NCBI GenBank assembly: GCA_033032865.1
Contig: JAWHQI010000028.1
Location: 11,117,001-11,181,000, forward strand
DNA from: Dactylorhiza incarnata
Taxonomy: Eukaryota > Streptophyta > Magnoliopsida > Asparagales > Orchidaceae
DNA length: 64,000 bases
Reading direction: 5' to 3'
This document shows positions 1 through 64,000 of this stretch, piece by piece. Every line of letters starts with the position of its first letter. The first letter of the stretch is position 1. A program made the position numbers and the translations under genes. The notes below the pieces were generated by a model. That model was not told the origin of the DNA. It saw only the letters and a list, made by a program, of their open reading frames with translations, and searched no databases.

Positions 1-1058
1 CATCTCCTAGGTTTGATAATAACAAATCCTATGTGTATTTGATCTTGTGTGTTTTAGTGTGCAGGAAAACAAAGTCCACATGACTCAAGGATGGTTTTTC
101 CCAAAATTGAGGCCAGAATTCCAACATGGCCACTAGCGCCGGCGGTAGCGATAGCGCCCGGCGCTAGCGATGATTAGCGCGATTCCGACAGTGTTTTTAG
201 AAGGAGCTAGCGCCCGGCGGTAGCTACTAGCGCTGGCGGTAGCATGGCACACAAGAGGCATAGAGCAAAATATTGCCACGGATAGAAGATCCTGCCGCGC
301 AAAATGTTACTTAATCAGGGATAGCGCCGGCGGTAGGGGTAGCGCCGGCGATAGCGGTAGCGCTTTGGCTATAAAAGGACCCCCTCTCCTCTTGTTTTCG
401 AGACACCTATTTGCATACACCTTAGAGAGAGAGTGCTAGAATTCCAGAGGCTTGTCTTGGCCGAAATTTGAGGTCCCAGCGAAGCTCTGCCAATTTCTGA
501 AGGAGAATTCCATCACGCCGAATCCAGACGAAGTCCGCTTCGACAAACGCTGATTCTACATCGGATCTTCGCCTCCATCTTCAGAAGTTCATCTTAAGGG
601 AAGTTTAATTATTTTAGTTATCTTTCTTTGTAAATGGTAGTGAAATCGCCTCGTGTTGGCGACTAGGTCTGGGGTAGGACTTAGGGATGAAATTCGCCTC
701 GTGTTGGCGACTAGATCTAGGCTAGGTCTACGGGGTGCTCGAGGCCACATCCGGGGAAGGATTGGCTAGAGCGGCTTGAGGCCGAATCCGGGAAGGAGAA
801 GGCTAGCGCCACCGGTTCGTGGGGAAGCGAGTCGGGATAGAAAATGAAAAGAGCTTTTATTATTCACCTCCGATCTCTAGCGCCATTGAGATCAAGTTTT
901 GTAAAACTTATTTAATATCAATAAAGCTTGTCTCTCTTTTTGTTTTACTTGACTTCTTGTTTTAAATATTGCAATATTCCAAAGTTTTTCTAAATAAAAT
1001 CTAAAGTTTTTGAAAACCCTTATTCACCCCCCCTCTAAGGGTGCCGACCGATCCAACA
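1..1058 (+). repeat. Element A 5' LTR (first ~20 bases outside window)
   Basis: Aligns with 8267-9318 over its whole length with scattered differences. It holds a CpG palindrome cluster (131-363), a TATA box (near 370), two short stem-loops of TCGCC/GGCGA (646-662 and 694-710) and a C-rich end. It ends CCAACA at 1058, two bases before the primer site. Confidence 0.93.
131..378 (+). promoter_or_regulatory. U3 promoter of A: type-A CpG palindrome modules and TATA box
   Basis: Three paired modules of a motif near CTAGCGCC/GGCGGTAGC lie at 131-180, 207-245 and 319-363. A perfect 15-bp palindrome (TAGCGCC-c-GGCGCTA) is at 152-166. The last copy, TAGCGCT, is a few bases upstream of GCTATAAAAGG (about 368-378). 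The 3' LTR repeats the arrangement. Related palindromes upstream of the TATA box have been described in maize Sireviruses. Confidence 0.8.
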
Positions 1059-1060
1059 AG

Positions 1061-1072
1061 TGGTATCAGAGC
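1061..1072 (+). other. Primer binding site, initiator tRNA-Met type (element A)
   Basis: TGGTATCAGAGC starts two bases after the 5' LTR and is complementary to the 3' end of plant initiator tRNA-Met, the usual primer for plant copia minus-strand DNA synthesis. Confidence 0.92.
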
Positions 1073-1106
1073 GATTTTGTTCCAATCGGCTTAACAACCA
1101 GGAACA

Positions 1107-2992
1107 ATGTCGTCTCATGATCTCGCTTTCTCGGAGGGTCAAGGGATTAGTCGACCACCTCTCTTTACTGGGTCAGATTTTAACTATTGGAAAAATAGAA
1201 TGATGTGCTTTCTTATGACGATGGATGTAGAAGTCTGGAATATGGTAGAAGTCAGATACTCTCCTCCTACAACTGTAGTGGGAGAGGCAACATTATTAGA
1301 ACCTAAAGATAAATGGGACGATATCGACAAACTAAGGTGTAAAAATAATGCAAAAGCAATGAACGCCTTATATTGTGCCCTAAATAGGACTTAATTTAAT
1401 AGAATTTCTGCTTGCACTACTGTTTATGATATTTGGAATCAATTAGAAGTAACTCACGAAGGTACATCGCAGGTGAAAGATGCCAAGCTGTTTCAACTGG
1501 AATCTGAATACGAGAAATTCAGGATGGACACTGAAGAGGACATCAACTCAATGTACACTCGCTTCACAAAGATCGTCAACGCATCCAAGGCGCTTGGAAA
1601 GACCTACTCCGACGGGGACTTGGTGAGGAAAATTCTTCATTCCTTACCTCCAAGGTTCAATCCGAAGGTGACGGCCATCTCGGAGTCGCACAACTTAAGA
1701 ACGCTCCAGATCGAGAATCTCATTGGGAATCTCAAAACCCATAAGGTAGAACTACAAATTCAACATGACGAATACAACAAGGAGTCGAAGAAAAAGGCGT
1801 TGGCGCTGACATCAAAGAAGGAGTGCATCGAAGAGGACGATAATGATGAAGAAGGACTCCTGGTGAAGAATTTCAAGAAGTTTATCAGAAATCCAGAGAG
1901 AAGGAACACATTCCAAAAATTCTTCCAAAAAGATACTTGACAAAAGGGATCCTCCTCTTCATCGAAGAAAGAAAAAGGAAGCGATGTCGAAGAAGAAAGG
2001 CCGCCTCCAGAATGCTATCACTGCAGAAAAACCGGGCACATTCGGAGCCAGTGCCCAAAATACCAAAAGGAGCGGAAAGAACAAAAGAAAGCGAAAGAGA
2101 GGAAGAAAGTGCTGAAGGCCGCTACTTGGGATGACTCATCCTCTGAAGAGTCAAACGGTTCTGAGTCAAATAGCGAGGAGGAAGCAAACTTGTGCTTAAT
2201 GGACAAAAGCGACGATGACGACACTAGTGTTCTTAGCGACACTGAGGTATCTCCTCCTAACTTTGAAGAACTTTATGATAAATTTGTTTTATTAAATCAT
2301 GAAAATGAATCTATTATAAAAGAAAATCGTAAGCTCACAAAAAAATAGTCTCTCTTGAAAAAAGAAAAGTTTCATGTCAATAATGTGAGCACTCTTTATT
2401 TAAGATAAAGGAACTTGATGTTTCTCTCTCTAATGCCCTTTCACAAAACAAAATCATTGCAAAAGAAAAAGGGAACTTAGAGAGAAAATTGAAAACTTCT
2501 ATATTACAAATTGAAAAGAACAAAAAAGGATTTGAAAATAAATGTGTTATGATTGTTCAAGAAAATACATCTCTTAAAAAACAAAATCAAAATCTCAATT
2601 TAGCCATAAACAAATTCGGGATTGGTCAAAAATCCCTGGATATGCTTCTGGGTAATCAATGCTTTGGGTCTGGAAAATTCGGACTCGGATATAAAAGTGA
2701 ACACTACCGCCCGGCGCTAGCTACTAACGCCGGCGGTAGCTCTAATGTTAAAAAATCTTCTGGTTTTTCTAATGTACAAACATCATCCAGCAAGGGCAAC
2801 GTAGAAACTCAGAAAAGGGTCTTAACCCCCTTTATTTCGTGTGCTAATTGTCTTAAATTTGGACACACGTCTGGCTCTTGCAGGAATATAAAACAACGAT
2901 CTTTAAAACAAATCTGGGTACCTAAGAAAACCACTTACTCTATGGGTGGTACCTCTTGGGTATTCGGATATTTACTCTCATCTTCTTTCTAG
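1107..2992 (+). pseudogene. gag: gag of element A (broken)
   Basis: Encodes the nucleocapsid polyprotein that packages element RNA. From ATG 1107 the N-terminal part has the copia Gag pattern with YWKNRM and later LLxQKYE-like helices. A CCHC zinc knuckle (CYHCRKTGHIRSQC) lies near 2007-2050, followed by acidic and coiled-coil stretches. Frame 1107 is kept across in-frame stops at 1392 (TAA), 1938 (TGA) and 2346 (TAG). A frameshift before about 2390 leads into the C-terminal part (2489-2992), which ends in the usual WVPK-type segment. A copy of the LTR palindrome motif lies inside the coding sequence at 2706-2740. The ATG follows the PBS by about 35 bases, as expected. Confidence 0.88.
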
Positions 2993-3022
2993 ATTTGCAG
3001 GAAGGCTAAGGAAACAGAAGAC

Positions 3023-4418
3023 GTGTGGTATTTGGACTCAGGCTGCTCCAAACACATGACGGGCAATAAAGCAAAATTCCTTAGCCTAGAAAAGAAGAAA
3101 GGAGGAATATTGATGTTTGGCGATAACAGTAAAGGAAGGATCATGGGAGTTGGTACAGTGGGTAATGCATCTTTTCTTATATCAAATGTACTTTATGTGA
3201 AAGGATTAAAACATAACCTAATATCTATAAGTCAACTGTGTGATAAAGGTTTAGACGTACTTTTTGAATCTTCCACTAACCTTTGCAAGATTGTTAATCC
3301 TAAAACAAAAGATGTGTTATTAACTGCACCTAGAATTCATAATGTTTACATAGTTTCATTTCATGATCTTTCTAAATCTTCTATAAAATGTTTTATAACG
3401 AAAAATGATGAATTAGAATTATGGCATAGACGCTTAGGCCACGCTAGTACAAAGCTCATCTTAAAACTAGCAAAAAGAGAATTGATTAGAGGATTGCCTA
3501 AGTTAAATGGAAATTTATCTTCATTATGCTCTCCATGCCAAAAAGGCAAATTTACTAAGTCATCTTTTAAAGCAAAAACGAAATTTCTACATCAAAACCT
3601 CTACAATTAATTCATATGGATCTCTTTGGTCCCGTTAACACTACGAGTCTTGGTGGTAGATTATACACTTATGTTCTCATAGATGACTATTCTAGATATT
3701 GTTGGACTTTATTTCTCTCCTCCAAATCTGATGCGTTTTGTGAATTTTCAAAATTATGTACTCGCATTCAAAATGAATTAGATTTAAAAATAAAATGCAT
3801 TCGCTCAGATCATGGAGGTGAATTTGAAAAATGAAAATTTTAAATCTTTTTGTGACATGTTAGGTATTAAGCATGAGTTCTCCGCTCCACGCACACCTCA
3901 ACAAAACAGTGTTGTAGAACGGAAAAATAGGACAATATAAGAACTTGCACGCACCATGCTATCTGAATATAAATTACCTAAGTATTTTTGGGCAGAAGCC
4001 GTAAGCACTGCATGCTATGTCATGAATAGAGTTATGTTTCGCCCATCATTAACTCTCACACCATATGAACTCTACTATAAAAAGAAACCTAACGTATCGT
4101 ATTTTAAAGTATTTGGATGTAAATGCTTCATTCTTAATACAAAAGATTCTTTAGGAAAATTTGATGAAAAATGCGATGAAGTAATATTTCTTGGTTATTC
4201 TTCAACTAGTAAAACATATAGAATATTTAATAAAAGATCAAGTAAGGTTGAAGAATCAATTAATGTCAGATTTGATGAGTTTGTTCCATGTGCAGAGAAG
4301 CTCCCTACAGGTACCGATGATGAACCTTTGCCATCCTTGGAGCACGACGAAGAAGAACCGTCCAAAGAAGAGGAGGAGAAGTCCAAAGAAGATGAATATG
4401 TACCTCCAAGCATTCTAA
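3023..4418 (+). pseudogene. pol: pol of element A: protease and integrase (broken)
   Basis: The protease starts with WYLDSGCSKHMTG, with an intact D-S-G active site, near 3026. The integrase zinc-binding segment (WHRRLGHAS and CSPCQKGK) follows at about 3420-3560. The catalytic core continues with MDLFGP at 3616, a second Asp in IRSDHGGEF near 3800, and the Glu in NSVVERKNR near 3910. Breaks: a frameshift near 3590-3615, another at about 3830 and an in-frame TAA near 3939. PR-INT preceding RT places the element in Ty1/copia. The last part (about 4150-4418) is the variable integrase C-terminus, rich in Glu and Lys. Confidence 0.9.
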
Positions 4419-6059
4419 ACTTCTCCAAAAATCATCCAAAGGAGCTAGTCATTGGGGAACCTTCTACTGGGGTAAGAACTCGGTCCTCTCTTCATGAAAC
4501 ATTTTCAAATATTTGCTTTGTGTCTGAAATTGAACCTAAAAATGTTTCCACCGCTTTAAATGATGAATTTTGGTTTTTGGCAATGAATGAAGAGTTAGGA
4601 CAATTTGAAAGAAATAAAGTTTGGAATTTAGTAGAAAGACCATCTAATCATCCAATTATTGGCGTAAAATGGATTTTTAAAAATAAGCTAGATGGTGAAT
4701 CTAGGATTGTAAGAAATAAAGCACGTTTAGTTGCTCAAGGCTATTCACAAATCGAGGGGGTAGATTTTGAAGAAACTTTTGCACCCGTAGCTTGCTTAGA
4801 ATCTATACGAATATTTTTGGCATTTGCGAGTTTTAAAAGAATAAAATTATTTCAAATGGATGTTAAAAGTGCCTTTTAAACGGGTTTATTAAAGAAGAAG
4901 TTTATGTAGAACAACCCCCCGGTTTCATAAATGAAAATTTCCAAATCATGTTTACAAATTAGAAAAAGCGCTTTATGGTTTAAAACAAGCGCCCCGTGCA
5001 TGGTATGATCGTCTTACATCATTTTTGTTAAAGCACGGTTATGTTATGGGAAGTGCAGACAACACACTCTTCATTAAGCATAAAAATAATGAATTAATTA
5101 TTCTACAAATATATGTTGATGACATCATTTTTGGAGCCACTAATGAAGAGTTGTGTAATGAAGTAGTCTTAATAATGAAAAATGAATTTGAAATGAGTCT
5201 TGTAGGAGAGCTATCATATTTTCTTGGTTTTCAAATTTCACAAAGAACTGATGGTATTTTTATTTGTCAATCAAAATATGTTCATGATATGCTTAAACGA
5301 TTTGGATTTGAAAATCTTAAACAAGCTTCTACTCCTATGAGTGCTTCTTTAAAACTAGGAAAAGATGAATCTGGAATTTCTATTGATCAAACGCTATATA
5401 GAGGAATGATAGGTTCTCTTCTTTATTTAAGTGCATCTAGACCAAATATAATGTTTGACGTATGTTTATGTGCTTGCTTTCAAGCCGATCCAAAAGAATC
5501 TCATTTAAAAGCGGTAAAACATATTTTTCGTTATCTAATAGGGTCATCTAAACTAGGATTATGGTACCCACATAATGACTCTTTCACACTCCACGACTAT
5601 TCCGATTCGGACTACGCCGGGTGCTCACTAGATAGAAAAAGCACTAGTGGTACATGTCACTTTTTAGGACCCTCTTTAGTTGCCTGGTCTAGTAGAAAAC
5701 AATCTTCGGTTGCACTCTCCACCACGGAGGCCGAATATATTGCACTTGGTAGTTGTTGTGCACACGCGTTATGGATGAGCCAAACACTAGAGGACTTTGG
5801 ATTTCATCTCAAAAACATAGATCTTAAATGTGACAACAAAAGTGCAATAGACCTCACATATAATCCCGTACACCATTCTAGATCCAAACACATCGACGTT
5901 TGTCATCATTTCATTAGGGATCACATTAAGAAAGAAAATATAAAAGTAAGCTTCATTGGGACGGACTCTCAACTTGCTGACATATTTACTAAACCCCTTC
6001 CCGATGCAAGATTTCGATTATTACGACTTGAATTAGGTGTCCTAGATCTTTCAAGTTAA
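4419..6059 (+). pseudogene. pol: pol of element A: reverse transcriptase and RNase H (broken)
   Basis: The RT starts with the copia segments NEVWNLV-like, GVKWIFKNK and [10 protein letters not shown] (4600-4750). Single-base losses at about 4877 and 4938 shift the frame. The active-site YVDD is at 5112-5123. RNase H follows with SDSDYAGC and the RKSTSG motif (about 5600-5660) and ends at TAA 6057-6059. From 5025 to 6059 the frame is open for 344 codons, the least damaged part of the element. Confidence 0.93.
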
Positions 6060-6990
6060 AACATGCTCACAAATACAATTTTCTTCATTTTAACCATCCA
6101 AAACATCTCCTAAAATTTGCAACTTCAGCATGGAACTACTATTGGGACACTTAATCAAGATCCAAAATTAAAATTACCAAAATCCTAGAAAATCGTTCAC
6201 TGTCTCCCGCGCTAGCGCTACCGTAGGCGCTAGCGTCCATGTTCGATTTTCTGTATTTTTTAAATTTAGAAAAATTTCTAAAAATATATTAATCTATATT
6301 TTCAACTTAGTTTTGCACTTCTGTGTTTCTTTATTTTTTGAAAAATCAAATACAAAACTAGAAAAACCAAATTACAAAAAATATGTTTTTCTTTTTCGCT
6401 TGTGTTGTTTCCTTTGTTTAAAGTTCATCTTTATGCAAAAATCAAATATAAAAATTACAAAAATATGATTTTGTTTGCTAAAATCAAATACAAAAATATA
6501 AAACTTTAAAACTATATAAAAAAAAACTGTTTGATTTTTTGTGAAAAATCAAGCCTGATTTAATCTATTATTTAGAAATTCTACAATGTTGCAATTTATC
6601 TTTTCAAACTACTTTGGACATTGTCTTTCTTCATGCTTTGATATATCTATTCAAATGTGCATCAATTATAGTTTAAAAGTTGTGTAGGATTAAGCTTAGC
6701 ATGCCTCTAAGTATAAGAAATGTTTTATGTTTGATAATGATATTTATTCACTCACTTTTTTTTGGCATTGTCTATATATGTATTTAATCTAAAGAATGCT
6801 TGTGTATATTTTGTATTAGTACAATGGACTAAAATTGCACAAGTATCTTACCTACACTCCTTATTTTGCACTCTTAAAAATTAAGAAAAGTGGTTATGTT
6901 TTTTCATAAAATCTATTGATTTCCAAAACAAGTGTATTCGGAGAACTTTGTACAAAACAAAATTATAAAATAAATGACAAAGATAACTCC

Positions 6991-7232
6991 ACCAAGCACT
7001 ACTTGAACCTCCTGATAAGTCTTAATAAGCATTGTGAGGTTGAGCACCTTGGAAAGAATAGTAAAGTGTCTTGTGCAAATCAAATCCTTCTTTCAAAAAA
7101 AAGAAAAACCACTTACTCTTAAGTACACCGGATCACTAGTTTCAATCTTAAATTTAAATATATGATCCCCTAAGCACTACTTTGCACCCTGATAAGTCTT
7201 GATGAGCATTGTGTATGCAGAGCACCTTGGTA
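6991..7232 (+). repeat. Diverged direct repeat, two ~64-bp copies
   Basis: Copies at 6991-7053 and 7168-7232 share AAGCACTACTT, CTGATAAGTCTT and AGCATTGTG followed by GAGCACCTTGG, with substitutions and small indels. They are separated by about 115 bases of AT-rich DNA. Confidence 0.7.
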
Positions 7233-7990
7233 GTTGTACTTTTTATTGTGCATTAAAGTGTGTGGAAGTAATCTTATTTGTGTTTTATTGTGCTCGTACT
7301 CTACATATTTCTTGAATTTTTATGATTAAAACATTTGTTTACATTACTCAAAAATACACTTTTTTGCACATCATTATCTTCCATAACACTTCTTCTCATG
7401 AATATTGGATCCTAATGCTAATTCTATATTACTCTTTCTTTATGAAATGCACTAGATAACCTAGCATGTGTTCTACAATGTTTTGTATGTTTTTGGAATT
7501 ATGAATTAAAGTAACATTGTAGTAATTTCTTTTTGATAAACATTATTTCATGCTTGGTTATTATCAAATTTAATGATCTAACTGCAAAATGATTTACAAA
7601 AACATCATCTTTTGTGAACTTTAACTCATATTTTTGGATTATCATTACTATTTGATGTTTTTTTGTATTGCTATAAGTCTTCCGCATCTTAACCATATAA
7701 GTGTTTTACCTTGCGCTTTCATGCTTACTTAATATCTTGCATTCTTTGCATTATCACTTATTCTTAAAACTTCCTATCTTTCATTAAGTGATAGATTTAC
7801 TTGGAACACTTTTTATTGGTTACTTCAAACATAAAAATCTTTTATGCTACAAACTCTGAAAATTTTGTAATGCTTATAACTCTGATCTATTCTAAAACTC
7901 CTTATCACTTACTTAAAAAGCTCGATCATGCCTTCTCTTTTATTTACACATTTGTAGTGCTTTGTTTCCCTACCCACTTTTGCTAATTAC

Positions 7991-8246
7991 AAAGGGGGAG
8001 AACTAACATGATAAATATAACCCGCTATAAAAAACCCAACATGACAAATTAAGATGATAGCTTACATATTAGGGGAGCATTTACTTAGGGGGAGCATGTA
8101 TTTAGGGGGAGCAATTCTAAATGCTAAAATCAATAATTATCCTAAAGTCATCACTCTCACACACACACAAGTATAGTTTCATCATGCTTATCTATTAATG
8201 CTTTGATTTATCATTAATGGATTTGTTATTATCAAAAGGGGGAGTT
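7991..8246 (+). promoter_or_regulatory. Multiple polypurine tracts before the 3' LTR of A
   Basis: AAAGGGGGAG at 7991-8000, AGGGGAG at 8071, AGGGGGAG at 8087 and 8104, and the LTR-adjacent AAAAGGGGGAG at 8234-8244. The last primes plus-strand DNA synthesis; repeated upstream copies are a recognised feature of Sireviruses. Confidence 0.88.
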
Positions 8247-9318
8247 TGTTGGAACATGGTCTTCCGCATCTCCTAGGTTTGAGAATAACAAATCCTATGT
8301 GTATTTGATCTTGTGTGTCTTAGTGTGCAGGAAAACAAAGTCCACATGACTCAAGGATGGCTGTCCCCAAAATTGAGGCCAGAATTCTAACATGGCCACT
8401 AGCGTCGGCGGTAGAGATAGCGCCCGGCGCTAGCGATGATTAGCGCGATTCCGGTAGTGTTTTTAGAAGGAGCTAGCGCCCGGCGGTAGCTACTAGCGCT
8501 GGCGGTAGCATGGCGCACAAGAGGAATAGAGCAAAATGTTGCCGCGGATAGAAGATCCTGCCGCGCAAAATGTTACTTAATCAGGGATAACGCCGAAGGT
8601 AGCAGTAGCGTCGGCGGTAGCTCTTTGGCTATAAAAGGACCCCCTCTCCTCTTGTTTTCGAGACACCTATTTGCATACACCTCAGAGAGAGAGTGCTAGA
8701 ATTCCTGAGGCCTGTCTTGGCCGAAATTTGAGGTCCCAGCGAAGCTCTGCCAATTTCTGAAGGAGAATTCCATCACGCCGAATCCAGACGAAGTCCGCTT
8801 CGACAAATGCTGATTCTACATCGGATCTTCACCTCCATCTTCAGAAGTTCATCTTAAGGGAAGTTTTATTATTTTATTTATCTTTCTTTGTAAACGGCAG
8901 TGAAATCGCCTCGTGTTGGCGACTAGGTCTGGGGTAGGACTTAGGGCTGAAATTCGCCTCATGTTGGCGACTAGATCTAGGCTAGGTCTAGGGGGTGCTC
9001 GAGGCCACATCCGGGGAAGGATTGGCTAGAGCGGCTTGAGGCCGAATCCGGGAAGGAGAAGGCTAGGGCCACCGGTTCGCGGGGAAGCGAGTCGGGATAG
9101 AAAATGAAAAGAGCTTTTATTATTCGCCTCCGATCTCTAGCGCCATTGAGATCAAGTTTTGTAAAACTTATTTAATATCAATAAAGCTTGTCTCTCTTTT
9201 TGTTTTACTTGACTTCTTGTTTTAAATATTGCAATATTCCAAAGTTTTTCTAAATAAAATCTAAAGTTTTTGAAAACCCTTATTCACCCCCCCTCTAAGG
9301 GCGCCGACCGATCCAACA
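8247..9318 (+). repeat. Element A 3' LTR
   Basis: Complete 1072-bp LTR, TGTTGGAACA to CCAACA, preceded by the polypurine tract. It carries the same palindrome modules (about 8398-8625), TATA box and leader stem-loops as the 5' LTR. H gag sequence resumes directly after it. Confidence 0.95.
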
Positions 9319-9912
9319 CTCGTAAAGGAGGTGATGCTCGCACTTGTTGCTGCTTTGCAAGGATGCATGAAACAAATGGAAGAACATTAGGCTGAGATGC
9401 TGACCCTTCTAAGAAACTTAGGAACCCCTCAAGCTCAAATTCCACCCCTGCGCCGGTCAATCGACCTCCCTTAGCTCTAAACCATGCTCCACCGGAAGAA
9501 GTCACTCGAGAGGAAAATATCTATGAAGAAGAGTTCTCCGACGTGGTCAGCTCCAAGCATCCCGCTCGACCGGCCAGGGCCCCCAGTGTTGACTTTCATC
9601 ACCACCAGCAGGAAGCAACATGTGTCAGTTATGAAGTTGGAAGGCTCCCTCGCGAGGAAATACACAAAGTAATCACAAAAGAAGATGGGAAGGTTGGCCG
9701 AAGGGCTACTTTCACCCTCTGTCCTCATCATTATGGCTCTGCACTAATGCCTCAAGTTCTAGCTCATTCGATCCCACATGGCTTCAAGCTCCCCAACATT
9801 GAAATGTTCTACGGGATAGACGACCTGCAAGAATATATCAACCACTTCACCACCATTATGAGGATCTACAATGCCCCAGATCATCTCTTATGCCAAGTGT
9901 TCCCGACAACAC
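9319..9912 (+). pseudogene. gag: H gag, first fragment
   Basis: Several frames together read like Tat Gag. The best stretch (9543-9917) ends in a segment resembling the conserved GFKLPxxExYxGxxDPxEHLxxF...FPTTLKG block of the Retrotrans_gag domain: here GFKLPNIEMFYGIDDLQEY and then VFPTTL. The block is cut at 9912 by solo LTR T1 and resumes at 11776. The upstream part has in-frame stops and is truncated on the left by element A. Confidence 0.78.
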
Positions 9913-11775
9913 TGTAAGGCCCTAGTTTTCAGGTGCGACAAGCTCACAGAGTGCTAAGTTAAGGAGCTAACGCCTGGCGCTAGGGCTAGCACCGACGGTA
10001 GCTCATATCGTCGAATTAGTTAGGTTTCGATGAAAGGACTTGTGTGTATCATCAAAAATGTCGAGATGATCTGTCGAGTGCTAGCACCTGCGATAGTGGT
10101 AGCGCCAGCGGTAACTCTCTCAATGAATCTATGTACAGAGGAATGTATTCCCACAAATTGTGTTAAACACTCGTGAATTCAGCTCTTTGAGAGCTAGCGC
10201 AGGCGGTAGAGCTAGCACTAGCGGTAGAATCTCGACAAATTCCTTAAGCGGCTATGGATAGGTTCAGCCATACCGCCTTTGAGGCTAGCGCCTGATGCTA
10301 GCGATAGCGCTGTCGGTAGCGCTTTAGTATAGAAAGGCAGCAAACACTTTCTATTCTCATTTTCTCACCCTAAGCTTCTCTCTCTAAAGGTAGGACACAA
10401 AGGGCAGGAAGAAGGAGACTCCTTAGGGCTAGTCGTTCGACATGCCAAGTTCGGATCTTGTAGGAGAGCGTGCTGCACACCTCTTCATCTGGATTGCTTG
10501 CAATGATATGGCACCAAAGAGAGCTTCAAAGGTAACGACTCTTCTTCTGAATCGTTGGACATGTTAGTCCTTTGATTTATGCATATTGGCAAGAAGATTT
10601 CCACTAATTAGTGGATAGGTTTCTTCCGACGGGTCGATATGGATTATCCCCTTAGAAAATTGCATATAGAGTCTGGATCACTATACGGACTTATGCATAC
10701 TGTTTGAAGCCCATCTGGACAAGTGGTCTGGATTGGTGATGTTTATTGCGCTCCGGAGAAGACTTCAAGTATGTATGATTGTTTTCGGGTTCTGGGTGTT
10801 GTGATGTGCTGTAGGGAGTTCTGGAGGTGATCTCCAGAAAATACTCGAAAGAGCTGACAGAACTGAGTTCTGTAGCTAGCGCCGGCGCTATCGCTAGTGG
10901 TCCTTGAGATTGCGTGGTATGATTGAGAATGGACTTGGGAGCTGTGGTGATGACTCTGTGAGGATCTCTTTTGAATGGGATGAGGTGAATGTTTACCTGC
11001 ATCGTGCTGTGATGATTGAGTCGGGTCTAGCTAGATCTGAAACCAGCCATATTGGTTGGAATGAGGGGTCCCTTCATTGCGTTCTTATGGTAGAGAGCTG
11101 GAAAACGTCGGTGAGTACGACTTAGCTCAAATTGACCATCCAAGTTGAAAAAGGACTTGTGGATGGAGTGTGCCTTGAGAGCACAATACGCGCGGCCTAG
11201 AGTCGACGTATATGGTGATTGTTTCTATGCTGTGCTTAGACGCACCTGTGAAATATCTGCTGCCATTGCTTGCTTTCAGTGAAGGAGAACCACCGCCTCG
11301 AGCATGGGGTGGGGTCGTTATAAATCTGGGTCAGCTAAAGCTGACCGGTTACCTGTTTTCCCACTGCTTGGTGGATTGTGTTTGACAGGTCCCGGCGAGA
11401 CGAGCGGGAAATAGAGGGTTGGAACCCTAGCTGCTGCGCTTTGCTAGCCCTCGAAGGCCCAAGTGCTTTTTTTTTACAAGTTTTCATTTGTGTCCGGCCT
11501 GCGTTCCGATGTTTGGAAGCCACTGTCGATGTAAACATTTTACATGTAAAACTTGTTTTGTATATTCATTTCTAGTGAACAAATGGAGAACTTATGTAAT
11601 CTGGTTTTACCTTAAGTAAATGCTTCCATTGTGTATAACTTTGTGTATGCTGAGATAGTTTTATTTGAAGCTATTTATCTACTAATTACGTAATGCACTT
11701 TACTATTCATTTAATATGGCGTGGGGTCCCGACCGGACCTACTGCTATATTCTATGTGACGTAGCGGGTGTTATA
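9913..11775 (+). mobile_element. T1: solo LTR of a chromovirus-type gypsy element
   Basis: Begins TGTAAGGCCC and ends GGTGTTATA (a decayed TTACA). The flanking five bases are aacac (9908-9912) and accac (11776-11780), a TSD with one mismatch, and H gag reads on across it. The 3' part resembles the LTR of K (GGGGTCCCGACCGGACC and a TATATTC-like stretch), so it is probably Tekay/Del-like. No internal region or second LTR is present, so it is a recombined solo LTR. Open frames inside it (for example 10904-11125) have no recognisable content. Confidence 0.85.
9963..10337 (+). promoter_or_regulatory. T1 U3: type-A palindrome modules next to a TATA-like box
   Basis: Four paired modules of the GCTAGCGCC/GGCGGTAGC motif at about 9966-10005, 10078-10112, 10190-10230 and 10282-10322, spaced by roughly 100 bases. 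The last copy, TAGCGCT, is followed by TTAGTATAGAAAGG, matching TAGCGCT-TTGGCTATAAAAGG in copia element A. A fifth copy is at 10875-10895, downstream. Confidence 0.78.
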
Positions 11776-12560
11776 ACCACTCAAAGGGCAGGCACGCACC
11801 TAGTTCCACTCTCGGAAGGCAGAACCATCAGTGATTTTGTAGAATTGGCACGATAATTCACAGACCAATTTATCATGAACCACAGGATTGTCCGGGATCC
11901 CTCCCACCTTTCAAGAATCCGCTAGAACGAGGGAGAGACCCTCACAGATTTCTTCTTTTGCTTTATAGAAGAGGCGCAGAAAATCCCAGGGTGCGACCCC
12001 GAGCTTATGTGTGGCATTTTCCCAGGTGGTCTCCACCTAGCGGGTTTTATTCTATTCAGCAATGATGAGGGAGACAGTGTTGAGCTACGCATATCTCGTG
12101 CATCGGGTCGAGGACCAAATTGCATTTGATGAATCCATCGAGGTTCATCATCAGCAATTCGAAGGAATTCAAAAGAGGAGGAGGCGACAGGAGCAGACCC
12201 CAGAGGATAGGAAGAACGACGCAGCGAGGAACGCCGCGACAACGAGCATCGCCTAGACCCTCGAAGAGATCAGGGTCTGCGTCTACCTCGAGTTTTCACT
12301 CCACTGAACACATCTAGAACCAATGTGCTCTACGCCATCTAGGACAATCCAGCATTCTAGAAGCCAAGAGCATTTCCACAAAATCCCAGGAACCACTAGT
12401 TAAAGTACTATGAGTTCCACCGTACGAACAGGCTCATCACTGAAGAATGTACCATGTAGAAAATGGAAATCGATCTCCTTATCAAACAAGGGCTCCTGGG
12501 ATGACTCTTGCAGGGTCAAGTACACAACCAACAAGCATCGCCCAGGTCAGTAAGAGACCA
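11776..12560 (+). pseudogene. gag: H gag, second fragment
   Basis: Resumes the Gag block after T1 with a decayed LKGxAR segment, then helices with ETLTDFFFCFIEEAQKI. A C-terminal stretch near 12405-12460 (YEFHRTNRLITEEC) resembles the Tat zinc-knuckle-like CxxHRxxGHxTEEC motif, with its first Cys replaced. Stops are frequent and no single frame is intact. Confidence 0.75.
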
Positions 12561-13379
12561 GCCGCCGACACCTCAAGGTGCAGCTGCTGAAAGACAAATG
12601 GTGGGGAACGTCGAGACCATTGCCTAGTCCCCCATCCAATGGCATCCAAAATACTATCAGTCGACAGATCCATGAGGGTCATGGGAGTAAGAGGATCAAG
12701 CATGACGATACCATCACCTTTGGGGAGGAGGATCTTGAGGGGTTATGGCTGCCATACCAAGACCCGCTCTTAATCAACGCAGGGATCAGAGACCCATGCT
12801 ACAATGTAAAGAGGATCCTAGTCGACAATAGGAGCCGTGTTGACATTTTATTCCTCTCTACTCTACAGAACATGAAGCTTACCGGAGAGCACATTAGTCC
12901 TGCTGCAGGGCTCGTCTACAACTTTTACAACCACCCCTTCCCAGTCAAGGGAATGATCATACTTACGGTCACGTTAAGCTAGTTTATATGGCAGGTAACC
13001 CACACCATCTAGTTCGTAGTTGTGGATTCCAGTTCCGCTTAGAATGCCATCTTCAAGAGGCCGTTCCAATCTATCTTTGGTGTAGTTCCATCCATCCCCC
13101 ACTTAGACATAAAGTTCCCGACAACCGGAGGAATAACGGTTGTTCGATGGAACTAGGAGGCGGCCAAGAGTGGCTACTTGAAGGAAGCTTAGCCAGCAAA
13201 AGCGACCGCCCTTAGCATAGACAACTTCGACCTACGGGATGATGCCTACTCTGCAGCACAGGTTGTTTGGTGAAAGTCTCATAGAAGTGTCACTCTGTCA
13301 GCGGGACCTGACTGAGATAGTGCAGGTCGGGTCCCTCTTATATCAAGAACAGTGAGAGGAGTACGCAGCTCTACTCCGG
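12561..13379 (+). pseudogene. pol: H protease (decayed)
   Basis: The open frame 12578-12982 contains ITFGEEDLEG and then LVDNRSRVDILF near 12817-12855, which correspond to the Tat protease segments ITFxxxDLxG and VLVDxGSSxDILF. The catalytic D-S-G reads D-N-R, so the site is mutated. The rest to 13380 (for example PFPVKGMIILTV) fits the protease fold and the PR-RT linker, with further frameshifts. Confidence 0.78.
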
Positions 13380-14140
13380 GTGCACGAAGACATCTTTGCT
13401 TGGAGTCCAGAAGACATGCCTGGAGTAGACCCAGAGGTTATCCTCCATTCTTTAAATATTTAGTTTTCTTGTAGGCCAGTGATCCAAAATAAGCAGAATT
13501 TCACAACCGAGCGGCTTAAGACGATCAAGGAGGAGGTGACCAAGCTCTTTGAGGTGCGATTCATCCACGAAGCAGAATATCTGGCATGGCAAACAAATTT
13601 GGTCATGGTGAAAAGGTCTCAGGGAAGTGGAAAATGTGCGTCGAAAACAACAATCTGAACCAAGCATGCCCAAAGGATAGCTTCCCACTTCCAAAGATTG
13701 ATCAGCTTATCGAAGCGATGGACAGAGATGAGCTTCCTACCTTTATGGATGCGTATTTGGGATGCAACCAAATAAGGATGAATCTTGCCGACGAGGAGCA
13801 CACTGCCTTCCGAACCGACAAGGGAGTTTACTATTATGGAGTGATGCCTTTTGGCCTTAAGAAATTCTAGTGCTACTTACCAAAGGTGGATGAACAAGGT
13901 GTTCAAGGACCTCATCAGGAAGATGATGGAGGTGTATGTGGATGACATGCTAGTGAAGAGCGTCTACCGCTTCTACCATTTGAAAGACCTAGAGAAATGC
14001 TTTCAACTCCTTCATCGCTTCAAGATGAGGCTCAATCCTAGTAAATGCGCATTAGGTGTAACAATGGGGAAGTCTTGGGTTTCATGGTAACCCATCGGGG
14101 GATTAAGGCAAACCCTGAGTAGGCGCTGAAGGATATATCA
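13380..14140 (+). pseudogene. pol: H reverse transcriptase, first part
   Basis: FAWSPEDMPGVDPEV near 13395 opens the RT as in Tat elements. Later come the palm segments FPLPKIDQLIEA, TAFRTDKGVYYYGVMPFGL (to 13870) and the active-site YVDD at 13935-13946. A frameshift lies at about 13865. The domain is cut at 14140 by element G, and sequence of the same type resumes at 42184. Confidence 0.88.
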
Positions 14141-15458
14141 TGTAAGACCGCGCGCCCCCCCCCCCCCCCCCCCCCCCCGAATTGAACCCAGGTCGGGAGA
14201 GAGGGTATCTTACTGCCCAAGACGACCGCTTAGCGCTTCCCGGGTGGCAACGACCCACCCTCTTAGGCACTAAGTGGTCTCCTTGTCAGGGAAGAGAATC
14301 AACTCATCACATCAAACTCATCACATCAGATACACAATGCGGAAGCAACTATAAGGAAAACTAACAAGGCACACATATATACATAAGCAAAAGGTCGTAT
14401 CCAACTGTGTACATGGGTGGCCCGGTGGGCTAAGGATAACTACTATAACTTATACACTTCTTATATCGTCCTATACCATAGGACTCACATCACAGAAGAC
14501 AGGGGGTGAGGCTGGTGTATCCGAACGGGCCATCTCAAGAGCTGGTATGCCATCATGTGGTGCAGGGGCTTTGGTCTGTCCCATCTCCTATGAATGGTTA
14601 TACAAACAATCATTAGTCACAGAGCTAAGTGGAAAACACATCTCCTCCTCGGATCCGTATCCCGGGTATGAGCTTAAGTACCCAAACATTAAGTAAATAG
14701 CCGAAGCAAGGAAGGTTAGCAACATTTAAATAACCGGTAGCCATAATAATATCGATTGTTATTTAAGAGACTAGCTTACTAAAAGTAGTATGAAGACTTG
14801 TAACCGCAATAGTCAACCACGCCGCAGGTGTTCAAACCCGCTTACACAACCCTGTGCCGACACAGTTTGAACCGCTTTTCTTCCAGCAGGGTAGCGAACT
14901 GCGCGGGCCTCACTGATGTGTCCGTCGGTGATAGTGGCTAGTCCTGCCACTTCTGAGTGTGGTCATACCTCATTACCCAGGCCCTCCCGTACAACTCGGT
15001 GTACTACTTGGATGTGAGCGACATCCGACGATTCCAAGTTTAGGCCGACCAATGGAGGCAAATCAACAGGTACGAAGTGGTGATCACCCGCGGTGCACAT
15101 CTCCCTGTCGCCATGAGCCGTCAACCTTCCCGCACAGGTACGAACAGTTTGCGGGCGTGATCGACCCACCAATTTTACCGCAAGCATTTCACAAATAGTT
15201 AATCAAAGCAAGAACTTATACCTTGGGCCTGCCACGGGCATGAGGGCACATTATTTGGGGCTAACCCTTGGAGGAGATACTCACTCGCGGTTATCCCTAA
15301 TTAAGGCTCTACTAAACAGGAATGACCGCTCGTTAGAGCAGGGACCAAGCTAGAACTATAGATATAAGAAGTTATACCATATGAGTGCGCTGCAGAAATG
15401 AGGTGCTGAATTACAACAGTACTGAAGGAAAGGACCGAAGTAAGAGCATAATTGTCCG

Positions 15459-15901
15459 GACCAGTACGAGACTGGAGTATTGTAGTATTTAAACAAAAGC
15501 AGTAAATACTTGACCAGTACGAGACTGGAGTAGCAAAATACTTAAACAAAAGCAGTAATTACTTGACCAGTACGAGACTGGAGTAGCAAAATACTTAAAC
15601 AAAAGCAGTAATTACTTGACCAGTACGAGACTGGAGTAGCGAAATACTTAAACAAAAGCAGTAATTGCTTGACCAGTACGAGACTGGAGTAGCAAAATAC
15701 TTAAACAAAAGCAGTAATTACTTGACCAGTACGAGACTGAAGTAGTGAAATACTTAAACAAAGCAGTAATTAATTGACCAGTACGGGACTGGAGTAGCGA
15801 AAAACTTAAACAAAAGTAGTAATTATTTGACCAGTACGAGACGGAGTGTCAAAAAGAATAAAGAGAAATAGTAATTGCGGGACCAGTACAAGATTGGAGT
15901 C
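15459..15901 (-). repeat. 53-bp tandem array in G LTR, about 9 copies
   Basis: GACCAGTACGAGACTGG recurs at 15459, 15512, 15565, 15618, 15671, 15724, 15776, 15829 and 15881 (period 52-53). Each unit contains the stem-loop CCAGT-acgag-ACTGG. The right LTR has the matching array at about 26593-27045, where one unit has CTAGT-acgag-ACTAG. Confidence 0.9.
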
Positions 15902-18012
15902 AAAGAAGTTACAATAAAGTAAATGAACATGTTAGTAGTTCATCACTCCATAATCATGAGGCTTCAGTTCCATCTCCGTTCATAGGAGGAAAGTCTTGTT
16001 CTATCTCTGTTCATACGAGTTTCTTCCAGATTCTTACCTTTGTTATAGTTCGATCATAGATTTAATTGCGCTCCTTTAAACACGGCTTTAATTGGATTTG
16101 TTATCACGAGTTCCATAGCTTCTCCAGAAAAAGGTGATTTTTGCTTCCCGGGATTCTTCTAAACGCAACTCGACGATTTATAAACATCCCACATTGTTTT
16201 GAGCTTGGGCTTCTATTTTATTTATCGGGGCATTATTTATTTGTAGTATCATCAAATGATTATATGCAGTTGCGTGTCACGATTTCTTCCCCCAATTCTT
16301 TTGAATATTTGACAATTTAAAACTCGATTGATTTTCCCAGAAAATTTGGTGAGTCCACCATTTATCTCCAAAGGTCCACATAATTTGATATTATTCTCAA
16401 AATAGTATATTAAGGGCCCACAAAATATTCCAATATTTTCCAGCCCTTTTTGGGGGTTTATTTTCTCCAAACAAATCTTAGTTAGGCTCTTAAAATTATC
16501 AAATCAGTTGATAAAAATCTCAAACTTTGATAGTGTCTCCAAGAGGTCCTAAAAATGAGCCTATAATTTTTTAAGAATTTTCCAAACTAAATAAGGTATT
16601 ATTTTTACCCAAAGAAATCTTGCAATGACTTTTAAAAATAACAAAACTCATCTTAAAATTCTCAAGAAAATAATGGAGTTAGTCCTCTTAGAAAGGAACA
16701 TCTTTCAAGTTCAAAGTTTTGTCCCGAGGAGCCTAGGTTGCCCTCAGAAAATTCAGCAAGGGTTTGAGAAGGGTGGTCTGCAGATAGCAGGTTCTGGGAG
16801 AGAGAGAAGGCGTCAGATGACATGCGTGCTTGGGTCCCCACAACGGATCTAGAGCCGATCTGCTGTGGGGGCACGCAATTTTATTCGACAGTGGGATTTT
16901 AGAAGATCTGGGCCATCTGATCTCATCATGGAGATCGAACAACCACAGCCAATGCCAACGAGACCCGAGGTGGCGACCGCTGCTACAACCGGGCAGCGGC
17001 CGCTAGGCGTCGGCGCCGCCTCCGGTCGACTCGCCGGGGGCTGGCGATCTGTCTGGCGGTGGTCCGGCAGCATGATTCCATCGGCCACCGCCGAATTTCA
17101 TTAAGGAGGAGGGGACGGGTGGCGCGACCTGCATGGGCCATATTGGCTGACGCTGCGCCACCCCTCCCTCCTCGTGAGGCTTTAACCGCCCCCGGCTGGG
17201 TCTCCGGGGGTAGACTTGCCTCCGATGATGGTCCGACAGTCAGGCGCCGCCGGAAACCACCGCGATAGCGGTACAGGAAAACAAAGGATGGGGGGCTTGC
17301 GGGTGCCGCTGGAGGCACGCCCTCCGACGGCCCTACCACCTTTCTTCGCTGGGGCATGGGTCCCCGGGTGGGGCACTGCTCCCCCAATGCCACCACCATC
17401 GCTAGGGTAAGGCTTACGTGGTTGGGCCACCACCCGAGCCTGGGCATGGCTCGGGTGATGCTGGTAGCGCTCCGACGACAGGGGGGGGGGGGGGGGTGAG
17501 GGGCATGCAACACATCGGGGGAGGGAGGAAGGAGGAGGGGAGGTATTCCACCTCAAGAGGGGGGCCTCGGGAGGTTCTAGGAGGATTGGCCATCAGAGGT
17601 GGTGGTGTGGTGGGTTTGGGTGTGGTTTTTTGACGAGGGGGTCCATGAACGAGGAGGGGGGAGGATGGGAAGGTGACTTCCAGCAGGGGATGGGGTTTGG
17701 TGTATTTATATGGAGGGAGGGGGAACTCCCTTCCCTTCTCCCCAATGTGGGATTAAAGGGAGGTGGTGGGGAAAGATATTTCTCCTCCCCTTCCCTCCAC
17801 TACACTAGGCCAGCTGGCCTCCCCTTAAGAGGATGGGGCAGCCCCTCCTTGGTGGGGTACTGAGGCCCTTGCTTGTAGAAAAATCCCAAAAAATAGGAAT
17901 GCTTGGGGTGGGGGGGGGGGGGGGGGGTTGACCAAAGTCAACCCTAGGAGGGGTACCCTATGTAGGTCAAGGTCCAAGTGGGTCCTACTTGTCAGGTGGA
18001 TGTTCAATGTCA

Positions 18013-18500
18013 TGAGTATTGAATTAAATTGGGTGCGTGCACGCTTTTCGGTGTGTCGTGGTGGTATACAAAACCTAAAACTGACATATTTCTCATATGA
18101 CCTCCGATTGGAACGCAACGAGTCTTATTGCACTCGTATTAACTGTATGAGTTTAACGAAACTGACAGAAGTCAATTTGGAGTACGTATGGCCACTGCAC
18201 CCCAACAACTTTGTTGTGACGCACTACGATACTCAAAATGGTTGTTTTCTCCAAACAACCTCGGATTGGAATGGAACGAGTTCCATTGCACTCGTATCAA
18301 TTACACGAGTCTAATGGAACTGATAGAAGTCAATTTGGAGTACGTATGGTTACTGTACCCCAACGACTTTGTTGTGACGCACTACGATACTCAAAATAAT
18401 CGTTTTCTCCAAATGACTTTGGATTGGAACGGAACTAGTTCCATTGCACTCATATCGATTACAAGAGTATAACAGAACTAACGAAAGTAAATTTGGAGTT
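18013..18500 (-). repeat. 158-bp tandem repeat in G LTR, about 3 copies
   Basis: GTCAATTTGGAG-type landmarks at 18171, 18329 and 18487 are exactly 158 bases apart, with GATTGGAA..GGAACGAGT and CACTACGATACTC in between. The right LTR repeats the series at 29328, 29485 and 29643. Confidence 0.88.
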
Positions 18501-18548
18501 TTCTAGCACAACATCCCACAATCAGGTCACTTTCTATCTTTTTGGGTT

Positions 18549-18590
18549 ACTTTTATTGGGTCCACTAGGGTCTAGTGACCCAATAAAAGT
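18549..18590. repeat. Inverted repeat near the G LTR terminus
   Basis: ACTTTTATTGGGTCCACTAG and CTAGTGACCCAATAAAAGT are complementary except for one extra C, giving a 19-bp stem with almost no loop. The same hairpin is in the right LTR at about 42129-42171. It lies about 12 bases from the LTR end (the U3 start of this minus-strand element). Confidence 0.85.
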
Positions 18591-18639
18591 TGGGATGTTA
18601 CAATCCAATAAAAATATAAGGATTTTTGCCCTCGAAAAT

Positions 18640-19867
18640 TGCTTAAGGTAGGGGGAAAACATACCCGCGGGAAGAGTGTTGGGTATCTTTCTCGAACAAG
18701 AGTTTCTGGTTACCATGTAAACTCTTCGCGTCCGCAGTTTGACTGTAAGATCTTGAGCATTGTGATGGTTTTGTTTCGTAGGTTCTTGACCTTGGAGTCC
18801 ACTATCCTTACTGGTTCAAGCTGAATGGATCGGTCGGACTGTATCGATGTCGGTGGTGCAGGAAGATGTTGATCCGGTTGTCGGAGAACACGTCGCAATG
18901 ATGAAACGTGAAAAACATCATGAAGGTTTCCTAATTCAGCAAACAAAGCTAATCGGTATGCAACGGGGCCAATTTGTTCTATGATCTAATATGGGGCCTA
19001 AATAGCGAGGGTCTAGTTTTTTTTGTTTCTTTATCAGGAAGATCCCGTGCATAGGTTTGATCTTTAGGAAAACCATATCTCCCACGCTAAATTCTACGGG
19101 TCGATGGCGCAGATCATAATATTTTGCTTGGTGGCTCTGCGCTTCCAGCATTTGATCTCGGATTAACCTTATTGCTGCCGTGGTGTCATCTATGTATGTG
19201 ACCCCCAATGCTTCTGGGTCCTCATCTTGTGCCCATGATAACGGGGTCTGACAACGTCTCCCATGCAGAGCCTCGTATGGTGCCATCTTAATACTTGTCT
19301 GAAAGCTGTTATTATAGGAAAATTCTACCAGAGGTAGCACCTGTACCCATGGTTCAATGTGTTCTACTATGCACAGTCAGAGAAGGTCTTCCATCGTACA
19401 ATTCGTCTTTTCTGTTTGCCCGTCCTTCTGGGGATGGAAAGCGGTGCGAAGGCTAACTTGGTCCCTAGATAAGCTTGTAGCCTTCTCCATTCCTTCGAAG
19501 TGAAGCGTCCATCATGGTCGGACATGATGGACTTGGGTACTCCATGAAATCGAACTACCTGCTCTATAAAAAGCATGGCTAGAAAATCAACACCGTCGCT
19601 TTGTCAGTTTGGGATGAACCAAGCTACCTTTGTGAGGCGATCCACTACGACCCATATGGAGTCGTTCCCTGCACGATATCGGGGCAGGCCATGGAAAAAA
19701 TCCATAGAGATATCCTCAAACATCCATTCAGGTATGGGCTGCAGTAAACCTCCTGGGCTGCGGCATTTTGCCTTGACCATCTGATAGGTCTGGCAGTGTG
19801 CAATATAATTGGTGACATCCTTTTTCATATCCGACCAATATAACATCCTCCGTAAATCTGTATACAT
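18640..19867 (-). pseudogene. pol: G integrase and chromodomain-like C-terminus
   Basis: Minus-strand frames give the zinc-binding part (HCQTYQMVKAKC, near 19790), the first catalytic segment EDISMDFFHGLP (near 19690), the second with SIMSDHDGRFTS (near 19520) and [18 protein letters not shown] (near 19300). The C-terminal GDMVFLKIKP part follows. The tail [12 protein letters not shown]...LRNKTITMLKILQ (18946-18710) matches the end of chromovirus integrases. Stops and frameshifts separate the blocks. Confidence 0.9.
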
Positions 19868-20083
19868 CTTTACTACCCCTGGATGAATAGAATATCTCGA
19901 ATGTGTGCTTCGCGAAGTATCTCTTCTCGGATCCCTTTGATGGAGGGGATGAATATACAGTTCTTGTACTGTAGAATACCATCATACAGGTTGTGGTCAT
20001 CTTGAGTGTCGTTTTGCAGGGTTTGGATGATTGGAGCTGCTTCGGGGTCAACCTTCCAAGCCTCTCATATTCTATCCCGGATA

Positions 20084-21650
20084 TCACACTGTATCTCCAT
20101 CCAATATAATTGGGCTTAGTAGTCCATAGAATCCCTGCGGGTGATAATGGTGATGCCTAAGTCTGCCAAAGATTGGATTAACTCCTCCGGTATCAGCTCT
20201 AGCCAGCTCCCGACTCCTGGGGTTGGCGACATAAGGCATCGGCAACCTTGTTGGCCTTGCCAGGGTGGTATTGGAGGGCGAAGTCGTAATCGCAAAGAAA
20301 TTCAAGCCACCGGCATTGTTGAAGGTTCATCTCCTTCTGGGTGAAGATATATTTGAGGATTTTGTGGTCGGAGAAAATCTCACACCTTACTCCGTATAGG
20401 TAATGCCTCCAAATTTTTAGCGCGAACACCACATCACCCAATTCCAAATCATGGGTTGCGTAGTTAAGCTCGTGAGGCTTCAACTATTGTGATGCGTAGG
20501 CGACTACTCTGCCATGCTGCATTAGTACGACTCCTAACCCTTTTAGAGATGCATCAGTGTAGATCTGAAAACCCTTGGTGACTGAGGGGAGGGTAAGAAT
20601 TAGGGCAGAGGTTAAGCGGTACTTTAGCTTGACAAACGCTGCTTCGCATTCATGGGTCCATCTAAACACAGTATCCTTTTTGGTGAGGGTAGTGAAGGGT
20701 AGGGCGATCCTTGAAAATCCTTCCATGAACTTACGGTAGTATCCGGCGAGACCGAGGAAGCTCCTGATGTCTGCCGCTGATTTTAGTGGCGGACAATTTC
20801 GTACTGCCTGTACTTTGGCATGATCTACAGTCACCCCGTTCTTAATGATCGTATGTCCTAGGAACCCGACTTTCTCCATCCAGAACTCACACTTACTGAA
20901 TTTTGTGAAGAATGAGTGTTCTCATAATTTGAGTAGTACCATTCGGAGATGTCTGGAGTGGTCCTCCTTGATCCTCGAGTAGATGAGTATATCGTTTATG
21001 AAGACGATTACAAAGTGGTCCAAAAATGGTTTAAACACTTTGTTCATTAATGCCATGAAAGTGGATGGGGCGTTGGTCAGTCCAAAAGGAATCATCATAA
21101 ACTCGTAAAGCCCGTAGCGGGAGCTAAAGGCTGTTTTGGGGATGTCCTTCTCTCGTACCCGAAGTTGGTAATATCCAGAACTTAGATCCATTTGGAGAAA
21201 CACAGATGCACCCTGTAACTGATCGAATAATTCATCTATGCTGGGTAGGGGTTAAATATTTCATATGGTAAGTTTATTTAGTTCTTTGTAGTCGATGCAT
21301 ATGCACAATGACCCGTCCTTCTTTTTGACGAATAATACGGGGGATCCCCAAGGTGAGGTACTTGGACGGATAAAACCTGCATCGATTAATTATTGCAGCT
21401 GTATCTTAAGCTCGGCTAGTTCCTTCGGGGCCATGCGGTACGGTTCTCGGGATACTGAATGAGCTCCGTGTGCAAGTTCAATCTGGAAGTCCACTTCTCG
21501 CTGCGGGGGCAACCCTGGAAGGGATTCAGGAAAGACATTTGGAAAGTCTCGGATTACGGGCACCTTGGTGAGTACTCGAGTTTTGTCTTCCATTTCGAAG
21601 TAGATTAGGTACATTTCGTCTTTTCCCCGGATCGATTTGACGGTTTGCAC
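20084..21650 (-). pseudogene. pol: G reverse transcriptase and RNase H
   Basis: [13 protein letters not shown] and [13 protein letters not shown] (21203-20922) are RT palm segments. The active site reads FIND instead of FxDD at about 20991-21002, a G-to-A type change of a catalytic Asp. [21 protein letters not shown] (20879-20484) and the RNase H segment [15 protein letters not shown] (20483-20199) follow. The stretch 21650-21390 links PR to RT (FPNVFPESLPGLPP, AHSVSREPYRMAPKEL). Confidence 0.9.
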
Positions 21651-21731
21651 GGATGTCAGGATGATGCGGGTGACAGACGGTATACCTGCTAAAGTGATTG
21701 ATTGTCCGTTTGGGTTCTGGAGGTTGATTTC

Positions 21732-22036
21732 TCAGGTTGAGCAATTTATTTGGGCGTTGTGCTCGACCAACCAATCCATCCCTAGGATGATGTCGTACCC
21801 GGTTATTGTTAGAATAGTTGCGAAGATCTCGAACTCCATGTCTCCCAGCATGGCCTGGAATGAGCACTTTTCTGTGGATGTCATGTCTGACCCGTCCGGG
21901 AGTCGGATTCGTATTGACACTCCAGACGATCGGACGGTGTTCTCCTTGTTTGCGATGAAGTCCCGAGAGACAAAGGAATGTGTAGCTCCGGTATCGAATA
22001 ACGTTTTAGCAGGGTGACCTTCTACCAAAAGTAAAC
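21732..22036 (-). pseudogene. pol: G aspartic protease
   Basis: On the minus strand, from the apparent splice acceptor at 22037, the frame reads a beta strand and then TLFDTGATHSF with an intact D-T-G active site. It later reads ILTITGYDIILGMDWL, the second conserved protease segment of chromoviruses. A frame change towards 21730 joins it to the PR-RT linker. Confidence 0.87.
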
Positions 22037-22186
22037 CTGGTAATATATATATGTATACTATGATCACATGGCTTTCACAACTATACAAATGGAGTACATA
22101 TATAACAAAACCAAAGGGCTATATCATATGTTTCCTACTAGATAATAACAACCAGGTATGCCATCACTGATGCCGAAGATATAAAC
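22037..22186 (-). other. Putative phase-1 intron between gag and PR in G (150 bp)
   Basis: On the minus strand, Gag sequence ending PDVVI is followed by GTTTATATC at 22186, an AT-rich 150-base stretch with stops, and TATATTACCAG at 22037; protease coding resumes with GT TTA CTT. The junction falls in the codon that is Gly in relatives. K has a 75-bp GT..AG stretch at the same codon. Splicing is inferred. Confidence 0.55.
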
Positions 22187-23230
22187 ATATAACTACATCC
22201 GGTGCAAGTTCGTGCTGAAGTTCTAGTGCATACGCCTCAAGTGGTGCTGCTCGTCCCTGCATGGTCTGGTCCCTCCTACCTGCAGGACGTCCTCTACGAC
22301 CTCCTCATTCTCTCTCCGCTGCTCCCTGCACTGCTCCCAAACCTGGCCTTCCGCTTAGGGAAAAAAGCTCTAATGTGTCCAGGCTGCTGGCAAAGGAAGC
22401 AATTCCCTACAAAGGGAACATCTCATCGTGCAGATGGTGCTAGATGGGGTGCTGGAGCTGGTCGGGGTGCTGGGTCTGGAGGTGCATATCGGGGCTGAGG
22501 TGACTGCATGTAGGGCTGGTGGTGGTGATGCTGCCTCCTACCTCGGTGCTGCCTTCGAGGGGCAACCCCTCTCTCTCATCCCTGGGCCCAGGGGGCCTCC
22601 ACATGTCCTCTCCGTTGCTGGGCTACCATCCATTGGTCCATCTATAATGCTGCAGCAATCGTGGCAATCATGTGGAAGGTAGACTGTGAAATCCTAATCA
22701 GGGTCTGTCATAGGTCATCGCGCAGTCCTTGGTAGAACCTAGCGGCTCTATCTCTATCTGTGGTTGCCAGTGTCCCCGCAAAGCAGGCTAAGTGGATGAA
22801 CTCGCGCTGGTATTCTGGCACGATCCTTTCTCCCTGACGGATGTGCAGGAACCGCTCCTGGAGTGCAACTCGGCTAGCGTCTGAGATGAAATGCTCCAGG
22901 AAGGCCTCAGAAAATTCTCCCCAGAGAATCGTTCTTAGTGGTAGCCCTCTGAAAGTGGAGCGGCTGGCTACCCTCCACCAGTCTTAGGCATAGCCCTCTA
23001 ATAACATCACCACTAGGGACACTGTGGCAATGGTGGGGCACATCATACTGACTAGTAGTTCCTCCACTCTCTCTTCCCACTCCTCCGCCTACATGGCGGA
23101 TGCAGTGCCTCGGAAGATAGGGGGCCTTAGCCCCCGGAAGGTCGTCAGAAGGTCCGTGGGCATAGTAGGTTGCTGAGGTGGCCGTAAAATGGCAGTCTGA
23201 AAAGTGGCTAGCAGTACTGTCAAGGTCCAA
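22187..23230 (-). pseudogene. gag: G gag (decayed)
   Basis: Read across frames on the minus strand it shows a Retrotrans_gag domain: RPPIFRGTASA, DWWRVASRSTFRG, LRTILWGEFSEAFLEHF and a later REFIHLACFAGT segment. Near 22400 is a zinc knuckle CFLCQQPGHIRAFF, with the last Cys replaced by Phe. ELAPDVV closes the frame just before the putative intron. Several stops and frameshifts interrupt it. Confidence 0.8.
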
Positions 23231-23585
23231 CCCAAGTCGGTCTCGGTTAATGGAACTGCAGCTGGAACAACTGGGTCTGGTGGTGGAGTAGTAGGGTGGA
23301 ACTGGTCTCTAGAGGATGATCTTCCGTTACTGGACTACGGTATCTGGAGAAGTAATAGAAGAAAAGTCAGTACTTGCAAAAGTAAGGGGATTTCGCAAAG
23401 GTTGACTGAAACGGAAGAGAACCGTGTGTGGGTGTGCTACTGGCAGTTTAGAATCCTTAATTTTCTAACCTACGGGTCCACCAGGCTTCCGCTGCGTAGT
23501 TCGTACTGAACCAAGAAATAGAACCTTGGAAGTAAGGATCGAAAGTCTGCCCCATGTGGTTGGATCGCGATAGCACTGATCCATT
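23231..23585 (-). other. Leader of G with degenerate primer binding site
   Basis: Next to the right LTR, the minus strand reads ATGGATCAGTGCTATC (about 23569-23584), which resembles TGGTATCAGAGCTATC with one base lost and one changed: a decayed tRNA-Met primer site. The remaining ~330 bases are the untranslated leader and the start of gag; no separate gene is visible. Confidence 0.6.
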
Positions 23586-24339
23586 TGTAAGACCCCCCCC
23601 CACCCGAACTGAACCCAGGTCGGGAGAGAGGGGATCTTACTGACCAAGATGGCCGCTTAGTGCTTCCCGGGTGGCAAGGACCCACCCTCTTAGGCACTAA
23701 GTGTCCGCCTTGTTCGGAAAGAGAATCAACACATCACATCAGATACACAATGCAGAAGCAACCATAAGGCAAACTAACAAGGCATACATATATACATAAG
23801 CAAAAGGTCGTAGCCAACTGTGTACATGGGTGGCCCGGTGGGCTAAGGATAACTACTACAACTTATACATTTACTATTTAGTCCTATACCCTAGGAATCA
23901 CATCATGGAAGACAGGGGGTGAGGCCGGTGTATCCGAATGGGCCATCTCGAGAGCTGGTATTCCATCATGTGGTGCGCGGGCTTCGGTCTGTCCCATCTC
24001 CTATGAATGGTTACACAAACAACCATTAGTCACAGAGATAAGTGGAAAACACATCTCCTCCCTGGATCCGTATACTGGGGATGAGCTTAAGTACCCAAAT
24101 AGTAAGTAAATAGCCGAAGCAAGGAAGGTTAGCAGCATTTAAATAACCGGTAGTGTTGGGAAAAACCCTTTGATTTAACTTAACAAATTATCTAAAAAGT
24201 GATTTTATCCCTTAGGTTGAATTACCCATTGTATAGTGAGGGTAATCTGATCATTAGATGTCTTAGGATGTCACACTCAACTTAGGGTGTCAAGACCAGA
24301 TCAAGAGAAGCAAAATTTGGGCAAAGTTAACATTTGCGT

Positions 24340-24750
24340 CGAATAGAATTCGACGCAACATCGAGTTGTTGTCGATGCTACTCTGACTAGAAGTCTAAGT
24401 AATTCAACCCTTCTGTCGAAGTAATTCAAGTCGACGTTACGTTGAATAGATATCGACGTAGAGTCCATGGACTTGTCAAAGTACCTTGAGAAGTCAATGC
24501 AACTTCTACTTCAACTCAACGCAGAAGGAAGCATCTATCGAAGCCATCTAAAGTCGACACAACGTCGACTTCATCTCGACGCAGATAATGAAGTTCAGAG
24601 CCATGCCCTTCAACTAGACGGTTACATCGATAAGATATCAACACAACGTCGACTAGCATAGTTCAATCAGAGCAAGGATGAATCCGAAGCTGCTCCTACA
24701 AGAACTCGAAGGTGCGTCGATAAGAGAGGAAGAGAACTCGACGCTACGTC
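24340..24750 (+). promoter_or_regulatory. F1 U3: type-C (TCGAC/GTCGA) palindrome array
   Basis: Many CGTCGA and TCGACG copies. The clearest is the stem AAGTCGAC (24551-24558) and GTCGACTT (24564-24571). A TATA-like AATAAAAGGG follows near 25018 (ATATAAAGG in F2, near 41290). F2 repeats the array at about 40605-41030. Confidence 0.72.
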
Positions 24751-25424
24751 GAATACAGTCTGAAAAGGAAACCTTTTCAGCTGTCTTGTTGGACCCTCTC
24801 TCATGGCCCACATCACTCAAGACCGTTCTCCAACGACTTATTAATTGCCTTAAATGGAAAGAAGAATTAAGAGAGGACACAAAAGCTTTCTTGGAAATAA
24901 GCTTATTTTTGGTGGACCGGTCGAGAATTAAAGAAGGAAAGAAAGAGAAATTGTCTAGTGCAGAATACCTTTTCAGGACTTACCAAAAAGGGAAACAAAT
25001 TCAAATCAGAAGTGGGACAATAAAAGGGAAGAATAGAAAGAGAAAAGCAGGGCATTCATTACAATCGGCAAACAGTTTTCTATTAGGGCTTCCTCTTCTT
25101 CTTCCTCCTCAGGAACCCCAATAGAGAAGATACAGAGAAGAAAGAACTGCTGCTCTCCCTCTCATAGAATAGAAGATCTGAAGGCTGCTCTTCATCATAA
25201 TCATATAGCAGCCATATGTCAATCAGAAGAAAGAGAAAGGATCTGACAACCATAGCTCCTGCAATACAACACCATAAGAAGCAGGAGTTAATCATAAGCA
25301 GATCCAGTGAAAGAATCAAGAAGCTGTTCTTCATACAGGCTTCATAAGAATTCTGAGAACAAAATTCTTCCTCTTCTCCCCTTCTTCTTTCTCCTTCTCA
25401 TTCTCTTCTGTAAAAAATTTATAA

Positions 25425-25605
25425 GAATCCCTCTTCCAAAGGATTCAGTGGTTCAAGATCTCCTTATCAAAAGATCTGGTTGGTTCAAGATCTCCTTATC
25501 AAAAGATCTGGTGGTTCATGATCTCCTTATCAAAAGATCAGTGGTTCTAAGAGTCTCATTACCAAAAGACTCAGGCACAGTTGGTGCATTCCTACCAGGT
25601 GGTAG
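25425..25605 (+). repeat. Array of six stem-loops with different stems (F1)
   Basis: Units share a spacer near GTGGTTC and a loop near CCTTATCAAA, but the 6-bp stems differ: GAATCC/GGATTC (25425, 25441), AGATCT/AGATCT (25456, 25472), AGATCT/AGATCT (25488, 25504), TGATCT/AGATCA (25519, 25535), GAGTCT/AGACTC (25551, 25567) and CTACCA/TGGTAG (25592, 25600). F2 has the array at about 41693-41871 with a few mismatches. Confidence 0.85.
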
Positions 25606-28600
25606 AAGAGAGGAGTACCCACATTTTGGGGAACCACTATAAAATTTTGGGTATTTGTGTTGTGCTTTTCTGTGCTGTCCCAATTCCTTTTATTCAGCAT
25701 TTTATTTCCTGCACCATTATTATTCTGCCTGTGATTTTGTTGAGCATAATTCCTTAGTTTATTTTATTGCTTATATAGTTATGATAGAAATATGTAAATC
25801 TCTATTCACCCCCCTCTAGAGGATTCTTAGAGGCACACTGTGCACTTTCAGGTAGCCATAATAATATCGACAGTTATTTAAGAGACCAGCTTACTAAAAG
25901 CAGTATGAATAACCACAATAGATAACCATGCCGCAGGTGTTCAAACCCACTTACGCAGCCCTGTGCCGATATAGTTTGGACTGCTTTTCTTCCAGCAGGG
26001 TAGCGAACCCCGCGGGCCTCACCGATGTGGTCGTTGGTGACAGTGGCCAGTCCTGCCACTTCTGAGTGTGGTCGTACCGCATTACACAGCCTCTCCCATA
26101 CAACTCGGTGTACTACTTGGATGTGAGCGACATCCGGCGATTCCAAATTTAGGCCAGCCCGTGGAGGCAATTCAATGGGTACGAAGTGGTGATCACCCGC
26201 GGTGCACATCTCACTGTCGCCACCAGCCGCCAATCTTCCCCCACCAGTATGAACAGTCTACGGGCGTGACTGACTCGCCACTTTTACCGCAAGCATTTCA
26301 GAAACAGTTAATCAAAGTAAGAACGTATACTTTGGGCCTGCCACGGGCGTGAGGGCACATTATTTGAGGCTAACCCTTGGAGGAGATACTCACTCACAGT
26401 TATCCCCAATTAAGGATCTACTAAACAGGAACGACCGCTCGTTAGAGCAGGGCCCGGGCTAGAAATGTAGATACGAGAAGTTATAGCATATGAGTGCGGT
26501 GAACAAAAGTGGTGCAGAGTGCGTTGCAGAAACGAGGTGCTGAATTATAACAGTACTAACGGAAAGGACCGAAGTTAGAGCATAAGTGGCCGGACTAGTA
26601 CGAGATTGGAGTATTGCAGTATTTAAACAAAAGCAGTAAATACTTGACCAATACGAGACTGGATTAGTGAAATACTTAAACAAAAGCAGTAATTACTTGA
26701 CTAGTACGAGACTAGAGTAGCAAAATACTTAAACAAAAGCAGTAATTACTTGACTGGTACGAGACTGGAGTAGCGAAATACTTAAACAAAAGCAGTAATT
26801 ACTTGACCAGTATAAGACTGGTGTAGCGAAATAATTAAACAAATGCAGTAATTACTTGACCAGTACGAGACTAGAGTAGTGAAATACTTAAACAGAAGCA
26901 GTAATTACTTGACCAGTATGAGACTGGAGTAGTGAAAAACTTAAGCAAAAGCAGTAATTATTTGACCAGTACGAGACTGGAGTGTCGAAAAGAATAAAGA
27001 GAAATAGTAATTGCGGGACCAGTATAAGACTGGAGTCAAAGAAGTTACAATAAAGTAAATGAACATGTTAGTAGTCCATCACTCCATAATCAGGAGGCTT
27101 TAGTTCCATCCCCATTCATAGGAGGAAAGTCTTGTTCTATCTCTGTTAATAGGAGTTTCTTCCAGATTCTTCCCATTGTTATAGTTCGATCATAAATTTA
27201 ATTGCGCTCCTTTAAACACAGCTTTAAGTGAATTTGTTATCACGAGTTCCATAGCTTCTCCAGAAAAAGGTGAATTTCGCTGCCCCAGATTCTTCTAAAC
27301 GCAGCTCGATGATTTATAAACATCCCACATTGTTTTGAGCTTGGGCTTCTAATTTATTTATCGGGGCATTATTTATTTGTAGTATCATCAAATGATTATA
27401 CGCAGTTGTGTGTCACGATTTCTTCCCCCAATTCTTTTGAATATTTGACAATTTAAAACTCGATTGATTTTCCCGGAAAATTTGTTGAGTCCACCATTTA
27501 TCTCCAAATGTCCCCATAATTTGATATTATTATCAAAATAGTATATTAAGGGACCACAAATATTCCAATATTTTCCAGCCCTTTTGTGGGTTTATTTCTC
27601 CAAATAAATCTTAGTGAGGCTCTTAAAATTATCTAATCAATTGATAAAAATCTCAAACTTTGATAGTGTCTCAAAGAGGTCCTAAAAATGAGCCTATAAT
27701 TATTCAAGAATTTTCCAAACTAAATAAGGTATTATTTTTACCCAAATAAATCTTGCAAGGGCTTTTAAAAATAGCAAGGCTCATCTGAAAATTCTTAAGA
27801 AAATAATGGAGGTAGTCCTCTTAGAAAGGAACATCTTTCATGTTCAAAGTTTTGTCCCTAGGAGCCTAGGTTGCCCTCAGAAAATTCAGCAAGGGTTTGA
27901 GAAGGGTGGTCTGCGGATAGCAGGTTCTGGGAGAGAGAGAGGGCGCCGGATGGCGTGCGTGCTTGGGTCCCCACAGCAGACCTGGAGCCAATCTGTTGTG
28001 GGGGCATGTAGTTTTATGCAGTAGCGGGATTTAAGAAGATCTGGGCCGTTCGATCTCATTGTGGAGATCGGACGGCCACAACCAATGCCGGCGAGACTCG
28101 AGGTGGCGGCCGCTGCTACTGCCGGGCAGTGGCTGCCAGGTGCCGACGCCTCCATTGGTCGACTCGCCACGGGCCGGCGATCCATCTGGCAGTTGTCTGG
28201 CGGCCTGACGCCGCCGTCCAACGCCGAATTTCATCAAGGAGGAGGGGACGGGTTGAGCGGCGTACATGGGCCATCTTGGCCGATGCCGCACCGCCCCTCC
28301 CTTCCCATTAGGCTTCTACCGCCCCCGGCTGGGTCGCCGGGGGTAGGGATTGCCTTCGGTGATGGTCCGACCGTCAAGCACAGTCGGCCACCGTCGGAAA
28401 TCGCCGCGATAACGGTACATGAAAATAGAGAAAGGGGGTGGGGCTTGCGGGTGCCACCAGAGGCATGTCCTCCGGCGGCCCTGCCGCCTTTCTTCGCTGG
28501 GGAAAGGGTCCCCGGGTGGGGCACTACTCCCCCAGCACCACCACCGACGTTGGGTGAGGCTAAAGCGGTCGGGCCACCACCCGAGACTGGGCATAGCTCG

Positions 28601-28625
28601 AGTGATGCTGGCGATGCTCCGGCGA

Positions 28626-28661
<36 letters not shown>

Positions 28662-30049
28662 GCAACACATCAGGGGGAGGAAGGATGGAGGAGGTGAGGT
28701 ATTCCACCTGAAGAGGGGGGCCTCAAGAGGTGCTTGGAATATTGGCCATCAAAGGTGGTGGGGTGGTGGGTTTGGGTGTGGTTTTCCGTCGAGGGGGGTT
28801 CCGGGCAGGAGGAGGGGGAGGTCTGGGAAGTTAAGTTCTTGGAGGGGAGGGGGTTTGTTGTATTTATAGGGAGGGAGGGGGAGCTCCCTTCCCTTCTCCC
28901 CAATGTGGGACTAAAGGGAGGGGGTGAGGAAAGATATTTCTCCCCCTTCCCTCCACTACCCTAGGCCTGCTGGCCTCCCCTTAAGAGGATGGAGCAGCCC
29001 TTCCTTGGTGGGGTGGTGGAGCCCTTGCTTGGAGAAAATTCCCCAAAATAGGAAAGTTGTGGGGGTGGGGGGGGGGTGGGGTGGGTTGACCAAAGTCAAC
29101 CCTAGGAGGGGTCCCCTATGTAGTTTAAGGTCCAAGTGGGTCCAACTTGTCAGGTGGATGGTCAATGCTGGAGTATTGAATTAACTTGGGTGCATGCACG
29201 CTTTTCGGTGTGTCGTGGCGGTCTACAAAACCTAAAATAGACATATTTCTCATGCGACCTCTGATTGGAGCGCAACGAGTCTTGTTGCACTTGTATTGAA
29301 TGTACAAGTTTAACGGAACTGACAGAAGTCAATTTGGAGTATGTATGACCACTGTACCCCAACGACTTTGTTGTGACACACTATGATACTCAAAATGGTC
29401 TTTTTCTCCAAACAACCTCGGATTGGAATGGAACGAGTTCCATTGCACTCGTATCGATTAAATGAGTTTAACGGAACTGCGAAAGCCAATTTGGAGTACA
29501 TACGGTCACTGTAACCCACAAACTTTGTTATAACGCACTACGATACTCAAAATGATTGTTTTCTCTAAACGACCTCAGATTGGAACGAAATGAGTTCCAT
29601 TGCACTCGTATCGATTACATGAGTCTAACGGAACTGACGGAAGTCAATTTTGAGTTTTCTAGCACAACATCCCACAATTGGATCACTTTCTGTTGGGAAA
29701 ACCCCTTTGATTTATCTTAACAAATTCACTAAAAGTGATTTTATCTCTTAGGATTGAATTACCCATTATATAGTGAGGTAATGATGAATCCAAATTATAT
29801 ACCCTTTTTAGAACTCATCTGGGCTTATTTTCACTCACGTGCACATCACTTTTCATATATATTCTCTTCTTTATTAATTTAAAGTCATTTCACTAAATGT
29901 GTACATTTCTAGCCCAATTTCGGTGTAGAATCTTATATTTCTTATGTCTGAGTATTGTGCTGTGTTTAGTTGTTATTATTGAATGCCTTAAGTGCCATGA
30001 TCAGTGGCCCGAGAAGTTCTCCTGCTGATGCGGGCGTCGTGCAGGTGTT

Positions 30050-30350
30050 CCGGGTGCAAATCTGCCCAGGAATACTGCGCACGACCACTGTCTATATTGC
30101 GCATGACCACTGGTCGTGCGCCACTGCTCGTGCACACTTAACCCCTAAATTTCGAGGCCTGTCTTGCCAAACGCATGCCCACTGGCTATAGTACGCACGA
30201 TCATTGATCGTTCGCCACTGGTCGTGCGTATATTATTTTTTTGTGAATTTTGTCTTGCAAGTTTTCTGGCACAGTGCGCACGACCACCAACTTCTAGTGC
30301 GCACGACCACTGGTCGTGCGCTACTAATCGTGCGCCCTATTTTCTATAAA
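30050..30350 (+). promoter_or_regulatory. E-family U3: type-B (GCGCACGACC) palindromes and TATA box
   Basis: A perfect 23-bp palindrome, GCGCACGACCA-c-TGGTCGTGCGC, is at 30299-30321. A near-perfect one is at about 30098-30120, and a variant with GATCA/TGATC in place of GACCA/TGGTC is near 30197. The last copy, ATCGTGCGCCCTATTTT, ends about 5 bases before CTATAAATA (near 30344). Confidence 0.82.
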
Positions 30351-30685
30351 TATGCAGTCCGTGAAATTAGGTCGGACGACATATTATCTCCGCCATTTTC
30401 GAGCCCTGTTCGCCTCTTCCGCCCCTGCATCATCTTCCACCACCGGGAGGTGCTCCGGGACTAATCTTCACGCCTATCTTGAGCCCGGAGATCATCTCGG
30501 CCACCTCCATCATCCAAGTGCTTCGAGGAGAGGATTCCACCATCATCTTCATCACCAAGCAAGAGTTCCTCGCATCGGACATGACTGGATTGTAGTTTAC
30601 CGGAGAAGACAGGTCCATTGGGAGGAAGTGACAGCCCTCCTCTACCCTGGACGATAGTTGGGACCGAGCTAGGACGCGGAGTGAC

Positions 30686-32813
30686 TGTAACACCCCAAAA
30701 ATCGTAGTTCAGCGAGGTAGGCGGAGTGGTAGTGCTGCGTTCGGGATAGGCTAAAATTCCATAGCTGTTCAGTGCGCACAACCAGTGTCCTCTTCGCGCA
30801 CGACCAGTGACCGTGCGCATGTGATCATGCGTTAATTCGCAAGGATTCGAAGTTCTGTCTCGAACAGTGCGCACGACCAGTGTCCTCTTCGCGCACGACC
30901 AGTGACCGTGCGCATGTGATCGTGCGTTAATTCGCAAGGATTCAGAGTTCTGTCTCGAACAGTGCGCACGACCAGTGTCCTCTTCGCGCACGACCAGTGA
31001 CCGTGCGCATGTGATCGTGCGCCCTGTTTATTCTGCTCCGCGATTTTGAGCGGAGAAGGAGATCGGTCCGTCCAAATCTATTGGAATTTGATCCAACGGC
31101 TGCGATGGTTGGCTGGGAGGTTTTAGGGCTTGGTAGAGGAGTTAAACCCTCATTATTTCCAAGGCTTTCTCTCTCTTAGGTTGGAGAAAGGAGGAGGAGG
31201 CAAGGAGGAAGAAGAAGGGGAATCCGCCATCGCCGGAGCTTCGGAGCTCCGTTCGCTGATCCGAGACCGGCAGTGCGTAGAGGGCATCAAGGCGCTTCTT
31301 CTCCACCGTGTGGTTGCAAGCTTCACATGGCTAGGAGGAGATCTCAAAAGGTAACGACATTTCTCCTCCCGGTCTTTAGGATGCGTGTTTGGCATCCCTT
31401 CTTTTTCTGCATTTTGGCACCGGATCCGTCGAGTGAGAGGGATCCGGGTCGCCTTGGTTCAAGATAAACCACCGGGTTGATTGTGTCCGTCCCCGGCATG
31501 TTTTGCACTAGAGATCCGCTCCGTTAGCGGATTAGGCATTGTGGGTGAAGCCGGATTTGTGGCCGTTGGTCCGATCCGGTGATGTTGATTTACGCGCATT
31601 TTAGGGGTTTTATTAGAAATCCGATTACGGCGAACTCGTCGTTGTGATGCCTTTGTAGCTTCGTGTGGTAACGAATGTTGGGTTTAGGGCGGAGAAATAA
31701 TGTGCGAATTTTGGGGCTTGTGATGCCTAGTGTTATGCGAAGGCGCGATTGGTCTTTGTGGTCGGCTGGCTATCCCATGAAGACTGAGATTCACGTGTGG
31801 AGAGTGTCCCGGCAAGATTAGTCCCTTCGATTGTTGACTGACGAGAATGTCTGTGCTACGGTTGAGTCCGTTGACGGTCGCCAGGCGAGGCAATCGGTGG
31901 ACGTTATCCCGAAAGTAAGCCCAGGGCCTTGGGACGTTTTGGTTGGCCAGAATTCTTAGAATCGGTCTTGGTGCGTTGTTGGCGGCCCGAGCGTGTGAGC
32001 TGTCAGACAAGCCCGATGGCATGGTGGGCCAGGCGAGGTGGGTCTCAGCGAGAGCGCTTGGCCTTGGGTTTTGATGCCCTTGTGGGGAAGTAATGAGTAC
32101 CCTTGTGTTGGTGATGTATGATGATGTGTTAGATCATACGCTTTAGGGCGCCTTGGGTGAAACCCGGGCTTGCACTCATTTTGCATTGTTAGGCCCCTTT
32201 TATTACCTGCTCAACATAGAAACGTGGATGATGCTTGTGACACTCATGCCAGTATTTATGTTGCTTTCCTTTATGTACTTTTGCATACGAAGTGCTGACT
32301 TGCAGGGTGAAGTAGTTCCCCGGGGTCCGCTAGGACGACCGGGAGGAGGGATGTTGTTACACCGCTTGTGGTCAGCCATAGCTGACCCTCGTTTACCGCT
32401 CTTTGTGACTTGGTTGCAGGGCAAGAATCGCAGGCTGGACCCAGCGCGCCGGCCAAAAAGGCCTAAAGCTTCACGAAGTGCTTAGTTGATTTCCTGCATT
32501 ACTTTCTTCGTACTTTGTTATATCCGGCTTGCATGTCGAGGTAGTATAGGGAAAACTATCCTTCCCCTTTTGTTGGGATGTCTTTTATTATCGAATGTTT
32601 GATGTTTTGGACATTGTTTTGTAAGGCCTTAAGGCCAGTTGGACTCCTTTGTAGTATGGACAATCTCTGTGGCTTAGTTTGTTTCCGCTGTGTTGTCTGA
32701 GTTATGAGATTGGGTAGTTAATATCATCTTTTAATACTAAAGCTGTGGCGGTTATATGCTGTGGGGTCCCGGCCGGACCCATATTATATGGTCATTACAG
32801 GGGAGGTGTTACA
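30686..32813 (+). repeat. Element K 5' LTR
   Basis: 2128 bp, TGTAACACCCC to GGTGTTACA. Near the start are three tandem ~90-bp blocks (about 30770-31030) with GTGCGCACGACCAGTG and GACCGTGCGC, ending GATCGTGCGCCCTGTTTATT. Open frames inside are LTR sequence and are repeated in the 3' LTR; none shows a domain. Confidence 0.94.
30770..31030 (+). promoter_or_regulatory. K U3: three tandem blocks of type-B palindrome
   Basis: GCGCACGACCAG..GACCGTGCGC (7-bp outer stem GCGCACG/CGTGCGC) occurs three times, each block followed by TGTGATC(A/G)TGCG. The last block ends GCCCTGTTTATT, like GCCCTATTTTCTATAAAT in family E. The 3' LTR has the same blocks at 37790-38048. Confidence 0.8.
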
Positions 32814-32816
32814 ATT

Positions 32817-32828
32817 TGGTATCAGAGG
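32817..32828 (+). other. Primer binding site of K, tRNA-Met type
   Basis: TGGTATCAGAGG begins three bases after the 5' LTR. The following ~230 bases to 33058 are an untranslated leader; an upstream open frame at 32761-33084 overlaps the LTR end and PBS and is not supported as a gene. Confidence 0.88.
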
Positions 32829-33058
32829 GAGGTTTGTTCTAGTATTCTTGCGAGGTCTAGTGTTTTTGGATCGCGTAAGAGATTGTTCACATAGGAGTAT
32901 TGTGCGGGATCATGAGTATCCCTGCGTTCAGGTCTTGCGTTTAGATCCTGATGAGCGTTTATTTGTTTCCTTGCTTATGAAAGGATGTTGGCGACGATGC
33001 GGGGACCTCGAGGAGGCAAGAGGAGCCTTCAGGGAGTATTGCTACTGCTCCAGGCCTC

Positions 33059-34888
33059 ATGAATGTGGGCATGTCCCCGGCTGATTTCTGTCGCATGCTA
33101 GCGGAGGCAATGGTAGCGGCTCAAGCTGGAGCGATGCCACGGGTTCCTACGCCGGTGGTGCAAGTTGCGACCCCCGTCACTCCGGAGGCTACGCCGAATA
33201 CACCGGATGTCGAAGTAAGGCAAGCAGAGCCTCTAGCGGAGAGAGCTGTTCCGATGGGTGATCGATTCATGAAGTATTTCTTGAGTTTCCACCCTCCGAC
33301 ATTCAAGGGAGTGGGCACTCCAACGGATGCCGAGGATTGGCTTTCGAGGATCCAGGAGCTCTTGAAGGCAGCTGAGACCCCAGTTGAGAGGCAGTCTCAC
33401 TTTGCGAGCTTCATGTTAGAGGGCGATGCAAAGTTGTTGTGGGTGAACCATAACGGTCGACTTTTTGTTGGGCGTGTTCCGTCCATGGAGGAGTTCGGAA
33501 ACGCTTTCCTAAAGCGTTACATTCCGGCTTCAACAAGGTTAGCACTGCAGCGGCAGTTTCTGCATTTGGTGCAGCGGGAGAAGACGGTGGATGAATATCT
33601 GCAAGAGTTCACTCGGTTGGGTCGGTATGCGGGCACGACAATGGCAGATGATGAAGAGAGGGATAACCTCTTTTATCAAGGGTTGAGGGAAAATTTAAGG
33701 CAACCAGTCATAGCCTTGAAGAATGCGGGATTCAATGAGTTGGTCGAAGCCGCTCGCACGCTGGAGAGCGACTTGGAGCGAACTCAACGGCGAAAGGGTG
33801 TTGCGGCAAGGCAGGGAGAAGGAAAGCCTTCTAAGTCTCAGTCCCAGTGGAAGTCCGAGGGCAGCCGATGGAAGAAGAAGCCCCGTCCTAATAGGCCTGG
33901 GGAGAGAAGTGGCGCACCTTCGGGAGATTTCCGTTCCAAAGGTCCGGTTACTTGTTACCAGTGTGGCAAGGTGGGTCACATTAGTCGTTTTTGTACCGAG
34001 GGCGGAGCTGGGCCAGAGCCGAGACAAGAACAATCGGTGCGTTCGGGTCCCAGTGTTGCAGAGAAGGGGAAAGCGGCAGAGTCGAGTGCTTCGCGGTTCC
34101 CTCCAGTGCAGCCTAGGGCCTATAATCTTGGGCAACAGGAAGCGATATGTCAACCCGATGTGGTGACAGGTACGAAAGGTTTAAGTTTCGTTTGTTACTA
34201 TACTGTAGTTTGCGGCCTTTCATGTTTGTTTTGCACGTGGTTAGGTTTCGTGCTAGTTTCGGGCTACCCCTCTCGAGTGTTGTTCGACACGGGGGCGTCA
34301 CACTCTTTTCTTGCGGAAAGTTTTATCCGGACGATTGGTGCTGAGCCCGTAGTGGCAGGAGTGGAGCTGAGTGTGCGTATGCCGAATGGATCTTTCATGA
34401 CTACCTTGAGGAAGGGACGCATTGTGATGCAAATTGGCGATTGTGATTTCGTGTTGGTAGCAGCGATTCTGCCACTAGCCGAATTCGATGTTATCTTGGG
34501 AATGGACTGGCTTGCGGAGCAGCGAGCTAGTATCGACTGCCAGTTGAAGGTGGTAAACCTGAGAGCTGAAGGTAGAGCAGAGGTCAAGTTTGAAGGCCTA
34601 AGCGGAGTGGCTTGCTCCCTGATTTCTGCCATGCAAATGAGGCGTGCGGTGAATCAAGGAGGCGAGGCATTTTTAGCTTTGTTGGAGGCTCACTCCACAA
34701 AGTTGGCTATTAGAGAAGTTCCGGTGGTGGAAGAATTTGAGGATGTATTCCCCGAGGAGCTTCCGGGAGCACCTCCTCAGCGTGAAATCGATTTCTCGAT
34801 AGAGTTGGTACCGGGTGCGAGGCCGGTGCCGCGTCCTCCGTTTAGGATGGCACCGAAGGAACTGGCCGAGCTAAAGGTTCAGTTGTAA
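33059..34888 (+). CDS. gag-pro: K gag-protease polyprotein
   Basis: 609 residues from the first in-frame ATG after the PBS. Residues ~75-230 are a Retrotrans_gag domain (FHPPTFKGVGTP, then EEFGNAFLKRYIP and QEFTRLGRYAG). A basic segment and a CCHC knuckle CYQCGKVGHISRFC lie at ~300-315. The protease DTGASHSF is at ~412-420 with ILGMDWL at ~485. Residues ~371-396 look like translated intron (34170-34244). The frame ends at TAA 34886-34888 in the PR-RT linker; the same frame continues directly into RT, so this stop is most likely a point mutation. Confidence 0.92.
   Translation: MNVGMSPADFCRMLAEAMVAAQAGAMPRVPTPVVQVATPVTPEATPNTPDVEVRQAEPLAERAVPMGDRFMKYFLSFHPPTFKGVGTPTDAEDWLSRIQELLKAAETPVERQSHFASFMLEGDAKLLWVNHNGRLFVGRVPSMEEFGNAFLKRYIPASTRLALQRQFLHLVQREKTVDEYLQEFTRLGRYAGTTMADDEERDNLFYQGLRENLRQPVIALKNAGFNELVEAARTLESDLERTQRRKGVAARQGEGKPSKSQSQWKSEGSRWKKKPRPNRPGERSGAPSGDFRSKGPVTCYQCGKVGHISRFCTEGGAGPEPRQEQSVRSGPSVAEKGKAAESSASRFPPVQPRAYNLGQQEAICQPDVVTGTKGLSFVCYYTVVCGLSCLFCTWLGFVLVSGYPSRVLFDTGASHSFLAESFIRTIGAEPVVAGVELSVRMPNGSFMTTLRKGRIVMQIGDCDFVLVAAILPLAEFDVILGMDWLAEQRASIDCQLKVVNLRAEGRAEVKFEGLSGVACSLISAMQMRRAVNQGGEAFLALLEAHSTKLAIREVPVVEEFEDVFPEELPGAPPQREIDFSIELVPGARPVPRPPFRMAPKELAELKVQL
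34170..34244 (+). other. Putative 75-bp intron inside K gag-PR
   Basis: GACAG followed by GTACGAAAGG at 34170 and TGGTTAG at 34244 give GT..AG ends with a T-rich 3' part. Its length is a multiple of three and it has no stop, so unspliced and spliced RNA both keep frame. It encodes a Cys- and Leu-rich insert absent from the usual gag-PR junction. Removing it would join VVTG to VLVSG-type protease sequence at the same Gly codon as in G. Confidence 0.5.
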
Positions 34889-37644
34889 GAGTTGTTAGAG
34901 CAAGGGTACATTAGGCCCAGCTCTTCGCCGTGGAGCGCACCGGTTTTGTTTGTGAAGAAAAAGGACGGAAGTATGCGGTTGTGCATTGATTACCGTGAGC
35001 TAAATAAGTTGACCGTCAAGAATAAATATCCGATTCCCCGAATCGATGATTTGTTCGACCAGTTAGTGGGGTCGGTGGTGTACTCCAAGTTGGATTTGAA
35101 ATCGGGGTACTACCAGTTGAAGATTCGAGAAGAGGACGTTGCCAAGACAGCGTTTGGGACTCGTTATGGACACTACGAGTTTTCGGTGATGCCGTTCGAA
35201 CTGACGAACGCGCCATCTGTGTTCATGGATTTGATGAACAGGGTTTTTCGCCCGTTCTTAGATTCGTTCGTGGTGGTGTTTATTGATGATATTTTGGTGT
35301 ATTCAAAATCGGAGGCAGAGCATGAGTCTCACTTGAGGCAAGTATTGCAGACTCTAAGGGAGAATCAACTTTATGCTAAGTTCTCAAAATGTGAGTTTTG
35401 GATCGAGAAGGTGGCTTTCTTGGGGCACATAATTAGTGGAGACGGGGTGGCGGTAGATCCAGCGAAGATTGAAGCCATTAAGGGTTGGCCTGTATTGAGA
35501 ACCGTGGCGGAAGTCCGGAGCTTCCTTGGACTAGCCGGTTATTACAGAAGATTCGTGGAGAACTTTTCGCGGATGGCGTTGCCTCTCACCACACTCACTC
35601 GCAAGGACCAGAGGTTTGTTTGGACACCGGAGTGTGCCCGGGCATTCGAGAATTTGAAGGAAAGATTGATGTCTGCCCCAATCCTTAGTCTTCCTAGTGG
35701 GACGGAAGGATTTCAGATCTTTAGCGACGCGTCAGGTTGCGGGTTGGGTTGCGTGCTGGTGCAGCACGGCAAGGTGATAGCGTATGGGTCAAGGCAGTTA
35801 AAGACTCATGAGAGGAATTATCCCATCCATGATCTGGAGTTGGCAGCGGTAATCTTTGCGCTAAAACTGTGGAGACACTATGTTTATGGTGCGAAGTGGA
35901 GATCTTCACGGATCACAAAAGCCTGAGGTATCTCCTAGACCAAAAGGATCTGAATATGCGGCAGCGTAGGTGGGTCGAGTTCCTTGGGGACTACGACGTG
36001 GAGATTCAGTATACGCCGGGTAAAGCCAACGTGGTGGCGGATGATTTGAGTAGGAAGTACTCCGGGCAAGGTAATTGGATGGAGGCGCATAACGAGCGTT
36101 TGATTCGAGACTTGGAGTCTCTTGACATTTCTTGTGTGGCTAGAGGTGAGTCTAGCATAGCTCGTTTGAACTGGATTGAAATGCAGTGTGATATAACGGA
36201 TCGAATCCGAGAGGCGACCAGTGCGGACGAGGAGTGCCAACAGCTGGTGTTGGAGGCTCAGCGAAGCGAAGGCACTGCCTTGGAGATGGTTGGTGGAATT
36301 CTGAGGAGAGACGGGAGGATCTGTGTTCCGCGCTTCGGCAAGCTTCGCGAGGAGTTGATGTTTGAAGCTCACTTTACGAAGTACTCCGTTCATCCAGGAA
36401 GTACAAAGATGTACGCGGATTTGAAGAAATCTTTTTGGTGGCCTGGGATGAAGCGGGATGTAGCCGAGCACGTGAGCCGATGTCAGACTTGTGCCTTGGT
36501 GAAGGCTGAGTGCCAAAGGCCCGGCGGGTTCTTGAAGCCTCTTCCCATCCCCGAATGGAAATTTGATGACATCTCTATGGATTTTGTGCATGGTTTGCCT
36601 CGATCGCAGCAGGGTAACGATGCGATTTGGGTGATAGTGGATCGCCTGACGAAGGTGGCCCACTTCATTCCGAATCAGAAAAGCGATGGCGTGGAGAAGC
36701 TCGTGGAGCTTTATGTTCGAAACATTGTGCGGTTGCACGGGATTCCGAAGAGCATCGTTAGTGATCGCGATGGGCGATTCACATCGAAGGACTGGAGATT
36801 AGTGCAGAAAAGTCTAGGCACGAAGCTCAAGTTTAGCACCGCGTTCCATCCGCAAACCGATGGTCAGACGGAGCGAACGAACCGTACGTTGGAAGACATG
36901 TTGAGGATGTGTGCTCTCGACTTTGGCAAAGGTTGGGAGGACCACCTTTTCATGGTGGAGTTCGCCTATAATAATAGCTTCCAGGCGAGTATCAAGATGG
37001 CGCCATACGAAGCTTTGTATGGAAGGAAGTGTCGAACGCCGATGTCTTGGGCAGAGGTGGGAGACACTAAGCTTTTGGGAAAGCAAGTGGTGGAAGATGC
37101 TTGCGAGATTGTGCGGACGATTCAGGAGCGCATGAAGGTTGCTCAGGATCGACAAGCGAAGTATTTTAATGCGCGCCACAGAAATGTGGAGTTTACAGTG
37201 GGCGACATGGTCTACTTGAAGATCAAGCCGTTCAAGGGTGTTTCGCGGGTGCGGCGACTCAAGAAGTTGAGTCCGAGATATTTGGGTCCGTTCGAGGTTA
37301 CGGAGCGTATAGGCGAAGCAGCTTATCGTTTGGCGTTGTCCGCAGAGTTGAGTGGATTACATGACGTTTTTCATGTCTCCGTACTGAGGAAAGCATTGGT
37401 GGAGCCGAGCGTCGTGGTCGAAGCGGCGGCGGTGCCGGTGATGGAGAACTTGGGGGCGAGGGTTCGCCCGGTGTGCGTGGAGGATTCAGAAGTCCGGCAG
37501 TTGCGTAGCAAGCAAGTCAAACTTGTAAAGGTGCAATGGGACAACTGCGGGCGAGACGAATTCTCTTGGGAGCGTGAGCAAGCGATGCGGGAGGATTTCC
37601 CGGAACTTTTTGCTCCAGGTATGCGTTATGAATTCCCTGTTTAA
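34889..37644 (+). pseudogene. pol: K pol: RT, RNase H, integrase, chromodomain-like tail (one stop, one frameshift)
   Basis: RT begins with [14 protein letters not shown] (34905) and has [25 protein letters not shown] and FIDD at 35279-35290. [12 protein letters not shown] and RNase [18 protein letters not shown] follow. A one-base change of frame lies at about 35895, between WRHYVYG and EIFTDHKSL. From 35869 the second frame is open to 37644: [65 protein letters not shown] (DDE integrase), FHVSVLRK and the [15 protein letters not shown] tail like a degenerate chromodomain. RT before INT confirms Ty3/gypsy. Confidence 0.95.
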
Positions 37645-37671
37645 ATTCTGAAATTTCGGGACGAAATTCGT

Positions 37672-37704
37672 TTAAGGGGGGGGGGGGGGGGGGGGGGGGG
37701 GAGT
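37672..37704 (+). promoter_or_regulatory. Polypurine tract of K, expanded to ~27 G
   Basis: GAAATTCGTTTAA is followed by an uninterrupted G run (about 37675-37701) and AGT before the 3' LTR. Related elements have a few G at this place; the run here is exceptional. Confidence 0.85.
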
Positions 37705-39834
37705 TGTAACACCCCAAAAATCGTAGTTCAGCGAGGTAGGCGGAGTGGTAGTGCTGCGTTCGGGATAGGCTAAAATTCTATAGCTGTTCAGTGCGCACGA
37801 TCAGTGTCCTCTTCGCGCACGACCAGTGACCGTGCGCTTGTGACCGTGCGTTAATTCGCAAGGATTCGGAGTTCTGTCTCGAACAGTGCGCACGACCAGT
37901 GTCCTCTTCGCGCACGACCAGTGACCGTGCGCATGTGATCGTGCGTTAATTCGCAAGGATTCAGAGTTCTGTCTCGAACAGTGCGCACGACCAGTGTCCT
38001 CTTCGCGCACGACCAGTGACCGTGCGCATGTGATCGTGCGCCCTGTTTATTCTGCTCCGCGATTTTGAGCGGAGAAGGAGATCGGTCCGTCCAAATCTAT
38101 TGGAATTTGATCCAACGGCTGCGATGGTTGGCTGGGGGGTTTTAGGGCTTGGTAGAGGAGTTAAACCCTTATTATTTCCAAGGCTTTCTCTCTCTTAGGT
38201 TGGAGAAAGGAGGAGGAGGCAAGGAGGAAGAAGAAGGGGAATCCGCCATTGCCGGAGCTTCGGAGCTCCGTTCGCCGATCCGAGACCGGCAGTGCGTAGA
38301 GGGCATCAAGGCGCTTCTTCTCCACCGTGTGGTTGCAAGCTTCTCATGGCTAGGAGGAGATCTCAAAAGGTAACGACATTTCTCCTCCCGGTCTTTAGGA
38401 TGCGTGTTTGGCATCCCTTCTTTTTCTGCATTTTGGCAAAGGATCCGTCGAGTGAGAGGGATCCGGGTCGCCTTGGTTCAAGATAAACCACCGGGTTGAT
38501 TGTGTCCGTCCCCGGCATGTTTTGCACTAGAGATCCGCTCCGTTAGCGGATTAGGCATTGTGGGTGAAGCCGGATTTGTGGCCGTTGGTCCGATCCGGTG
38601 ATGTTGATTTACGCGCATTTTAGGGGTTTTATTAGAAATCCGATTACGGCGAACTCGTCGTTGTGATGCCTTTGTAGCTTCGTGTGGTAACGAATGTTGG
38701 GTTTAGGGAGGAGAAATAATGTGCGAATTTTGGGGCTTGTGATGCCTAGTGTTATGCGAAGGCGCGATTGGTCTTTGTGGTCGGCTGGCTATCCCGTGAA
38801 GACTGAGATTCACGTGTGGAGAGTGTCCCGGCAAGATTAGTCCCTTCGATTGTTGACTGACGAGAATGTCTGTGCTACGGTTGAGTCCGTTGACGGTCGC
38901 CAGGCGAGGCAATCGGTGGACGTTATCCCGAAAGTAAGCCCAGGGCCTTGGGACGTTTTGGTTGGCCAGAATTCTTAGAATCGGTCTTGGTGCGTTGTTG
39001 GCGGCCCGAGCGTGTGAGCTGTCAGACAAGCCCGATGGCATGGTGGGCCAGGCGAGGTGGGTCTCAGCGAGAGCGCTTGGCCTTGGGTTTTGATGCCCTT
39101 GTGGGGAAGTAATGAGTACCCTTGTGTTGGTGATGTATGATGATGTGTTAGATTCATACGCTTTAGGGCGCCTTGGGTGAAACCCGGGCTTGCACTCATT
39201 TTGCATTGTTAGGCCCCTTTTATTACCTGCTCAACATAGAAACGTGGATGATGCTTGTGACACTCATGCCAGTAGTTATGTTGCTTTCCTTTATGTACTT
39301 TTACATACGAAGTGCTGACTTGCAGGGTGAAGTAGTTCCCCGGGGTCCGCTAGGACGGCCGGGAGGAGGGATGTTGTTACACCGCTTGTGGTCAGCCATA
39401 GCTGACCCTCGTTTACCGCTCTTTGTGACTTGGTTGCTTGGCAAGAATCGCAGGCTGGACCCAGCGCGCCGGCCAAAAAGGCCTAAAGCTTCACGAAGTG
39501 CTTAGTTGATTTCCTGCATTACTTTCTTCGTACTTTGTTATATCCGGCTTGCATGCCGAGGTAGTATAGGGAAAAACTATCCTTCCCCTTTTGTTGGGAT
39601 GTCTTTTATTATGGAATGTTTGATGTTTTGGACATTGTTTTGTAAGGCCTTAAGGCCAGTTGGACTCCTTTGTAGTATGGACAATCTCTGTGGCTTAGTT
39701 TGTTTCCGCTGTGTTGTCTGAGTTATGAGATTGGGTAGTTAATATCATCTTTTAATACTAAAGCTGTGGCGGTTATATGCTGTGGGGTCCCGGCTGGACC
39801 CATATTATATGGTCATTACAGGGGAGGTGTTACA
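37705..39834 (+). repeat. Element K 3' LTR
   Basis: 2130 bp, almost identical to the 5' LTR. About six of the differences are clustered in the first type-B block (about 37775-37875); the remainder are scattered. It is followed by TSD gtgac and the second part of the E solo LTR. Confidence 0.95.
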
Positions 39835-42183
39835 GTGACAACCCGATGATTCTTACTGAGAATCTACAATAAGCCTCCGGATTTGGTCATATCTCTTGCC
39901 TTTTTCTCTACTTGTATGGATGTATATGAATGTAATCTTTACTATTTGATGATGTATGTCTTTCTAGACTCTTGATTTATAGTGTTATTTTCATAGTTGT
40001 GAAAATGCTTATTTGTGTAGAATGTGCTTGAAGTGCACCAATTCCGTCCCCACTCCATTCCACTCCGCAAAGCCGCCATTCCATTCTGTGTGCCTACTCT
40101 TCCATGCCGCTTGACTACTCTTCCACTAAGTGAGCCTACTCTTCCATCCGCCAAGCTAAGCGGTGCTAACTGCCCGTATAATCCACCTCGACTCCGCCAA
40201 TGTGAACCACTCCATCCGCTTGCCTTCTCGCCCATCCGCCTAGCGAAGCAGTGCATAGTGGCCTGCATTGCATTGTTAATTTAGTTTCTTTTATTTTGCT
40301 TTTCACAAACCAATTCACCTTTTCCGCAATCCATCCGATCTAAAGGTCTTCGATCTCAAGTCCTTCCTTGATAGTTAGCTCCACCTTACTGCGTTCCTTT
40401 GAGATTCGATACTTGGGGATTCACTCCCATTTTGTATTACTTGAACGATCGGTACACTGCCGTTTCGTGCCGCAATCTCGCTCCCGCCTATAGCAGAGTG
40501 TTAGATTTGTGCATCAGGTAATCTGGTCATTAGATGTCTTAGGATGTCACACTCAACCTAGGGTGTCAAGACCATATCAAGAGAAGCACAAATTTGTTGA
40601 AGTTAATATTTGCGTCGAATAGAAATCGACGCAACATCGAATGAATATCGACGCTACTCTAACAAGAAGTCCAAGCAACATACTCTTTCTGTCGGAGTAG
40701 ATCAAGTCGACGTTACGTCGAATAGATATCGACGTAGAGGCCATGGACCTGTCGAAGTATTGTGTGAAGTCGAAGCAACTTCTACTTCAATTCAACGCAG
40801 AAGGAAATATATGTCGAAGTCATCTAAAGTCGACGCAACGTCGACTTCATCTCGATGCAGATAATGAAGTTCAGATCCATTCCTTTCAACTCGATGGTTA
40901 TGTCAATAAGTTACCGACGCAATGTCGACTAGCAGAGTTCGAGCAAGGATGAAATCGAAGCTGCTCTTATAAGAACTCGAAGTTACGTCGATAAGAGAGG
41001 AAGTGAACTCGACACTACGTCGAATACAGTCTGAAAAGGAAACCTTTTTCAGCTGTCTTTTTGGACTCTCTCATGGCCCACATCTCTCAAGACCATTCTC
41101 CAACGGTTTAATTATTTTCTGAAATAGAAGAAAGCATTAACAGAGGACATGAAAGATTTCTTGGAAACTAGCTTATAGTTGGGAGACGGGTCGAGAATCA
41201 AGAATAGGAATAAAGAGAAATTGAAAAGAAAAAAAATACCTTTTTAGGACTTACCAGAATTGGAAAGGAATTCAAATTGAAGAGAGACAATATAAAGGAA
41301 GAGAAGACAGAGACAAAGTGTAGTCATTACAATCGGCCATCATCTTCTCTCTACAGTTCTCTCTTCTTCTTCCTCTCTCAGGAACCCTAACAGTGAACAG
41401 AAAAGAGAAGAAAGAACTACTCTCTCCTGAATAACAGAACAAGTGAAGACTGCTTCTGAACAATATCATATAGCAGCCATAGTTCAATAGGAAGAGATGA
41501 ACAAGGATTTGAAAACTAGAGCTCCTACAATCCATCACTATTATAAGCTGAAGTTAATCAAGAGCAGATCCAGTGAAAGACTCAAGAGGCTGTTCTTCAT
41601 ACATCCTTTCATAAGAATTCTGAAGACAGAATTCCAACAAACCTTCTCTTATTACTTTATCCTTCTAATCCCTTTCTGTAAAAGAGTTTTATTAATCCCT
41701 CTTCAAAGGATTCAATGGTTCAAGATCTCCTTATCAAAAGATCTGGTGGTTCAAGATCACCTTATCAAAAGATCTGGTGGTTCATGATCTCCTTGTCAAA
41801 TGATCAGTAGTTCTAAGAGCCTCTTTACCAAAAGACTCAGGAATAGTAGTGCATCCCTACCAGGTGGTAGAAAAGGGGAGTACCCATATTTTGGGGAACC
41901 TCTATAAAAATCTTGGTGTCTTCTGGATTGCTTTTCTGTGCTGTCCCAAGTTCTTTTTATTCTGCAATTTATTTCCTGAATCATTATTATTTTGTCTGTG
42001 ACCCTTAGTTTTTTTTTATTATTTTTCACAGTTAGAATAGAAATAAGTTTTAAATCTCTATTCACCCCTCCACGTCTAGAGGATTCTCAGAGGCACATTG
42101 TGCACTTTCATTTTCTATCTTTTTGGGTTACTTTTATTGGGTCCACTAGGGTCTAGTGACCCAATAAAAGTCGTGATGTTACA

Positions 42184-42660
42184 TATCGCCGCCTATCTTA
42201 ATCAAGGAAGTATAACACATGAATGGGAGGATCACCATACTATCCCGCTTCCTGGCATAGATGGGAGATAAGTACCTCGCCTTCTTCAAGATTCTCCGAG
42301 GGGCACGCCACTCTGAGTTCTAGTGGATGGACGAGTGCCAGACGGCTTTCGATCTCCTCAAACAATTCTTGGCCTTACCTCCTCTCCTATCAAAGCCCAT
42401 CCCCGGAGAAGTCTTATTCTTATATCTAGTAGTATCACCGACCTCCCTCAGCTTGATGCTCGTTAAACATGAAGGAGGAGTTCAACGACCGATCTGCTAT
42501 CTCAGCAAAGTCCTTTCTTATACCGAGACCAGATACCCGGCGGAAGAAAAAATAGCTTTAGCTCTCATCTTCTTAGTGAGAAAGCTTCAGCCCTACTTCC
42601 AAGCCCATACGATAAAAGTGCTAACACAACTGCTGCTGTGAGCCATACTCTAGAAGTCAG
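42184..42660 (+). pseudogene. pol: H reverse transcriptase end and RNase H
   Basis: Resumes H after element G. It reads YLAFFKILRG, then WMDECQTAFDLLKQFLALPPLLSKPIPGE and LYLVVSPTSLSLMLVKHEGGVQRPICYLSKVL (42327-42641), the conserved end of RT and start of RNase H in Tat elements. YTETRYPAEEKIALAL closes it. One in-frame stop is at about 42322; the frame then stays open for 104 codons. Confidence 0.87.
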
Positions 42661-42814
42661 AAGTCTCTGTAAGGCTAGTAAAATTGCTGATCATGTTTAG
42701 TGAATTCGACATCCAGTTCCTACCCCGACCGGATATCAAATCTCAAGTGCTCGCCAACTTTGTCATGGAGTATACCATTCCACCAGAAGCAACTCCTACT
42801 GAAGATACCACAAC

Positions 42815-43210
42815 TGCATGTTAGACTCTCTACGTCGACGACGCATTAGGATCCGAACGAGCAGGATTGCTCCTTGTGAGTCCTAAAGAGATCACCATGG
42901 AGTATGGTCTCAGACTGTGGTTCCCAGCCACCAACAATATTACAGAGTATGAGGCCTGATCGCTGAACTTTGGCTTGCCATCAATTGCAGGGAGGATAGC
43001 CTGACAATTCACACAGGCTCCTAACTTGTGGTCTCACAAGTAGAAGGATACTACGAAGCAAAAAAGCAACCAGATGGAGCAATACCTCATGCTCATGAAG
43101 GCACACATCCATAAAATTCCATCACACTAGATTCTACACATCCCTAGGGAGTAGAACTCGAGGGATGATGCGCTCTCCAAGCTCGCAACCTTACCCACTA
43201 GTTATCAGTC
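42815..43210 (+). pseudogene. pol: H second (archaeal-type) RNase H domain
   Basis: Frames read TLYVDDALGSERAGLLLVSP, then ITMEYGLRLWFPATNNITEYEA and finally IPREXNSRDDALSKLATL. These match the extra RNase H of the Tat lineage (DGAxxxxGSGAG..L.SP, FxATNNEAEYEAL, NxxADALSxLA). The catalytic DG at the start is altered and several stops interrupt it. Confidence 0.8.
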
Positions 43211-43364
43211 CCGAAGACACCAAGTTGAAGAAATTATGGTCCTAGTATCCAAGGGTTATGGGATATTATGTCAATCAGTGAAGAAGAGTCATCCTGGATG
43301 AACCCCATGTGGACTTACCTCGAGCACAGGAATCTTCTCGATGACCGCATAAGAAGCACGACAG

Positions 43365-44400
43365 TTGCGGATGTGGTCAACAACAATCACCATCACTAAA
43401 GGAGAGATCTACAAGCCGACCTTCTCTGGTCCCTATTTGAAGTGTCTGACAGCTGCTGAAGCAGAGTACACCATGAAGGAGGTCCATGGAGGAGTATGTG
43501 GTGAGTACCTAGATGGGAAGGCCCTAGCTCAGAAGATCATATGTAAAGGCTTCTATTGGCTGATGGTGATGCGGTCGAATTCATCTAGAAGATGTCGGCG
43601 AATTCATCTAGAAGTACATGAGTTTTCAGCTTCATGCAAATATTTCTCATCAACCTCCAGTCACACTCACGACACTCCAAAGTTCTTGCTCATTCATGCA
43701 GTGGGGAATTGATCTCCTCAGTCCTCTCCCCCTGGCATCTGGACAGAGGAAGTTCATCATTCTGGCAATTTATTACTTCATCAAGTGGGTGGAAGTTGAG
43801 CCCCTTGCGAAAATAACAGAAGAAAATGCCAAGAAGTTTGTCTGGAAGAATATTGTCTGCCACTTTGGCATTCCGATAGTTATCATCGCCGAGAATAACA
43901 CTCAGTTCACTGAGAGGTCATTCACAAAGATGTGTGAAGACCTAAAGATCAACCTCCGTCATACGGCCGTAGCACACCCGCAGACCAACATGCAGGTGGA
44001 GATAACAAACCACACTATCCTCAAAGGTCTGAAGATGCGTCTACAAGAGGCAGGGGCAGTGAATTGACATGTTCCCAAATGTACTATGGGCATACTGCAC
44101 CACAGAGAGGACTCCAACATGAGAGATGCCATATAATCTCTGCAATGACACTGAAGCCGTAATCCCCACCAACATCGACGTCCCAAGTATCAGGGTGCTG
44201 ACATTCGACCCTAAAAAGAACGATGAGTTACTTAGGGAGAGACTTGACATAGTCTATGAAGTCAAGGAAGCATCTGCACTATGTATCGCCGTCTAACAAA
44301 GGCATGTAGCTCAAGTTTATCACAGAAGGGTAAAACCCAGCGCAATCAATGTTGGAGACCTCATCCTGCGAAGCGTTGAAGCAGCTTGTTAAGGCCCACA
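43365..44400 (+). pseudogene. pol: H integrase (decayed)
   Basis: KEVHGGVCGEYLDGKALAQKIICKGFYWL (43470-43560) is the zinc-binding region. HANISHQPP and FMQWGIDLLSPLPLASGQRKFIILAIYYFIKWVEVEPLAKIT (43630-43815) carry the first catalytic Asp. ENNTQFTERSF corresponds to the second Asp position (mutated) and HPQTNMQVEITN to the Glu block. A short duplication of GGCGAATTCATCTAGAAG (near 43575-43612) disrupts the region between. C-terminal GDLILRSVEA-like remnants run to about 44400. Confidence 0.86.
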
Positions 44401-44660
44401 AAAGGACAATCTCTCACCAGCATGGGAGGGGCCATACGTCATCACTGCAGTAGTGAAGCATGGGATGTACAAGCTCATAACCGCAGAAGAGAAGAATTTC
44501 CCTCGCACCTGGAATGCATAGAACATGCACCATTTTTATCAGTAATTGCATGTAAAAGTCACGAACTTCAACTCGTGCAGACTATCTTTCGACAATTATT
44601 ATCACGTTTTGATTCTACTCTTTTGTCTAACCAAACTCAAATAAGACCGCGCACTAATAA

Positions 44661-44999
44661 TTCAAATACATCTGCTCTTCACCGTCATAATAGGTCACGA
44701 CACTATTAGGGCCTGCCTCCTCGCGATCGCCAAAGGTTCGAATGCACCACTTTTCACCGTAGCTCTGGGGTCAGTCCCCCAGACCACACACTACCAGTTT
44801 GAATGCATTCGCTCTTCACCGTTGTAGTAGATCAGGGCCCTCCCCCTCGCGGTCACTAATGGTTTGAATGCATTCGCTTTTCACCTTCGTTCTGGGGCCA
44901 GTCCCCATGACTGCACATGATCGGTTCGAATGCATCTGCTCTTCACCACAGTAGTTGGTCACACCACCATCAAGACCTCCTCCCCTTTCGTGGTTGGTT
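44661..44999 (+). repeat. Dimeric tandem repeat in H 3' region
   Basis: Five ~62-76-bp units beginning TT(C/T)GAATGCAT..CTCTTCACC start at 44661, 44737, 44798, 44863 and 44925. They alternate between a type with CCTCGCGGTC-like ends and a type with TCTGGGGTCAGTCCCC, i.e. a-b-a-b-a. Tandem repeats in this position are known for Tat elements. Confidence 0.78.
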
Positions 45000-45251
45000 C
45001 TAAAAACGTTAAAAATTAATAAAGTCGCGCATGAAAAAGCATTGTCGGCGCGACAAGATGAACAAAAGACAAAGTATCGCATAAGCAATGCAATATAGTG
45101 GTAAAATCCACAAAATCACTATGTAACATACAATAATAAGCGTTAAGACGCAACATCATACACCGTAAAAGAAAACTACAAATACAAATAATAATAACAA
45201 AATGCAGGTACAGAAACACATGAAAGCATGAATCAATCCTCGATATCTACA

Positions 45252-45900
45252 TCAGAGCACTAATTCGCGAAAGATCCTGACACCAAGACCAGCCACGTTG
45301 CATCCAAACCTCCACTCCATCATGCTGAGGGTCATACCCTTGCCCCTCTTGAGGGCAATCTCACACTCGTCCTCCAACAAGGGGTCCACCTCAACAAACA
45401 TGATCTCCGCACGTATATCCTTTGAAAGCTGAGTGCATTCCTGCATAAAGGCTAAAGTGTCTTTATACTCAGCAACTCTTGCGTCCTTTACCCAACTCAC
45501 CATACTAACAAAATATTTCTCCCTGATCCTCCTCTAACTAGCAAAGAGTCTTCTGGGTAAGAGCCTTGTCCATGTTATGCTCCCCCTGCAGTTTCTCAAG
45601 CTCTGCTCGAGAGGATGCCAGATTGGACTCCAACTGCTGAATACGAGAGGTATCACCCTCCCACTTCCTTTTCAAGTCAAATAAAGCGCTCCTTGCCCCC
45701 ACATAACTCCTCTTGAAGAACAAAGTATTCGTCTTTCAGACCCACGTAACAGTCATTACAAGTATGGGCAACACTGTTGAGAATACTGGTCTGCAAAAAG
45801 AAAAAAAAGTTAGAATTCTTCCAAATTATGTAACTAAAGCAGAAATCACTTTACCCACCGCAAAAATCATTGTCTGATGTGAAGAGGAGACCCACCTTTC
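45252..45900 (-). pseudogene. Antisense extra ORF of H (coiled-coil), broken
   Basis: On the minus strand two open stretches (45723-45538 and 45503-45252) read like one coiled-coil protein: LKRKWEGDTSRIQQLESNLASSRAELEKLQGEHN, then KDTLAFMQECTQLSKDI. An upstream piece (45790-45725, CNDCYVGLKDEYFVLQEEL) joins through a frameshift. An intron-like gap with TTTTTTCTTTTTGCAG ending at 45791 and GTAAAG near 45854 precedes it. Antisense extra ORFs between pol and the 3' LTR are known in Tat elements such as Grande. The function is unknown. Confidence 0.62.
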
Positions 45901-46018
45901 TTTCACTCAATGAGGAGTAGGATCGCCCCCGAGGGATGGCTTAGGAGCAGGAGACCCCAACATCTCAACCTCAGGGTCGATAGGAATAGCATCCACCCCA
46001 AGGCAACTAGGACCCACC

Positions 46019-47179
46019 TGTTGGAACAAGGTCTTCGCATCTCCTAGGTTTGAGAATAACAAATCCTATGTGTATTTGATCTTGTGTGTTTAAGTGTGCA
46101 GGAAATAAGGTCCATATGAATCAAGGATGACATAAGAAGGTTGCCCCCAAAATTGGGCTAATAATTCCAACATGCCCACTAGCGCCGACAGTAGCACCTA
46201 GCGCCCGATGCTAGTTAGTATTAGCGCAATCCCGGGAGTAAATTTAGAAGGAGCTAGTGCCTGGCAGTAGCGGATAGCGCATGCGGTAGCGCGAAGCACA
46301 GAAGGCAAGGAGGGAATGTTTCCTCAGATTGAAGATTCTCCCGTGCAGAATATGTCCTAATATGGGATAGCGCCGGCGGTAGCGCTAGCGCAAGCACTAG
46401 CGCTGAGGCTATAAAAAGAACCCTTTGGATCCATCTTCTTCATCCTCTACTACTCCCAAATTCCAAAGCTTCGTGCCACATCATATAGAGGAAGGTTTAG
46501 AGAGATACTCCCACAAATCCATGAAGGCTTAAGGAGATCCGTGGAGAAGTTTTCAACACGCGTCATCATCATGACGAAAGACCGCATCGACTATGATCAT
46601 ACTCTACGGGTCTTCATCTACTTCTCTAAGAGATCCATATAGGGAGTTTTTAATATTGTTGTTCTTTTCATTCTTGTAATCGCTTGGTAAATTCGCCCCG
46701 TGTAGGCGATTAGGTTTGGGTAGGACTTAGGGCAGAAATTCGCCTCATGTTGACGACTAGATCTAGGTTTGGTGTAGGGTGTGCTCAAGGCCATATCAGG
46801 CGTTGTATTGGCTAGAGCGGCTTGAGGATGAATATGGGGAAGGATAGGCTAGGGCCACCGGTTCGTTGGGATACGAGTCGGGATAGAAAATGAAAAAGAG
46901 TTTTATTATTATTCGCCTTAGATTTCTAGCGTTATAGAAATCTAGTTTTGTAATCAATTTTATTAATAGTAATCATGTCTCTCTTTGTGTAATAAAATTG
47001 ATTTTGTTCTTCATGTATCTAAATTGTTTATTATCATCTCCTTCATCATAAAACAATTTAGATCTTTATTAAAATCACTATTTTAATCTCTTATTATTTC
47101 AAATATATCAAATATAAGAAAAAGTTAAAACCCTTATTCACCCCCCCCCCCCCCTCTAAGGGCACCTACCGATCCAACA
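46019..47179 (+). repeat. Element C2 5' LTR
   Basis: TGTTGGAACA to ATCCAACA, 1161 bp. The first ~100 bases match element A closely. It has type-A palindromes (46180-46406), GCTATAAAAAG near 46410, stem-loop TCGCC/GGCGA at 46693-46709 and a run of 14 C (about 47143-47156) near the end. Confidence 0.9.
46180..46420 (+). promoter_or_regulatory. C2 U3: type-A palindrome modules and TATA box
   Basis: Three paired modules at about 46180-46215, 46252-46292 and 46368-46406, spaced as in element A. The last copy, TAGCGCT, precedes GAGGCTATAAAAAG. Confidence 0.78.
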
Positions 47180-47181
47180 AG

Positions 47182-47193
47182 TGGTATCAGAGA
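47182..47193 (+). other. Primer binding site of C2, tRNA-Met type
   Basis: TGGTATCAGAGA begins two bases after the LTR; the last base deviates from the usual C. Confidence 0.85.
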
Positions 47194-47227
47194 AGTTTTA
47201 TTCCAATCGGCTTAACGACCGGGAATA

Positions 47228-47812
47228 ATGGCGTCTCATGATCTCGCTTCTATTAGTGGGGCAAATTTTTATGAAGAAGAAAAATCACTAGCACCATATT
47301 TATTTAAAGGGACAAATTATAAAGGGTGGAAAATTTTAATGGAAAGGTTTATTAAAACTTTAGATATCGAATCATGGAATTTAGCAATAGTAAGACCTAC
47401 GGATGAATCAAATAAAAAGGAACAACATCTAAATGCAAAAGCCAAACACTATTTATTTTGTGGTTTATCAAATGAAGTTTTCAAATTGATATATTGTTTT
47501 TCTAGTGCATACAAAGTATGGAAATTTCTTGAAGAAATGTATGATCTTCCACTCGCAGGTATGGAACAAACACAGGAGGAGAAGGACATACAAGCATCCA
47601 CCATTATTCAGGAAGATATCTCTCGTTGCAAAACCATGGAGATCATGGAAATTAACTTAGAAAAAGAGAGCAATACATCAAGAGAAAAAGAAGATGAAAA
47701 TTCATTTATGATGGAGGAAGGCCTAAAAGACAACAAAGGAACTTCATGTTCACATTTTGCCTCTTCTAATAGCGCTGTAAGAAAGTCTAATTCTTGTTGT
47801 GTGATAACTTCT
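47228..47812 (+). pseudogene. gag: C2 gag, 5' part (cut by D)
   Basis: 195 codons from ATG 47228: a copia Gag N-terminus (APYLFKGTNYKGWKILMERFIKTLDIESWNL, then AKAKHYLFCGLSNEVF and YKVWKFLEEMYD) and a Glu-rich tail. The first codons resemble element A. The frame is open to the D insertion at 47813 and continues in phase at 57257 once D and one TSD are removed. Confidence 0.86.
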
Positions 47813-47994
47813 TGTTGGGTATATTGCCATCAATAGTACCTTGATTTGAAGAGGCATCACTCTCAATGCTAAGGTCATATTGTATTTGATGAGTTATACT
47901 TGTGTAAGATATACAGGTGCAGGTGACTCAAAAGGAAGGGCCAAACATGCCCTTAGATGTGGAGAAATCATCTTCCAAAAGATGAAGTTTTGTC

Positions 47995-48550
47995 TCAGCC
48001 GAACCGCTGAGACGAGGGGGGTAAAACCGCTGAGACGAGGAACCGTCTCAGCGTATCCGCTGAGAAGAAGGTGCCTCCACTGAGAAGTTCATTATACGCT
48101 GAGAATCAGCGTGGTCATCGAACTGGGCTCGACATTCATCGAACATTGTATGCCGTTCGTCGACCGCTGAGACGAGGTCGAAGCAGAAACCGCTGAGACG
48201 AGATCAAAGCTGAAGCCGCTGAGAAGACACACTAGGCAAGATCGTCGAACGTTGAACGCCGTTCGACAAACGCTGAGACGAGGAGCCATCTCAGCGGAGC
48301 CGCTGAGAAGAAACATAAGGCAAGTTTGTCGAGCGCTGAGCTGGCAAGATCATCGAACGCAGGGGACAGCTAGTTCGTCGAACGCAGAGTGTTCCACGTT
48401 CATCGAGCGCAGTCCTTCTCTACGGAAAAGTAGGGCGGCGGGTCCTGCGGCTAAGACTAGTCGCAGAAAAGCTGTGTGGGGTCCATCGACTTCTCCCAAA
48501 CCTCTCAGCAGATCAGCTAAGAGCCGTTGAAGATCAGAGATGTATAAAAG
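47995..48550 (+). promoter_or_regulatory. D U3: type-D (CGCTGAGAC) palindromes and TATA box
   Basis: ACCGCTGAGACGAGG recurs many times, with TCGTCGAACGC between. A perfect 9-bp stem CGCTGAGAC/GTCTCAGCG is at 48028-48036 and 48045-48053, and CGCTGA/TCAGCG at about 48098-48112. TATAAAAGG follows at 48543. The 3' LTR has the same series at 55795-56200. Confidence 0.8.
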
Positions 48551-48845
48551 GAAGAGTTAGGGCACATTTGAAACTCTCGGCAACGTGCGAATGAGATCAA
48601 CTGTTACATTGACGGCTGAAGCTCTCGTCTTCTTCCTCCTGCTCACTGAACAAGAAGAAGAAGAAAACAGAGAAAGAAAGTTAGCTCCTCTGCAAGAAGG
48701 AGCAAGGTGATCTTACATCACTTTGTCGAAGAGGAAGATCAAGTTAGTTGCTGTAATCAACATCTTCAACAATAAGAAGCACAGTCAGTGCAGGATTTAC
48801 AGGAGAGTACCTCTACTGTAGAATAAATTTCTAAATCATTTATCT

Positions 48846-49216
48846 GTAGGGCATCTTGCCTGAGTTGTAAGACCATTTGGTCTGAGTTTGTAGGAACCTG
48901 AGGGTTCTGAGCTATAGGGCTGAAGGCCTGAGTGTAGGATCTGGAGCAGATCTGAGGTAGGGCTTAACAGCCTGAGGTAGGACCAGGAGCTGGTCTGAGC
49001 TGTAGGAGGAGGAGTCCTCTGAGTGGTAGGACCTGGGAGAGGTCTGAGTTGTAGGACATTATTGTCTGAGCTGTAGGAGGTGTTATCCTCTGAGTTTGTA
49101 GGGCAGCTGTGCCTGAGGTAGGAGCCGGAGATAGCTCTGAGTTGTAGGGACTTGTGTCCTGAGGTAGGATCATTCTTGATCTGAGAAGTTCTGAGGAACT
49201 TGTGCTGTAAGCTCTT
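48846..49216 (+). repeat. Array of ~17 stem-loops with different stems (D LTR)
   Basis: Each 20-33-base unit reads about TGTAG-stem-loop-stem'-CTGAG. Stems in order: GGCA, AGACC, GAACC, GGC, GATCT, GGCT, GACCAG, GAGGA, GACCT, GACA, GAGG, GGCA, GAGC, GGAC, GATCA, AAGTTC and GCTC, each paired with its complement across a 2-8-base loop. The flanks are conserved, the stems are not. The array lies downstream of the TATA box, so in the transcript. The 3' LTR copy is 56634-57016. Confidence 0.88.
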
Positions 49217-49455
49217 TGAGCCGAGTTTGGAGAAGTTGGCCCTGTCTAACACACTGTTAGAAGGGTGGAGGGGGAAGTGGAGTACCAATAGACACACTGT
49301 CTTTGGGAACCACTATAAATTATTGTGTGCTTTCTGTGTTTGCTGATTTGCTTGAACCAACTCAGAAAACAGCTAAAGCTAATCAAGTAAAATTTAAAAG
49401 ACCTATTCACCCCCCCTCTAGGTGACTTAGACTTCAAACCTTATATTCTTTCAAG

Positions 49456-49533
49456 TGGTATCAGAGGCAGGTTGGTCAAAAAGGACTTAACAGTCTGACC
49501 AGATCCTAAAAGGTTTAGTCTAGTCAAATCCCA
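49456..49533 (+). other. Primer binding site and short leader of D
   Basis: TGGTATCAGAGGC at 49456 differs from the canonical TGGTATCAGAGC by one extra G. About 65 bases of leader lead to the gag ATG at 49534. Confidence 0.85.
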
Positions 49534-52074
49534 ATGGCTTCCAGTGGATTGCAAAAGGAAATGAGGTCCATGAAGTTGCCCATATGCAACAAAGAGAATT
49601 TTGGCATATGGAAGCAAAGGATCAGGTTGTTTATGGAAGCATCTGATCCAAGGATCTTCATTACAGTTGAAGAAGAACCTTTCACCTTTCACGCTGCATC
49701 CACTATTGATCCAACAAGAAGAGTGGCCAAACTATTCAGAGATCTGACCAAGGATGAACTTGAGTTGTTCACCATGGACAAGAGGGCCCAGAACATCATT
49801 GTGAATGCTATTGATGATTCCACCTTTCAAAACTTGGTACACTGCACTTCTGCCAAGGAAATGTGGGATACTCTAATAGTATATATGGAAGGGACAACTG
49901 AAGTTAGGGATGATAGGAAGTCACTCCTAAATCAAAAGTATGAATCCTTCATGCAGCAGAGCCAGGAAAGCATATCCATGTACTATGAGAGGTTCTTCAG
50001 ATTAGTCAATGAGCTGAGAACCTATGAGAGGGCTTTCAACAACTATGAGTTGAATGACAAGTTCCTTAGATCTCTCACAAGAGACTGGGACACAAAGATA
50101 TGTGCCATCAGGGAAGTGGCCAAGCTTGGTGAGACCCCAACTCACGCTCTGTTTGGGAAGCTGCTTTCCTATGAAATGTAGATGTCTACAAGGAAGGAAG
50201 AGGACACATCTTCAAAGGTAAAAGCAATGGAGAATTCTGTGGCTCTCAAAGCTGATAGCTCTAAGAGGAGCAAGGGGAGGATAGTGTCTCCTCCAAGGAG
50301 AAGAGCTGAACCTGAAGTCAGCACCTCAGGAGGCTCTTCCTCTGATGAAGAATTTGCTGCCTTCTCTAGGCAGTTCAGGAGGATGATGAAGAGGAAGCCA
50401 TGGAGGAACATGCCCTCCTCATCATCACACTACAAAAAGAACAGCAACAAATCTGAAAGACTGCACCCAAAGGGTGACAGGTATGATTGAAAACCCAGTA
50501 AACATTCTACTAATAATATAATCTATTATAGCTGCAGCAAGCCTGGACATATCATAGCTGACTGTCCAATCAAAAGAAAGGATAGTGGTGAAATGAAGCA
50601 TCATCACCACAAGGATAGGAAGGGAGAAAAGTCACTCCTAGCAAAGAAAGAAAGAAGCTGGAGTGAGTCTGATCCTTCAACATCAGGGTCCGACAATAAA
50701 GAAGAAGCCAACATTGGGCTGTATGCAGCAGAAGAGGATGAAGACAATCCAGCTGCAAAGGTTGGAATCAGGGCCCCTCTATCATACTCAGATAGTGATG
50801 AAGAGGAGGATGAAGAAGACACTATTCAGCTAGGCCTTATGGCCTTCACTGATGAGGAAGAGAGTCAGAATGCTTCTGACAAGGTTCAGGTACTATCTCA
50901 TTCCACTTCATTTTCTGATTATGAGACCAGTCCAGAATCTGTTGCACCTTCATCAATTGATGGAAGGGGCATGGATGATGAGGAAGAACTCAATCAATTG
51001 ATTGATAAATATGGTGTTTTTTTGGAGGCTCTGAAGAAGAGCAAGAAGCTTGCCAAGAGGCAAGCCCAGGAAATTGTTGATCTCAAAGTAACTAAGGATG
51101 TCAACACTGAACCTACCACCTTGGTGGCTCAGATGAGCAGACAAATGAGTCATTTACATGGGTTAACTATTGTGCAATTAAGCACTATTTCCCTGAAGAA
51201 CAAGGTCATCAAGGACCTTGAGAAAAAGCTTGAGAAGGAGAAGAGCCTGGTGGCTCAATTCTCCAAGCCCAGATCTGTGCTTCCTATCATTGACACCTTC
51301 TCCTCTCAAACCAATAGGAGAGGACTAGGATTCAAGAAAATGGAAGTAGGAGAAGGGAGTGGAGTTAAGAGCAAGGATAAGGCTAAGCCTCAACCCACCT
51401 TTCGAAATGTGATACTTCCCTCCAACAAGTATGACCATGAAAGCATTTATGGTCACTGGAAGAATGAGAGGTGCTATAGGGAGGAAAATGCTCCTTCATA
51501 TAGTGGAAGAAAGGGAATGAGATTGAGTGCCATGAAGGCTCCCCATGAGGAAATTCAAATGGCCCAACATGGACCATTTGTTTTTGGTACTTCAGCCACT
51601 TCATTCAAGAATGAGAAGGCAAGCCCTTCTAAGGTTGGATCTGTCAAGAACATGACTGGTGCCAATTCTGTAAACATATCTGAGTGCTCAGTGTCAGATG
51701 CCATCAAATCTTGTATGACTGCCAAGTCATTGCAAGCTGATGCCATCAGGACAACGAGCATCAAGATAACACACAGAATGACATTTAGTCAAATAATTGA
51801 TGAGAGGAACAGGAAGAATGCTGCTGTATCTATTCCTAAACATAAGGACTGTGCTACACAATCCTCAAGAAATGCTCAGAAAAGAAGATACAACATTCAT
51901 GAATGTTGGTGCTGTGGTAAAGTGGGACACTTTGCCATAGATTGTTGGTACAACCCCAATGTACCTAATGCAAAGAAGAGCCTTCCTGTAAAGGGAGCTG
52001 CCAGAGTCAGGTCTTTTGATCATGCTAACAAGAACCTAGGATCCAAGTCACCTTGGGCTCCTAAGGGATATTAA
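49534..52074 (+). pseudogene. gag: D gag, 847 codons with two in-frame stops
   Basis: A single frame from ATG 49534 to TAA 52072, broken only by TAG 50179-50181 and TGA 50488-50490. Residues 1-215 are a copia Gag core (NFGIWKQRIRLFM, then KEMWDTL, SLLNQKYESFM and SISMYYERFFRLVNEL). A Lys/Arg-rich part and a first zinc knuckle near 50533-50572 follow; its first Cys is Tyr (YYSCSKPGHIIADC). A long acidic/coiled-coil segment and an intact knuckle CWCCGKVGHFAIDC (51905-51946) come next, and it ends SPWAPKGY, the usual segment before protease. It is likely the RNA-packaging protein. Confidence 0.9.
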
Positions 52075-52116
52075 ACTCTATTTTGCAGGATAGTTCAAGT
52101 ACCAGCCTCATACATA

Positions 52117-52155
52117 AGTGGTACTTGGCCAGTGAGTGCCCATGGCACATATAAG
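52117..52155 (+). pseudogene. Protease stub of D (12 codons)
   Basis: KWYLASECPWHI followed by TAA lines up with the protease start WYLDSGCSKHM of element A. The catalytic D-S-G has become A-S-E. Nothing of the rest of pol is recognisable after it, so the internal deletion or replacement begins here. Confidence 0.72.
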
Positions 52156-52560
52156 GAAGAAAGTTGACTTCATAAAGTCAACATCAGTAGAGGACTAAAT
52201 CCTCAAGGTAAGTATCTCTATTGTGAATTTATCATCAAATACCATCTATAATAGTGTTAAAATAGGATGATAGAATTAACCAGTGCAATCCGCTTAGCTA
52301 AGGTTCAAATTCGCCTAAAATTTAGGTAAAGTCTGGGTTCGACAAATGTCGAGCTCAGTTCGACAAATTTAGCCCGGGTTGAAGCATTAGTTGAACCGTC
52401 TCAGCTGAACCGCTGAGTCGATTAGGTCAACACTCTGGCCCACTATATAAACCCTCGACGCGATTAAATGACCCTTCACATTCTCTCGCACCACCCTAGC
52501 CGTCGAGACGAAACTTCTACTCTTCCATCCCAGCGTCTTCATTTTTCTCATTCGACTAAG
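52156..52560 (+). promoter_or_regulatory. Non-coding junction with internal promoter for the second ORF of D
   Basis: Two hairpins lie just after the protease stub: GTTGACTT/AAGTCAAC (52163-52182) and GAGGA/TCCTC (52190-52204). Then come TTCGACAAA repeats (52338-52375), type-D palindrome sequence CGTCTCAGCTGAACCGCTGAG (about 52397-52417), and TATATAAA at 52444-52451, about 110 bases before ATG 52561. This repeats the palindrome-then-TATA layout of the LTRs. A transcription start is inferred. Confidence 0.65.
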
Positions 52561-55008
52561 ATGGCGCCCAAGATTGCGAAGGAATTGCAAGAAGGTTGTG
52601 AGTTGGTGAGGGATGGGTTTCTCCATGCCTCGCCAGAGATTTTGAGTGTTATTTCGTTGATTTCTGATGCGGGACTAGACTACTTGCTATCTGAACCCTC
52701 TCAGATATTCAAGCAAGAAGTGCTATAGTTCTTTGCAAATGCCAAGCAGTCGTCTTCTAAGGATGGCTTAACTTCTAAGGTTGGTGAAATTAGGGTGAAA
52801 CTGTCCCCTAAGAGACTTGAAAAAGTACTACACCTTCCTAGAGTGGAAGAAGAGGAAATATCTGCAGAAGACAAGGAGCATGCCTTGAAGTGGTGTGAAT
52901 ATAGTGCTCCCCGGACCTCATCACTGAAGAAGAAATTCTTCAATCAAAAAGGGAAGTTGTTATGTGATATTGTGGGAAAGGCACTCCTGTGCAAGCCAGG
53001 CTCACATGACACAATCTCTCAACCCATGTTTGAGATGATTGTAAGGATCATTTTAAAGAAAAGGACATGCTGGGGAAATGTCCTGTACCAAAGGATTAAG
53101 CAATGCCTGCAGGCTCCTAACCTAGGAAGGATCATTTCTCTCTACCTACTGAAGGCATATCCTGGAGAATTCTCCTCAATCAAAGGTATTAATATCCATT
53201 ACCTGAAAATGTTGGATATTAAGACTCTAGATAGATCCACAAGGGTTCTCCCCATGAGCCAACCCTCTGTTTTGGCAGAGTTGAAGGAGAAGAAGAAGAA
53301 AGCTCTGAAGAGTGGAGAAGGAGGTGCCGAATCCTCTAAGAAGAAAGGTGATCCTCAAGAGCGCATGGAAGATGAAGAAGGAGAAGATGTCCCCAGGACT
53401 GGTGAAGATGGTGCTCTTCAAGGAAGAGTTGATTCTACTGAGCCAACTAAGATTAATACTGATCCAGCTATTCCCTCTGCTGAAGATGAACCAATGAACT
53501 CACCTATCCATGGTTCTCCTAGTCAAAATTCTCCATATAGGGATGCTCCAAGTGAGGGGGAGCACAACCCTCTCTTTTGTGATATTGGTGGGGGTGCTAG
53601 TGAGGGGGAGCACAACCCAAGTGCTGAAGATCTGCATAGACCAGAACCTGGAGTGGAGAAAGAAGTGGCCCAGGAAAGGCCAGCTACTATGCTAGACACA
53701 TCTGATCTGCTGAACTCAATTAAATCTTTTATTGAGGGTCAGATGTTGTCTATGAAAGAGACAGTTGCAGAAAAGGTCCATGATGTCTCTGCTCAGATAA
53801 GGGATGGGTTGTATGCAATAAGAGCTGCATTGACTAAGGAGATCCAGGCCAGTGAGCAAAGAATGGAGTCAAGAGTGGCTGCAGTGAGAACTGAGCTGAA
53901 TGCCCAGGTTAATGATGTCAAAACTGCATCATATCATATCCTCCTGCAAATGACAAGATGGTTTGAAATGGCCAAAGGCACAGTTGGTGTTCAACACACT
54001 GTACTGAAGCAAATTGCTGATCATCAAGGGGTCTCCACCAAAGACATCACATATGTAAAGAATCATCTTTACAAACACCAAAATGTCTGGGAGAATGCAG
54101 TTGCAAGGATGACACAAGTGGTCAACACATCAAGCAGCCAAGTAAAGTCCCACATTGACAAGGCAAAGGAATACATTTTGGATGATGTGGACAGCTCTCT
54201 TCAAACTCTCTCCCAATCCATAATAGATCAACACTCTGAAATAGAGAAGAATTTAATGGAAAGTGGCAAAGAGGGGGAGGAGAAGGTTACCAATCTACAT
54301 GCTAAGATGAAAGGAGCTCACATCAAGCTGTATAACAACACGGAGTCTGCCCACAAGCTGATACTCTCCAATCAAGCAGAAGCCAACAAGCAAGTGGTGG
54401 AAGTGGTCAACAATGCTTCTAGTGTTATTCAAGAAAATATCCTAACCATGGTCAAAAAGGTTACTGATAATCAGTGGGACTCAAGCTTAAAAGTGCTGCA
54501 AGGAACAAGAATTGCTTTGAATCTTCCAATCTTGAACCCTGACAGAAATGAACACTTTGACTTCCAAAGTCAATCAAATCTAATTGCTGATGAGAGAGCA
54601 GCAAAGAGGAGAAGGGCAGAGGGCATTCAAACTGCTGAAGAATATATGTCCCAGAAAAGAATGGAAAGATTAGAGGATCCACTCCATGAAGATGACAATT
54701 TAGAGTTGGACACAATTGTTGTCGATACTTGGGTGAGCCATGTTAATCAAATGAAGGACATTGACCATGTCTACTCAGCTGCTGAATGGATTAAGCACCT
54801 TGAGAGGGAATCCTTAAGGGAAAGGATTCTCAAAGAAAACTTGGTGAGAAGGGAAACTCCTGTAAGGATTCCCACAAGATATCTTCCCAAGCCTCTTCTA
54901 TACTTCAAAGTAAAGGAGAAGATCAAGGCTGCTGCTGAAGCTAGGAAGAGGAAGTCCAAAGATGGAGAATGCTCTTCCCAGGGTCCATCTAAGAAGACCA
55001 TGCCTTGA
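52561..55008 (+). CDS. Second ORF of D: plant transposon-associated protein with coiled coil, one in-frame stop
   Basis: One frame of 815 codons plus stop from ATG 52561, interrupted only by TAG at 52726-52728. Residues ~1-220 resemble the plant-specific 'putative plant transposon protein' family (Transposase_32 type): a helix ending in YLLSEPS, a FFANAK-like segment and RVKLSPKRLEKVLHLP. No catalytic residues are evident. Residues ~235-375 are acidic and low-complexity, with SEGEHNP repeated. About 390-670 is a long coiled coil or helical array (MESRVAAVRTELNAQVNDV and similar). The C-terminus is Lys/Arg-rich (EARKRKSK), a possible nuclear signal. It occupies the place of pol. The function is unknown. 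Confidence 0.8.
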
Positions 55009-55604
55009 AATATTTTCTTTTACCAATCATCAGTTGTATTGTTTGAAATATCTGCACTGAACATTTAAATTGGAATGATATTTCATCTTTTGATCATAAT
55101 GTTGTGTTTGTTACTATTGCTATATGTACTCTGTACCTTTATCTTTAGTATTCGGGAGCTAGAATGAGATGTTCAATTTGAACAGGTTCAGTTATTACAG
55201 AAATTGCTCACCAATTAAGGGGGAGCAAATTCCCTGCTCAGGTTGAGGGGGAGATGGCAAATGCCAAGATTGTATAGGTTGACCTATAAGTTGATCCAAA
55301 GGGATCTATAGATGTTTCCTCCCAATCCATAATGGGATAAATAGTTGAAGAAACCAGAAAGGGGGAGAAAGAGCCATTGCTAAGTAAGAACCTATGCTTT
55401 GGATATTAGCAAGAGGGAGATAGGGCCTATGATACACAAATCATTTTTCTGTGATAGCCATTGCTAAGTAAGAACCTATGCTTAGGATATTAGCAAGAGG
55501 GAGATAGGGACTATGCTACACAGATCATTTTTCTGTGATATGATTTTTGTTATTAACGTACCTTAGCATTGGGGATGTTCTGCCTTCTTCAAATAGGGGT
55601 AGAT
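55009..55604 (+). promoter_or_regulatory. D 3' non-coding region with several polypurine tracts
   Basis: TTAAGGGGGAGCAAA (55217), TTGAGGGGGAGATGG (55245) and AGAAAGGGGGAGAAAG (55359), then a duplicated ~70-bp block with GCAAGAGGGAGATAGG (about 55401-55450 and 55462-55520). The LTR-adjacent tract AATAGGGGTAGAT (55592-55604) is weak. Repeated purine tracts fit Sirevirus ancestry. No gene is seen. Confidence 0.8.
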
Positions 55605-57251
55605 TGTTGGGTATATTGCCCTCAATAGTACCTTGATTTGAAGAGGCATCACTCTCAATGCTAAGGACATATTGTATTTGATGATCTATACTTGTGTAAG
55701 ATATACAAGTGTAGGTGACTCAAATGGAAGGGCCAAACACGCCCTTAGATGTGGAGAAATCATCTTCCAAAAGATGAAGTTTTGTCTCAGCCGAACCGCT
55801 GAGACGAGCGGGGCAAAACCGCTGAGACGAGGAGCCGTCTCAGTGTATCCGCTGAGAAGAAGGTGCCTCCGCTGAGAAGTTCATTATACGTTGAGTATTA
55901 GCGTGGTCGTCGAACTGGGCTCGACATTCGTTGAACGCTGTACGCCTTTCATCGACCGCTGAGACGAAGTCGAAGCAGAAACTACTGAGACGAGATCAAA
56001 GCTGAAGCCGCTGAGAAGACATACTAGGCAAGATCGTCGAACGCTGAACGCTGTTCGACAAACACTGAGACGAGGAGCCGTCTCAGCGGAGCCGCTGAGA
56101 AGACACACAAGGCAAGTTTGTCGAGCGATGAGCTGGCAAGATCGTCGAACGCAGGGGATAGCTGGTTCGTCGAACGCAGAGTGTTCCACGTTCGTCGAGT
56201 GCAGTCCTTCTCTACGGAAAAGTAGGGCGGCGGGTCCTGTGGCTAGGATTAGTTACAGAAAAGCTGTATGGGGTCCACCAGCTTCTCCCATACCTCTCAG
56301 CAGATCAGCTAAGAGCCGTTGAAGATCATAGATGTATAAATGGAAGGGTTAGGGAACATTTGAAACTCTCAGCAACATGCGAAAGAGATCAACTGTTACA
56401 TTGATGGCTGAAGCTCTCGTCTTCTTCCTCCTGCTCACTGAACAACAAGAAGAAGAAAACAGAGAAAGAAAGTTAGCTCCTATGCAAGAAGGAGCAAGGT
56501 AATCTTCCATCACTCCGTCGAAGAGGAAGATCAAGTTAGTTGCTGTAATCAACATCTTCAGCAACAGGAAGCACAGTCAGTGCAGGATCTACATGAGAGT
56601 ACCTCTACTGTAGAATAAATTTCTAAATCATTTATATGTAGGGCATCTTGCTTGAGCTGTAAGACCATTTGGTCTGAGTTTGTAGGAACCTGAGGGTTCT
56701 GAGCTGTAGGGCTGAAGGCCTGAGTGTAGGATCTGGAGCAGATCTGAGGTAGGGCTTAACAGCCTGAGGTAGGACCAGGAGCTGGTCTGAGCTGTAGGAG
56801 GAGGCGTCCTCTGAGTGGTAGGACCTGGGAGAGGTCTGAGTTGTAGAATATTATTGTCTGAGCTGTAGGAGGTGTTATCATCTGAGTTTGTAGGGCAGCT
56901 GTGCCTGAGGTAGGAGTTGGTGATAACTCTGAGTTGTAGGGACTTGTGTCCTGAGGTAGGATCATCATTGATCTGAGAAGTTCCGAGGAACTTGTGCTGT
57001 AAGCTCTTTGAGCCAAGTTTGGAGAAGTTGGCCCTATCTAACACACTGTTAGAAGGGTGGAGGGGGAAAGTGGACTACCCATAGACACACTGTCTTTGGG
57101 GAGCCACTATAAATTATTGTGTGCTTTCTGTGTTTGCTGATTTGCTTGAACCAACTCTGAAAACAGCTAAAGCTAATCAAGTAAAATTTAAAAGACCTAT
57201 TCACCCCCCCCCCCTCTAGGTGACTTAGACTTCAAACCTTATATTCTTTCA
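55605..57251 (+). repeat. Element D 3' LTR
   Basis: 1647 bp, same architecture as the 5' LTR, with more scattered differences than between the K LTRs, so an older insertion than K. In the stem-loop array (56634-57016) most differences fall in loops or flanks. One unit reads GAGTT/AACTC where the 5' LTR has GAGC/GCTC with a mismatch. Confidence 0.94.
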
Positions 57252-57256
57252 CTTCT

Positions 57257-58091
57257 ATCTCTAGTTTTAATATACTAAAAATGGCTAAACGTAAGATCAA
57301 GAAATTGAAAATTACTAATAAAAATTTATGTTTAGAAAATAAGAGGTTAAAAGCTTAATTGTGATGTGGTTTCTCTATCTTGTCCTTCAATTGAAAATAC
57401 AAAACCTTGTTTTGATTGTAATGATATTAAAAAAAAATTTAAGGAACTTGAAGATTCATCTTAATAAAAAATTATCTTTAGAAAATTCATCTTTGAAAAG
57501 TGATTGTGCTACGTGCCAAAATTATAAAATTGAAATCAAGGAGATGGACGAAACATTTGAGCAATTTAGAAATGACTATCAAAATCATACTGACTCTATT
57601 GTTTCTACACTTAAAAATAACACAATAGCTTATAATAAAGCTAGGCATAATCTAAAGATCAAGAATGATGAATTAAAATCAAAAGTCAACTTGCTTATGG
57701 AAATTATAAATACAAGTTGAATATGAATATGAACATCTTAACTAAGTTTAATAATGGGAGCAAGGAACACAAAGGATTTGTAAATCAAAATCACAATTAT
57801 TTACAAAATCATGTTTCTCCCAACTTAAAAATAAAACTACACAAATTTCCTATGAACAATACTTCCAATTATAATTTTCAAAATAAAGATAATCACAATA
57901 GAAATTTGATGCATAAGAATAACATTAAACCAAAGTTTGAATGGGGGCACAAAATTAAAAATGAAACATTAACTTCACATGAAAGGACCCATTCATCACT
58001 AACTACCCACAAACATACACTATATATTTGGGTACCTAATGGAACCACCACACTTGGTCCTCTTTGGATACCTAAATCTCTTATTAATTAG
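57257..58091 (+). pseudogene. gag: C2 gag, 3' part
   Basis: Continues C2 gag in phase after D: a Lys- and Asn-rich coiled coil (KRKIKKLKITNKNL) to a stop at about 57358, a frameshifted stretch with CPSIENTKPCFDCND, then frames 57361-57720 and 57717-58091. It ends IWVPNGTTTLGPLWIPKSLIN, the segment that normally precedes copia protease. I see no intact CCHC knuckle. Confidence 0.78.
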
Positions 58092-58730
58092 GTATCACCA
58101 AATGCATGAAGTTAGAATATTTTCAAAATGAAATATACAATTTTCTACTTCATGATATGCTTTAATGTCTTTTAATTTTTCTTTTTGTTTTCTTATTTTT
58201 TTAGCTATCATGGAATGGTTATCCTATATATTATTGGAAATATGATTTTATCTCTTAAAACATAATGAGTTTATAAATCAAATTGATCAAAATTCATAAT
58301 CATATTTATTATTTTGATGACCTGTCTCTCTTTCTTATATTCATTGCCTATATGTATCATATTGTATTCATATAAATTGAACTATAAATTTGCTAAAAGA
58401 TATGTTAATTAAATCAAGTTATTAGGCTATTAAGCTCTTTAGCCCTCATCAACCAAATTAGAGAAATAACATGATCTAAAAGAAAGTTCAAGATCTAAAA
58501 GAAAGCTTAACCTTCAATATGTTTTTCTTTTTCCTTTTCAAAATAAAAATTGCATTGTGTTCACTCCTTGATGTCAAACATGATCTAAACCATCACTATT
58601 GTTTATCTATCAAAAACCACATATATATTCAAAATTCATAACTAAAAAGAAAAACACTAAAATGTATTGAAAGAATTTACCATCACAATGAATATCGAAT
58701 TCACATGCACCACCATGATCTATTGATGAC
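58092..58730 (+). other. AT-rich C2 sequence after gag, no pol
   Basis: About 640 AT-rich bases with no coding signal. No WYLDSG protease start or later pol motif appears, so pol was lost from C2. It ends at the E2 LTR; the bases atgac (58726-58730) would be the left TSD of E2. Confidence 0.7.
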
Positions 58731-60410
58731 TGATGCGCAAATCTTAGCACACCGCTATAGGCGGTAGCAAGACTGCGGCATGAAACGGCAGTGTACCGAT
58801 CGTTCAAGTAATATAAAATGAGAATGAATCCCCAAGTATCGATCTCAAAGGAACACAGTAAGGTGGAGTTTACTATTGAGGCAGGACTTGAGATTGAAGT
58901 CCTTTTGTCGGATGGATGCGGAAACGGGGGTTTTGGATTGTGGAAAATAAAGAGAAAATACTATAACTACTCCTATGCAATGCCGCTATGCAATGCTTCG
59001 CTTGGCGGGATGGAGACTAGACAGGCCTTGAGCGCACTGCGTCGCAAGGGCGGATGGACGAGTAGGCAAGCGGAATCGAACTGTGCAGTCCTTGAGCGCG
59101 CTGCTTCGTTAGGCGAATGGATTACACGGGCCGCTATGCCACACTTCGCTAGGCGGATGGAAGAGTAGGCATACGGATGAGGGCTGCAAGCACCTCGTCG
59201 ACAAGCACGCCACTAGCAATTGCTAGTGCGGCACATGAACGTGACAGTGGGATGGAGGATGGAATGGGGCGCTCCTCAAATCACATAAACCACAAAAGCA
59301 TTTCACATAGAAATGAAATATAGAAATACAAACAAGTTTATGTGCTACTTCATCATAATATTTAGATCTAACTACATACACACATCAATAAGAGAAGAAC
59401 AAGGCAAGAAATCGACCAAATCCGAAGGCTCGTTGTAGATTCACGGTTGGAATCACCGGGTTGTCAATCCACGTCCAAGCGCGGTCCACAACTACGTCCG
59501 GGGTAGAGAGAGCTGTCACGACTCTCTAATGAGCCCGCCTTCTTCGTCTCACGATCCGGTAAAGGTTGCAAACTTCCCCTTGCTTGATGGTAATGGCGGC
59601 TAAATCTTCCTTTGAAGCTATAGGATGAAGGAGGAGGCCGAGATGATCTCCGGGCTCAAGATTGATGTGAAGAACAAGCCCGGAGCACCTCCTGAATGTG
59701 GGCGGCGATGGACGGCGAAAAGGGCGCGAAACTGGAGCTCTAGGAGTGGGAAAAATGATCTCCTCGAATAGGGCAAGACCTGCGGCTTAAATAGAAATTC
59801 TGTCAGAAAATGGTCACGCACGGTCGAACGCACGACCGTGCGCAGACCGTGCGTTATTAAATGATAAAAATTGACTTGGGGAAGACGCTGCGCCGCTCGC
59901 GCGAATTGCTCACGCACGACCAATACCACCCGTGCGTTCAAACGCACGGGTAAAGTCCGACGCTCTGAAATCAAGAATATGCAGGTCGACCGTGCGTTTT
60001 ACTCACGCACGGGCGAATCCGCCTGTGCGTCAAAACGCACGAGTAAACTCCGACGCTCCGTTTTCAGCCCAGACACAAATGCACGACCACAACCGACCGT
60101 GCGTCAAGGAAACACACGACCGTGCGATATGCACAAACATTACTTCAGGGGAAAACGGGACGATTTGGTCACCTGCATACAAGATACAATGGCTGGGAAT
60201 ACACGTCCAGCATCAGAAAATCATAGAAGAAGGGAAGGGGAGCACCATGTGCTTACCCCCAACAACAAGGAGCACAATTGCACACCGGAATGGGCTTTTA
60301 ACCTAGCATGGAATAGTACAAATGAATGAAAACGTGCTTAAAATGTGGTGCAAAGACTAGAAATACGGCCCAGATGAGCCCATAAATGTATATATAAATG
60401 GGACTCATCA
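58731..60410 (-). repeat. Element E2 3' LTR (1680 bp)
   Basis: Plus-strand ends TGATGCG and ACTCATCA. In element orientation: type-B palindromes (60130-59815, including the 9-bp stem GCACGGTCG/CGACCGTGC near 59818-59842), a TATA-like CTATTTAAG near 59790, a coding-free leader, then repeats of CTTCGCTAGGCGGATGGA-type sequence (58985-59165 on the plus strand). Open frames at 59871-60329 arise from the palindrome region and are not supported. Confidence 0.9.
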
Positions 60411-62364
60411 CACCCCCAGACTTACCTATTTGCGCATCCCGAGCAAACAAATCCCTCAAGCGGATAAGAAAAACATAAGCTGACATAGAAATTGTAAAGC
60501 GGAGTACCATGCGAAGTCGCATGCTCATGCGCGTAGAAATACAGTAGATAAAATTTCTAATTATACATATTAGTTTATACTTTTCTAGGGGCGTATCTAT
60601 ATATTACATTTACTCAAAAAGTGAATCACGGTGAATCATATGGTCATACATAGGAAGAAAGTAAACTGAACGCTGAGGTGAGCATTGCCAAAGATCGGGG
60701 CTCGAGACAACCTCCACTGAAATCCATCAATGTCGGTGATCATAAGCTTGCCCGTTCGCACTCTCTCCACGACACAGGTTTGACTCAACTGTGTGAATCA
60801 ATAGGACTTTAGGTTTTAGATGAGGCTTGGGTTTAAGTGAGGTATACAATGATAAAAACTACGGCTCAAGCACTAAACCCAAATGAGCTAGCATGGAAAA
60901 CTATCCTCAAGCACCACAAAAAGATACGTGGGTACACACACCCCCAGACTTGGACTTGACTACATGGGTGTGTGCACCGCCTACTCCCAATCACAAATCT
61001 ATAAAGATTTTTAATTAAGCACTGCTTCTTTTTCTTTTCTTTTTACTTCTTTTCTTTTTCTCATTTTTTTTCTTTTCAACACATTTTCAGCAAGATAGCA
61101 ATGAAGCGCATCCACATTTTCACAAAAAATATCACCACATCAACACCCCAATCATGAAAATAGTAAACAACTAAAGCTCAAATTTGGGTGTGCGGCTAGG
61201 ATTGGCTTTTAGGCTTTGGTGAGATAAAAGTGGGGCTGAATCAAAGAACGGGTAGGCACAACTGGGCTAACGAGGATAGAGCGATAGGAATGGGCACAAA
61301 AGCTCAACCGGGCCAAAATGATGGCCTATATCACATTCACACGATTGACTAACCATATACCCATGCTTAAAGAGTCGCTTGGGGCAAGTTCTTAGCCACC
61401 GAGAAAGATTATCCTTCCTCCCGACTCAGGCAATACGAGGCTAACGAACGTCTACGCACATTCATATTCTACCATTTGATTCACACTGGATTCACCAATT
61501 TTTGAGTAAAGTAAACAATATCTACTCAAATAGAAAGATATAAACTAAAAGCATAAAAAGAAATTGAATCTACACAAATTTCTATGCGAGACATGAGCAC
61601 TCGACTAGGAGCACTCCAGGAGTCAACATTTTACTCCGCCTCATAATCCTAAGCCAGCACAATGATTTTTTTCAAATCACACAAAAGAGACAAATTTGAC
61701 TCGCGACGTGCCAACTGCTAAGCGCACGCTCAAGTGGGTGTTGTGATGTGCAGTGAAGATGAATAAAACAAAATAAATGAGATTAAAATACTTCTAGTAT
61801 GCAAATAATATGTGCACATGCAGTGGGTAACACATAGCGACTCTCCCCCAGACTTAATCTAAACAATCCAACAAAAGATATGGCCATGAAATTCAAAATG
61901 AAGCTAAGGGAAGAGAGTACCCAATGCTCAGCAAGTGAGCATACCAGAAGACGCGTGTAAACCAAGAAAAAGCTGCAGCATCCGCCAGAAGAATGAAGGA
62001 CCTGCAGGGGTGAGCTCCGCAAAAACAAAAGAAAATGTACAAAAATAAAATAAAATACAACTAACTAAACTAAACAAGATGAAATAAGAAATGCAGGAAA
62101 AAGTAAGATAACTACTGGGGTTATTGTCCTCCCAGCACGACTTATTCAACTTTAAAGCAGTTCTAGCTAATGGGTCTATGAAAAAGGAAATGTACAGGTA
62201 ATTGTTCCAATATACGTGTCGGTAGCGGGTACCGATACAGAACTAGAGCAGTTACTCCCCTACCTAAATAAAAATACCTGCTTGTCACAGGTAGCGGGAA
62301 TAAAAAGTAAGAAGAGGAGGAATCCTCACTCAACTCACCAAAACTATCCTTGCTCAGCAAGGTA
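60411..62364 (-). other. E2 non-coding interior with repeated polypurine tracts
   Basis: On the minus strand AAGTCTGGGGGTGTG occurs at the LTR border (60411) and near 60950, and AAGTCTGGGGGAG near 61845. No coding potential is seen in about 2 kb. A pyrimidine run (about 61025-61080 on the plus strand) is present. Confidence 0.7.
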
Positions 62365-63468
62365 TCATCTCCAGGGAGGCAGTAGGAGGAGAAGGCAATG
62401 AGTGGGGCTTCCTCTATGGAGGGGGATCAACCTCCTCACATGAGAGGATACACTCATCATTGACTTGAGCAGAATGCTCCAAGTCCTCCTGAAGTACCTG
62501 TGAAGACTCAACCTGCACATGCTTAGATAGAGAAAGGGGATTAAGAAATAAAAAAGAAGAACATGAATAAAAATCAATCGGGGGAGTGATCCCAGTCTCA
62601 CTCCTAGCAGATCCAAACATAGATCACTGTCGGTATCATATGAATCATAGCGAGGGGAATCCGGGAGTTCAAGGTCCTCAGTGGTGAGGTGGACCTCCTC
62701 ATCCAATAAGGAAGTGCAAACCTCCTCATCAGGAAAGGAATCCTCCTCATCCCACCTCGATGCATCATCGTGTTCCAAGAAGTCACACTCCCCATTGGAG
62801 AGAATAACATCCTCGTCCCACTTTGACACAACCTCAGGCTCCGAATGAACCTCCCGCACTACATAATCAACCAACTCACAAAGGAGAGGAGTAGAAAATT
62901 CTTGCAAAGAAGGCGGAGGAACAACAGTAATAACATCATCAGAGAAAATATAAACAAGTTCCTCCGGGGGTGAATCCAAAAGAGGGGATGGAAGCAAAGG
63001 GAGAGGAATCTCCACCACGTCATCACACTGAGCAGTCAAAAGTCTGATGGTAATATCCGCAGAAGTCCCCCATAGACAAGGTGGTACTGCGAACTCATCA
63101 TCAGAATCAGAAGGGGCACCCAAATGAGAGGTGGATGGAATGACACGGACATCCGGTTCGTCATCCATCTCCATCTGGCACTGGAATTTTGCACAGTCTT
63201 TCAACGCATGCTCGGTGCTATGACAACACAAACATAATTTTCTATTCCTCGTCAGTCCTTGCGGGGCCGGTGAGGAATACAAAAATGATGGAAGTGGCGA
63301 AGAAGAGTGACCATAAGACTTGGGTACAGTGTATAAAGTACCGTAGGAAGACGGTGCTCCATGCACTGAACCACGAGACTTATGCCCACCATCTTCAGTG
63401 GGGCACTCATCACTAGAATGCCCAGCATCCCGACACCATTTGCAACGTATATTCAGATGAGCAAACAT
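62365..63468 (-). CDS. E2 double-zinc-knuckle acidic protein
   Basis: Minus-strand frame from ATG 63468; an upstream extension into the LTR at 63719 and beyond is not expected to be translated. Residues 9-22 (CKWCRDAGHSSDEC) and ~81-94 (CLCCHSTEHALKDC) are two CX2CX4HX4C knuckles separated by a Ser/Pro/Gly-rich linker. The rest is acidic with many Asp and Glu. After about 62620 the frame turns hydrophobic, while the neighbouring frame (62620-62414) continues acidic to EEVDPPP, so a frameshift near 62620 is likely. The knuckles suggest an RNA-binding Gag-like role; the Gag core is not recognisable. Confidence 0.68.
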   Translation of the reverse strand: MFAHLNIRCKWCRDAGHSSDECPTEDGGHKSRGSVHGAPSSYGTLYTVPKSYGHSSSPLPSFLYSSPAPQGLTRNRKLCLCCHSTEHALKDCAKFQCQMEMDDEPDVRVIPSTSHLGAPSDSDDEFAVPPCLWGTSADITIRLLTAQCDDVVEIPLPLLPSPLLDSPPEELVYIFSDDVITVVPPPSLQEFSTPLLCELVDYVVREVHSEPEVVSKWDEDVILSNGECDFLEHDDASRWDEEDSFPDEEVCTSLLDEEVHLTTEDLELPDSPRYDSYDTDSDLCLDLLGVRLGSLPRLIFIHVLLFYFLIPFLYLSMCRLSLHRYFRRTWSILLKSMMSVSSHVRRLIPLHRGSPTHCLLLLLPPWR

Positions 63469-63697
63469 GGTGCGAAGGAAGATTTCCCCAAACAGAAATA
63501 TTCTAAGCAAGAATTGACTAAACACAAACAATAAAATTGAAAACCTGCCTTTGAAAAATTGCAAATAAAGATTAGAAACAAAGAAATTAAAAGATTCTAC
63601 ATCTATAAAAAAAATTACAAAAAATGGTATAAACAAAGGGAAAAGGGCTTCTATCTTACAGCTCTCCCTCTCTAGAAAACTCACACGACTGTGTTCT

Positions 63698-63712
63698 CCG
63701 GCAACGGCGCCA
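63698..63712 (-). other. Primer binding site of E2, tRNA-Asp type
   Basis: The minus strand reads TGGCGCCGTTGCCGG, complementary to the 3' end of plant tRNA-Asp (CCGGCAACGGCGCCA). It is six bases inside the 5' LTR, as in Athila-type elements. Confidence 0.85.
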
Positions 63713-63718
63713 AAAACT

Positions 63719-64000
63719 TGATGCGTAAATCTTAGCACACCGCTATAGGTGGTAGCAAGACTGCGGCACGAAACGGCAGTGCACCGATCGTTCAAGTAAT
63801 ATAAAATGGGAATGAATCCCCAAGTATCGATCTCAAAGGAACACAGTAAGGTGGAGTTTACTATTGAGGCAGGACTTGAGATTGAAGTCCTTTAGTCGGA
63901 TGGATGCGGAAACGGGGGTTTTGGATTATGGAAAATAAAGAGAAAATACTGTAACTACTCCTTTGCAATGCCGCTATGCAATGTTTCGCTTGGCGGGATG
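63719..64000 (-). repeat. Element E2 5' LTR, partial
   Basis: TGATGCGTAAATC onward matches 58731-59012 with few differences. It continues past the window end. Confidence 0.93.

Follow-up and report, generated by a model that had tools for sequence, protein, structure and literature searches.

Variable but Pairing Stems in a Tandem Hairpin Array of a Copia-Type LTR Retrotransposon from Dactylorhiza incarnata

Results and Discussion

Element D and Its Setting

The window, by which we mean the whole 64,000-nucleotide stretch of Dactylorhiza incarnata DNA analyzed here, contains several LTR elements typical of plants. One of them, element D, reads from its sequence as a Copia-type retrotransposon of plant type. 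Its 5′ LTR (47813..49453) and 3′ LTR (55605..57251), both on the plus strand and delimited by LTR alignment, self-BLAST, and reading of the ends (TG...CA in the 5′ LTR), are 94.2% identical by self-BLAST. The five bases CTTCT at 47808-47812, on the left of the element, recur at 57252-57256 on the right and represent a target-site duplication. A primer-binding-site-like TGGTATCAGAG was read at 49456..49466 (plus strand) and presumably matches initiator Met tRNA. A domain search of reading frames identified gag at 49534..52074 (plus strand), with a Copia-type gag domain (Retrotran_gag_2, PF14223, E 5.4e-21) and a zinc knuckle (PF00098, E 2.7e-05); this frame is interrupted by two stops, which end at 50181 and 50490. 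In pol's place stands a second open frame of 759 aa (52729..55008, plus strand) with weak similarity (E 0.023) to PF20167, a putative plant transposon protein. None of the 11 plus-strand frames of at least 50 aa in element D contains a reverse transcriptase (RT), integrase (IN), or protease (PR) domain, a scan confined to frames of that length, such that decayed pieces could sit in shorter ones. Because no RT, IN, or PR domain was found and the gag frame has two stops, element D is probably non-autonomous. TR-GAGs are non-autonomous, gag-only LTR elements that have LTRs, a primer-binding site, and gag and are without pol; element D shows this same make-up, with its second long frame as an extra.

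Searches beyond the window added little. A pattern built on gag gave 1 and 91 matches in viral contigs and 134 in genome contigs, with none confirmed in either set. Homologue searches with the gag protein (3/47 candidates) and with the 759-aa frame (1/7993 scored candidates) led no further.

Element D is nested in another Copia-type element (46019-47836), which has LTR-like DNA akin to element A and a primer-binding-site-like sequence at 47182, and whose gag start was interrupted by the insertion of element D. Elsewhere in the window, a Copia-like element has LTRs (1-1058 and 8267-9318) that are 95.9% identical and, as judged by eye, pol-like frames at 2993-6059; the 3′ end of its LTR has TATTCACCCCCCCTCTA in common with element D, and it is a possible autonomous relative. 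An 84-bp head-to-tail duplication (95%) occupies 55372-55539, directly 5′ of the element D 3′ LTR.

Layout of the Hairpin Array

The 5′ LTR of element D contains an array of 17 hairpins. Sixteen share one register, in which GTA(G/A) is followed by an arm of 4–6 bases, a loop of 3–8 bases, the complementary arm, and (T/C)GAG, with ATAG as the 5′ flank in one case. The flank-anchored register places hairpins 3 (48890..48911), 5 (48934..48956), 6 (48957..48976), 8 (49002..49023), 9 (49026..49048), 12 (49098..49117), 14 (49144..49163), and 15 (49164..49185) on the plus strand, as are all others. Hairpin 2 (48867..48886) has a GTAA flank, hairpin 4 (48914..48932) the ATAG flank, and hairpin 17 (49207..49225) the flanks GTAA and CGAG. 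The only unit outside the register is hairpin 16 (49186..49201), AAGTTC-TGAG-GAACTT, which has a 6-bp stem and a TGAG loop, is without the GTAG flank, and was kept out of the pair counts. The original prediction had placed the array at 48846..49216; its start holds, and its end moves to 49225, where the final in-register unit stops, for a span of 48846-49225. A copy with 16 in-register units, located by the same flank-anchored register, occupies 56638..57017 of the 3′ LTR (plus strand).

Flanks are uniform and stems are variable. GTAG occurs in 13/16 units and TGAG in 15/16, counts for which the search pattern itself demands most of the letters. Units 1–15 run end to end, with 14 linkers that are 8–11 long. 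Hairpin lengths at 48915-49185 tend to alternate between short and long, and over the same stretch tandem-repeat finding returns a 43-bp unit equal to two hairpins; from these two observations, the array may have grown by two-hairpin duplication. The minus strand is open across the array in both LTRs (48836-49297, 153 aa; 56628-57044, 138 aa), and a search for homologues of this antisense frame gave 0/513 candidates.

Units Differ in Sequence but Keep Their Pairing

Pairs were counted in flank-anchored registers; a MAFFT alignment misplaced the 3′ arms of units. Flanks, not pairing, fixed the register, but the pattern demanded an initial purine and a final pyrimidine, so that pair 1 is in part built into the search. 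Over pairs 1–4 of the 5′ LTR, 63 of 64 are Watson–Crick and one, in hairpin 4, is G-U; in the 3′ LTR the counts are 59 and 3 of 64. With pair 1 left out they become 47 and 1 of 48 (5′ LTR) and 45 and 2 of 48 (3′ LTR). Sliding the partner by 1–4 positions either way leaves 5–16 Watson–Crick pairs in the 5′ LTR and 5–19 in the 3′ LTR (n = 64), and the best slid register reaches 33/64 with G-U counted. When 3′ arms were permuted among 15 units, the observed 66/75 Watson–Crick pairs were reached in 0/200,000 permutations (null mean 38.9, sd 3.85, maximum 57). The result is the same for pairs 3–5 only (36/45, null 15.6; 0/200,000) and for the 14 units of the 3′ LTR that match the pattern (61/70, null 34.5; 0/200,000). 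Both permutation and slides control composition, not history. The claim of 17 hairpins whose stems differ and nevertheless pair is thus confirmed, and an excess of complementary over random stems is found among the units of one element, in its two LTRs.

Comparison of units with one another over pairs 2–4 gives 360 cells (120 unit pairs), which are non-independent because the units are probably duplication relatives. The pair is the same in 130 cells and differs in 230, and all 230 are paired: both partners have changed in 220 of them and a single partner in 10, and none is unpaired. Hairpins 5 and 7 (the latter at 48977..48999) differ by four bases between their flanks; each of the four lies in the stem and is compensated. 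Plain tandem-repeat decay, which the original prediction had already judged a poor fit, is rejected on the arm permutation and on these comparisons, with 0/360 cells unpaired.

Every one of the 16 units has G-C at pair 1. Pair 2 is A-T in 10, G-C in five, and C-G in one; pair 3 is C-G in eight, T-A in three, G-C in three, and A-T in two; and pair 4 is C-G in nine, A-T in three, G-C in two, T-A in one, and T-G in one. Pair 5 is Watson–Crick in 6/8 units long enough to have it. That the stem changes almost every time, as had been proposed, is accurate for whole arms (13 distinct among 15 units) and overstated for their first four bases, where only nine distinct arms occur and pair 1 never varies.

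Scanning the whole window for exact flanks around a 4-bp Watson–Crick stem gave 25 matches, all in the two arrays, and none of them on the minus strand. Allowing a single mismatch in the flanks raises the plus-strand count to 30 (28 in the arrays) and adds two on the minus strand, outside them. Hairpin density alone is less distinctive: in counts per 350 bases, the array window has the highest value for stems of at least 4 (15 vs. a mean of 6.8, and up to 13 elsewhere), and for stems of at least 5 the best array window has nine, equaled by a window at 6201. The array pattern was absent from viral contigs, and in genome contigs it matched seven bacterial loci with 1–2 motif copies each and no array, where 3–4 were estimated by chance. 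No Rfam family reached its gathering score in the window; at E up to 1, the interval 48500-49500 gave two weak minus-strand miRNA-like matches, both outside the array. A box C/D array was rejected, there being no RTGATGA in the array, as was a G-quadruplex with four G3 runs, of which there is none; four G2 runs fit at two places.

Two properties of the pairs count against selection acting on RNA. The G-U share is 1/64, or 1/48 of the variable cells (P = 0.01 and 0.04, respectively, if the usual RNA-stem rate is the assumed 10%), and purine–pyrimidine orientation is flipped in 120/230 differing cells, which stepwise drift through G-U would not yield. Near-pure Watson–Crick pairing (63/64) and frequent flips are both what would be expected if template switching inside quasi-palindromes, during cDNA synthesis or DNA replication, copied one arm onto the other; an arm mutation would then be rewritten in the partner arm, and no selection on each stem would be needed. 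Perfect inverted repeats with concerted arms are described in nematomorph mitochondria, and template switching has been invoked for them (PMC6649704). Such switching leaves the like linkers, the ATG-poor leader (below), and the single register unexplained, and by eye no loop is the reverse complement of another unit's loop. We consider it possible, if on the unlikely side.

Drift Between the LTRs After Insertion

The two LTRs, presumably alike when the element inserted, have since drifted apart. Differences number 54/757 in U3, 15/274 in the presumed R, 4/155 in linkers, 6/156 in stems, 6/70 in loops, and 5/222 in the post-array stretch. Five stem pairs differ. One, in hairpin 13 (49118..49141), is compensated (C-G to T-A); two are now G-U in the 3′ LTR, in hairpins 1 (48846..48864) and 10 (49051..49070); and two are mismatched in the 3′ LTR, in hairpins 10 and 11 (49073..49094). 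Compensation is thus near-universal among units vs. 1/5 pairs after insertion, which suggests that pairing is maintained during replication of the element and not by the chromosome, a contrast that rests on five pairs, two of them still wobble-paired, and on one element in which paralogous units serve as proxies for family copies.

The same five pairs constrain template switching. In hairpin 13, four changes between the LTRs cluster within 10 nt (P = 0.049), as a multi-base switching event would produce; six stem changes placed at random would include a compensated pair with P = 0.056–0.071, so hairpin 13 alone is weak evidence. Of the two marks of such switching, loop inversion or a multi-pair event, this single element offers one clustered paired change. 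Since 4/5 changed pairs have not returned to Watson–Crick after insertion, switching would need to act in reverse transcription. In a specific form that we regard as unlikely, the element's own reverse transcription would write the palindromes by fold-back switching in cDNA, with stems that drift yet stay perfect and linkers alone selected for sequence. If this were true, the array would form a tract of structure that is sequence-free and corrects itself, with varied stems that keep each hairpin local and make deletion between repeats harder.

Position in the Leader

A presumed TATA box, TATAAA at 48543..48548 (plus strand), places the presumed transcription start near 48570. The array would then lie downstream of this start and ahead of the ATG of gag, with U5 as its likeliest place. 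The presumed leader (48570-49533) contains one ATG vs. 12.2 expected (P = 0.000 in 1000 shuffles), a scarcity that suits a leader scanned by ribosomes. The array itself has none in the 5′ LTR (4.8 expected, P = 0.002) and none in the 3′ LTR (5.8 expected). U3, which is outside any leader, is also somewhat ATG-poor (6 vs. 10.9, P = 0.023; 3′ LTR, 7 vs. 11.1, P = 0.068), and the stretch from start to array in the 3′ LTR has four ATGs vs. 3.6 expected.

A candidate poly(A) signal, AATAAA followed by a T-rich stretch, lies at 48822..48827 (plus strand), is unique within 48500-49470, and is kept in the 3′ LTR at 56614. Under plant poly(A) rules it would direct cleavage near the array start. If AATAAA is the signal used, R ends before the array, which may therefore belong to U5 and not R and be carried near the 5′ end of the RNA only; an alternative AT-rich candidate, TATAAA at 49314, lies downstream of the array. 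The proposal that the array is in the transcribed part of the LTR agrees in part with where the array sits, past the TATA box and in a stretch ahead of gag that is poor in ATG; its corollary that both RNA ends carry the array is made doubtful by AATAAA at 48822.

The position of AATAAA immediately upstream of the array, together with TGTA before the stem in 10/16 in-register units, might instead indicate that the linkers matter, as TGTA/GTAGG motifs in RNA 3′-end formation or splicing, and that the hairpins are spacers. Spacers need no pairing, yet 64/64 cells pair, and 6/16 units are without TGTA; we find this reading very improbable.

Folding of the Array

Folding energy is mildly unusual for the whole array (z = −1.80 on the plus strand, −2.83 on the minus strand), with z = −1.24 for the whole leader. 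Local folding, with spans of at most 30, is more distinctive: the array reaches −116.4 vs. an arm-permuted mean of −94.1 (sd 5.3), and 0/200 permuted arrays are as low, vs. 5/200 without the span limit. Single units have a mean energy of −6.1 kcal/mol on the plus strand and −4.9 on the minus strand. In the RNA ensemble of the array, the probability that a unit forms its own hairpin is 0.56 on the plus strand, where 6/16 units have at most 0.01, and 0.78 on the minus strand; the values are 0.41 and 0.71 for the whole leader and 0.32 and 0.58 for the 3′ LTR array. Because these ensemble probabilities are higher on the minus strand, thermodynamics alone gives the plus strand no preference.

The strand difference extends to DNA parameters (0.81 minus, 0.70 plus) and is consistent with hairpins that fold as single-stranded DNA in minus-strand strong-stop cDNA, where they would aid strand transfer or shield the intermediate; U5, if the array is U5, is also copied first. 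A flank G-U pair that exists on the plus strand only and the avoidance of ATG, which points to RNA, weigh on the other side, and we judge a role as single-stranded DNA improbable.

Silencing had been among the roles first proposed. Dicer-like cutting requires long stems, and stems of 4–6 bp make it look unlikely here; a Dicer hairpin precursor was rejected for the same reason. Copia LTRs of maize are enriched in predicted hairpins, which are associated with small RNAs and methylation; the stretches considered in that study were likely to pair and 21 nt or longer (PMC10760457). That small-RNA silencing uses the array as a substrate, as proposed for those LTRs, or that the array persists in spite of such use, seems to us scarcely probable at all.

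Comparison with Known Systems

A variable-stem hairpin array in an LTR does not appear among the matches listed in the open-access literature, in agreement with the original statement that no described equivalent was known. Several systems share some of its features. Sirevirus LTRs, which also belong to plant Copia elements, carry many short palindromic motifs (RMs) (PMC2829016). These have 66.5–100% identity within an element and lie upstream of the TATA box, as described there, whereas the array has variable stems and lies, at 48846-49225, downstream of TATAAA at 48543; it thus differs on both counts, like-sequence repeats and location. The U3 of element D does contain a palindrome on the 5′ side of the TATA box (48028..48053) that recurs almost unchanged at 48271-48296; in contrast to the stems of the array, the two resemble each other in sequence. 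Between 47992 and 48308, U3 holds several palindromes based on CGCTGAGACG / CGTCTCAGCG that are similar to the motifs of Sireviruses.

Given that this LTR also has palindromes in U3, ahead of the TATA box as in Sireviruses (PMC2829016), the array could be imagined as an extension of such motifs, working as double-stranded DNA palindromes in the form of cis-regulatory binding sites or cruciforms. Its unit centers lie a mean of 22.8 apart (sd 1.20, 15 units), a regularity that is not clearly beyond chance (P = 0.13), and regular spacing of hairpin centers is accordingly unsupported. A binding site would keep its sequence, yet the stems vary, and the array is on the wrong side of the TATA box; we assign this explanation a low probability.

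In the packaging-signal sets of HBV, STNV, and MS2, multiple stem-loops that have a short motif in common jointly bind coat protein, which is the mode of action proposed below for the array; the HBV signals have RGAG in the loop (PMC7612645). Those sets are dispersed over the genome, whereas the array is tandem and has like linkers instead of a universal loop motif; its shared motifs are the flanks, plus an apical GAG in 6/16 in-register units. TIGR-Tas arrays are likewise tandem, with variable yet palindromic units and conserved short motifs, but their units have 8–12-nt guide spacers, work with a Nop-domain protein, and come from prokaryotes and phages (PMC12045711). The array differs in belonging to a plant element and in having no variable spacer (14 linkers) and no RTGATGA box C, and the scanned frames of element D contain no Nop domain. 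Sponge mitochondrial hairpin elements resemble the array as many short, often tandem hairpins, two types of which are separated by a few complementary substitutions; within a type, however, stems are conserved and loops are substituted, nearly the reverse of the array (PMC2800124).

Hairpins shaped by template switching share compensatory multi-base changes that keep stems perfect, but they are described for RNA genes and DNA replication, and "reverse transcri" and "retro" occur 0 times in the main text of that paper (PMC8794818). BARE is a plant Copia element with packaged RNA and with dimerization and packaging signals; the source mentions no hairpin array for it, and "hairpin", "stem", and "secondary structure" occur 0 times in its main text (PMC3735527).

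A Proposed RNA Hairpin Platform and What It Would Mean

To the reading that the array is a row of leader RNA hairpins kept by selection for structure at the RNA level, we give about an even chance. Counted for it are the pairing counts, the arm permutation, the drift contrast between units and LTRs, the uniform flanks, the ATG-poor leader, local folding, and a Gag with a zinc knuckle; counted against it are the scarce G-U pairs, the orientation flips, the low plus-strand ensemble values, and the ATG-poor U3. The original prediction had named two options, selection for structure or a mechanism that writes inverted copies. Conservation of pairing over sequence stands, and both options are alive and could not be separated on one element, the inverted-copy mechanism because pairs are near-purely Watson–Crick and orientation flips are frequent.

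Under selection for RNA structure, the leader RNA would present ~17 short stem-loops on conserved linkers, UGAG...GUAG. Pairing would have been selected while the element replicated, with stems drifting by paired changes and linkers held by sequence. A protein that recognizes the linker together with the hairpin base may use the row as a multivalent platform. Gag, as the presumed RNA-binding protein of the element, is the obvious candidate; with its zinc knuckle, and supplied by element D itself or by an autonomous partner, it might bind the array in order to package the RNA or assemble dimers. The variety of the stems may keep the hairpins local and reduce deletion between identical repeats. 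Taken by itself, a role in packaging is a candidate that we advance tentatively and with some doubt.

To our knowledge, little has been learned about the signals that plant LTR elements use in packaging and in their leaders. If Gag binds the array, it would represent a packaging platform built of repeats. What maintains RNA stems, selection or copying by polymerases, is a question raised for template-switch hairpins (PMC8794818). In the array, nature has replicated one structure 17 times in parallel, with its pairing retained and its sequence at liberty to vary, and with these replicates, copies of the family could reveal whether selection or polymerase copying is responsible for the upkeep of RNA stems.
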